IMG/VR virus record: IMGVR_UViG_3300009503_000050
Span: 1-38,014 of that record
Source: a virus
Length of the DNA stretch: 38,014 nt
Reading direction: 5' to 3' (one strand)
Shown here: piece after piece, positions 1 to 38,014 of the stretch
How positions within the stretch are numbered: the first letter of the stretch is position 1
Layout: each line of letters starts with the position of its first letter
The notes under the pieces: model-generated
The model's database searches: none
What the model was told of the DNA's origin: nothing
The model's input: only the letters and a program-made list of their open reading frames with translations
Position numbers and translations under genes: made by a program

Positions 1-46
1 CGCATATTTCATCACCTTCCTTTATGGTTTTCGTTTCAACCGACAT
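1..46 (-). CDS. Start of an unidentified leftward gene, cut by the window edge
   Basis: An ATG at 46 on the minus strand opens a frame that stays open to the edge and begins MSVETKTIKEGDEI. It starts a few bases after the stop of the RadC-like gene, which fits the close packing of this operon. There is no good ribosome binding site before it. A stronger AAGGAAGGTGAT signal precedes another ATG at 5 in a different frame, so the true start is uncertain. Too little is present to suggest a function. Confidence 0.35.
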   Translation of the reverse strand, partial: MSVETKTIKEGDEIC

Positions 47-51
47 TTTAT

Positions 52-489
52 TTATATCAATCCGTGCTCTCTGAAAGAGTAATACCCGTTATCAGCGATT
101 ACAATATGGTCAAGCAATTCTATGTCTATTGTTTCGAGCGCCGACTTTATTCTTTTTGTGATTTCTATGTCATGTTCGCTCGGCTTCTCGACCCCGGAAG
201 AATGATTATGTGCCAGTATCAATCGCGTGGCATTCATCAGTAAAGCATTTTTGGCTACTTTCCTAGGATATACGGCCACCTGGTCTATATCGCCTTCGGA
301 CTCATATTGAAACGATATAACTACATTCGCCGAGTTGAGATAGATAGCTATGAGTTTTTCATGAACTTCATCTTTCATTTTGTTAAACCATTCATAGACG
401 ACTGAAGGCGTTTTGAATTCCAGGCTTTGAACCTTTTTGTATCTCTTGTAGATAATCCTTGATTCTCTTAAAATACAATGATTCTGCAT
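52..489 (-). CDS. RadC-like JAMM/MPN domain protein
   Basis: The 145-residue product matches the C-terminal domain of the RadC family. The metal-binding signature H94-x-H96-x7-S104-xx-D107 (AHNHSSG then SEHD) is complete, Glu44 sits where RadC proteins carry their conserved acid, and the end (LLDHIVIADNGYYSFREHGLI) is typical. The N-terminal helix-hairpin-helix part of cellular RadC is missing, as in most phage and plasmid copies. JAMM folds are zinc isopeptidases in other families, but the role of RadC proteins is unresolved. The start has the strong site GGGAGG four bases upstream. It is the second JAMM protein in this operon after the one at 3783-4433; the two are different subfamilies and only the metal motif is shared. 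Family confidence is high, function unknown. Confidence 0.85.
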   Translation of the reverse strand: MQNHCILRESRIIYKRYKKVQSLEFKTPSVVYEWFNKMKDEVHEKLIAIYLNSANVVISFQYESEGDIDQVAVYPRKVAKNALLMNATRLILAHNHSSGVEKPSEHDIEITKRIKSALETIDIELLDHIVIADNGYYSFREHGLI

Positions 490-532
490 TTGGCCTCCCT
501 TTTATCAGTAAAAATAAAAGTACCAGACTTGT

Positions 533-874
533 TCAACAGGCGCTTTCTACTAACACTTTTATTGTTTTGGGCACTTCAATCTCTTTTTCTTGCACTTCGT
601 AGTTCTTGCAATCAACTTTAATTTTAATTGATGGAAATTGCCTATTGGAAAATTTGTAAAACTCTCTCAAGCAAGCCAACTTTTGTCTTATAGAAGATGG
701 GTTTATGCCACTATTGAATAGATAGTTTATATACTTTTTAACAGCACTTTCACTTAGCATAATCTTTCTATTTATAGACAGAAATTGCCTTAATGTAGTT
801 AAGTAACTACTTATTGTATTCTCCGAGCAATTTTCCATCCTTTTAGATTTAATGAAACTCTTAATTTTGCTCAT
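533..874 (-). CDS. Truncated tyrosine recombinase: N-terminal core-binding (SAM-like) domain only
   Basis: The 113 residues follow the pattern of the N-terminal helical DNA-binding domain of XerC/D-type integrases: FIKSKRMENCSENTISSYLTTLRQFL, then YINYLFNSGINPSSIRQKLACLREFYKF. The frame stops just after VPKTIKVLVESA, which is where full-length integrases have the linker into the catalytic domain. No R...HxxR...Y catalytic part follows: the RadC-like gene starts 44 bases on in normal operon fashion. The start has a good site (AAAGGAGGTGG). It is either a decayed integrase or a retained stand-alone DNA-binding protein, for example one that interferes with recombinases. The intact start signal favours expression but does not prove function. 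Confidence 0.7.
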   Translation of the reverse strand: MSKIKSFIKSKRMENCSENTISSYLTTLRQFLSINRKIMLSESAVKKYINYLFNSGINPSSIRQKLACLREFYKFSNRQFPSIKIKVDCKNYEVQEKEIEVPKTIKVLVESAC

Positions 875-906
875 TTACTTGTGTCCCACCTCCTTTATAA
901 ACTTAA

Positions 907-1437
907 TCATAAAACATATCTCCCTTTAAATGACACTCTTTTAGGCTTTACTTTAAGCCATGTTGATATTTCCTTTGACTCAGTCGGAAATTTTTCATAT
1001 CTACTATCAAGTTTTTTTAATACAACACCTTCATATCCATTTTCTATACACTCACGATAGTACTTTATTTTATCGTCTGTTAACCAAGGCAAGACTACTG
1101 GAATTTTTAACTTCAATAGAATTTTTTTTCTCTCTATCAATGGTAACTCGGATATATCCTTCCCATCATATCGCATTATATCAAATATATATAATCTATG
1201 AACTCCATTTTTACATACATATTCACAATCAAACTCACTACCTGGACTAAACCAAGCTCTTTCTACTAATGGTTTTAATATCTTTCTTCCATGCCTGGAA
1301 AACAACTCCATCCCAAATGCAATTGCCCTGATTCCATTTATTTTAGGCTCAACTATCCATGTTCTATCATTATCTAACTTTTTAAATAAATCTCCATCAT
1401 CAGGAATATACATTGGTTTTGGTGGATAATACTTCAT
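907..1437 (-). CDS. Mini ATP-dependent polynucleotide ligase (nucleotidyltransferase domain only)
   Basis: The 176-residue protein shows the collinear motifs of the covalent nucleotidyltransferase superfamily: motif I K32-I-N-G-I-R37 with the lysine that would carry AMP, FDCEYV (E72) as motif III, YIFDIMRYDG as motif IIIa, EGVVLKK (136-142) as motif IV and WLKVKPK (160-166) as motif V. The usual C-terminal OB domain is absent, so this is a minimal adenylation unit. I chose the ATG at 1437 because GGAGGTGAT lies at the right distance before it; an upstream start would run far into the neighbouring gene. Motif I has Asn where most DNA ligases have Asp, and the large fusion protein at 13606-17385 shares this variant. 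A DNA or RNA nick-sealing role is inferred; DNA versus RNA cannot be decided. Confidence 0.75.
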   Translation of the reverse strand: MKYYPPKPMYIPDDGDLFKKLDNDRTWIVEPKINGIRAIAFGMELFSRHGRKILKPLVERAWFSPGSEFDCEYVCKNGVHRLYIFDIMRYDGKDISELPLIERKKILLKLKIPVVLPWLTDDKIKYYRECIENGYEGVVLKKLDSRYEKFPTESKEISTWLKVKPKRVSFKGRYVL

Positions 1438-1729
1438 CACTATCACCTCCTTTTTTCTCTTTGTCACTGTCTTCATCATCATTCCCGTATTCACGTATGT
1501 CTCCTTCAATGTGATCTTTTTTTATTTCTTTACTCTCCTCTGTAGTAAAATAATTTCCTACCCATTCTATTATCAGCCCCTCCTTAGTGACAACACTAGC
1601 CCTTTTATGTGGACCTAATCTGGGGGTACTTGTTAAACAGTCAGATACACTTACAATTTCAAAATTATCATCTATTAACTTCCTCAACTTTAAGCACAAC
1701 TGATACATTTTTTCACTATCTGTTTCCAT
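1400..1729 (-). CDS. Hypothetical protein with acidic tail
   Basis: A 109-residue protein I do not recognise. The N-terminal two thirds look globular (METDSEKMYQLCLKLRKLI and a GLIIEWVGNYF segment). The rest is low-complexity and rich in Asp, Glu, Lys and Ser. Its ATG follows the stop of the upstream gene directly (TAAATG) with AAGGAGG upstream, which suggests translational coupling. Its last 38 bases overlap the start of the mini-ligase gene, whose ribosome binding site lies inside this frame. Confidence 0.65.
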   Translation of the reverse strand: METDSEKMYQLCLKLRKLIDDNFEIVSVSDCLTSTPRLGPHKRASVVTKEGLIIEWVGNYFTTEESKEIKKDHIEGDIREYGNDDEDSDKEKKGGDSDEVLSTKTNVYS

Positions 1730-2320
1730 TTATCCTCCTTCTGATGTCCTAAATGAAACAACCTGTCTTACAATTTGACTTAATTTTGTAATCTGGTCCT
1801 TGTTTAAAAGCTTATACCTTTCCTTCAAGTATTTTTCTGTTGGAACTATCTCACGTTTTACTGTAAAGTATTTTGCAAAATCTTCTTGGCCTATTTTTTC
1901 AATAAGACTTTTTAACAAACTCTCATTTTCTGTATCTTTTACTTCTATCTTAATTTTTGTTTTAAATAAACTATCATACATATCTTTTACAATTTCTACT
2001 AGTTGATCCTTAAACTCCATCCCTATTTTTGTCCACCTAGACTGCCACGTTATCGTTAAGCTATCGTCACCAAGCCCAAAAACTCTCAAGCTAGGGTCAT
2101 ATCTTTTTCCTGCCTGTTCGTAGTAATATTCTTCAACTAGATTTTTTATTTCATCTTGTATAATCTTAATTTTTGCATCAATTTCAGATAGTTGTTTTTC
2201 TGCTTCAACAAGTTCACTTACATTGGGTACTCTGTTGGGATACTCAATAACTTTTGACTTTGAACTCTTTTGCTCTGCACCTGCTAAAATATCCATTACA
2301 TCTAATTTAGTTTTATTCAT
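1730..2320 (-). CDS. Hypothetical protein with a coiled-coil segment
   Basis: A 196-residue soluble protein of unknown function. Residues about 35-70 form a heptad-like charged helix (VSELVEAEKQLSEIDAKIKIIQDEI). A middle region contains GDDSLTITWQSRWTKIG and the C-terminal half is mostly helical and charged. There are no membrane segments and no catalytic motif I can name. A strong ribosome binding site (TTAGGAGGAAATACC before ATG) overlaps the stop of the 36-residue gene just upstream, so the two are probably translated together. Confidence 0.7.
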   Translation of the reverse strand: MNKTKLDVMDILAGAEQKSSKSKVIEYPNRVPNVSELVEAEKQLSEIDAKIKIIQDEIKNLVEEYYYEQAGKRYDPSLRVFGLGDDSLTITWQSRWTKIGMEFKDQLVEIVKDMYDSLFKTKIKIEVKDTENESLLKSLIEKIGQEDFAKYFTVKREIVPTEKYLKERYKLLNKDQITKLSQIVRQVVSFRTSEGG

Positions 2321-2331
2321 GGTATTTCCTC

Positions 2332-2442
2332 CTAAAATCCAAATACAAACTCTAATACACTTATAATAAGATACAAAATTGCTATTGCAAAAACATATCC
2401 TATTATAATCCCTACATACTCTGTTATTAAGTCTCTATCCAT
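2332..2442 (-). CDS. 36-residue predicted single-span membrane protein
   Basis: A short ORF reads MDRDLITEYVGIIIGY and then a continuous hydrophobic stretch ending VLEFVFGF. About 25 of its 36 residues could form one transmembrane helix, with the charges confined to the first eight. AAGGAGG lies about ten bases before its ATG. Its stop lies just upstream of the ribosome binding site of the next gene, typical of this operon. No function is suggested beyond a small membrane peptide. Confidence 0.55.
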   Translation of the reverse strand: MDRDLITEYVGIIIGYVFAIAILYLIISVLEFVFGF

Positions 2443-2445
2443 ACA

Positions 2446-2664
2446 CTAAATACCTCCTTTCTTGAATACATTTTGCACTGCTTTCAGCAACTCAATATTT
2501 GTAACCTCAATTTTTGTTACCTCAATGTCGGAGGTTAAAATACTGTTTGCAGATTTTTCAATTTCATCCTTTACTGTTTCCTGGTCATACGACTCTACTA
2601 TTACATTTGCCTCAATTTTTACATTTACTATGTACTTTTGTTTGCCAATATATTTTAAACTCAT
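2446..2664 (-). CDS. Small hypothetical protein, 72 residues
   Basis: Unrecognised protein (MSLKYIGKQKYIVNVKIEANVIVESYD...). Alternating hydrophobic and polar residues in the first 25 positions suggest beta strands, followed by a charged helix and a Val/Ile/Thr-rich strand region (IEVTKIEVTNIEL). The start is well defined: AGGAGG lies six bases before ATG and directly follows the stem-loop at 2677-2710, so translation may depend on that structure. Confidence 0.65.
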   Translation of the reverse strand: MSLKYIGKQKYIVNVKIEANVIVESYDQETVKDEIEKSANSILTSDIEVTKIEVTNIELLKAVQNVFKKGGI

Positions 2665-2676
2665 ATTATCCTCCTA

Positions 2677-2710
2677 GGGACTGGAAAAAGAAAGGTTAAA
2701 AACCAGTCCC
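2677..2710 (-). promoter_or_regulatory. Stem-loop directly upstream of a ribosome binding site
   Basis: On the leftward transcript the perfect 8-bp stem GGGACTGG/CCAGTCCC encloses an 18-base U-rich loop. Only one base separates its 3' arm from AGGAGG of the 72-residue gene. It lacks a terminal U-run, so a terminator is unlikely. The placement resembles 5' stabilising or translation-tuning hairpins. Two more hairpins in this operon are placed the same way (5835-5861 and 7333-7356). Confidence 0.55.
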
Positions 2711-2717
2711 CTTACTT

Positions 2718-3062
2718 TTATATTTTATCACTAAGAATTTCAACTAATTTCTTTGTGAATTCCTCAATTCTTTTATTTTCTATGATTGTAACTGCATTTT
2801 GGATACATACAGATAGTATCTTTTTTGCCCCTATGCACTCTTTTAACAAAGGACACTTACTATCTTTTTCTATACATCCTTTCTTATTAATATTTCTTGT
2901 GATACAATCTCCTTTAGTTTGTGGAATTTTTTTATTCCAAATACTCTCCCACGCTTTGTAAATCATTTGGATGACATCATAACTTAACTCAAGACTTCCA
3001 TCATAGTTTAACGAACTTTGCTTTGCTTCTTGCGGAGACTTACTTCTGTCCTTGACTTCCAT
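2718..3062 (-). CDS. Cysteine-containing hypothetical protein after the E1-like gene
   Basis: A 114-residue protein I cannot assign. The central part carries five cysteines (53, 63, 70, 76 and 86, in GDC, KGC, SKCPLLKEC and SVC), which could hold a metal or an iron-sulphur centre. Helical segments lie on both sides. Its ATG has AAAAAGGAGGTG upstream, and the first 23 bases overlap the end of the ThiF/E1-like gene, so it is probably translated with the ubiquitin-like cassette. It could be a partner or substrate of that cassette, but only its position says so. Confidence 0.65.
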   Translation of the reverse strand: MEVKDRSKSPQEAKQSSLNYDGSLELSYDVIQMIYKAWESIWNKKIPQTKGDCITRNINKKGCIEKDSKCPLLKECIGAKKILSVCIQNAVTIIENKRIEEFTKKLVEILSDKI

Positions 3063-3786
3063 TGTTTACACCTCCTTTTTCATTGTAATAATACTTCTTT
3101 ATTGCATTATTTATACTAAAAACTACCTCATAATAATTATGTCCATTCGTCATTAAATCCCATATAACATTAAATCCTATTATTGCCGACATAGCATTAG
3201 TATTAAACAACTGCCTTGTGTCCTCAGCGCAAGAGCCACTTTGGGGTTCACTTATTTCTGGATGGACATCAGACATCTTTACACTCCCCCTGGAAATAAA
3301 TACCTGACCATTCGTAATATCATTAGCAATATCCACCCAAGCTACTTCAGAGTCCCATCTTGTCCCTGTAAATAATTCTCTCTCAACTATCCACCTTGTC
3401 TCATGATTGTCAACGCAAGATACAATTACTGGCCTAGCCTCACTATACATATATGAACTTATATTAAAAATACTATTAAAATTCTCACTACTTAATCTTT
3501 CTGTGTTGAAGTAGATTGGAACTCCAAATATTCCTGAATATCTACTTGCAAGCACATATGCTTTATTTTTTCCTAAGTCCTGCACTGCAAAGTTTTGCCT
3601 AAACATGTTCTTGGGTTCTACACTATCATTATCAACTATCATATATTTTGCAATCCTGCTGTTATCATTTAGCATAACTCTGCATATCATCGGGGCTAAG
3701 TATGCTCCTATTCCTCCTGCACCTATTTGATAAATCATACACTTGCTAAAACCTGGATACTTATACTTATACTTTTCTGTATTCAT
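3040..3786 (-). CDS. ThiF/E1-like adenylating enzyme of a PRTRC-type cassette
   Basis: The 248-residue product is an E1/ThiF-type activating enzyme, which uses ATP to adenylate the C-terminal glycine of a ubiquitin-like partner. Visible are the nucleotide-binding loop G22-A-G24-G25-I-G27, the acidic pair in IVDNDSVEPKN (D52, D54), N60 with R63-Q64, and K73 in LGKNKA, all in the expected order. Cysteines at 124 (VSCVDN) and 186 (GSCAED) are candidates for a thioester site; the second, followed by RQLFNTNAMSAI, resembles the PRTRC ThiF pattern. I start it at ATG 3786, which overlaps the stop of the JAMM gene in an ATGA and has GGAGG at good spacing. Coupling with the JAMM and E2-like genes supports one functional unit. 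Confidence 0.85.
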   Translation of the reverse strand: MNTEKYKYKYPGFSKCMIYQIGAGGIGAYLAPMICRVMLNDNSRIAKYMIVDNDSVEPKNMFRQNFAVQDLGKNKAYVLASRYSGIFGVPIYFNTERLSSENFNSIFNISSYMYSEARPVIVSCVDNHETRWIVERELFTGTRWDSEVAWVDIANDITNGQVFISRGSVKMSDVHPEISEPQSGSCAEDTRQLFNTNAMSAIIGFNVIWDLMTNGHNYYEVVFSINNAIKKYYYNEKGGVNNGSQGQK

Positions 3787-4433
3787 TCTTTCCTCCACCA
3801 GTGTTCATCAATTAACTTTTCAAATAATTTATTGTGTTCACAACTTATTGATTTTATGTTTTTATCCCAAAATTTTGGATAACTAAACTCAAATATTTCA
3901 TCAAATTGTAATTCAATCAAATCATCACCACACTTTAATCTCCACATTGATATAATATTATCACTCTTAAATGAAATTACGCCATAGATACATAACCTTT
4001 TTTCGTCACTATTATCAATAGAACTAAAGAATGCTCCCATTCTATTGTGACTATGAACTTCAAGAACCAACAAATCTGTTTGTTCTTTAACATAATCATT
4101 TTTAACTTCTATACTTGCTTGTGAAACACACTGTTCTGGAATAAAAACATAATACTTTTTCTCCTCTCTACTCCAGAATATTTGGGCGTATACTTCAGAA
4201 TCATGCTTCCTAAAAAAACCCACTATCTGGTAAAATAGTTCTGCTGGTATCTTACTATTTTTCCACACTAAACCTTCTTTTAACTCAAGCAACTGGGGAA
4301 CTTTTGAACAATGCAGATTAGCCCTAAAAACTTCGTTATTTTGGACTCTCATTACTCCTGACTTTGTTACCAAAAACACCAACTTACTTTCCAGCTGAGA
4401 CTTGTCCTTAAAGAGCTCAACTTTACTTTCCAT
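3783..4433 (-). CDS. JAMM metallopeptidase of PRTRC protein A type
   Basis: The 216-residue protein contains the complete JAMM zinc motif H127-S-H129-x7-S137-xx-D140, in the sequence LEVHSHNRMGAFFSSIDNSDE followed by IYGVI. This arrangement is characteristic of PRTRC system protein A and related prokaryotic JAB proteins. In such systems the peptidase is expected to process the ubiquitin-like protein or remove it from targets. Because the Ubl at 5873 already ends in Gly, a deconjugating role is more likely here. It sits between the E2-like and E1-like genes, starts with AAAGGAGG before ATG 4433, and ends inside the start codon of the E1-like gene. Confidence 0.85.
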   Translation of the reverse strand: MESKVELFKDKSQLESKLVFLVTKSGVMRVQNNEVFRANLHCSKVPQLLELKEGLVWKNSKIPAELFYQIVGFFRKHDSEVYAQIFWSREEKKYYVFIPEQCVSQASIEVKNDYVKEQTDLLVLEVHSHNRMGAFFSSIDNSDEKRLCIYGVISFKSDNIISMWRLKCGDDLIELQFDEIFEFSYPKFWDKNIKSISCEHNKLFEKLIDEHWWRKE

Positions 4434-4448
4434 AAACTACCTCCTTTT

Positions 4449-5084
4449 TTATTTTAAATCTATTAAGTCCCAATATTCCTTAAATGATTTATACTTAACT
4501 AAAAGATCATTTGGAAATAACTTTCTACTTCCAAGGTTCATTAAAAAGTCCCATGTGTTTGCATATCCTTTTACTTTATTTGAAATTAACTCTTTTGTAA
4601 ATGGCATACTCCAGAACTTATCGGCTATATTGTGTACTGTTATATCATGGTTTTCACCAAGACATATATAATCTCCACCTGCACTTGAATTTGGAAATGG
4701 GAACTCATAAAGAGAAAAATTTATGCCTGTGGGCAATGCTGGCAAACTATCACATGCAAATACTGAAACTTTGTTGATTACTCTATTGTATATTGTGACA
4801 AAAAACATCACATTCGGTGCAACTATTTCTAATTTTTTAATGTTTTTGTCACTATCTCGATAAAATGTAGCTAATTTTCTCTCTGCCCTATATATTGCAA
4901 AGCATATTTTGTTACTACTACCTGACTTAATTGCATATGTCCCATAAGGAACTTGACAATATTCAAAGTCAATACCTTCTAATAATATTTTTGCAAAACT
5001 TTTTGCTGTTAACCAAACTATTTTTTTATTAGTCGTATCATAAATTTTTACTCCACTGTTTAAAATAGAAACTCTATAAGCCAT
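4449..5084 (-). CDS. E2-like protein (PRTRC protein B / Prok-E2_D type)
   Basis: A 211-residue protein that matches PRTRC protein B, a divergent relative of ubiquitin-conjugating enzymes. The diagnostic block is LYEFPFPNSSAGGDYICLGEN (residues 125-145), with C141 where this family has its conserved cysteine, followed by a W-x-MPFTKEL segment like the FWSSxFTH pattern of relatives. Upstream, LPALPTGINFSLY is also family-like. If active, C141 would receive the Ubl from the E1-like protein; that is inferred from the family. It starts with GGAGGG before ATG 5084 and overlaps the upstream gene by 11 bases. The gene order Ubl ... E2-like, JAMM, E1-like follows that of PRTRC cassettes. Confidence 0.75.
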   Translation of the reverse strand: MAYRVSILNSGVKIYDTTNKKIVWLTAKSFAKILLEGIDFEYCQVPYGTYAIKSGSSNKICFAIYRAERKLATFYRDSDKNIKKLEIVAPNVMFFVTIYNRVINKVSVFACDSLPALPTGINFSLYEFPFPNSSAGGDYICLGENHDITVHNIADKFWSMPFTKELISNKVKGYANTWDFLMNLGSRKLFPNDLLVKYKSFKEYWDLIDLK

Positions 5085-5583
5085 GTTGCTCCCTCCATTT
5101 TCTATTAAATTTTTCCTGTATACTTTCCTCTTTTACCTCATTTACCTCATGTTGTTCTTCTTCATACTCTCTTCTTATATCGTTTAATTTATATAAATCA
5201 CTTATGAAATTTTCATTTAATATGTAATCCTCAAATATATTAACAATGCAATAGCCATATTCATTAACTTTAAATCCTTTTTCCTTAAAAAAATTAATAC
5301 GATCAATATTATCTGTTCCTAAATAAATTCCAACTATAAGATTTGTTCTTTCTATTTTTGGAAAATAAAAATAATCACTAATTTCCTCCGAAAATAACTT
5401 ATTTCTTTTTGCTCTTAGATAGTATTTTACATAACCATATCCTTTACTATATCTAAATGTTCTACTCATAATCTTCTTTATGTTTAATTTTTTAAATGAC
5501 TTTAATTTGTTGTTATTTTTTAAGAATAACTTTATCTGTAATGTTGTAATCAAATTAAGTCCAAACTCTTTACTTAATTTCAT
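5074..5583 (-). CDS. Hypothetical protein within the ubiquitin-like cassette
   Basis: A 169-residue protein I do not recognise. The first third is very basic (LKNNNKLKSFKKLNIKKIMSRTFRY), the middle is mixed alpha/beta (NLIVGIYLGTDNIDRINFFKEKGF), and the last 35 residues are a highly charged helix rich in Glu and Arg. It lies between the Ubl and the E2-like gene and overlaps the latter by 11 bases. In PRTRC cassettes this position can hold protein F, but I see no clear similarity and would not transfer the name. Confidence 0.65.
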   Translation of the reverse strand: MKLSKEFGLNLITTLQIKLFLKNNNKLKSFKKLNIKKIMSRTFRYSKGYGYVKYYLRAKRNKLFSEEISDYFYFPKIERTNLIVGIYLGTDNIDRINFFKEKGFKVNEYGYCIVNIFEDYILNENFISDLYKLNDIRREYEEEQHEVNEVKEESIQEKFNRKWREQHGL

Positions 5584-5595
5584 ATATTTTCCTCT

Positions 5596-5817
5596 TTACA
5601 AAATTTCATTTATTTCAACTCTTTCTGCATTAAAGTCATATATTCCCTCTTCAGGAAAACATTTTAACTTTTCAATTAAGTAACGGTACTTTTCTTTTGT
5701 TAACTTACTTGCATACTTTTTAGGACTCCTACAAACCCTAATTACATATGCCATAGCATTCCTTGACTCAGAAATTTGAATGTTTTCATTAATAAAATCA
5801 TCATACTTAATTTCCAT
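5596..5817 (-). CDS. Small hypothetical protein, 73 residues, next to the Ubl gene
   Basis: Unrecognised, mostly helical and charged (MEIKYDDFINENIQISESRN...). AGGAGG lies seven bases before ATG 5817 and is itself preceded, four bases away, by the 9-bp stem-loop at 5835-5861. It is the first gene after the ubiquitin-like protein. A regulatory or substrate role in the cassette is possible but unsupported. Confidence 0.65.
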   Translation of the reverse strand: MEIKYDDFINENIQISESRNAMAYVIRVCRSPKKYASKLTKEKYRYLIEKLKCFPEEGIYDFNAERVEINEIL

Positions 5818-5834
5818 ACTTAATCCTCCTTATC

Positions 5835-5861
5835 CCAAGCAAGCCTAACTGACTTGCTTGG
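5835..5861 (-). promoter_or_regulatory. Perfect 9-bp stem-loop between the Ubl gene and the next gene
   Basis: CCAAGCAAG and CTTGCTTGG form a perfect stem with a nine-base loop. On the leftward transcript it follows the Ubl stop by eleven bases and ends four bases before AGGAGG of the 73-residue gene. There is no U-run, so full termination is unlikely. It may protect the 3' end of the Ubl message or reset translation of the downstream genes. Confidence 0.6.
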
Positions 5862-5872
5862 ACAAAGAAGGA

Positions 5873-6055
5873 CTATCCTTTATGGGCAGCTACTCGCCGA
5901 AACTCTACCATCGTTCCGTTTTCGTGCTGTATGAACTGTGCGTTGTCAATCTCTGGATATGCATCCTTTAGAGCGTCCCTATACTCAGCCTCACTTCCCT
6001 GTGGCGCGTCAATCTCCTGCCCGTCAGGTAACCTGATTTTAATCATATCTACCAT
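5873..6055 (-). CDS. Ubiquitin-like beta-grasp protein (PRTRC protein C / Prok_Ub type)
   Basis: The 60-residue protein begins MVDMIKIRLPDGQEIDAP and ends in a block typical of PRTRC protein C: DAYPEIDNAQ, a strand NGTMVEFRRV and a terminal AAHKG. Family members end YPEL..A...(Y)xFxRxxGTKG. The chain stops exactly at Gly60, so the glycine an E1 would adenylate is already exposed without processing. I start it at ATG 6055, eight bases after GGGAGGTGA; a GTG at 6067 touches that site and is less likely. By eye the gene is close to half G+C while its neighbours are near 30%, which suggests recent acquisition or selection on expression. It heads the cassette with the E2-like, JAMM and E1-like genes downstream. 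Confidence 0.75.
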   Translation of the reverse strand: MVDMIKIRLPDGQEIDAPQGSEAEYRDALKDAYPEIDNAQFIQHENGTMVEFRRVAAHKG

Positions 6056-6082
6056 TTTATCACTCACCTCCCTTTTTTAATT

Positions 6083-6316
6083 TTAATCCATATGTTTACT
6101 TATGCAATCATCACATATGGGTTTACTATCATCCTGGATAGTTACTGCTTGTTTACCACAATACTCACATAATTTACCTCCTTTCTTTGCCCACTTCCAG
6201 AATTTTTTTTCTAACTTTTTATCTCCATTGAGCAATCTTTCTACTATTCTGTCATGGGATTTTACTGGATACATTGCCTCTACAAATTCCTGAAGTAATT
6301 TTTTCACTGCACCCAT
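6083..6316 (-). CDS. Small zinc-ribbon protein
   Basis: A 77-residue protein with a basic, helical N-terminal half (VKKLLQEFVEAMYPVKSHDRIVERLL) and a C-terminal four-cysteine zinc site C50-EY-C53 ... C68-DD-C71. Small treble-clef or ribbon proteins like this often bind nucleic acid or proteins. I start it at ATG 6316, preceded by GGAAGGAG; a TTG one codon earlier is possible. It immediately precedes the Ubl gene and may belong to the same translational unit. Confidence 0.65.
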   Translation of the reverse strand: MGAVKKLLQEFVEAMYPVKSHDRIVERLLNGDKKLEKKFWKWAKKGGKLCEYCGKQAVTIQDDSKPICDDCISKHMD

Positions 6317-6449
6317 CAAAATCTCCTTCCTGGGGATACTTTTTTACTTGGCAGATTTTAACTATGTCATCTACCATCCTCTCAAAATACTCAACCTCCC
6401 CTGGAACTTTAACTACTTTACTGTTTAACTGAATACAATCTTTTTTCAT
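6252..6449 (-). CDS. Hypothetical protein, 65 residues, overlapping the zinc-ribbon gene
   Basis: An unrecognised reading frame (MKKDCIQLNSKVVKVPGEVEYFERMVDDIVKICQVKK...) with a clear ribosome binding site (AAGGGAG, four bases before ATG). Its ATG overlaps the stop of the 34-residue gene upstream as ATGA. Its 3' end overlaps the next gene by 65 bases, more than usual here, so the last 20 residues (which contain GCSEKITSGICRG) may be incidental sequence. Confidence 0.5.
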   Translation of the reverse strand: MKKDCIQLNSKVVKVPGEVEYFERMVDDIVKICQVKKYPQEGDFDGCSEKITSGICRGNVSSKIP

Positions 6450-6550
6450 AAAACTCCCTTAATAACATACTTCGTTCTTAACAAGAAATAAAACAAATTA
6501 ATCTTAAAGAATATTAAAAAGAACTTTAACTCAAACATTACTTTTTTCAT
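6446..6550 (-). CDS. 34-residue hydrophobic basic peptide
   Basis: The short ORF MKKVMFELKFFLIFFKINLF... is rich in Phe, Leu and Lys and could insert into a membrane. Its ATG overlaps the stop of the 51-residue gene, with GGAGG upstream (GGAGGTATAAA before ATG), and its stop overlaps the next ATG. This chain of coupled starts supports translation. The function is unknown. Confidence 0.5.
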   Translation of the reverse strand: MKKVMFELKFFLIFFKINLFYFLLRTKYVIKGVL

Positions 6551-6702
6551 TTTATACCTCCTATATTTTTAATTATTTTTTCCAACTTCTTACTTATCAG
6601 ATGATAAGCATCAACTTCACTTACTACTTTGTTTTTCTGGGATACAACTATGCCCCAACACTCACCTATCAGTTGCCATATCTCTAACTCTTTTTTATCC
6701 AT
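6547..6702 (-). CDS. 51-residue hypothetical protein
   Basis: MDKKELEIWQLIGECWGIVVSQ... is a short, largely helical frame ending EKIIKNIGGIK. Its ATG lies one base after the stop of the 37-residue gene, with AAAGGAGG upstream. Its own end encodes the ribosome binding site of the following gene. No family is recognised. Confidence 0.55.
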   Translation of the reverse strand: MDKKELEIWQLIGECWGIVVSQKNKVVSEVDAYHLISKKLEKIIKNIGGIK

Positions 6703-6703
6703 T

Positions 6704-6817
6704 TTATCCTCCTTTAATACTTACAAGAACTCTTACTACAAGAAATATGAGCGATACTATCACTAATACAAAAAATACATTCTCAAACTTATCTAATAAT
6801 TTTTCAATCTTTTTCAT
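6704..6817 (-). CDS. 37-residue predicted single-span membrane protein
   Basis: The ORF starts MKKIEKLLDKFENV and continues as a strongly hydrophobic segment (FFVLVIVSLIFLVVRVLV) ending SIKGG: a charged N-terminal helix followed by one membrane span. GTAGGAGGTAAAAGT lies directly before ATG 6817. It is the second small membrane protein of this operon (compare 2332-2442). Holin, superinfection-exclusion or regulatory peptides can look like this; no choice is supported. Confidence 0.6.
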   Translation of the reverse strand: MKKIEKLLDKFENVFFVLVIVSLIFLVVRVLVSIKGG

Positions 6818-6828
6818 ACTTTTACCTC

Positions 6829-7023
6829 CTACAATATAATATACTCTTGCATTAAATTCCTAACTAATCCCCTAATAATCCCATTGTCGTTTAAGAACTC
6901 AAGCAATTCAAGGTGGGACTTAAATGTTTTTGACTCTTTACTGTCACTCACATTCCTTAATTGCTTAAGTTCTAAATCAAGGATGTATTGTTTTCCTCCA
7001 ACTCTAACTAATAGTTTTTCCAT
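6829..7023 (-). CDS. Small hypothetical protein, 64 residues
   Basis: Not recognised. MEKLLVRVGGKQYILDLELKQLRN suggests two beta strands followed by a helical C-terminal half ending LVRNLMQEYIIL. AAAAAAGGAGGTGAT lies before ATG 7023. It is the second gene of the run that starts at 7317, and its stop overlaps the ribosome binding site of the 37-residue gene. Confidence 0.6.
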   Translation of the reverse strand: MEKLLVRVGGKQYILDLELKQLRNVSDSKESKTFKSHLELLEFLNDNGIIRGLVRNLMQEYIIL

Positions 7024-7047
7024 TTTTAAATCACCTCCTTTTTTTAC

Positions 7048-7317
7048 TTACAGAGAGTTGGCAATATTTCTTACTAACTCATCATCTAACTTGTTGCAAA
7101 AATTCCTTACAGTAATCCTATCTGCTGGATTATTGTAAAGCTTACTTAAAGACATCATTAGACGTCCGTCTATTTCTGACCTAGTAGGTACTCTCTTTTT
7201 ATAAGAATATCTACTAATACCTCTCCTACAAATTCTCCTAATTTGCCTTTCCGTTAAAGCGCCTGGATGCGCTCCTAGAAGCAAACTATTTTTTTCTCCT
7301 TCACTTATAATTCTCAT
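7048..7317 (-). CDS. Small basic hypothetical protein, 89 residues
   Basis: Arg-rich and probably helical (ALTERQIRRICRRGISRYSYKKRVPTRSEIDGRL), which would suit nucleic-acid binding, but I do not recognise a family. The start at 7317 has GAAAGGAGG, and three bases upstream of AGGAGG the stem-loop at 7333-7356 ends. It is the first gene left of the AT-rich region with the DnaA box, so a role in early gene control or replication would fit the position. Confidence 0.6.
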   Translation of the reverse strand: MRIISEGEKNSLLLGAHPGALTERQIRRICRRGISRYSYKKRVPTRSEIDGRLMMSLSKLYNNPADRITVRNFCNKLDDELVRNIANSL

Positions 7318-7332
7318 TTTTTTCCTCCTTTC

Positions 7333-7356
7333 CTGGGGAATCTACTTAATTCCCAG
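7333..7356 (-). promoter_or_regulatory. Stem-loop directly upstream of the ribosome binding site of the 89-residue gene
   Basis: CTGGGGAAT and ATTCCCAG pair over eight base pairs with one bulged G and a seven-base loop. On the leftward RNA the structure ends three bases before AGGAGG of the gene starting at 7317. It is the third hairpin in this position in the operon. It may stabilise the 5' end of the message or modulate initiation. Confidence 0.55.
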
Positions 7357-7378
7357 ATTTACGATTTTATGATTTGAG

Positions 7379-7387
7379 TTATCCACA
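7379..7387 (+). promoter_or_regulatory. Perfect DnaA box, TTATCCACA
   Basis: The nine bases equal the standard bacterial DnaA box. It is the only exact copy I noticed in the non-coding regions. It lies about 40 bases from the T-rich tract. A single nine-base match can occur by chance, so the weight comes from its position. Confidence 0.5.
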
Positions 7388-7394
7388 AAGTTAC

Positions 7395-7409
7395 TAACAG
7401 TCACTGTTA
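7395..7409. promoter_or_regulatory. 15-bp palindrome, operator-like
   Basis: TAACAGT-C-ACTGTTA is a perfect inverted repeat with one central base. It overlaps a TATAAT (7408-7413) on the plus strand and lies just upstream of the leftward gene starting at 7317. Symmetric sites of this size are typical for dimeric repressors. Which promoter it would control is not clear, since no good -35 box accompanies either direction. Confidence 0.4.
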
Positions 7410-7427
7410 TAATGTATCCTAAATGTA

Positions 7428-7640
7428 ACAACTTTTTTTTATTTTTTTCATATTTTTTTTATTTTTTTTTTTTTTTTATTTTTTTTTTTTTTATTTTTTT
7501 TCATTTTTTTTTTTTTTTTTTTTCTTTTTTTTTTTATTTTTTTTATATTTTTTTAATTTTTTATTTTTTTTATTTTTTTTTTAATTATTTTCTTTCATTT
7601 TTTTTAATTATTTCTTTCATTTTTTTATTTATTTTATTAT
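7428..7640. repeat. Low-complexity near-homopolymeric T tract (A tract on the leftward RNA)
   Basis: About 210 bases consist almost only of T on the plus strand, in runs up to about 17 broken by single A or C bases. Reading frames across it are Phe-only or Lys/Asn-rich with no start signal, so it is not coding. It should melt easily and would give an A-rich leader to leftward transcripts. Exact run lengths may be affected by sequencing error. Confidence 0.7.
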
Positions 7641-7650
7641 CCATTTACTA

Positions 7651-7662
7651 TTTGTTTACATA
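7651..7662 (+). repeat. Iteron-like repeat TTTGTTTACATA, copy 1
   Basis: One of three exact copies of this 12-mer in the central non-coding region (others at 8187-8198 and 8282-8293). This copy lies between the T tract and the small gene at 7731-8075. Repeated short sites in one orientation suggest a sequence-specific DNA-binding protein. Confidence 0.4.
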
Positions 7663-7678
7663 AACGGATTAAAAAAAA

Positions 7679-7693
7679 TGATACGGGTTTCTG
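7679..7693 (+). repeat. Left arm of a 15-bp inverted repeat flanking one gene
   Basis: tgatacgggtttctg here is the exact reverse complement of 8089-8103. The two arms enclose only the gene at 7731-8075, with 37 bases to its stop and 13 bases to its start. Confidence 0.65.
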
Positions 7694-7730
7694 TCCCTTT
7701 CTTTTTAAATTTTTTAACTTTTTAAACTTT

Positions 7731-8075
7731 TTATATGACTTTTTCTTTTTCTTCCACAACCACTTCTTTTGGTTTAACTCCAAAGAAAAAGAGCTTACCA
7801 CTGTCGTTGTCGACGATAACTCCGTCAACGTTAATAAATTTCCTTACATGATACGAAAAGTTATTAACAAAGGAAGCTGGATTTTCTTTAAAGTTTGATG
7901 GGATCTTGCCGTTGTAATATGGCAGTATCTCACTAAGATCCACCTGGATATCTTGTGTGCCAAGATCCTGACATGCTTTTAAGATGAAGCAGGCCAAATC
8001 TTGGTATCTGATAGCCGACTTTCTGCGATTGTGCCGTAGCAACTCTTGTTTTTCCTTTTCTGATATAAAATTCAT
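7731..8075 (-). CDS. Hypothetical protein of the first leftward gene, flanked by inverted repeats
   Basis: The 114-residue product (MNFISEKEKQELLRHNRRKSAIRYQDLACFILKAC...) has a helical basic N-terminal part and a mixed C-terminal part ending in a charged Lys/Glu tail. I do not recognise it. I chose ATG 8075, with GAAGGTGAT upstream, over a TTG at 8081 that would lie inside that signal. It is the gene closest to the consensus leftward promoter at 8144-8172. Exact 15-bp inverted repeats lie on both sides. Position next to a presumed origin and operators would fit a regulator or replication protein, but no domain supports either. Confidence 0.65.
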   Translation of the reverse strand: MNFISEKEKQELLRHNRRKSAIRYQDLACFILKACQDLGTQDIQVDLSEILPYYNGKIPSNFKENPASFVNNFSYHVRKFINVDGVIVDNDSGKLFFFGVKPKEVVVEEKEKVI

Positions 8076-8088
8076 TTTCAATCACCTT

Positions 8089-8103
8089 CAGAAACCCGTA
8101 TCA
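8089..8103 (-). repeat. Right arm of the 15-bp inverted repeat, in the 5' leader
   Basis: cagaaacccgtatca is the exact reverse complement of 7679-7693. It lies between the leftward promoter and the ribosome binding site of the gene at 7731-8075, so on the RNA it could pair with the other arm behind the gene. On DNA it could be an operator or a recombination site. Confidence 0.65.
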
Positions 8104-8143
8104 CATTATGTCAAAGAGCAAATTTTTATTTTTCTGTATATAT

Positions 8144-8172
8144 ATTATATCATAAATATATATAATTGTCAA
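8144..8172 (-). promoter_or_regulatory. Consensus leftward sigma-A/sigma-70 promoter
   Basis: On the minus strand TTGACA (8172-8167) is followed after exactly 17 bases by TATAAT (8149-8144). All twelve positions match the housekeeping consensus. It would start RNA near 8137 and serve the whole leftward operon, beginning with the gene at 8075. A TTTGTTTACATA copy (8187-8198) lies just upstream of the -35 box and could be a regulator site. Confidence 0.8.
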
Positions 8173-8186
8173 ATCTGCGCGTCCAT

Positions 8187-8198
8187 TTTGTTTACATA
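8187..8198 (+). repeat. Iteron-like repeat TTTGTTTACATA, copy 2
   Basis: Exact copy of the 12-mer at 7651 and 8282. It lies 15 bases upstream of the -35 box of the leftward promoter, a position from which a bound protein could repress or activate. Confidence 0.4.
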
Positions 8199-8219
8199 AG
8201 TGTTATTATGCAAAGTGTC

Positions 8220-8252
8220 TGTCTATACAATGGTCAATATATAGACATTGTA
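8220..8252. promoter_or_regulatory. Overlapping dyads, operator-like
   Basis: TGTCTATA (8220-8227) is mirrored by TATAGACA (8240-8247), and TACAATG (8226-8232) by CATTGTA (8246-8252). The two inverted repeats interlock, so the half-sites appear in swapped order. This suggests a binding site for one or two dimeric regulators between the divergent transcription units. Confidence 0.4.
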
Positions 8253-8270
8253 TTTTTTTATCTGTTGTAT

Positions 8271-8293
8271 TTTGTTTATATTTTGTTTACATA
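8271..8293 (+). repeat. Iteron-like repeats: variant copy plus exact copy in tandem
   Basis: tttgtttatatt (8271-8282) is followed directly by the exact 12-mer tttgtttacata (8282-8293). The two are 11 bases apart, about one helical turn, so two protein units could bind on the same face. With the copies at 7651 and 8187 this makes a four-member family. Confidence 0.4.
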
Positions 8294-8360
8294 TAAAAAA
8301 AATTAAAAAAAACAATTTTTCCGACGATAAATTATTTTACACAAAAAAATTATTAAAAAA

Positions 8361-8388
8361 ATATCCCCCTGGATATAAAAATTTTTTT
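8361..8388 (+). terminator. Possible small rho-independent terminator
   Basis: ATATCC-ccct-GGATAT forms a 6-bp stem with a four-base loop. It is followed by AAAAA and then seven T on the plus strand. Outer A and T runs can extend the pairing, so it could work in both directions. It could insulate the divergent units. The stem is short and AT-rich, so confidence is low. Confidence 0.35.
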
Positions 8389-8444
8389 AAAAAATAAAAA
8401 AATAATAGGGTATCTCTCACAGCCATTGTAATAGTTTAAAACTT

Positions 8445-8474
8445 TTGATAGACAGGTTGTAGTAAGTATATTAT
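8445..8474 (+). promoter_or_regulatory. Candidate rightward promoter
   Basis: TTGATA (8445-8450) and TATTAT (8469-8474) are separated by 18 bases, ten of twelve matches to the housekeeping consensus. This is the best rightward candidate I see in the non-coding centre. If correct, the transcript has a leader of about 800 bases before the first clear virion gene at 9307. Confidence 0.45.
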
Positions 8475-8736
8475 ACTAGTAATGGTTAGTTGCATTTATG
8501 AAGTTAGTGTAAGAGTGAGCGGGGTGTGTGTTATAGAGTTGGAGTGCGTTATATAGTTTACTTTTAGTGGGCTTTTTGCTTACGGGTGAAAAATCTTTCT
8601 TTCTCTCTCTTTTCTCTCCCTCTATATATAGTTAATAAGTACTTATTCCCTCTCTATACTCTCTTTTTCTTTCAGTCTCACTCACGAAAAAGAAAGAAAA
8701 AAAAGTAACAGTAGCTATTTATAGTTACAGGTATAT

Positions 8737-8774
8737 ACAAAGGAAGTATCTCAAGTTTACAAAGGAAGTACCTC
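8737..8774 (+). repeat. Direct repeat pair, 22-base spacing
   Basis: acaaaggaagtatctc (8737-8752) recurs as acaaaggaagtacctc (8759-8774) with one mismatch. The start-to-start distance of 22 is about two helical turns. A shared TATAGTTACA inverted repeat lies further out on both sides. This could be a protein-binding pair in the leader. Confidence 0.4.
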
Positions 8775-9104
8775 TTGAACTCATTTTTTTCTTTCTTTTT
8801 CATTAAAGGATTATTTTTTATTTAAAAACGACTATTACTTTGTAACTATAGTTTATTTATTTATTATATTAAGTATTAAACAGTTAGTTAATTTGTTTCA
8901 AGGAAATAGAAGTATGAGAAAAAGTAGGTTAAAAGAAGGGCATATGGTAAATTTCGCAAGGAATCGGGTCTAATTTGAGTTTTCTACATTTCCTGGGTAA
9001 AGAAGGTTTAAACTTGAAAGAAAGTGGCTCTAGTCGCAAATCTGGCTGGATTTCTTTGAATCTGTGCAGCGGTGCGAAGTTCAGAGTTTAGAAAAAAGAA
9101 AAAC

Positions 9105-9121
9105 CTGCGCAACTTGTGCAG
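9105..9121. promoter_or_regulatory. 17-bp near-palindrome in the GC-richer island
   Basis: CTGCGCAA-C-TTGTGCAG is symmetric with one mismatch, which becomes a G-U pair in RNA. CTGTGCAG occurs again at 9062-9069, and TCAGGCA occurs twice nearby (9136-9152). Repeats of this kind just before packaging genes resemble terminase-binding or operator sites; the role is inferred. Confidence 0.4.
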
Positions 9122-9154
9122 TGTTTGTCGCAATTCAGGCAACTCAGGCATATT

Positions 9155-9181
9155 CTAATTTTTTAATACTTAAAAAATTAG
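9155..9181. promoter_or_regulatory. Perfect 12-bp AT-rich hairpin before the late genes
   Basis: CTAATTTTTTAA and TTAAAAAATTAG form a perfect 12-bp stem with the three-base loop TAC. It lies about 30 bases before the first rightward reading frame. With U- and A-runs only inside the stem it could be a weak bidirectional terminator or a DNA cruciform site. Confidence 0.45.
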
Positions 9182-9211
9182 CAATATATGTCACACATTC
9201 TCATATAATAT

Positions 9212-9394
9212 ATGGGAAAGAGCGTCAAAGTTATGTATGAGTATTGGAGTTCTACAATTGAGGGTGTAGAGACTAAGTACATAGAAGTTGACAAGGAAAA
9301 AGAAGAATGCAAGAAGTGCAAGAAACAACATCTAACAACAGTGGTTCTACCATTAGAAAAGAAGTTGTTGCAGCATTGCGAGCTGTCGATATAA
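9212..9394 (+). CDS. Doubtful small ORF with a CxxC motif
   Basis: A 60-residue frame (MGKSVKVMYEYWSSTIEGVETKYIEVDKEKEECKKCKK...) with no ribosome binding site at its first ATG. A TATAAT three bases upstream would, if it were a promoter, start RNA inside the frame. Codon use is not obviously wrong and a later ATG at 9233 is possible. It overlaps the better-supported gene at 9307 by 88 bases. Confidence 0.3.
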   Translation: MGKSVKVMYEYWSSTIEGVETKYIEVDKEKEECKKCKKQHLTTVVLPLEKKLLQHCELSI

Positions 9395-9675
9395 GTAAAA
9401 TAAACCTGGATACCGCATATCAGTTCAGAGTAACAGATTCTGGAACTATAGAAGGAACTGCAACTGATGTATTTGATTGGTATAAGGTTGTTTATCCTAC
9501 TTGGTACATGGTCTACTACCCTGTCCACTACCCGACTTGGACACAGACACAATACGCTGATACAACTAGAAAAGCATTGGACATTGTGAAGAAACTAAAG
9601 GACAGAAAACTGCTCAAAGTGAAAAACGTAAAGGACTTTATAGATATTGTTGACATTGTCAGGAAGACACTATGA
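9307..9675 (+). CDS. Hypothetical protein, first well-supported rightward gene
   Basis: The 122-residue protein has a Ser/Thr/Asn-rich start, a central aromatic segment with two YPTW motifs (residues 63-66 and 75-78) separated by YMVYYPVH, and a basic helical C-terminal part (KLKDRKLLKVKNVKDFIDIVDIVRKTL). I recognise no family. Its stop overlaps the next start (ATGA), which ties it to the virion operon. The ribosome binding site is weak (AAGGA about ten bases upstream), unlike most genes here. Confidence 0.6.
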   Translation: MQEVQETTSNNSGSTIRKEVVAALRAVDISKINLDTAYQFRVTDSGTIEGTATDVFDWYKVVYPTWYMVYYPVHYPTWTQTQYADTTRKALDIVKKLKDRKLLKVKNVKDFIDIVDIVRKTL

Positions 9676-10046
9676 GTGACTCAAAGAAAAATGGGACTGT
9701 GTGGAAGTTCGAAGAGGTAAATAGAAAGCTAGATACATTCAGTCGTACACAATCTGAACTACTTGCTTCTATACAGGAAATTTCGTCAAATGTCAAACAA
9801 CTTACTGAACTGTCAGTAAAACACGACAAAGTTCTGTATGGAAACCCGGAAAATATGGGTAAAGACGGCGTACTGATGAAAATGAGAGATCAGGAATCAG
9901 CAATTGCAAAAGTAAAAACGGAAGTGGACTCAGAGCTGAAAAATATCAAGGCATCAATAGAAAGAGATGTAAAGTGGTTTATGAGTATATTCGGCTTTAT
10001 ATGGACAGCAATAATTACATCGTTCAACTGGATTTTAAAAAAATAA
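9672..10046 (+). CDS. Coiled-coil protein with a C-terminal membrane anchor
   Basis: The 124-residue product has a long amphipathic helical region (about residues 12-100, with spaced Leu, Ile and Val) and a single hydrophobic stretch near the end (WFMSIFGFIWTAIITSFNWILKK). This layout resembles XhlA-type haemolysin or holin-associated proteins, but those usually sit with lysis genes, and here the gene precedes the packaging genes. It overlaps the upstream gene by four bases and abuts the next one (TAAATG). A membrane-linked role is likely; anything further is a guess. Confidence 0.6.
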   Translation: MSDSKKNGTVWKFEEVNRKLDTFSRTQSELLASIQEISSNVKQLTELSVKHDKVLYGNPENMGKDGVLMKMRDQESAIAKVKTEVDSELKNIKASIERDVKWFMSIFGFIWTAIITSFNWILKK

Positions 10047-10772
10047 ATGGAAACACTTCAGGACATAGTAAGTGAAATAAAGAAGGAAAAGAGAAGCCGT
10101 TCTGAATTTAAGGAAGAAGAAGAAAAAGAGCGACAAAATATCATTACTGAAAAATATACAGGTAGATTGTATCCATGTAAGTCATGCGGGCTGGAAAAAG
10201 TCAAAGAACGTACAAGTGGATATATACCTGACTTTTGCCATAGTTGCCAGAAGAAAATAAGTATTCTAAAGATGAAAGAGGCACGACTTGAAAAGGCAAA
10301 AGAGAAGATCTTTAACAAAACTATAGATATAATCATGCCAGATGGCAGTACGGCTAAAGTTAGAGATAGCGAGGAAGAGAACTTTATAAAGCAACGTTTA
10401 ATACAATACAAGAAAGACTTCGATTGGACTGAAAGTGCAGACCTCGGACTACTCACAAAACTAATCAACCTTGAACTCCAAACCAATAGAATCTCAAAAA
10501 TGCTTACCCTGAGATACAAAAATGCAGATGCAAAGTCGCTTGCCGCACTTACTGAAGAGTACAGAAAATGTCAGTCTGATCTTGGAATAAATAGAACAAA
10601 GAGAGTTGATTCAAATGAAGCCGAGGATCCAGCAAAGATTGTCATGAACATGATAGCAAAGTTTAGAGAATATAAACAAAAATTTCCAGAGAGATTCCAA
10701 TGGAGATGTAAAAAGTGCGGTGAAATTAATTCTCTGGAGATGGAAAACCCAGATGCAGGCAAATCTGTCTAG
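10047..10772 (+). CDS. Zinc-knuckle protein before the terminase, candidate small terminase subunit
   Basis: A 241-residue protein with a charged helical N-terminus and a four-cysteine zinc site (C44-KS-C47 ... C64-HS-C67). Long helices follow, and a second CxxC (C221, C224) lies at the very end without a matching pair. Its place immediately before the large terminase, with a 20-base overlap, is the usual slot of a small terminase subunit. I see no helix-turn-helix that would confirm this, so the name rests on position plus a DNA-binding-like zinc site. The start directly follows the upstream stop. Confidence 0.55.
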   Translation: METLQDIVSEIKKEKRSRSEFKEEEEKERQNIITEKYTGRLYPCKSCGLEKVKERTSGYIPDFCHSCQKKISILKMKEARLEKAKEKIFNKTIDIIMPDGSTAKVRDSEEENFIKQRLIQYKKDFDWTESADLGLLTKLINLELQTNRISKMLTLRYKNADAKSLAALTEEYRKCQSDLGINRTKRVDSNEAEDPAKIVMNMIAKFREYKQKFPERFQWRCKKCGEINSLEMENPDAGKSV

Positions 10773-12231
10773 AGAGGAAGTTGAATTTATAGGAAGTTTG
10801 TTTCATCCAGTAGTGTTCTTTGACTGTTTTATTCCTGAAATCCATAAAGAAGTCGATATGGCTAGAAACTACCAAATTGAGATGCTACTAGACAACAGCA
10901 GGGTTTCCGTTACAAAGGCTGCCAGAGGCGTTGGTAAGACAACTACAGTTGAATCTGATATTCTCCAAACTATGCTTACTAATCCTAAAAAAGAAGGGCT
11001 TCTCACTACACCTAATAAGGCTCATATAGATCCGCTGTGGAATAGAATTACAACGTTTGTTAGAAGCCATCCATTCTGGAATAGTTTTATAACTAGAATT
11101 GTAAAAAGTGATACATATACAATAGAAGCTAAAAATGGTTTTATATTGCATGGAAGAATATCTGGAAGCTCAAAAGGTGCAAGTGTACTTTCGTTGCATG
11201 TGGATTTTTTATGGGTTGACGAAGGACAACTCTATATGGGGACTGGATTAGATCAACTACAAGGATGTATAAAAGCTAACTGCAGAATTAGAATCTACGG
11301 TGTGCCTAATGGAATGAGGAAAGGATACCTGAGTATTGCATGGAACGACCATGTAATACCAGAAAAATCGAAGCACAAAATAACAAAATTTCAAGATCCT
11401 ACTTTTACAGAGGAGGAGCACCAAAGGCTCATAAGAACATATGGTGGAAAAAGTTCCCAGGCCTACTTAAATCAGGTGCTTGCAGAAGATGGTATCGCTA
11501 CTCAGAAAACTTTTAATCCGATGTATTATAATAAAATATTCGTTGAGGTCCCTTCGTATGAAGTTTTTGAATTTGATGGCAAAAAAATTAATGAGAAGGA
11601 AATAGACGAAACTAAGATTGCGTTTCCAATTGTGCCACCAGAGGCTATAGAACTTAATATAAGTGCGGACCTTGGGTATCATCCAGATCCTACAGTTTGT
11701 GGTATATGGTATACTACTCAGAACGATATGTCATTTTTACTATGTAAATTTATACTCTACTTTATCTCTTATACCAGACAAGCAAAATTCTTTGATAAGA
11801 TAGCTTCAATTATGGGTGTTAAAAACGTAGCCCTTGAAATTGGAGGTCCTGGTCAGACAGTTTATCTTGATATGAATAGCAACGATTTATATCCAGATAA
11901 AAAATATAATGTTATTGGTGTGGATTTTAGATCGAATGTCCCAATTGGACTTGATAACAATGGAAACATAATAAAAGATAATGCTAAATGTTACGCAACA
12001 CAACTTATACGTGATGCATTTGAAAAGAAAAAAATGTTTCTACCAGCAAACGATCTGTTACTGTATGATGAAATTGATTCAAATACACAATATAGTACAT
12101 CAAGAGGGACATTTTCGTATGTTGGAGTTGATCACCATATAGATATGATTCGTTGCTATGTTTTAACAAAGTTACTCCAAAAGGAAGTTAAACAATCAGA
12201 CTTTGGAGTTGTGAGGTATGTTGATTTCTAA
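10753..12231 (+). CDS. terL: Terminase large subunit (ATPase-nuclease DNA packaging motor)
   Basis: The 492-residue protein pumps phage DNA into the prohead and cuts it. The ATPase part shows the Walker A-like loop A57-R-G-V-G-K62-T-T and the Walker B strand FLWVDEGQ with D156 and E157. The nuclease part (RNase H-like) has a first acid in ISADLGYHPD (D306), a second in ALEIGG (E362) and a third in DHHIDM (D464), in the expected order. I start it at ATG 10753; a GTG at 10720 would lengthen it by 11 residues. The 20-base overlap with the zinc-knuckle gene suggests coupling. Length is within the usual 450-600 range. Confidence 0.93.
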   Translation: MQANLSREEVEFIGSLFHPVVFFDCFIPEIHKEVDMARNYQIEMLLDNSRVSVTKAARGVGKTTTVESDILQTMLTNPKKEGLLTTPNKAHIDPLWNRITTFVRSHPFWNSFITRIVKSDTYTIEAKNGFILHGRISGSSKGASVLSLHVDFLWVDEGQLYMGTGLDQLQGCIKANCRIRIYGVPNGMRKGYLSIAWNDHVIPEKSKHKITKFQDPTFTEEEHQRLIRTYGGKSSQAYLNQVLAEDGIATQKTFNPMYYNKIFVEVPSYEVFEFDGKKINEKEIDETKIAFPIVPPEAIELNISADLGYHPDPTVCGIWYTTQNDMSFLLCKFILYFISYTRQAKFFDKIASIMGVKNVALEIGGPGQTVYLDMNSNDLYPDKKYNVIGVDFRSNVPIGLDNNGNIIKDNAKCYATQLIRDAFEKKKMFLPANDLLLYDEIDSNTQYSTSRGTFSYVGVDHHIDMIRCYVLTKLLQKEVKQSDFGVVRYVDF

Positions 12232-12239
12232 AAATACAT

Positions 12240-13619
12240 ATGGAAAGTAACAAAATTCCTAAACGAAAAAAGATTTCTTTTACAGAAGGGAAAATAGACA
12301 TTACAACAAAACTTGGGCAAAGTAGTGACGATGTGGAACTGAAAAAAACGTATTCTACAAAAAATGTAGGAGTTGTTGGTGTTGATTTTTCTGGAGAAGT
12401 AGGAAAGCAATTTACTAGAGTAGAATTGCTTGAGCAGTACTACAGACTTTGTGAGATTGTGAGAGCATGTATTGATGCAATAGCTTATGCATCAGTGCAA
12501 TCTGGGTATCACTTTGAGCCATGTAATCCAAATGAGGAAATAGATAAAAACATACTTACTTTATTAAATAGATTCTTTGATAATGTAAATGAAGATGATG
12601 ACTTCAGCGATCTTGGTCTTGACACATTTTTTGATCTATTGACGTTTGGAGATGCTTATTGGGAAAAAGTTGTTAAATACAAGCAATTAATGGATTTTCT
12701 TGAGTACTTGAAAAATCCCAAGGGGGATCCATGGGAAGTCGAAATACCCTACTCGTTATATAAAGTAAGTGCAATGTATATGCATGCCCACTGGAATGAT
12801 AAAAAACGTATTGTTGATAAATATGAACAGAGAGATATTGCTGGTAAAGTTATAACTGAATGGGAACCCCATCAGATTGTTCATTTTAGAATGTCTTCTC
12901 CAATAGACGAAATAAGTGGGTTTGCACCAGCTACAACATTAAAAAATATTATTGCTGCTGATATATACTCAAATAACTACAATGCAAAATTTTTTGAAAA
13001 CAATGCAACTCCTAGACTCCACATAGACCTTGGCAAAGTTAGCAAAGCAGAGTTAGATGCATTCTGCGGAGAAGTCGAGCAAAATTTGAAAGGTAAACCA
13101 CATAAGAACATTGTGACAAGAGGTGGTGTTACTATCCATCCTATTGGTCTCACTAATAACGATATGCAGTTTTCTGAATACCAAAAGCACCTTACACAGA
13201 AAGTTCTTGCTACATTTAGGGTTCCACCTATTATACTTGGTATGACAGAACTTACAAAAGGTATTACTGCTGACGCCCAAATAGCACTATTTAAATTTTT
13301 GGCTGTTGATCCTATAAGACGAATCGTTGCATCTAGAATAAATAAGAAGATTATAAACACATTGTTCCCTGGAGTGAGAGTAAAGTTTGTGTTTAATCCG
13401 ATAGATAGACTCGATCAGGCTATGCAGAGTCAGGTTGATAAATCTGATTTATCTGGAAATATAAAAACTGTCAACGAAGTAAGGGCTGCAAGAGGAATGG
13501 GCAAAGTATCATGGGGAGATCAACCTGTCCCCATGCCAGGACAAAAAATACCAGGTGCAAATGAAAGAAGGACAAACGAGGAAGGCGAGGAAGGAGGAGA
13601 TGAGAATGGATATCAATAA
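12240..13619 (+). CDS. Portal protein, HK97-like
   Basis: The 459-residue product forms the ring at the unique vertex through which DNA passes and to which the tail attaches. Typical portal features are EQYYRLCEIVRACIDAIAYASVQSGYHF near the start, a GDAYWE block, HFRMSSPIDEISGFAPATT, and FRVPPIILGMTELTKGITADAQIALFKF. The Pro/Glu/Gly-rich end looks disordered. It follows the terminase by eight bases with no strong ribosome binding site of its own, so it probably depends on coupling. The last 14 bases overlap the giant fusion gene, whose ribosome binding site lies inside the portal frame. Confidence 0.9.
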   Translation: MESNKIPKRKKISFTEGKIDITTKLGQSSDDVELKKTYSTKNVGVVGVDFSGEVGKQFTRVELLEQYYRLCEIVRACIDAIAYASVQSGYHFEPCNPNEEIDKNILTLLNRFFDNVNEDDDFSDLGLDTFFDLLTFGDAYWEKVVKYKQLMDFLEYLKNPKGDPWEVEIPYSLYKVSAMYMHAHWNDKKRIVDKYEQRDIAGKVITEWEPHQIVHFRMSSPIDEISGFAPATTLKNIIAADIYSNNYNAKFFENNATPRLHIDLGKVSKAELDAFCGEVEQNLKGKPHKNIVTRGGVTIHPIGLTNNDMQFSEYQKHLTQKVLATFRVPPIILGMTELTKGITADAQIALFKFLAVDPIRRIVASRINKKIINTLFPGVRVKFVFNPIDRLDQAMQSQVDKSDLSGNIKTVNEVRAARGMGKVSWGDQPVPMPGQKIPGANERRTNEEGEEGGDENGYQ

Positions 13620-16600
13620 GTGGGCTGATGAACCAATGGTAGAACCAAAAGAATGGACAGCAGAACGCAAAAAAAGGCTTCTTGATGATCATAGACTTGT
13701 TCATGCAGCTTACCAAAGTCTTATTAATGGAAAGACTCTTTATCATAGAAAAGGGGCGTTAGCAGGAAAAATTATAACAAAGGAGTGGTTGGAAAAATTT
13801 CATAAATGGATTGTTCAACACATTTTTAAGCTTGGTTATAAACACAATATGGTAGATGAGCTTGATAGAACTCTTCCTATGGAACTAAAAGACAAATCAG
13901 TACAAAAAACAATAACTATTGAGGATGTACTACAAGGGAAGAAAGAGGAATTAATATCTGCATTAACTACAGACAGTGGTAGTGTATTGATTCCACAAAA
14001 GATAGATAAGAATAGCGTGAAATGGGCTATTTATGTCACAGCTCCGCATGGATATATGATATGGAAAGGGCAAAAGACACTCATAGTTAAGTCAGTTGAA
14101 CTGAAAAAACATATAAATGAGCCTTTACTTCTTGTATCAGGCACATTTGCATTTGGGATAATAAGACTTGATTCCCCACAAGAGATAGATCAAAAGATGT
14201 TTCAGACTTTAAAACAAGAACATAAGATTACCGACGAGGAAGCAAAAACATGGGGATTTGATAAAAAGGATAAACTATATGCATATAGAGTTCATGTTGA
14301 TTATTTATACCCAAAGCCAAAAAAAATTATAAAACCAAAAGGATTACAAAATTTTACAGAAATTGAAAATATACGTGTGATTAAAGATCAAGAAGAGAAA
14401 AAAATGCTCAATGTTGACGAAGTTGTTGGGCTTATAACTGACAATAATATACAAAAGTCAATAATGAAACTTGAAATGATTACTCCGAGTGAACTGAAAA
14501 AAATATCAAGAGCGCAACTTATTTTTATACATTTGTTATTGCATAGAATATATGACAATGCAGATAGACAAAAGAAAAATAGTCCTTCAAATGAAAATCT
14601 TGCTAACTGGCACTCGTTTGTAAAACAAGAAATGATAAATAGAGGTATCAAACACTTTTGGAAAAACAAGTTAGATGATCTAAGTAAAGAACAACCATCT
14701 CAACCTAGTGAAGTAAAGAAAGATATTGAAGAAGTTGATAAAAGTTTTAAGGATGATATTAAAGATGCTCTTAAGAATATAAACGATATTGTTATTATAA
14801 ATGATTATGTATGTCTTGTTGGCTCATCTGTATCTCGTGAGAACCCTCACGACATTGATGTTCTTGTCAGAAGTGATTTCAGAGATCCTTCACTTGAGTT
14901 GAAAATTGGGAAAGTTCTAAAAGAGGGTGGGTTAAAACATAAGATTCACTGGGTATGGCTTGCAGCAGGACCTCATTCGTCATATCATAAAATTGCTGAT
15001 TACGTTGTTAGAATTGATAAGGATTTACCATTTGTAGAAGTTAAAGAGGACAGATATAAAAATATAAAAGAATCCCTTTCAGATATAGATATAGAAAAAT
15101 CAGCATACTCTTATTATAAGGGACTTGACGAGTGGAAGACTGATTTTATAATTGATGCATATCATACTATCAAAAGTATAAAAGGAAATAAAATTATTGA
15201 TATAGGTTGTGGAACTGGACGATTACTTAAAATGCTTAGTAATAGCGGCTACGAAACTACAGGTATAGATAAAGATAAAACTGCTATAGATTTCTGTAAG
15301 CGAAATGGGGTTAATGTAATTGAATATGATATAGAATGTGGAAATCTTCCTTTTAAAGACGATGAGTTTGATACTGCAGTGTTAATGCATGTAATAGAAC
15401 ACGCAGAGGATCCAGATAAAGTTATAAACGAAGCATCAAGAATATCAAAAAATGTAGTTTTGATAATTCCTATAGGAGATTGTGCCGATACAACACATAA
15501 AAGAACTTATAATATTGCTGATATTGAGAAAATAGCTAATGAATATGATGCATCAATTCATATTTATCATATCGGGAGACAAGAAAGATTTAATGCTATA
15601 ATTACAATGAATTCTATTGAAACAAATAAAGGATGGTTAAAACCAGGTGAAACATTTTCACCGATAAAGCCAGCAATGGCAGGATACACTGAATTTTTCT
15701 CTATAGATGAACTATGGGATAAATGGGCGGAACAAAGAATTTCAAAAGGTATAGACATAGAAGAAAAACTCAATGGATTTCGTTGTATAATAAGTAAAAA
15801 AGGAGATGCAATCAAAATATGGTTTGAGGATTCAAAACAGGATAGAAATAAACAATTGCCAATGCTTGTTGATGAGTTGAAAAAAATAAACGATGATTTT
15901 GTTTTAGATTGTAACATTGGAATTAATCGTAATGGGAAACCACTACCGAGAATAAAATTGATGACCCTTTTAGCAAATAATCCAGAATTAAAAGAAGGTG
16001 ATGAAGTTTTATGTACTGTATTCGACTTACCTTACTGGAAAATTAACTTGACAGAAAAATCTTTGAGTGAAAGACGTGAGGCACTAGAAAATTTCTTTAA
16101 TAAATATCTGAAAGGTAATAAAAACTTTGGAATTACATCGTATAATGTTGTTAATAGTAAAAACGAAATGGCTACTAAGGCAAAGCATCTTGCTAGTCTT
16201 CCAGGTTCCGAAGGTATAGTTGCAAAGACTATTGATTCAAAATATGTAAGAGGTGGAAGTGACGATTGGGCAAAGCTTAAATCCATTGTTGAAGTTAAAG
16301 CTTTAGTATATAATGTTCAGACTAATAAAAATGGGACAAAATCGTTTTATTGTGGTTTACTACCTGGTGATTCTAACTACAAGAATATAATTGAATATAA
16401 TGGAACTAAATACGTTGATTTAAAGAAAACAATGTCGTCAAATGTTCCTGCTACAAAAGGTGATATTATCACTGTCCATGTTGGTGAGATAATAGAAACT
16501 GAAGATGATAAACTTCAGTGGGTTATTCCGAGAGTTATAGACGTGGATAAATCCAGAACAGAGCCATATTTTGCTAAACAAGTTGTTGATATGGCTGAAC

Positions 16601-17385
16601 GAGCGCATGTTTTGCAAAAAGCATTAAATATTGTTGATGAAATACAAAAAACTATATCACCTAAACAAGTTTCACAGGAACAAATTGGTGAGGAAGTGGG
16701 TAAAGGTCCGCATGCCAAAGCGTCAATATCATTCTGGGAAGAAAACTGGTGGAAAATGTACAATAAAGAAACAGGAAAGTTTGTTCTTCAATCGCATTGG
16801 AGAGGATTAAGTGAAGAAGAGTCTAAAATGACATATGAGGAACTTTTAAATACAAATAATTCTGTCCACCAGGACCTTCGCTCCGAAATAGAGCCTGGTG
16901 GAAATTTATGGGGTTTCTCATTGTTTACTGGAACAGCGAAGGATTTGAAAAAGATGAATGGAAACTCTCTTGCAAATATAGACAATAGCCATATTCGTGG
17001 GACACACAAATTGCTTGTTCCAAGAGGATGGCTTAATCTTAAAGACGGAACAGTTTTTGCACCTACAGAACCAGGTGCAACAACGAAGTCATATGCTAAA
17101 TTCTTTGTTATTGAGAAAGGATCTTTCAAAAATGGTGTGTGGCATAGAAGTTTTCAGGAAGTATTTTTCAATGGGCCTACAATAAAGGGAAGATATATAT
17201 TTGCAAAAGCACAAGTTGGAGATCAGAGATTTTGGCTTGTATCAAAGCCAGAAGATCAGAAGCCATATGCCGAAACTCATAATCTTGAAACAGTAATAAA
17301 AGAACTTAAATCCAGAGGGCATAAATGGTTGTGGTGGAGAGAATCATTAGAATCCGAACCAAAACTCCTTGATTTAAGTAGATGA
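13606..17385 (+). CDS. Giant multi-enzyme protein: ASCH-like, nucleotidyltransferase, methyltransferase, ATP-dependent ligase, LigD-type phosphoesterase
   Basis: The 1259-residue protein chains several enzyme domains. Residues 145-240 resemble an ASCH/PUA-like fold (IWKGQKT at 152-158). At 405-420 is a minimal nucleotidyltransferase motif, G406-S-S then D416-x-D418. Residues 526-690 are a Rossmann SAM methyltransferase (DIGCGTG at 532-538). Residues 700-1000 are an ATP-dependent ligase with K721-L-N-G-F-R726, EGIVAK (869-874), WAKLK (888-892) and an OB-like part. Residues about 1058-1250 fit the LigD 3'-phosphoesterase, with QSH (H1064), V-H1088-Q-D1090-L-R1092 and T-H1134. ATG 13606 has AGGAGG eight bases upstream. 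The place between portal and protease is unusual for enzymes and suggests a virion-associated, possibly injected polyvalent protein that repairs or seals ends. Residues 119-134 resemble the start of the capsid protein. Confidence 0.8.
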   Translation: MDINKWADEPMVEPKEWTAERKKRLLDDHRLVHAAYQSLINGKTLYHRKGALAGKIITKEWLEKFHKWIVQHIFKLGYKHNMVDELDRTLPMELKDKSVQKTITIEDVLQGKKEELISALTTDSGSVLIPQKIDKNSVKWAIYVTAPHGYMIWKGQKTLIVKSVELKKHINEPLLLVSGTFAFGIIRLDSPQEIDQKMFQTLKQEHKITDEEAKTWGFDKKDKLYAYRVHVDYLYPKPKKIIKPKGLQNFTEIENIRVIKDQEEKKMLNVDEVVGLITDNNIQKSIMKLEMITPSELKKISRAQLIFIHLLLHRIYDNADRQKKNSPSNENLANWHSFVKQEMINRGIKHFWKNKLDDLSKEQPSQPSEVKKDIEEVDKSFKDDIKDALKNINDIVIINDYVCLVGSSVSRENPHDIDVLVRSDFRDPSLELKIGKVLKEGGLKHKIHWVWLAAGPHSSYHKIADYVVRIDKDLPFVEVKEDRYKNIKESLSDIDIEKSAYSYYKGLDEWKTDFIIDAYHTIKSIKGNKIIDIGCGTGRLLKMLSNSGYETTGIDKDKTAIDFCKRNGVNVIEYDIECGNLPFKDDEFDTAVLMHVIEHAEDPDKVINEASRISKNVVLIIPIGDCADTTHKRTYNIADIEKIANEYDASIHIYHIGRQERFNAIITMNSIETNKGWLKPGETFSPIKPAMAGYTEFFSIDELWDKWAEQRISKGIDIEEKLNGFRCIISKKGDAIKIWFEDSKQDRNKQLPMLVDELKKINDDFVLDCNIGINRNGKPLPRIKLMTLLANNPELKEGDEVLCTVFDLPYWKINLTEKSLSERREALENFFNKYLKGNKNFGITSYNVVNSKNEMATKAKHLASLPGSEGIVAKTIDSKYVRGGSDDWAKLKSIVEVKALVYNVQTNKNGTKSFYCGLLPGDSNYKNIIEYNGTKYVDLKKTMSSNVPATKGDIITVHVGEIIETEDDKLQWVIPRVIDVDKSRTEPYFAKQVVDMAERAHVLQKALNIVDEIQKTISPKQVSQEQIGEEVGKGPHAKASISFWEENWWKMYNKETGKFVLQSHWRGLSEEESKMTYEELLNTNNSVHQDLRSEIEPGGNLWGFSLFTGTAKDLKKMNGNSLANIDNSHIRGTHKLLVPRGWLNLKDGTVFAPTEPGATTKSYAKFFVIEKGSFKNGVWHRSFQEVFFNGPTIKGRYIFAKAQVGDQRFWLVSKPEDQKPYAETHNLETVIKELKSRGHKWLWWRESLESEPKLLDLSR

Positions 17386-17400
17386 CAGTAGGAGGTTGTT

Positions 17401-18612
17401 ATGGAACAGAAAATAATTGAAACAAACAGAGGATTAAGATTGCCTGTGATTTTCGAGAAAAATTATGTAGAAAAAACCGAAGGTGAAGAAAAAAGATTTA
17501 TTGAAGGGCTGGCAGCGGCACCTGGAGAAGATAGAAATGTACCTTTATACGAACTTACTGAAGAGTGTTTACGTGAGGCTGTTAATGACTTAAAAGTAAA
17601 CCAAGTGCTATTTCTTGAACACGATAAACATCAGCCAATAGGAAAGATTGTTGATGCAAAATTTATTCCAGGCAAAGGTATCTGGATAAAAGCTCTAATA
17701 AGTAAAACTGCAGATAAAGTTTGGACGATGATACAAGAAGGAGTTTTAACGGGTTTTTCCATAGGAGGTAGCGTAAAAAAGTTCATTGAAGAAGCTGGTA
17801 AAACTATATCTGACACTGTTTGCAAAGTCATCAGAATTGAACTTAATGAAGTATCAGTTGTAGCGCTTCCCGCTAACATCCATACACGGATATGGAACTC
17901 GTATATAAGTAAAGCATTATCTTTAAATATGGAAGGAGGTGAATTACTAATGGGCGATAAAGAATTTGCTGAAGTTGAAGAAGAAATTAAAGAAGAGGAA
18001 AAAATCAGTAAAGAGCTTGCAAATGAAAAAAGCGACATTAAAGAAATAGAAAAATCTACTATTGAAAAAACTGATGAAGTTAATATTAAAAATGATGAGA
18101 AAAAATCTGCTGAAACTGAAAAAGATGAAATTGATATTGTAAAAGATATAGGTGACGAAACAAAAGTTCCTGCTGATTTCGTGATCGAAGAAGCAATGAA
18201 GGATAAAATTGACAAAGCTGAGATTATACGTGGTCTGAAAGCTGCTCTAAAGGCAAAGAATATTGAGAAAGTGAAGGAAGCTATCAACAAAGTTATTTCA
18301 CTTTTAGAGGGCAAGTATTACGAATATTACTATAAGGAGGAATATGACAAAAATCGCAAGAAAGAAGAAAATGAAAAATATCCCAAAGTGGACAAAGCTC
18401 TTGAGGATATTCGTAAGGAAATTGAAGTCCTTAAAACATTTCAGTCTGATAGCATCAAAAATGCTGTTAAAGAAGTTCTTGCGACACTCCCTGATGAAAT
18501 AAGGAAGAGCGTAGCTGTTTCTCATAAAGACGAAGAAAAGAAGAAAGATACTCGGACTTTTGATGAGAGACTTAGCGATGCCGTAAGGGCTACTATTGAA
18601 AATAAGGGCTAA
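17401..18612 (+). CDS. Prohead protease (S78/XkdF-like) fused to a scaffold-like C-terminal region
   Basis: The N-terminal 170 residues match phage capsid maturation proteases: FLEHDKHQPIGKI with catalytic-type H74, VLTGFSIGGSV with S120 as likely nucleophile, and IELNEVSVVALPAN, a hallmark of the family. Residues 184-403 are highly charged, rich in Glu and Lys and predicted helical, as expected for a scaffold that fills the prohead and is then digested. GGAGG lies shortly before ATG 17401. A second strong ribosome binding site inside the gene precedes an in-frame ATG at 17950, so the scaffold part is probably also made separately. Protease directly before the capsid gene is the standard order. 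Confidence 0.85.
   Translation: MEQKIIETNRGLRLPVIFEKNYVEKTEGEEKRFIEGLAAAPGEDRNVPLYELTEECLREAVNDLKVNQVLFLEHDKHQPIGKIVDAKFIPGKGIWIKALISKTADKVWTMIQEGVLTGFSIGGSVKKFIEEAGKTISDTVCKVIRIELNEVSVVALPANIHTRIWNSYISKALSLNMEGGELLMGDKEFAEVEEEIKEEEKISKELANEKSDIKEIEKSTIEKTDEVNIKNDEKKSAETEKDEIDIVKDIGDETKVPADFVIEEAMKDKIDKAEIIRGLKAALKAKNIEKVKEAINKVISLLEGKYYEYYYKEEYDKNRKKEENEKYPKVDKALEDIRKEIEVLKTFQSDSIKNAVKEVLATLPDEIRKSVAVSHKDEEKKKDTRTFDERLSDAVRATIENKG
17950..18612 (+). CDS. Nested in-frame scaffold protein (internal start within the protease gene)
   Basis: Inside the protease frame, GGAAGGAGGTGAATT (17931-17945) precedes ATG 17950, codon 184, at ideal spacing. The product would be the 220-residue charged C-terminal half, MGDKEFAEVEEEIKEEEK..., with long helical stretches. 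The internal signal is nearly the same as the one before the major capsid gene (AGGAGGTGAATTA), fitting a scaffold made in large amounts. Phage lambda uses the same arrangement for Nu3 within C. Use of the internal start is inferred from sequence only. Confidence 0.6.
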   Translation: MGDKEFAEVEEEIKEEEKISKELANEKSDIKEIEKSTIEKTDEVNIKNDEKKSAETEKDEIDIVKDIGDETKVPADFVIEEAMKDKIDKAEIIRGLKAALKAKNIEKVKEAINKVISLLEGKYYEYYYKEEYDKNRKKEENEKYPKVDKALEDIRKEIEVLKTFQSDSIKNAVKEVLATLPDEIRKSVAVSHKDEEKKKDTRTFDERLSDAVRATIENKG

Positions 18613-18655
18613 CAACCTTAATAATTCCAAAAATGATAGGAGGTGAATTAATACA

Positions 18656-19558
18656 ATGGAAGGACTTGACATCGAGAAAGCATTAACTACGGCTGACGGT
18701 AGCGGTGCTGCTTTAATTCCAGAAAAACTTGATCCATTGCTCACGGAACTTGCTTATAAGGAAACTCCTCTCTTGAGACTTTTCAAAGAGAAACCATGGT
18801 CAACCAACGTTTACGCATGGAATGAAAGAACAGCACTTGTAGCGTCTGGTGCATATAGTGAAAGTGATACATTCAGTTCAGCTACATCTACTTATAGCCA
18901 GAAATCTGTTACAATTAAGATGGTAAAAGCTGATGGTGAAGTATCGAATCTTTTGAAAGAGACTTCCAGGGACTATATTGATGCCCTAAAAGCAGAAATA
19001 GAGTCTGCTACACAGGAACTTTCTCATCAATTAGAGAAATACTATATCATTGGCAATGCTGGTCTTACTTCTAAAGAGTTTGATGGTTTATCAAATTTGG
19101 TTACGCAGACTTACAATGCCGCTTCTAGTAAAATTAGTCTGGATATTCTTGATGGTGCTATTAATACAATCATTGAGAATAATGGAAAGCCAAATCTGAT
19201 TCTTCTTGCAACTCGTGATATTCATGAGTTGTGGAGTGTTGTTAGAGACTCTGCTCTTGCATACTTCTGGAAAGAAGTTGAAAATAGAGAGAATTATCTC
19301 GCAAGTTATCGTGGGATACCTATAGTAGGTTCACAGTTTATTCCTACAAATCTTGGTTTGACTGGAGATCAGTCATTTGGATTTGTGCTTGATTTGAATA
19401 ATATTGTTGTTCCTGTAGTAAAGGGTATTTCTTACGAAGATATGACTGCCAAAGTATCAGCTGATACAACCGCATTTAGAGTAAAGACATGGAGAGCATT
19501 AGCTGTGAAAGGTGGAGCATATAAACATGTGAAGATAACTAACATAGCTAAACCCTAG
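18656..19558 (+). CDS. Major capsid protein, HK97 fold
   Basis: The 300-residue protein begins MEGLDIEKALTTADGSG, followed by ALIPEKLDPLLTELA, the usual start of the mature HK97-type shell protein. Typical blocks follow: TSTYSQKSVTIKMVKADGEVSNLLKETSRDYIDAL, then EKYYIIGNAG...FDGLSN and a C-terminal A-domain with ATRDIHELW. It lacks the long N-terminal delta region of HK97, consistent with a separate scaffold encoded within the protease gene. The ribosome binding site AGGAGGTGAATTA is among the strongest in the window, and a hairpin terminator follows at 19573-19605, as expected for the most abundant virion protein. Confidence 0.9.
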   Translation: MEGLDIEKALTTADGSGAALIPEKLDPLLTELAYKETPLLRLFKEKPWSTNVYAWNERTALVASGAYSESDTFSSATSTYSQKSVTIKMVKADGEVSNLLKETSRDYIDALKAEIESATQELSHQLEKYYIIGNAGLTSKEFDGLSNLVTQTYNAASSKISLDILDGAINTIIENNGKPNLILLATRDIHELWSVVRDSALAYFWKEVENRENYLASYRGIPIVGSQFIPTNLGLTGDQSFGFVLDLNNIVVPVVKGISYEDMTAKVSADTTAFRVKTWRALAVKGGAYKHVKITNIAKP

Positions 19559-19572
19559 TAGAATATAATGAG

Positions 19573-19605
19573 AGAGTTGGGCTAATGAAAGTTAGCCCAC
19601 TCTTC
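19573..19605 (+). terminator. Hairpin terminator after the capsid gene
   Basis: TGGGCTAA and TTAGCCCA pair around the six-base loop tgaaag, and flanking AGAG/CTCT extends the stem past one bulged T. A pyrimidine-rich stretch (tcttctttcactgtctt) follows instead of a clean U-run. It probably terminates part of the transcripts, lowering expression of the connector and tail genes relative to capsid, or protects the 3' end of the capsid message. Confidence 0.65.
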
Positions 19606-19648
19606 TTTCACTGTCTTATCAAGTAGGACAATGCAAGAGGAGTAAAAA

Positions 19649-20257
19649 ATGGGTTATCTTATAGATTTAGATGGGATGAGTAGAATAAGAAGCTTTACTG
19701 GAGCTACGACAATACAGCTTCTAAGTGATGAACAGTTAAATTTTTATATAGACACTGAAGAAGCCCTTGTAATGGAGAAAACTGGATTAAAATTTTATGA
19801 TACAGAAATAGATGAATGGCATGATGGTGATGGAGAAAATGTTCTCATACTAGATCATTTCCCACTACGAAGTGTTTCTGAAATAGAAATAGATGGAGTT
19901 TTAGTTGATTCTTGTTGTTACTTTATATATTACGATAAAGGTATGCTATATCTAAAAGATGGATATTTTACTAGTAATATTCACAATGTGCGTGTAAAAT
20001 ATACGTATGGTGCTCCAGATACATCTGATACAGTAAGATTTAATTTAGCTAAATCAATTGCTTTTAAATCAGTTTCAAAACAAGTTTTGTTAGAACTTGG
20101 AAACCGTGATTCAAAAGGGTTTGTTGAAGAAAAATTGGGGAATTACTCGCTTAGTTATGGTAGAGGTCCATATTACGAAACTATAAAAAAACTTGATGAG
20201 GATATTGAAAAAGCATATGCTGCTCTTGGAATAACAGTTTCAGCGAAGGTACTATAA
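19649..20257 (+). CDS. Head-tail connector, adaptor type (HK97 gp6-like)
   Basis: A 202-residue protein with the usual pattern of adaptor proteins that dock under the portal: an acidic helical start (LLSDEQLNFYIDTEEALVMEKTG), a beta region (ILDHFPLRSVSEIEIDGVLV and NVRVKYTYGAP), then C-terminal helices. It lies directly after the capsid gene, the standard place. GAGGAG precedes ATG 19649. Assignment rests on order plus this pattern. Confidence 0.65.
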   Translation: MGYLIDLDGMSRIRSFTGATTIQLLSDEQLNFYIDTEEALVMEKTGLKFYDTEIDEWHDGDGENVLILDHFPLRSVSEIEIDGVLVDSCCYFIYYDKGMLYLKDGYFTSNIHNVRVKYTYGAPDTSDTVRFNLAKSIAFKSVSKQVLLELGNRDSKGFVEEKLGNYSLSYGRGPYYETIKKLDEDIEKAYAALGITVSAKVL

Positions 20258-20704
20258 ATGGGATTCTTAAAGACATGTACTCATATTCAGCATAGAGAAT
20301 ATGGCTATATTAGCGAATATGGCACAGAAATTAATATTAAAGAATTTACTGGGTGGACTGATTGCCCTGATTGTGTGTATGACAATGTATATAAGGCGTC
20401 AAAGAATCCAGGGTGTCTAACGTGTGGTGGAAAAGGAAGAATTGCGTCATATAACGATCATATAGAAAAAGTATTTGTTACGTGGGTTACAGAAGAAGGT
20501 TTAAAGGACGTTGAAGTTGGAGGTGTAAGGGTAGGCGACTGTAGAATTACAGCTAGATACGAAACCCTTGACTGGTTTAAGAATGCTATAAACAATAAAA
20601 CTATTCTAACTATTGATGATGTTAAAGTTATATCCAAAACTGTTACGTCTTCAATTCTTAAAACAGTGGTTAATGTCTATGGATCAAGAACGGAGTTGAG
20701 TTAA
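20258..20704 (+). CDS. Head closure protein candidate with a zinc site
   Basis: The 148-residue protein stands second after the capsid gene, where head closure proteins are found. It contains C36-PD-C39 and C53-LT-C56-GGKG, a four-cysteine zinc site resembling a DnaJ repeat, followed by a beta-rich part (KVFVTWVTEEGLKDVEVGGVRVGDCRITARY) as in connector folds. A zinc knuckle is present in some but not all such proteins. Its ATG follows the upstream stop directly. Confidence 0.6.
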   Translation: MGFLKTCTHIQHREYGYISEYGTEINIKEFTGWTDCPDCVYDNVYKASKNPGCLTCGGKGRIASYNDHIEKVFVTWVTEEGLKDVEVGGVRVGDCRITARYETLDWFKNAINNKTILTIDDVKVISKTVTSSILKTVVNVYGSRTELS

Positions 20705-20722
20705 ATGGATGGAGGTAAAAAA

Positions 20723-21028
20723 ATGGAACTAGTAGAAAGAAATAAACGGATATATAATTTATTTAAGAATAAAATGAATTATATGTTCAAGGAAGTTCTG
20801 ACACAGGTTGAAAAAGAGACAAAGCAGTTTAATGTAAACACTGATTTTTTTAAAAAACCATCGGGATTTTATGCTATAAGAAAGACGTTATTTGATCATG
20901 GTAACAGTATTATAGAATTAATGGAGTTGATACTAAGTGAAGTTGAAGTTACCCCATTGAAGTCAATTATAAATATAGATAAAAAATTGCTTGATGAAGT
21001 AAATAAAAAAAATGATTCCAGCAGTTGA
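20723..21028 (+). CDS. Hypothetical connector-region protein, 101 residues
   Basis: A mostly helical, Lys-rich protein (MELVERNKRIYNLFKNKMNYMFKEVLTQVEKETKQF...) with no recognised family. I start it at ATG 20723, which has GGAGG at proper distance; an ATG at 20705 would lie before that signal. It overlaps the next gene by 17 bases. Its place among connectors suggests a minor head or connector role. Confidence 0.6.
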   Translation: MELVERNKRIYNLFKNKMNYMFKEVLTQVEKETKQFNVNTDFFKKPSGFYAIRKTLFDHGNSIIELMELILSEVEVTPLKSIINIDKKLLDEVNKKNDSSS

Positions 21029-21761
21029 GACAAAGGTAAGAGTTGTTTTTCCAAAAAAGTGGAGAGCATTAACATTAGGTGTTTCTTCGTATGGTAAGGA
21101 ATTCCCTACAATATTATCATTTGCTATGAACGATGTAAATCAAACTGGAGCGATTGCTACTGGGTATTTACGTTCAATATTGCAAAAAGAAGTCTATGGT
21201 GGAAATGCATCAACTTTACGGGTTGAGGGGGGGAAAGTTTTAGAAGGAAGAAGCGGTCAGTTTTATAAGAGTGTAAGATTAACTCCTGCTGATAGAGTTG
21301 AGGCTATGACAACAAGAGGTATTAGTGGCGTTGGAATAAAAGCTGGGATATTTGATTTAAAAGAAGCAGCAAAAATGACATCACATAGAAGTAGATATAA
21401 ATACTATGAGCTACTAGAGAATGGGATACCACCATTTGTGCTATCAACGGAACAGTTAAAAGCATTTTTTGTAATATTAAATGAACAAGGTTTATACAAT
21501 AAAAATCTTGCAGAAACATTTAAAAAGACTGGTGGTCCTGGAGGTGTTCATAAGGGCATTGAACCTAAGAGATTTTTTCAAAGAACAATGTGGTACTGGC
21601 ATGATATTCTACAGCCACTTATGGCTAACCTGGTTAACAGGTACCTTGACTATGTTATCAGTCAACGATTTGGAGGTAAGATTAAAGAAGATGTTATACA
21701 GTCTACTGGTATTGGTGGACCTGGTTTTCCAGAAATGCTTTTTAAAATAAAAAAGTCTTAA
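21012..21761 (+). CDS. Tail completion/minor tail protein, HK97 gp10-like
   Basis: The 249-residue protein has the layout of gp10-type neck proteins: an early ATGYLRSIL segment and GQFYKSVRL near the middle, then GIEPKRFFQRTMWYWHDILQPLMANLV, with the PxRF/W-x-R block typical of the family near the C-terminus. Such proteins prepare the tail for joining to the head. It lies between the connectors and the tail terminator candidate, as expected. Confidence 0.6.
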   Translation: MIPAVETKVRVVFPKKWRALTLGVSSYGKEFPTILSFAMNDVNQTGAIATGYLRSILQKEVYGGNASTLRVEGGKVLEGRSGQFYKSVRLTPADRVEAMTTRGISGVGIKAGIFDLKEAAKMTSHRSRYKYYELLENGIPPFVLSTEQLKAFFVILNEQGLYNKNLAETFKKTGGPGGVHKGIEPKRFFQRTMWYWHDILQPLMANLVNRYLDYVISQRFGGKIKEDVIQSTGIGGPGFPEMLFKIKKS

Positions 21762-21764
21762 TCT

Positions 21765-22265
21765 ATGGGATATCAAAGAGTTCATAATGTAAAAAAAAGT
21801 ATATATAATTTCATAAAGAATACAATAAATTCTGAAGGAACATATATTGTTGGAGATGGTGCATCTGAGTTAAGCTTTTATGACTCATTTCCAGTTGAGC
21901 CTACGACATTTAAACAACCATCATTATCTATAGATTTTGCACGAATTGCACCAAGGAGACAGTATGATTTAGGTTGTAGTGCTACATATTCATATGATTT
22001 TGTAATTGACCTATTTGGAAGAAACAATTATGAAGATGAATATATAGCATCCATTATAACAGATGCGTTTGATGGAAAAGGAAAAAATTCTGGAAAACTC
22101 ATTGACTATAGTGATTTTAATCTTGATGCTGATGGAGCATGCGTAACTGGAGTAATTTATATAAAAGACGTTAACGCTAACGCAAGGCGAATAGAGTCTC
22201 CTGGATTGGAATCCGTGTACCGATTTCAGGTGACTTTTATTGCAGAATATAATGATTCATATTAA
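21765..22265 (+). CDS. Tail terminator candidate
   Basis: The 166-residue protein (MGYQRVHNVKKSIYNFIKNTINSEGTYIVGDG...) stands immediately before the tail tube gene, where siphophages encode the protein that caps the tube. It begins with a helix and continues with alternating strands (YSYDFVIDLFGR, CVTGVIYIKDV, YRFQVTFIAEY), matching the alpha/beta ring fold of terminators. I assign it by position and general pattern only. Confidence 0.55.
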   Translation: MGYQRVHNVKKSIYNFIKNTINSEGTYIVGDGASELSFYDSFPVEPTTFKQPSLSIDFARIAPRRQYDLGCSATYSYDFVIDLFGRNNYEDEYIASIITDAFDGKGKNSGKLIDYSDFNLDADGACVTGVIYIKDVNANARRIESPGLESVYRFQVTFIAEYNDSY

Positions 22266-22286
22266 ATGGAAGGGAGGTGAGATAAA

Positions 22287-23003
22287 ATGTTTACTGCACA
22301 TGACATTGCTGGTTATCAAGGAAAAGAAGTTGAGTTATGGGTAAAATTATCTAATGCAACAGCGCCTAATCAAGATGATGTTACTGCATATCAGATTAGA
22401 GGCGCTCAAAGTTTCAATCCTACTGAAGAAAAGGCTGAGTCTAGAGTGTCAGAGCTTGGTTTTGAAGCAACCAAAGTTATCTATGGTACTTCAACATTCT
22501 CTGTAAGCACATCTCTAATGATCAGGGACTTGATTCAGATAGCTAGATTATCTGGTTTAAATCCAAGTACAGCTACAAGAATTATCGTAGATGAATTCCA
22601 GAAAATCAATGCTTTGAACTGGATAAGAAATCCTGATGGAGACGACATTTATGCGACTGTGTATGTCAGTGGCTTCAAAGCTAGGACTGCAAGTAAAGCA
22701 TTAGCAGTTGAAGCAAATGCAACAATCACGCTCGATGGTAGCGCAGATCTGATTGCAACGTTTGATGGAAAGGCAACAGTCCGAGAACATCAGGCTGACG
22801 GATCTTGCACGCTATTTGCGATAGAGTCTGGCGTTACAAATTCAGACGTTTATATGGTTGAAAATCCCGCTGGTCAGGCTCTTTCTATGTGGGATGGTTA
22901 CACTTTTGTAGCAAGTGGAATTGGTGGTGTTCCATCGATTCAGTTCTCCACTGCACCAGATGATGGGACAAAAGTGAAAATAGTGTATAAGGCTCAAAGT
23001 TAA
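22287..23003 (+). CDS. Major tail (tube) protein
   Basis: A 238-residue beta-rich protein with a strong ribosome binding site (AAGGGAGGTGAGAT), as expected for an abundant component. The central part (SFNPTEEKAESRVSELGFEATKVIYGTSTFSVSTSLMIRD, ALAVEANATITLDGSADL) fits the tube fold. The last 70 residues (VYMVENPAGQALSMWDGYTFVASGIGGVPSIQF, then TKVKIVYKA) look like an extra beta-sandwich displayed on the tube surface. Position before the G/GT chaperones and tape measure supports the call. Confidence 0.75.
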   Translation: MFTAHDIAGYQGKEVELWVKLSNATAPNQDDVTAYQIRGAQSFNPTEEKAESRVSELGFEATKVIYGTSTFSVSTSLMIRDLIQIARLSGLNPSTATRIIVDEFQKINALNWIRNPDGDDIYATVYVSGFKARTASKALAVEANATITLDGSADLIATFDGKATVREHQADGSCTLFAIESGVTNSDVYMVENPAGQALSMWDGYTFVASGIGGVPSIQFSTAPDDGTKVKIVYKAQS

Positions 23004-23022
23004 TTAAATTGGAGGAAAAGGA

Positions 23023-23817
23023 ATGGATAAGGATCTTGAGAATAAGATTAGAATATCAACATCGGAAGATGAAGAAAATCTGCAAAAGGTTGTTAGCCCT
23101 GAAGCAGAATTTGAAATTCCGATAGGTAATGGAAAAAGAAAAAGAGTATTTTGGACTAGAATAGGCTTTAATAGCAGAGTATATTTTAAAGCTTACTTTA
23201 GGAAAAAACTAAAAGAAGCTATAGAATCTGGGCTAATAGGAATAGATAGTCATTTTAAAGGTAGCCCAATTGGAGATGTGGATGGCAAGAATGCTACATT
23301 CACATTGTCTCCAAGTTCAATAGACGAGAGTACATTAAAGGTTTATATAGGAAGCACTCTTAAGAAAGAAGGGCAGGATTATTCCTATTCTGATGACTTA
23401 AGAGTGCTTCTGTTTAATAAACCTCCAAGTGAAGGGACGAAAATTACTGTTGAATATGACTACTATGATCAGTCAGTTTTTACAACACTATATAATGACT
23501 GCTTTATTACAGTGCTTATATATTTATGTGCAAGAGAAATTGATAACCACAATAAACGAATATTTGATAAAATAGATGACATTGGATTACTTACAATGAC
23601 AGAAATAAATGAGATAATATCTCTTTATACGAGCAATACTCCATTTGAATCACTTCAGCCTGATACCGAAAAACTAAAAAACTCGCCTACGCCTCCTCTT
23701 ACTTCAGAAGGAGGCGTTATGCAGAGCGATGGGGTCTCAACCCTTGGGGTACTGAAGTCTGGGGAGAACTTGGGAAATATAACTCCATCTACGGAGTTAC
23801 AGAAGAGCAACTCATAA
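23023..23817 (+). CDS. Tail assembly chaperone G
   Basis: The 264-residue product is the unshifted form of the tail assembly chaperone pair. It contains an inserted beta domain (about residues 85-150, ATFTLSPSSIDESTLKVYIG through TKITVEYDYYD). A helical part follows (LIYLCAREIDNHNKRIFDKIDDIGLLTMTEINEII). A -1 frameshift site at codons 219-220 gives the longer GT form. The last 44 codons are read in zero frame only when no shift occurs. Chaperones of this kind coat the tape measure and are not in the virion. Confidence 0.8.
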   Translation: MDKDLENKIRISTSEDEENLQKVVSPEAEFEIPIGNGKRKRVFWTRIGFNSRVYFKAYFRKKLKEAIESGLIGIDSHFKGSPIGDVDGKNATFTLSPSSIDESTLKVYIGSTLKKEGQDYSYSDDLRVLLFNKPPSEGTKITVEYDYYDQSVFTTLYNDCFITVLIYLCAREIDNHNKRIFDKIDDIGLLTMTEINEIISLYTSNTPFESLQPDTEKLKNSPTPPLTSEGGVMQSDGVSTLGVLKSGENLGNITPSTELQKSNS

Positions 23818-23960
23818 TTGATGAGGAAGCTGAAAAATTTAAAAATGAGTTAATAGAAAATCAGTATAAGGATATTTCTAATAGGCAAGACAAACATGAA
23901 GTTAACAAAAAGTCTAGGTTTATTCAGTTTTCCAAAAAAGCATTGGATGAGTCAATGTAA
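23023..23960 (+). CDS. Tail assembly chaperone GT, made by -1 frameshifting
   Basis: If ribosomes slip back one base at A-AAA-AAC (23676-23682), reading continues in a frame that is open to the TAA at 23958 and adds 92 residues to the first 220, giving 312 in all. The added part reads LAYASSYFRRRRYAERWGLNPWGTEVW and continues with a charged helix to FIQFSKKALDESM. The open T frame has no start of its own and fills the gap up to the tape measure gene. This is the standard G/GT arrangement of siphophages; GT is expected as a minor product. Confidence 0.8.
23676..23717 (+). promoter_or_regulatory. Programmed -1 frameshift signal: slippery heptamer plus stem-loop
   Basis: A-AAA-AAC (23676-23682) is in the correct register with the zero-frame codons CTA AAA AAC. 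After a six-base spacer comes a perfect 9-bp stem, ACGCCTCCT (23689-23697) and AGGAGGCGT (23709-23717), with an 11-base loop. Spacing and stability match known bacterial and phage stimulators. The 3' arm contains AGGAGG, which could also act as an internal Shine-Dalgarno stimulator. Confidence 0.85.
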
Positions 23961-23977
23961 ACTATCGGAGAAAATGT

Positions 23978-26900
23978 ATGGCTGAATCGACTGATAGAAT
24001 ACTATTCCAGTTGGTATTTGGGACATCAAATACAGCAGCTGTCGTGGGTGATATAAGGAAGGTTGAATCTGCAGTTGCAAGTGCTGTAAGAACAACAAAA
24101 TTGAGTTCAAAAGAGATAGGGGAACATTCGTCAAAAATGGAGGCTGCTAGGATTGCTTATACAAAAAATGCAGAGCTTATAAAAAGTATATCTGAGGACC
24201 AGGAAAAAAGCATAGATCAGAAAAAACGTGATATAGCAGCTATAAATACACAGAACTCAGTCTTGCTTGCCGCATATAGGCAAAGCGATAGTATATTACG
24301 TGGTAAAACAATGACTGGTCAGGAATACAGGCGACAGCTTAAGCTAATAGAAAAACAAGAAGAACTCACTGGAAAAGCTATGCCTACCGATAAGATAAAC
24401 TTATTAAATCGACATGTAGCATCAGGTGGTCGTGTTACAGCTAAAATGCGTGAAGAAATGGCACAATGGAACAAAGAAGCTGAAAAGATGAATTCTAATA
24501 CTGAAACAAATATTTTGACAGCTGCTAAATGGGCATTTATGTGGTTTATCTTGTATAGAGCTTTGAGACTTGTTATAGATCAATTTAATGGAGTGTTTTC
24601 GACTACAATTGAACTTAATAAATCTATGACTGAACTTGCCGCTATTGCTGATAAAAACAGAGAAGAAATAGACAGTTTGCTTCCGTCATATGCTAAGCTA
24701 GCAAGTACGTTTGGTATATCAATCGAAAAAGTTCTTGAAGGAACAAAAGATTGGGCAAGACAAGGGTTAGATATACAGCAGTCGCAGGAAGCGTTGACAG
24801 CAACGCTCCTATTGGCAAATGTTGCTATGGTTGATGTTTCAACTGCTGCAAAATACCTTACTGCTGTGTATTATGAGTATGGATTAACGACAAAACAACT
24901 TGTTAATATCACAGACAAATGGGTTAAACTTGATATGTTGAACGCAACAACTGTTCAAAATTTGGCAGAGGCATATCAGGTAACTGGGTCTGCTGCATAT
25001 GAATTTGGGGTTACTATTGATGAGTTAAATGCTCTTGTGACAGCAGCAACATCTATAACTCAAAGATCTGGAAGCGAAATTGGCAGATCATTAAGAACCA
25101 TATTTACAAGATTGTATCGTCCAGAGACAATAGACGATTTATATAACATCGGAAGAGTTTCTGCTATAGCTCTTGGTGGAATGAAGCCACTATACCAGAT
25201 ACTAAAAGAACTTGCTGATAGATGGAACGATCTTACAGAGGCGCAGAAGGCACAAATATCATATAGTCTTGCAGGAGTAAGGCAGTCTTCTCATCTTTTG
25301 GCATTGATGGCACATTGGAATCTTGTTGAGAAGTCATTGAAAGAAAGTTTAACTGCAAGAGGAGAAGCATTACTGAGAAATACGATTATTATGCAGTCAT
25401 ATAGTAAACAAATTGCAGAAGTAGGCCCGAAGTTAGAAAGACTTAGAGTTGCTCTCGGAAACATTGTAATGCCAATAGTTACACAAGGCATTAAAACAGT
25501 AGGAAATATTTTAGATGCATTATCATCAAAATTTGAAAATACTGGAAATGCTGCTGACAAATATTACAAAAAAGTGCTTATATTGGCATTTGGCAGTGAA
25601 GATTATGCGAAGCAATTTAAAAACGTTGCAGAAATAGTTGGTTTCCTTGAGAATGTTGAGAAGATACCTGGCAGTGAAAAAAAGCTCCTATCTATTTATA
25701 AAAGTCTTCAAGCGCAAGGATTGGTTCAAAATCTTACAGAAGAGCAAATGAAGAATATAGAGAAATTAGGAAAAGCTATTATCGAAGGTGCTAAAGCAAT
25801 TGAGAAAAAAACAGAGGCTGACTTAAAAGCAGCAGCGATTAATATATTGCAGATACGAGAAATGCAGGAAGCATATGATGTCTGGCAGAAGATGTCCTTG
25901 GCAATAAAGACTGCAGAGATTAATATTAAAGCAATAGAGGATACATTATCAGATGAAATATTTAGCATTGATAAATTAAATTCGGAGCAAGAAACCCATA
26001 TATCTCTTTTAAAAGGTGGAATTGCGGCTCTTGCAGGATATTCACTAGAGATACAGAAAGCATATTCTTATGAGTCTGCGCACAAAACTGCACTTGAAGG
26101 TATCCTAGAAGAGTACAAAAGTATAACAGAGGCTCTCCCTGAATTAAGGAATCAGTTAATTTATCAGATTACACATATTTATGATGAAAAAACTGGAGTT
26201 GATAAATTAAGGGAAGGATACATAAAGCATAAAGGTGAGATCGATGCTCTTATAGAGAAATATAAATTGACTGGCAATGTCGAAAAAGATATTATAGGAA
26301 TAAGGCTCTTGCTTGCAAAAGCAACAAGTACATTTGGGGATAGTCAAGAGTTTGCTACAGAAAAAATAACTGAAAATCTTGATAAAATTGGCGAAAATAA
26401 AAAGAAACAACAGGATCTTACAAAATCTATATTGGAGGATTCACAGAAACAAATAGATGCTATAAAAAAGATAAGAGAACAATATAACGATTGGGCTGAA
26501 TCTGTAAAAGGTCCATTTATGGATGCATTTAAGAGTATGCTTCAGGTATATGAATTGACAGAAAAAGGTACCAGAAAAACCGAAGATGCTATAAAGATCC
26601 TTACTCGTGAGATTATAGAAATGGCAGAGGAAGCTCTTATAAATAGTTTACTTGTTTCTATAAATAAATTAACTGGAGTATTTTCATTATTAGGTATTGG
26701 GTTAGAAGCGATGAAAGATCCAGCTAGTTACTACACAGCGATGGTTCAAGCTGGCACTACTATTGAAAAGTTATGGATTACAGCATTTCAAACTGGCGCA
26801 ACTGAAGTGGAAAATGGAATAATTGATGGATTTAGAATAGCAAACGTGGGTATAACACCAACTTCGACTTCAGTAACGTCATCTTCATTAACAGCTACAA

Positions 26901-28108
26901 AAGAGGGAATAACAAAGTCTGTTGAACAAGCTGGTTCCCAGTTTCTTGATGCATATGCCAGGGCAGTGGCTGACGCTGTAAACAAGAAAATTCTTGGGCT
27001 ATCAGTTGAAGAAGAAGGTGAAGGATGGACGGGTATAGACACTATTACTGATAGAATTGATGCAATGAACAGAAGACAGGAAAGAGTCATTGAGAAATTG
27101 ACAAGTGTTACGACATGGGGAGCGCTTGGATTGGTAATTGGGGCTGCTATATGGAAATCAACTGAAGGCGGGATTTTTGGGGCGTTATCAGGTGTAGTAT
27201 TAAACGTTGCGGTAGAAGAATTTGGAGATAAGGCAGTAGAATTACTTAGTGATATTTGGGAAGATATTGGATATAAACTTGAAGATATTGGAGAATATGC
27301 AAAACCATCAGCAATTGGGGCGGCAATAGGCGCAGCACTTGGTTCATTGCAAGGTAAAGCGGGTATCGGAATGCTATTAGGCGGTGCAGTAGGAGCTGGA
27401 GTTCACGCTATATGGCCTGAAGAAGGTGCATTCACTGGGTTTATAGGAAAAGTTGTTGACAGAGTTGGTAAAATATGGACTGGTGTTAATAAGGAACTAG
27501 CAAAACCATTTTGGCAAATGGTTATTTCTTTAGGACTAATGCAAAGACAACAACAGCTTTCTAGTGAGGAAATGCAAAAAATAGAAGATGCAAGAGCAAA
27601 AGGTGAAAAAGAAGTTAACATAACACAAGCAAAAACATTTTCCTATATAGGCACAATGCTAGGTTCAACATTAGGTCCCGTTGGAACTATCTTAGGTGCA
27701 TTTTTGGGAGAGGCATATGGAAGAACTCAAAAACAAATAATTCAGTTAGATCAGATAGATGAAGATACAAAATCAGTTACCAAGGCTATAAATGCTGCAT
27801 CTGAAATATCACAAAGGCAGCTGGAAGTTGTAAATCGCAATCTTGCAGCATTAAGAGAGCTCCCTCCACCATATCCATTAAGAGAACAGTATTACTTTAG
27901 GCCATATGAATTTGGCGAAGGACCATTTTACAAGAGTGCTGGAATGAATTGGGGCAGTGGTAAACAATATGCAAATCCTATCGGTGGAAACAATGTTACA
28001 GTGGGGAGTATAGTAATAAACGTTCCATCTGGAAATCCACAAGATATTATAAATGCAATAGAAGATACATTTGCTTTAAAGAGTATTTCTTTGTATCAAG
28101 GAGGGTAA
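23978..28108 (+). CDS. Tape measure protein
   Basis: The 1376-residue protein is the largest gene of the tail block and directly follows G/GT, the diagnostic context. Residues about 200-450 match the TP901-type tape measure core (LNKSMTELAAIADKN, LEGTKDWARQGLDIQQSQEALTA, EIGRSLRTIFTRLYRPETIDDLYN). Long helical, coiled-coil-like stretches fill the middle. Hydrophobic segments occur near 185-200 (WAFMWFILYRALRLVI) and as Gly/Ala-rich spans around 1050-1080, 1110-1145 and 1225-1248, which may insert into the host membrane during DNA entry. Its length would give a tail of roughly 200 nm by the usual rule of about 0.15 nm per residue. GGAG precedes ATG 23978. Confidence 0.92.
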   Translation: MAESTDRILFQLVFGTSNTAAVVGDIRKVESAVASAVRTTKLSSKEIGEHSSKMEAARIAYTKNAELIKSISEDQEKSIDQKKRDIAAINTQNSVLLAAYRQSDSILRGKTMTGQEYRRQLKLIEKQEELTGKAMPTDKINLLNRHVASGGRVTAKMREEMAQWNKEAEKMNSNTETNILTAAKWAFMWFILYRALRLVIDQFNGVFSTTIELNKSMTELAAIADKNREEIDSLLPSYAKLASTFGISIEKVLEGTKDWARQGLDIQQSQEALTATLLLANVAMVDVSTAAKYLTAVYYEYGLTTKQLVNITDKWVKLDMLNATTVQNLAEAYQVTGSAAYEFGVTIDELNALVTAATSITQRSGSEIGRSLRTIFTRLYRPETIDDLYNIGRVSAIALGGMKPLYQILKELADRWNDLTEAQKAQISYSLAGVRQSSHLLALMAHWNLVEKSLKESLTARGEALLRNTIIMQSYSKQIAEVGPKLERLRVALGNIVMPIVTQGIKTVGNILDALSSKFENTGNAADKYYKKVLILAFGSEDYAKQFKNVAEIVGFLENVEKIPGSEKKLLSIYKSLQAQGLVQNLTEEQMKNIEKLGKAIIEGAKAIEKKTEADLKAAAINILQIREMQEAYDVWQKMSLAIKTAEINIKAIEDTLSDEIFSIDKLNSEQETHISLLKGGIAALAGYSLEIQKAYSYESAHKTALEGILEEYKSITEALPELRNQLIYQITHIYDEKTGVDKLREGYIKHKGEIDALIEKYKLTGNVEKDIIGIRLLLAKATSTFGDSQEFATEKITENLDKIGENKKKQQDLTKSILEDSQKQIDAIKKIREQYNDWAESVKGPFMDAFKSMLQVYELTEKGTRKTEDAIKILTREIIEMAEEALINSLLVSINKLTGVFSLLGIGLEAMKDPASYYTAMVQAGTTIEKLWITAFQTGATEVENGIIDGFRIANVGITPTSTSVTSSSLTATKEGITKSVEQAGSQFLDAYARAVADAVNKKILGLSVEEEGEGWTGIDTITDRIDAMNRRQERVIEKLTSVTTWGALGLVIGAAIWKSTEGGIFGALSGVVLNVAVEEFGDKAVELLSDIWEDIGYKLEDIGEYAKPSAIGAAIGAALGSLQGKAGIGMLLGGAVGAGVHAIWPEEGAFTGFIGKVVDRVGKIWTGVNKELAKPFWQMVISLGLMQRQQQLSSEEMQKIEDARAKGEKEVNITQAKTFSYIGTMLGSTLGPVGTILGAFLGEAYGRTQKQIIQLDQIDEDTKSVTKAINAASEISQRQLEVVNRNLAALRELPPPYPLREQYYFRPYEFGEGPFYKSAGMNWGSGKQYANPIGGNNVTVGSIVINVPSGNPQDIINAIEDTFALKSISLYQGG

Positions 28109-28109
28109 T

Positions 28110-28499
28110 TTGGCTATATATAGTTGGACTCTTCAAGTGTATGATGGATCCAGTTTTATTGAAACGTATAAAATCCCTAATCCTGGAAATAGAGGTGTTA
28201 CTGTAGGAGCTACATCAAATCAAAAAGTTATACAATTATGGGATGGCTCAAGAGTATTTGTAAGTCCTCAAACTAAAAGTTCAAATGATGTATTTGACTT
28301 TGAAATAACAGAGGCGTCGTCTACACAGGCATTATATTTAAAACTTAAAGATTATGTTAGCAATCAGCGTAGGATAGTAATGACTACACATACTGGCGAA
28401 AAATTTACTGGATATTTTACTTCCGTAAAGAAATCGTATACATTGAGTGGAAAGGATCAGAAATATACTATTACGATAAGTTTTACACCTGAGGATTGA
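28110..28499 (+). CDS. Small tail protein, distal tail candidate
   Basis: The 129-residue, beta-rich protein (SWTLQVYDGSSFIETYKIPNPGNRGVTVG...) lies between tape measure and hub, where siphophages encode the distal tail protein; it is shorter than most of those. The start is a TTG at 28110 with AAGGAGGG five bases upstream, inside the end of the tape measure gene; there is no ATG near. It is followed after one base by the hub gene. Confidence 0.55.
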   Translation: MAIYSWTLQVYDGSSFIETYKIPNPGNRGVTVGATSNQKVIQLWDGSRVFVSPQTKSSNDVFDFEITEASSTQALYLKLKDYVSNQRRIVMTTHTGEKFTGYFTSVKKSYTLSGKDQKYTITISFTPED

Positions 28500-28500
28500 A

Positions 28501-31500
28501 ATGCCAAAAAGACTTTCAGCTTCTGGCGAAGCTGCATTAAATAGTAAAAATGTGACAACATGTTGTCAATTAAAGTTGAATGGTAGTAATCTTGACGATG
28601 TAGTTGAATATTCATACAATTTTGACAAACATTTTGGAGCATCTAGTCTGGAGATAACACTGAATAACCAAGATGGCAAATACGGAGTTAATGGAACAAA
28701 TGAGATAAAATTAGGAGATGTTATAACTTTAAAAGAAGGACTAGTGAATACTGATGGAATTATAGAATCATTTGATAAATTTTATGGCATAGTTAGGCAT
28801 TTGTCACCACAATCTGATGCTAATGGAAGCTATTTAAAGATTACAGCATTAGATAAAATTTGTAAACTGGATGATTTAGAAATAGATAAACTGATAACTT
28901 CTTCTGATGTTGCTATTAGATATATGCCAGATTACACCGAGGGTGGTGTATTACTTATGGAATCATTTGTTTCGTCTAAGCTTTCTGAAGGAGCGGCATA
29001 TGGTGCAACTACATTATATCTTGAGTCTGTTGATGGATTTGAAGCTGATGTTAATGAAAATTCATTAAGTTGGATATATATTGGTTCAGTTACCGAATCG
29101 CATAAATATGAACTAGTGTCTATAAATAGTGCTTTAAAAACAATAACAATTGAGCCAGGAATCCAGGAAGTTTCTGGTGTGTCTGCTGGGACGTATGTAA
29201 GACAAAGGTGTAGTGATACAGCAAGTAAGAAAGGGTATGCTTTTTATTATGATTTTGGGTACTGGGATTATGAGCAATCTGATTTTCCTATGGCATGGTT
29301 TGCATCTGGTTCACCTACAACAATATATTTTCATCCAGTTCAAAACATAAGTCCTGTTGATGTACCTAGAATTATAGTTAAATACAAAGATACAATTACA
29401 GAGATAAAAGATCCACTATGGAATGGATATGAAGTAAATTATGCCACTGGACAAGTAGTTCTAGGAACACCATTAGAGGTTAATAATTGGGAATTATGGG
29501 CTAATTTTAACTACTACCCAGTAGAAACAATTCAATATGCTGAAGATATAATAGAAACTCTATTAACAGAACCAGATGGGTATGGCAATACAGTATTTAC
29601 GAGTTCAGATTATACTACGGATCTTGATACTGAAGATGGGACTTCAACTGATGCTTTAACTTATAACAGATCACCAGTTATAATCAATGACACAACATAT
29701 TCAATTGGACAAGTATGGTATCATAAGTATTCTAACATAATAACATCATTAGTTTCTGATGATTATACAATTCCAACTGGAAATTCTATATCGTCTATAA
29801 ATTTAAGGTATGGACGAGTTATATTGGAATCACCTGTGTCAAATCCTACTGATGGAGATGTAACGTGCAATACTAATTATAGTTTTAAGACAATTCAGGC
29901 AACTGGTGTAAAAATTCCATTTATAGACTTTAGACAAGATAAAGTTAAAAATAGAATGGAAGCTTTTAATGATCTAAAGAAACAACTTGCACCTAACTAT
30001 ATTATTAGATCATCTGGTGATGGTAAGATTTGGGGGCTACACTTAAGGCAAAAAGTATCTCACGATTTAGACATTAAATTAATTCAGAGTTTATCTTACG
30101 AGTCAGATACAGAAATATATACAAGAGTCAAACTATTTGGTGAAAATGCGACTCCTAAAAATGTATTAATTGACGCTGATTATACCAGTGATGGAACATA
30201 TACTACATTTGCATCTAATGTGCCACTTGTATGGACTGGTGAGAGAGAAAGTATGTATGAAGGATGGCTTGAATTCACTGTTCCTGATAGTCTTGTAGAT
30301 GAATCAGAAATGGGGCTGATTTTGAGTAAGCCCAAACCACCTGTTGTTTGGATAAATGGATTAAGAAACTCAACTACAGCCATAGATAATGTTCCATTTG
30401 AATCGTGGGGATATTATCAGGATGAAAGTACATACAAGGGCTTTGTTTTCAACCTTGCTATAGATTTTAATTCCCCTATTATATTTTTTAGAAATGGGGA
30501 ACCATATGGATTTGAAGTGGATGGAACTTTGTATGATGGAATTAACGATAAAGTAACCGTTAACATGTTGAGTTTAGAGTGGGATAGCGAGAATTTTGTC
30601 TACAAATGGAACCCTATGTCTGATGCTCATATAACTAATAAAAATTACTGGTCTAGTGATATAATAAGCCAGATATCGTCTATAACATTTAACCTGGCAT
30701 ATAACAATGCATGGAAATATGCACCAACAGATTCGCTTCCAAATAGATTCTTGATAAATCCTCAGTATCTGATTTTAACAGAAGAAAGTCAAGGTTTAGT
30801 TGATAGGTCAAAAAAGGGATGTTTAGTTAATTCATCAAATTATGGTCTTGTAGGTCCAGGAACTGTTGAATTTAAATCGTCTACTAGTTCAACTCCATAT
30901 GCACTTTGTGATGGTAAGGACTATTTCTATACTTGTATAACTGGTAAAAATTTTGGTTCTATAAAAGATGTAAATTCCCAATATGTATACTTAACAATTG
31001 ATTTAGAAGGATTTTCCCTTGTGCGAAATATTGAGATGTGGTATGGATATATTCCTGATTGTACAATAGGAAGCATAAGTGACTTTTATTGGTATTGGTG
31101 GAGCGAGTCGCAAAATGCATGGCGATTATTAATGACTGATGCCAAAGTTGGTGTTACAGCACAAGTTGTTTCTGATCCTGGCGAAGGAAATGGGCCTGTA
31201 TTTGATGGTTACACATATAAAAAGTATAGATGGACTTGTAGGTGGACATACACTGACAAGTTACAATTAAGGATAAGTAACTCATCTGATGGTAAACTAG
31301 GTCGAAGTCCATCTGTCAGATATTATTTGCCAGAAGTATATGTCAATTGCTGTAAAGAGACATTCAATGTAACTGCTGACTTCTGGTATAGAAAAGCATT
31401 TTCCATTCCAAGTCCAGACAATATAAGAAAACTACACGATGGCTTATGGTCTACGCAATTTCAGTCAATTTATCTATTTGAGCCTACTGATGGGCATAGA

Positions 31501-32466
31501 CTTATAACATTTGATATAAAACAAGTTTATGAAAATGGACAACTGGTTTATCCTAAAATTGAAGCAATAGATATAGTTGGTGGATGGTATATGCCTAACC
31601 AAAATGATCCAACGCGTAAATATGATATTAGTAACAAATATAGTATCGAGTATTGGGATGGTTCTGACTGGTATCCAGTAGCAAAAGATGCATCGCAATT
31701 TAGTCTTGGGAGCGGTGAAACTCGTAGTTTTGAACGAGATGATCTTGGAAATGAATTTAGACCTCAGAAACTATCAATCGTTTTGAACCAAGTTGGCAAA
31801 ATTGAAGGGTTTGGTGCAACTAAATACGTAGTTTCTTTAATTGAGTTCAGTGCATGGCAAAATATTACTCTAACAGCAGAATCAAAACTTATAAGAACAA
31901 CAAAACTTTCACAGGCTACAACAAATGGTGCAACCACAGTTTATGTTGAAAGCACGGATGGTTTTCCTAGTTCAGGAACTGCGTATATTTCTGCTGATGG
32001 ATATGATATTAACAAGTTTACTTATACAAGTAAAACATCTTCATCGTTTAATGGGTGTTCCAATGTATTGGCGAGACCAGCAAACTCGTATGTTTCTATT
32101 TCGCCAGCATCAAGTTCCTTGGATTTAACTAACTACTATAATATTTACGATCCAGATTTACTTTTAGATAGATACGGTGATAGATTATATAAAGACACAG
32201 ATGTAAATAAATATTTAAATACACAAACTAAGTTGAATTCAATGGCACGACTTATGCTCAAAGAGTTAACGAAAAATGTTACAAGTGTTTCTGCTCCTGT
32301 TGTATGCAGACCAGATGTTTATCTTGGTGACACTGTGAGAGTATACGACCCTATAAATACATCTGGAAATCAAAACTATTTTGTTGAGAGTATATCTTCT
32401 AGGAATGGTAGTTTGAATCTTAGACTGGCTAAATATTGGTCTATTGATCAAGAGGTAGAAATATGA
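28501..32466 (+). CDS. Large tail hub / tail-associated protein
   Basis: The 1321-residue protein has the hub-type start (CCQLKLNGSNLDDVVEYSYNFDKHFGASSLEITLNNQDGKYG) and an early IVRHLSP...LKITALDKICKLDD part that resembles baseplate hub beta domains, with a closing segment SVSAPVVCRPDVYLGDTVRVYDP that returns to the same fold. Between them lie long aromatic beta-rich stretches likely to be exposed receptor-contact modules. A short module with ATT(L/V)Y(L/V)ES(V/T)DGF appears twice, near residues 168 and 1143. I see no peptidoglycan hydrolase motif. Its stop overlaps the next ATG. Confidence 0.75.
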   Translation: MPKRLSASGEAALNSKNVTTCCQLKLNGSNLDDVVEYSYNFDKHFGASSLEITLNNQDGKYGVNGTNEIKLGDVITLKEGLVNTDGIIESFDKFYGIVRHLSPQSDANGSYLKITALDKICKLDDLEIDKLITSSDVAIRYMPDYTEGGVLLMESFVSSKLSEGAAYGATTLYLESVDGFEADVNENSLSWIYIGSVTESHKYELVSINSALKTITIEPGIQEVSGVSAGTYVRQRCSDTASKKGYAFYYDFGYWDYEQSDFPMAWFASGSPTTIYFHPVQNISPVDVPRIIVKYKDTITEIKDPLWNGYEVNYATGQVVLGTPLEVNNWELWANFNYYPVETIQYAEDIIETLLTEPDGYGNTVFTSSDYTTDLDTEDGTSTDALTYNRSPVIINDTTYSIGQVWYHKYSNIITSLVSDDYTIPTGNSISSINLRYGRVILESPVSNPTDGDVTCNTNYSFKTIQATGVKIPFIDFRQDKVKNRMEAFNDLKKQLAPNYIIRSSGDGKIWGLHLRQKVSHDLDIKLIQSLSYESDTEIYTRVKLFGENATPKNVLIDADYTSDGTYTTFASNVPLVWTGERESMYEGWLEFTVPDSLVDESEMGLILSKPKPPVVWINGLRNSTTAIDNVPFESWGYYQDESTYKGFVFNLAIDFNSPIIFFRNGEPYGFEVDGTLYDGINDKVTVNMLSLEWDSENFVYKWNPMSDAHITNKNYWSSDIISQISSITFNLAYNNAWKYAPTDSLPNRFLINPQYLILTEESQGLVDRSKKGCLVNSSNYGLVGPGTVEFKSSTSSTPYALCDGKDYFYTCITGKNFGSIKDVNSQYVYLTIDLEGFSLVRNIEMWYGYIPDCTIGSISDFYWYWWSESQNAWRLLMTDAKVGVTAQVVSDPGEGNGPVFDGYTYKKYRWTCRWTYTDKLQLRISNSSDGKLGRSPSVRYYLPEVYVNCCKETFNVTADFWYRKAFSIPSPDNIRKLHDGLWSTQFQSIYLFEPTDGHRLITFDIKQVYENGQLVYPKIEAIDIVGGWYMPNQNDPTRKYDISNKYSIEYWDGSDWYPVAKDASQFSLGSGETRSFERDDLGNEFRPQKLSIVLNQVGKIEGFGATKYVVSLIEFSAWQNITLTAESKLIRTTKLSQATTNGATTVYVESTDGFPSSGTAYISADGYDINKFTYTSKTSSSFNGCSNVLARPANSYVSISPASSSLDLTNYYNIYDPDLLLDRYGDRLYKDTDVNKYLNTQTKLNSMARLMLKELTKNVTSVSAPVVCRPDVYLGDTVRVYDPINTSGNQNYFVESISSRNGSLNLRLAKYWSIDQEVEI

Positions 32467-34970
32467 GAACAGGTCGTGATTTCTTTACGCAGTTAAGAAA
32501 TGAGATTCAGAAATTGGTTAAATCTAAGGTTCCAACTGGATCTGCCACTATGGGTATAACAGTATCTACTAGTAGTAGTGGCGATGTTAATGCACTGCTT
32601 TCTTCTATTGACAACATAAGTATCACAGTCAATGCTATACTTGAATCTATAGGTAAAACTGGTATCCATATAATTGAAGGTGGAAATGTTTATGCTAATA
32701 GCCCAGCTGATGGCTGGGTAAATGTAGAACCAACTAGAGCAATTTGCGTCAGCACTGGTTTAGTATATTCGCTCACACTTCCAGCGAAACTAAACGTGAT
32801 AGGAAACACTTCTATTACAAAGCCTGGAACTGCATATATTTTATTAGACAGAAGCGGGAATGCATATGTTAGTAATTCAGATATTTCTACTAGTGTAATG
32901 CTTGCAAAGATTATAATTCCTAAAGAAACAACATCAATTATAAGAGATGATAGTGAAAATGAAAATGATGCATACATAATTGTTAAGAAAAACCAGTTTT
33001 TTAAAGATGATTTTAAGATAGATGATGAATCTGTAATGGAATTAAGAACCATTATGGATAAATTGCTTGCTGATAATCTTATTGGTGAAATAAGGCTTTC
33101 TAGTGGTTTAACTATTACAAATACAGATGGCTCTCTTAGTTTAGATTCAACATCAATGCTTCTAAAATACCAAAATGGAAACACAGGAATGAAACTTGAT
33201 AAAGAAGGTATAAGATTTTACGATTCGCAAGGAAGACTTATTGCTTACTTTACAATAAATGATGCTAAAGTAGGGGCATTAAGAGTTACACCAAATGGCA
33301 TAGAATCAACAAATTTCTCATCGGGAAATTCAGGATTTCAAATAAAGGCAAATGGTGATGCTGAGTTCTACAATGGCACATTTAGAGGAACAATTACGGC
33401 GATATCAGGATATATAGGTGGGAACACTATAGATTCAGATAGTATAGAAAGTGCAAACTGGCCTACAACTGGATTTAAATTAAATTCCAGTGGTCTAATA
33501 CAGGAAAGAGATTCAACTGGGAACGAACTACGGATTCGTCCTTCTGGATTGTTTTCATATAACAAGAATTTTACATTGACACATTTACCTGGAACTTGCG
33601 ATTTTATTGACTATTTAAAACTATACAATGGAACTTCCACTTCTGAGTATCTGATAGATGGAGCATGCTATATATGGGGCAATGTAAGTGGAGTAGTAAT
33701 TAAAAAATTTGAATATGCAACAGATCCTACGTTTCCTGATACAGTTATTGCTGAATATAAGTTAAACTCCGAAACTGGTGTTTATTATGAAACCAAAACT
33801 TTTGAGTTTAGTGAAATGGCGGGAGCATTAGTCAAGCCTGAAGGTCTTACTGATGGGCAATATGTTCAAAATCTTACAGCAAGCCAGATAACAGTTGGGA
33901 AATTAAGGGATTTTTCAGGAGAATCTTATTTTGATCTTGCAAATGGTAAATTAAATATAAAGTCTAATGATACAAATCCCAATAGAAAAATAGCAGTTGG
34001 AAACACAGATTCAGATCAGTGCATGTATTATGATTTAAGCACTGGTAGACTTACAGTGAGACACAATGATTATGTTAGAAATTTACTTGATTTTTCATCA
34101 TTTGAAGAGGCTGTTGACGATCTTCCTGATTCTGGTGGTTATATATTTGTTCCACAGGGGACACATTCTGTAACATCAACTGTTATTATTTCAAAACCTA
34201 ATGTTCATATATTCGGAAATGGACCTAGTAGTATAATTGAAGGGAATATTTACGACGATGAAATTATAGAAGCTTTAAATACTGAAAATTTTACTATAAG
34301 AGACTTAACAATTAGAAATACTAGTACGTATCCTAGATGTATTAGATTTAATATGTCAGAAAATTGTATTGCTTCAAGATTATTTTTACGATGTCCCAAT
34401 GTAGATATTGGTTCACTTTATTATATTTTTAATATTGATGGATGCACAAATGTAACTTCTTTTGAGTGTTATGTTGACTCTGCTGGTGTTATAAGCGCAA
34501 ATGTTTATAACGACATAGGAACTAAGTTATACATTGATAAAAATAACATAGTAAGTGGTGCAATAGCAATTGAATATTCTAATTCAAAAATAATAAATAA
34601 CTACATTTATGTTCCAGATGTATATGGATGGAACTGTGGAATATCAGCACGAGGAGATTCAATACTAGTTCATGGAAATACGTTGATATGCGAGAATAAT
34701 AATGTAGATTATGGTATAAATTCAGACAGTGGGGATAGAGTTATAATAACTAACAATCATGTTTACCAGTTTGAAACTGGAATCCAAGTATCATCAAGAT
34801 ATGGTATAATAGGGAACAATTCTATTGAAAAGAGTGGCGCTGGTATAACTTTGTTAAGTGGTTCATGTAACTTTACTGTTATTGGAAACGTTATACATTT
34901 ATGTCCAACAGGCATTACTAATTTAGGTTCAAATAATGAAATAGCTCATAATATAAATGTAAATTCATGA
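32463..34970 (+). CDS. Tail fibre/spike with C-terminal beta-helix
   Basis: The 835-residue protein begins with a helical linker (TQLRNEIQKLVKSKV) and continues with fibre-type sequence (VTPNGIESTNF, GNSGFQIKANGDAEFYNGTFRGTITAISGYIGG), common in tail fibres next to hubs. From about residue 555 it becomes a right-handed beta-helix of the pectate-lyase type: GGYIFVPQGTHSV, TSTVIISKPNVHIFGNGPSSIIEG, then many short coils with Asn ladders. Such domains often degrade or bind surface polysaccharides; no catalytic residues can be named. It overlaps the hub gene by four bases. Confidence 0.75.
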   Translation: MRTGRDFFTQLRNEIQKLVKSKVPTGSATMGITVSTSSSGDVNALLSSIDNISITVNAILESIGKTGIHIIEGGNVYANSPADGWVNVEPTRAICVSTGLVYSLTLPAKLNVIGNTSITKPGTAYILLDRSGNAYVSNSDISTSVMLAKIIIPKETTSIIRDDSENENDAYIIVKKNQFFKDDFKIDDESVMELRTIMDKLLADNLIGEIRLSSGLTITNTDGSLSLDSTSMLLKYQNGNTGMKLDKEGIRFYDSQGRLIAYFTINDAKVGALRVTPNGIESTNFSSGNSGFQIKANGDAEFYNGTFRGTITAISGYIGGNTIDSDSIESANWPTTGFKLNSSGLIQERDSTGNELRIRPSGLFSYNKNFTLTHLPGTCDFIDYLKLYNGTSTSEYLIDGACYIWGNVSGVVIKKFEYATDPTFPDTVIAEYKLNSETGVYYETKTFEFSEMAGALVKPEGLTDGQYVQNLTASQITVGKLRDFSGESYFDLANGKLNIKSNDTNPNRKIAVGNTDSDQCMYYDLSTGRLTVRHNDYVRNLLDFSSFEEAVDDLPDSGGYIFVPQGTHSVTSTVIISKPNVHIFGNGPSSIIEGNIYDDEIIEALNTENFTIRDLTIRNTSTYPRCIRFNMSENCIASRLFLRCPNVDIGSLYYIFNIDGCTNVTSFECYVDSAGVISANVYNDIGTKLYIDKNNIVSGAIAIEYSNSKIINNYIYVPDVYGWNCGISARGDSILVHGNTLICENNNVDYGINSDSGDRVIITNNHVYQFETGIQVSSRYGIIGNNSIEKSGAGITLLSGSCNFTVIGNVIHLCPTGITNLGSNNEIAHNINVNS

Positions 34971-34979
34971 GGTAATTAT

Positions 34980-37541
34980 ATGGCTGAATTTAAAAAAGCT
35001 TCTAAGGATTGGTCAAGATCGCAGCAAATAAATCAACACAATGATAACGATTTGATTTTAGAAGGTAGAATTTCAGAACAGGAGTTTGCTGACAATGAGT
35101 TAAATCAAATATATGCCGATCTAGGGATTGCTCGTCATTATGTAAGAAAAAGAGAGTTAGGGCATAGTATAACTGATTACTCCAATTGGACTCATTATAA
35201 AGCCGAATCTGGTTACTCAATTTGGTCTTATCCTGTATCTGACTTTTTAGACGCATCCAGCAATCTTCTCTTTATGGATAATGTCAAATTTACATATAAA
35301 GGTGAAGCTGATTCTCTAGATATTTCTAAATTTGCTAAAGTATTAAATGTATTTGAAGGCACAGTTTTTGATGTAACTGAAGAGGCTGGAACAGAAGGTG
35401 GAACTGCATTTTCATTCCTGCAGTCTGCTGATGGAATGTCAACATGGTTATATTTATGTGGTGATGAGAAATTTAACGCTATAGACTTTGATATTGAAAC
35501 GGTAGGTGGAGGAATTAATCTTGAGTTAAGATACTGGAATGGTTCTGAATGGTCGCAATGGGATGGTTCTTGTGTAATATCAAATTTCATAGATAATACT
35601 TCGAATTTATTATACAATGGGCGAATCGAATACGATTTGCCGTCTGATTGGATATCTAGTGAAATTGATGGTACTACTGGATACTGGATTATGCTTAGTA
35701 CAACATCAAATCCCACTCAAATACCTACAGCATATCACATACTACCTGGAAACTCTGTTCCATCACTTTTAAGGCTAAGCCAAGCACAAATAGTGAACGA
35801 TGAATGGGCATGGTGTTTTTACAATGGATACATTTATGTTACACTAAAGAATTCTGGCGATTCTTACTACGAGGGTGATTTATTTATTAAAAGCACATCA
35901 TCAGTTGAGAATTTGCAGGCATTCTTTATATCAAATCATAAAATAAAAGTTTCATATTTAAAAGAGGAATGTTCATCTGGATTTAATTTTATTAATATAA
36001 AGGACGTGCCAAATTCATATACTGGAGCGTCTCATAAATTGGTAGCTGTAAAAGAAGACGAATCTGGGTTAGAGTTTATCTCAAACCCAGGATATAAAAA
36101 TAATTTCATTGAACTAGATGATACACCTAGTTCATATCTTGGTCAATCTGGCAAGTATACTTGTGTAAATCAAACGGAAGACGGTTTAGAATTTTCAGAT
36201 GTTGATATAATCAAAACAGTCACAAAAGTTATAGGTTTTACTGATGATTGTGATTATATCTGCGATGGAGCTTCTGATGATATACAAATTCAATTGGCTA
36301 TAACAGAAGTTGGTATATCTGGTGGTGGAACAATTAGGTTCAGAAAAGGGACATATAACTGCCTGAATACTATAACTTCTTGTCAATTTATAGTTTTTGA
36401 AGGAGAGTCAAGATATGAAACGATTATAAAGGATACAAGAGATTTTGGTGGTAGCTATGCTGGTAATGCTAATTTTGTAGAGTTAGATTTTTACAATGAG
36501 ATAAAAAATCTTACACTTAAAAACGAAACAAATGGTACAACATCTGGATATTGTCTGATTAAAATAGAGTCAAAAGATTATGTAAATATCTTAAATTCAG
36601 ACATTTGCGTTTCAAATGCAGGGTATTACACAAGTTGCATTAACATTTCTGGAACTAATAATAATATTTTTATAGATCGTTGCTATTTATATAATCCTAC
36701 GGGAAGTGGTAATGCAATAATTCTTTATACTAGTGGTAGCACTATTTCCACTATGGGCATTACCAATTGTATCATTATAAGTGGACAGTTGGGCATATTG
36801 AATTACAATGGAAATTTTACTGACTTAAAAGTATGCCATAACAGTATTACTGGTCCTAGATTAAATGGTTATTTCTATAGATCTATTTTCGCAAACAATT
36901 ACTTTGATGGTTTTAGTCTCAGTGGTGGAGGATTTGTATGGATTAGAGACGGTTCAGAGAACGTTATTGTTGAAGGAAATATTGCAATAGCATATTTTAG
37001 CTCTGGTTGTATAGAGATTGGAAATTCGTGTTCAAATATATTGATACATGACAACTACTTGAGGAATTCAGCAAATTGGCCTATTGTTGCAACTGGGACA
37101 TCTCCTTATGTATTTGTATTTAACAATGTGTTTTATGATGCAGCTACAAATAATACGATTACTGGCTCTGCTATAAAATTCAATAATATTGATCCTTCAG
37201 GATATCCAATTGGGTGGACACAAACGCAAAAGTATGAAACGCATCCGACATTTAATTCTGACACTCAGTTGGTTGACAAGAAATATGTAGATGACAAATA
37301 TCATGTTTGGACAACTGCAACGAGACCAAATTCACCAACTCAAGGTATGCTTGGGTACAATACAGATTTCAATGGAACAGAAGTATATCAAACTGTCACT
37401 GGAAGGGTTGGATGGCTTGTAATAGGTGGATATTGGACAGTGGCGACTAGACCATCAAGTGTTGTAATTGGAAGTAGAGGATATAACCTCGATCTTGAGA
37501 CATTTGAATATCTTGATGTTACAGGAAACTGGTCGTCATAA
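34980..37541 (+). CDS. Second tail spike with beta-helix and C-terminal repeats
   Basis: The 853-residue protein has a distinct N-terminal half of beta-rich attachment domains. Two copies of a fibre repeat follow (DVPNSYTGASHKLVAVKEDESGLEF near 341 and DTPSSYLGQSGKYTCVNQTEDGLEF near 380). A beta-helix starts near residue 415 (DDCDYICDGASDDIQIQLAI, GGGTIRFRKGTY). The end carries two copies of a TATRPxSPxxGxxGYN-like repeat (about 775-853), a common tail-fibre terminus. GAGG precedes ATG 34980. Two beta-helix proteins in a row suggest a complex adsorption apparatus. Confidence 0.75.
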   Translation: MAEFKKASKDWSRSQQINQHNDNDLILEGRISEQEFADNELNQIYADLGIARHYVRKRELGHSITDYSNWTHYKAESGYSIWSYPVSDFLDASSNLLFMDNVKFTYKGEADSLDISKFAKVLNVFEGTVFDVTEEAGTEGGTAFSFLQSADGMSTWLYLCGDEKFNAIDFDIETVGGGINLELRYWNGSEWSQWDGSCVISNFIDNTSNLLYNGRIEYDLPSDWISSEIDGTTGYWIMLSTTSNPTQIPTAYHILPGNSVPSLLRLSQAQIVNDEWAWCFYNGYIYVTLKNSGDSYYEGDLFIKSTSSVENLQAFFISNHKIKVSYLKEECSSGFNFINIKDVPNSYTGASHKLVAVKEDESGLEFISNPGYKNNFIELDDTPSSYLGQSGKYTCVNQTEDGLEFSDVDIIKTVTKVIGFTDDCDYICDGASDDIQIQLAITEVGISGGGTIRFRKGTYNCLNTITSCQFIVFEGESRYETIIKDTRDFGGSYAGNANFVELDFYNEIKNLTLKNETNGTTSGYCLIKIESKDYVNILNSDICVSNAGYYTSCINISGTNNNIFIDRCYLYNPTGSGNAIILYTSGSTISTMGITNCIIISGQLGILNYNGNFTDLKVCHNSITGPRLNGYFYRSIFANNYFDGFSLSGGGFVWIRDGSENVIVEGNIAIAYFSSGCIEIGNSCSNILIHDNYLRNSANWPIVATGTSPYVFVFNNVFYDAATNNTITGSAIKFNNIDPSGYPIGWTQTQKYETHPTFNSDTQLVDKKYVDDKYHVWTTATRPNSPTQGMLGYNTDFNGTEVYQTVTGRVGWLVIGGYWTVATRPSSVVIGSRGYNLDLETFEYLDVTGNWSS

Positions 37542-37560
37542 AGAAAAAGGAGAGATAAAA

Positions 37561-38014
37561 TGTTAAAAAAATTATTATTTTCACTTGGTTTAATGCTCAC
37601 TTCTACTATTGTTTATGCTGGTTATCCCTACTGGCAGATTCGTATCGATCCTCTTAGTAAAGAAGCAACTGCATATATGTGTTCATATATGATTATAAGT
37701 ACTGGTGTTGGTGGAGTAGAAAAAGGTTTTATTGATGACCGTAATGGTAATGCAAAATTTTATCAATTGTATACAAGTACAATAGTTGGGATAGGGCATA
37801 TTTCAATAATGAATAATTTGATAGGAAATGCAACATTTTTTACAAATGGAGACTTAGGAATAAGAGGAAGTTTTATAGGTGATGGAAGTAAATTAACTAA
37901 TTTATCAACTGGAACTTCAACAGATATAGAATGTAGAAAATCAACAGGAACATTAACAAGAATTAATACAACAGGAAACGTAGGTGATGTTTGGCAAGTG
38001 TTTGCAAGTTCACC
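37561..38014 (+). CDS. Sec-signal protein after the tail spikes, cut by the window end
   Basis: An ORF from ATG 37561, with AAGGAGAG upstream, stays open to the last base (151 codons). It begins MLKKLLFSLGLMLTSTIVYAG, a clear Sec signal peptide with likely cleavage after VYA. The mature part is rich in Gly, Ser, Thr and Asn and contains GDGSKLTNLS, a motif seen in fibre-like proteins. Export by the host pathway is unusual for a gene in a tail cluster. It may coat the cell surface, act as a secreted adhesin or be a misplaced host-type gene; the missing end prevents a choice. Confidence 0.65.

Follow-up and report, generated by a model that had tools for sequence, protein, structure and literature searches.

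What does a single protein chain of 1259 residues, with several predicted enzyme domains, do in the head operon of a phage? This question is raised by IMG/VR virus record IMGVR_UViG_3300009503_000050, of which positions 1 to 38,014 (38,014 nucleotides, hereafter the window) were analysed. A reading made from the sequence alone, without database searches, had proposed that ASCH-like, nucleotidyltransferase (NTase), SAM methyltransferase, ATP-dependent ligase and LigD-type 3′-phosphoesterase (PE) domains are fused in this chain. In that reading, the ligase and PE parts recall the end-joining enzyme LigD, and the protein is packaged in the head and acts on DNA or RNA ends early after injection.

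The gene and its genome

The gene (13606-17385, + strand) is a single open reading frame without an internal stop. A Shine-Dalgarno sequence, GGAGG, is located 8 nt upstream of the ATG at 13606, and the start lies inside the end of the portal gene (12240-13619, +; PHROGs, E 4e-44), giving a 14-nt overlap. The prohead serine protease (Peptidase_S78, Pfam E 5e-9; 17401-18612, +) is encoded separately in the window: its gene starts 15 nt past the stop and has its own ribosome site, AGGAGG. By PHROGs, the terminase large subunit gene (10720-12231, +) precedes the portal gene and the major capsid protein gene (18656-19558, +) follows the protease gene. Thus, the PHROGs neighbours confirm the placement between portal and protease that had been noticed from the letters.

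The sequence-only reading had left room for an assembly joining of separate genes. Such a joint, or an artefactual fusion of frames, was ruled out, because an identical protein is encoded by a second contig, IMGVR_UViG_3300005573_000088 (69,236 bp), and because the same linear order of domains is kept in relatives. Chance is excluded on the same grounds. The second contig matches the window in circular permutation with 98.8-100% DNA identity. Because its ends carry a 121-bp repeat, this contig is probably a complete genome of about 69.1 kb. It encodes a bacterial DnaB, a DNA polymerase III beta clamp, RuvB and a sigma-70 region 4 protein. Therefore, the host is most likely a bacterium, and an archaeal host was ruled out for the window virus. 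The GC content of the window is 34%.

Several other features of this genome were observed. A ThiF/E1-like gene (3040-4433, −) adjoins a Prok-JAB gene, and a RadC-like JAB gene is located at 52-489 (−); together, the ThiF/E1-like and JAB genes form a ubiquitin-like module in the phage early region. The ThiF part of 3040-4433 weakly matches the PADLOC E1-E2 models. An open reading frame of phenylalanine runs (7412-7663, +) corresponds to a T-rich low-complexity stretch near small-indel differences between the two contigs. In the same genome outside the window, a cluster of methyltransferase-like and glycosyltransferase-like genes follows the tail genes (L006:9950-17622), and two related open reading frames of Gly/Tyr/Asp repeats are present (L006:17980-18444 and 18728-18940, both −).

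Domains of the 1259-residue protein

At the N-terminus, a helical domain (residues 22-84; 13669-13857, +) weakly resembles Pyr_excise (PF03013, E 0.008), with a score of 17 bits against a curated cut-off of 23. Three relatives match Pyr_excise (best E 3e-4), and the domain is also present in relative L085. A true pyrimidine-dimer glycosylase was not accepted, because the score is below the cut-off and the domain begins at residue 22 without the catalytic N-terminus. The next domain is ASCH/PUA-like (residues about 135-241; 14008-14328, +). The AlphaFold model of the N-terminal part has a mean pLDDT of 68, within which the ASCH part is good (mostly 83-94). Foldseek matched this part to 2dp9 (TTHA0113) and ZmASCH (5guq/5y6b) with a probability of 1.00, so that the ASCH-like assignment is confirmed by fold. 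ASCH-type domains also occur in relatives L085, L080 and L046. A further helical domain (residues 284-353; 14455-14664, +), defined by family alignments and common to the family, precedes the NTase.

Residues 388-481 (14767-15048, +) are probably a minimal NTase of the Pol-beta superfamily. In relatives, the motif GS(x8)DxD is nearly invariant: G406, D416, D418 and R422 are present in 41/41, S407 in 40/41 and the further aspartate D465 in 36/41. The hhalign comparison with MNT-type NTases gave 73% over only 29 columns (controls, 0.1%), and in the model the strands and helices follow each other in the order typical of this superfamily. No NTase was found in the PDB profile search of this region or among the best 50 fold matches of the N-terminal model, where ASCH dominates. 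With the invariant motif and the hhalign match, the proposed NTase stands with moderate support. The thumb and dRP-lyase domains of PolX are not evident, and therefore gap filling by this minimal NTase is doubtful.

A class I SAM methyltransferase of the MetW/UbiG-like type follows (residues 503-660; 15112-15585, +). The Pfam MetW match at residues 526-622 (E 7e-19) bears out this domain. Its slot holds an exchangeable module, and is empty or occupied by other domains in relatives.

The adenylation domain of an ATP-dependent DNA ligase occupies residues 680-893 (15643-16284, +). Pfam DNA_ligase_A_M matched residues 713-892 of the single sequence with E 9e-17. The best NCBIfam ligase match was TIGR02776, DNA ligase D (E 4e-18), which covers the ligase part only and is far below the curated cut-off. 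When a profile of 36 ligase domains was compared with the PDB, archaeal DNA ligases ranked first, followed by human LigI, III and IV and LigD. Residues 660-1259 were modelled with a mean pLDDT of 87; in the fold search with this model, the PDB matches were DNA ligases and the best 50 were all ligases. RNA ligases were not among the PDB matches of the ligase profile or the fold search. Thus, the Pfam, profile and fold matches agree with the ligase domain that had been proposed. The Foldseek alignments, of 360-408 columns, cover the ligase core together with an OB-fold domain (residues 894-990; 16285-16575, +), which is beta-rich in the model with a pLDDT of about 90. In the viral library, the best fold match was A0A516LT18 (827 aa; 689 columns), at a TM-score of 0.45 and an rmsd of 27, values that do not demonstrate a rigidly shared arrangement. 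The active site is conserved in relatives: K721, already named as a key residue, is invariant (36/36), as is E869 (36/36), and K890 is present in 35/36. The window ligase has several deviations. Motif I is KLNG, not KxDG, the canonical DGE strand reads LDCN, without its Glu, and the N-terminal DNA-binding domain of archaeal ligases is absent. A stand-alone ATP-dependent ligase is also encoded in the early region (907-1509, −; Pfam E 1e-13, the second PF01068 match in G001). Three genomes, that of the window and those of two other relatives, have such a separate ligase, and therefore the head-operon ligase is not simply a replication ligase.

The C-terminal domain is the LigD-type PE (residues 1038-1235; 16717-17310, +), which was recognised with profiles from relatives. 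Single-sequence Pfam searches found no match for the NTase, PE and ASCH regions, and LigD_N was matched neither in the window protein nor in the homologue from the archaeal virus ANMV-1; of 42 members scanned, five match LigD_N by themselves. With the PE profile from 48 relatives, six PDB entries matched at an E value of 1 or lower. The top five (5dmp, 3p43, 3p4h, 3n9b and 2lj6, the last three at E 0.02-0.03) are all PE domains of non-homologous end joining (NHEJ). When the family was aligned by hhalign with 16 genuine LigD PE domains, the probability was 96% (E 2e-9, 128 columns), as compared with 0.1-1% for control pairs. Thus, a possibility allowed for beforehand, that searches would fail in the PE and NTase regions, was realised with single sequences, but profiles of relatives reversed the failure, and the LigD-type PE is borne out.

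The residues H1064, H1088 and D1090 are present in 48/48 relatives and R1092 in 47/48; H1088 and D1090 had been named as key residues from the sequence. In the hhalign alignment, these four residues align with the H, H, D and R positions of LigD PE, which we take to have catalytic roles. The first structure listed, 5dmp, is the Methanocella PE, and Arg52 of PE is needed (PMC8656161). The two histidines are separated by 24 residues in the window protein, as compared with 7 in ANMV-1 and 6 in LigD. This wider spacing indicates an insertion here in most of the PE family. In the PE tree, the window protein is on a long branch without a supported sister.

The family and its genomic setting

When the ligase-PE part was compared by tblastn with 50,697 phage records, ANMV-1 was the only match. 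It is the sole record among them with a PE domain, and genuine LigD PE used as a query found no match in deposited phages. Scans of IMG/VR in which the window or ANMV-1 protein was the only query gave nothing new. An alignment of the two reached relatives in IMG/VR; NTase and PE alignments then gave 36 and 47 loci, respectively. In a genome scan, one family alignment found one locus, in a Dehalococcoides metagenome-assembled genome (MAG), and another alignment found none; in the phylum of this MAG, the family was present in 2 of 400 genomes. In Dehalococcoides MAG JdFR-54, two PE-family copies (L094 and L096) were seen, one of which has tandem Dam methylases ahead of NTase-ligase-PE. The family comprises about 65 phage contigs; after removal of near-duplicates, 56 open reading frames were retained, the window and ANMV-1 proteins included. 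The NTase, ligase and PE domains of relatives are about 20-50% identical to those of the window, and their active sites are nearly invariant.

The commonest architecture is NTase-ligase-UDG-PE-protease (16 members), where UDG is a uracil-DNA glycosylase-like domain. It is followed by NTase-methyltransferase-ligase-UDG-PE-protease (9), NTase-ligase-PE-protease (6), NTase-methyltransferase-ligase-PE-protease (4) and NTase-UDG-PE-protease (4). The others are variants, in part truncated at contig ends. Among the 42 members scanned with Pfam, DNA_ligase_A_M was found in 38, the prohead protease Peptidase_S78_2 (XkdF), fused to the polyprotein, in 32, and UDG in 22. The UDG slot is nearly always between ligase and PE. 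Four members (L063, L077, L034 and L069) have no ligase. In the 1806-residue relative L060 (L060:470-5887), the ligase is split by a zincin-like insert, and copies of an FNPxHxxxGRFA-like sequence lie on either side of the inserted modules. Another relative (L026:5422-9621) has a LAGLIDADG intein that interrupts the ligase domain immediately ahead of the motif V lysines. Besides the class I methyltransferase, the exchangeable modules are Dam (L044, L091 and L094), a beta-lactamase fold (two members), zincin-like and ADP-ribosyltransferase (ART) domains (L060 and L047) and, upstream in L036 and L063, 2H phosphoesterases (LigT and 2_5_RNA_ligase2).

The UDG-like domains carry GASPG. Family 4 UDG enzymes usually have GE.PG in this place, and some of the UDG-like domains may therefore bind uracil rather than excise it. 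A UDG domain is absent from the window protein itself.

These partners bear on the substrate. It is conceivable, though we think quite unlikely, that the NTase, PE and ligase mend host tRNA or mRNA after cleavage by defence nucleases, while the ASCH domain binds RNA. The ASCH/PUA fold, the 3′-ribonuclease activity that PE also has and the 2H domains of two members are consistent with such RNA repair. So is a PHROGs "RNA ligase" family whose C-terminal part aligns with the XkdF protease region of relative L013. In contrast, the ligase is of the DNA ligase type and the commonest partner is UDG. These two observations, together with the PE and the conserved active sites, point to repair of DNA.

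Synteny was examined at 67 loci, after contig duplicates were removed by hand. Portal/MuF genes are upstream at 53 and scaffold/capsid genes downstream at 53; both are found at 40 loci and neither at one, and contig ends explain many of the lacking neighbours. This synteny, and the fact that most relatives have the prohead protease in the same chain, strengthen the earlier idea of a polyvalent protein that may be packaged in the head. The same observations also fit a role during packaging, in which the concatemer would be freed of nicks, gaps and blocked ends at the portal or procapsid interior, with no delivery to the next host. The protease fusion and portal/MuF adjacency would place the protein in the procapsid, and proteins associated with the scaffold are commonly cleaved and then lost as the head matures. 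Yet this role leaves unexplained the Dam, ART, zincin and 2H modules, which resemble effectors aimed at a new host; we regard it as unlikely. On balance, we lean slightly towards a virion-associated polyvalent repair kit that would be produced along with the head proteins and work on phage DNA in the head or after injection.

Known systems and the proposed function

LigD and the split archaeal NHEJ PE (5dmp, 3p43, 3n9b) are among the nearest comparisons, since an ATP-dependent ligase and a homologous PE with an H...H-x-D-x-R site are shared. The window protein has a ligase with an OB fold and a PE with the conserved H, H, D and R, and its PE is homologous to that of LigD but divergent. Unlike LigD, the window family has neither a LigD-type polymerase nor Ku, although some real LigDs also miss domains; 24 residues separate the PE histidines of the window protein, as compared with 6-7 in LigD and ANMV-1; and the polyprotein family adds NTase, methyltransferase, UDG and protease in a head-operon gene.

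The mycobacteriophages Omega and Corndog encode Ku and circularise their genomes via host LigD. By analogy, a Ku-less LigD-like enzyme might join the ends of the injected genome, and the TIGR02776 match together with the PE domain would suit this. However, Ku was found in 0 of 17 related records (some perhaps fragments; a Bacillus subtilis control was positive), and neither Pfam nor NCBIfam matched a LigD-type primase-polymerase (AEP/PrimPol) in the window protein. The 121-bp end repeat is the overlap expected from an assembler on a circular map and is uninformative on cohesive ends. End joining or circularisation is thus very unlikely in our estimation. In other words, the PE and, to a looser degree, the ligase are comparable with those of LigD, but the likeness does not extend to end joining.

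Polyvalent proteins of phages and plasmids are a known kind (Iyer et al. 2017, PMC5512222). As described there, they resemble the window protein in being large multidomain proteins of portal-terminase phages in a virion-gene context, and share the exchangeable modules NTase, Dam, ART, 2H and zincin. The present family likewise has many modular domains per chain, and its gene lies among the virion and packaging genes of portal-terminase phages. In the text of PMC5512222, "ligase" occurs three times, apparently for RNA ligases, XkdF is unmentioned and no ligase-PE-UDG set was seen. There, 2H domains are said never to be associated with RNA ligases, whereas in L036 a 2H domain is joined to a DNA-type ligase.

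The ANMV-1 protein AJP62006.1 ("ATP-dependent DNA ligase") also has NTase, ligase and PE in one chain. It differs from the window protein in lacking the methyltransferase, in its longer C-terminus, in not being encoded beside a terminase gene and in its archaeal host. It is annotated as a ligase only and is unmentioned in the text of the 2015 ANMV-1 paper. Fusions of a single enzyme to XkdF appear to be in PHROGs already: the profiles 1530 ("DNA methyltransferase") and 14859 ("RNA ligase") are named for enzymes, while their C-terminal part is prohead protease, and Lactococcus and Rhizobium phage records are annotated DNA methyltransferase / prohead protease. These fusions of cultured phages have one enzyme at most and no repair set. 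A description of the present family was not found in the open-access literature on XkdF, ligase, UDG and PE combinations, and such an absence is weak evidence; the near-absence of PE from deposited phages may explain it. As far as this literature shows, the ligase-UDG-PE-XkdF family appears previously undescribed, polyvalent proteins themselves being a known kind.

In the repair kit that we favour, the polyprotein would be placed in or at the procapsid with portal and protease, and would work on the phage DNA while it is still in the head or immediately after its injection. The UDG-like domain, where present, would find uracil. The PE would convert blocked 3′ ends (3′-phosphate or 3′-ribonucleotide) to 3′-OH, the NTase would add or transfer a nucleotide at an end or gap, and sealing of nicks or joined ends would fall to the ligase. 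Exchangeable extras, probably directed against host defences, would be the methyltransferase, Dam, ART, 2H and ASCH-type modules. We infer the packaging, the timing, DNA rather than RNA as the substrate, and all of the activities.

Because about half of the relatives have a UDG-like domain, base-excision or nick repair is suggested as much as circularisation of ends. PgV PolX, a Pol-beta-like/ligase fusion, does base-excision repair (PMC5537341), and LigD with 5′-dRP lyase does so in vitro (PMC4770248); thus, such fusions can perform this repair. Like the window protein, PgV PolX is a viral fusion of a Pol-beta-type NTase and a DNA ligase; however, the likeness is by description, and PgV PolX has an NAD-dependent ligase, belongs to a eukaryotic giant virus, lacks PE and is in no capsid operon. 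As judged from domain content, our best reading is a function that resembles base-excision repair and end healing more than true NHEJ. Pieces of base-excision repair are missing: the polyprotein shows no AP endonuclease, a full polymerase is lacking, and the window protein has no UDG.

Phage particles may wait a long time for a host, during which their DNA deaminates and breaks. The usual view is that phages leave repair to the host. We give a little less than an even chance to the broader proposal that a widespread set of tailed phages with this family load a one-chain repair machine into the capsid, by which the genome would be repaired in the virion or right at the onset of infection. If this is true, some phages bring repair enzymes of their own, which the head operon encodes, in most members as one chain with the maturation protease. 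The 3′-phosphoesterase fold would then be known from one more setting, in addition to LigD and split archaeal NHEJ, and the polyprotein would be a natural, putative one-chain enzyme for multi-step repair, open to expression and assay.
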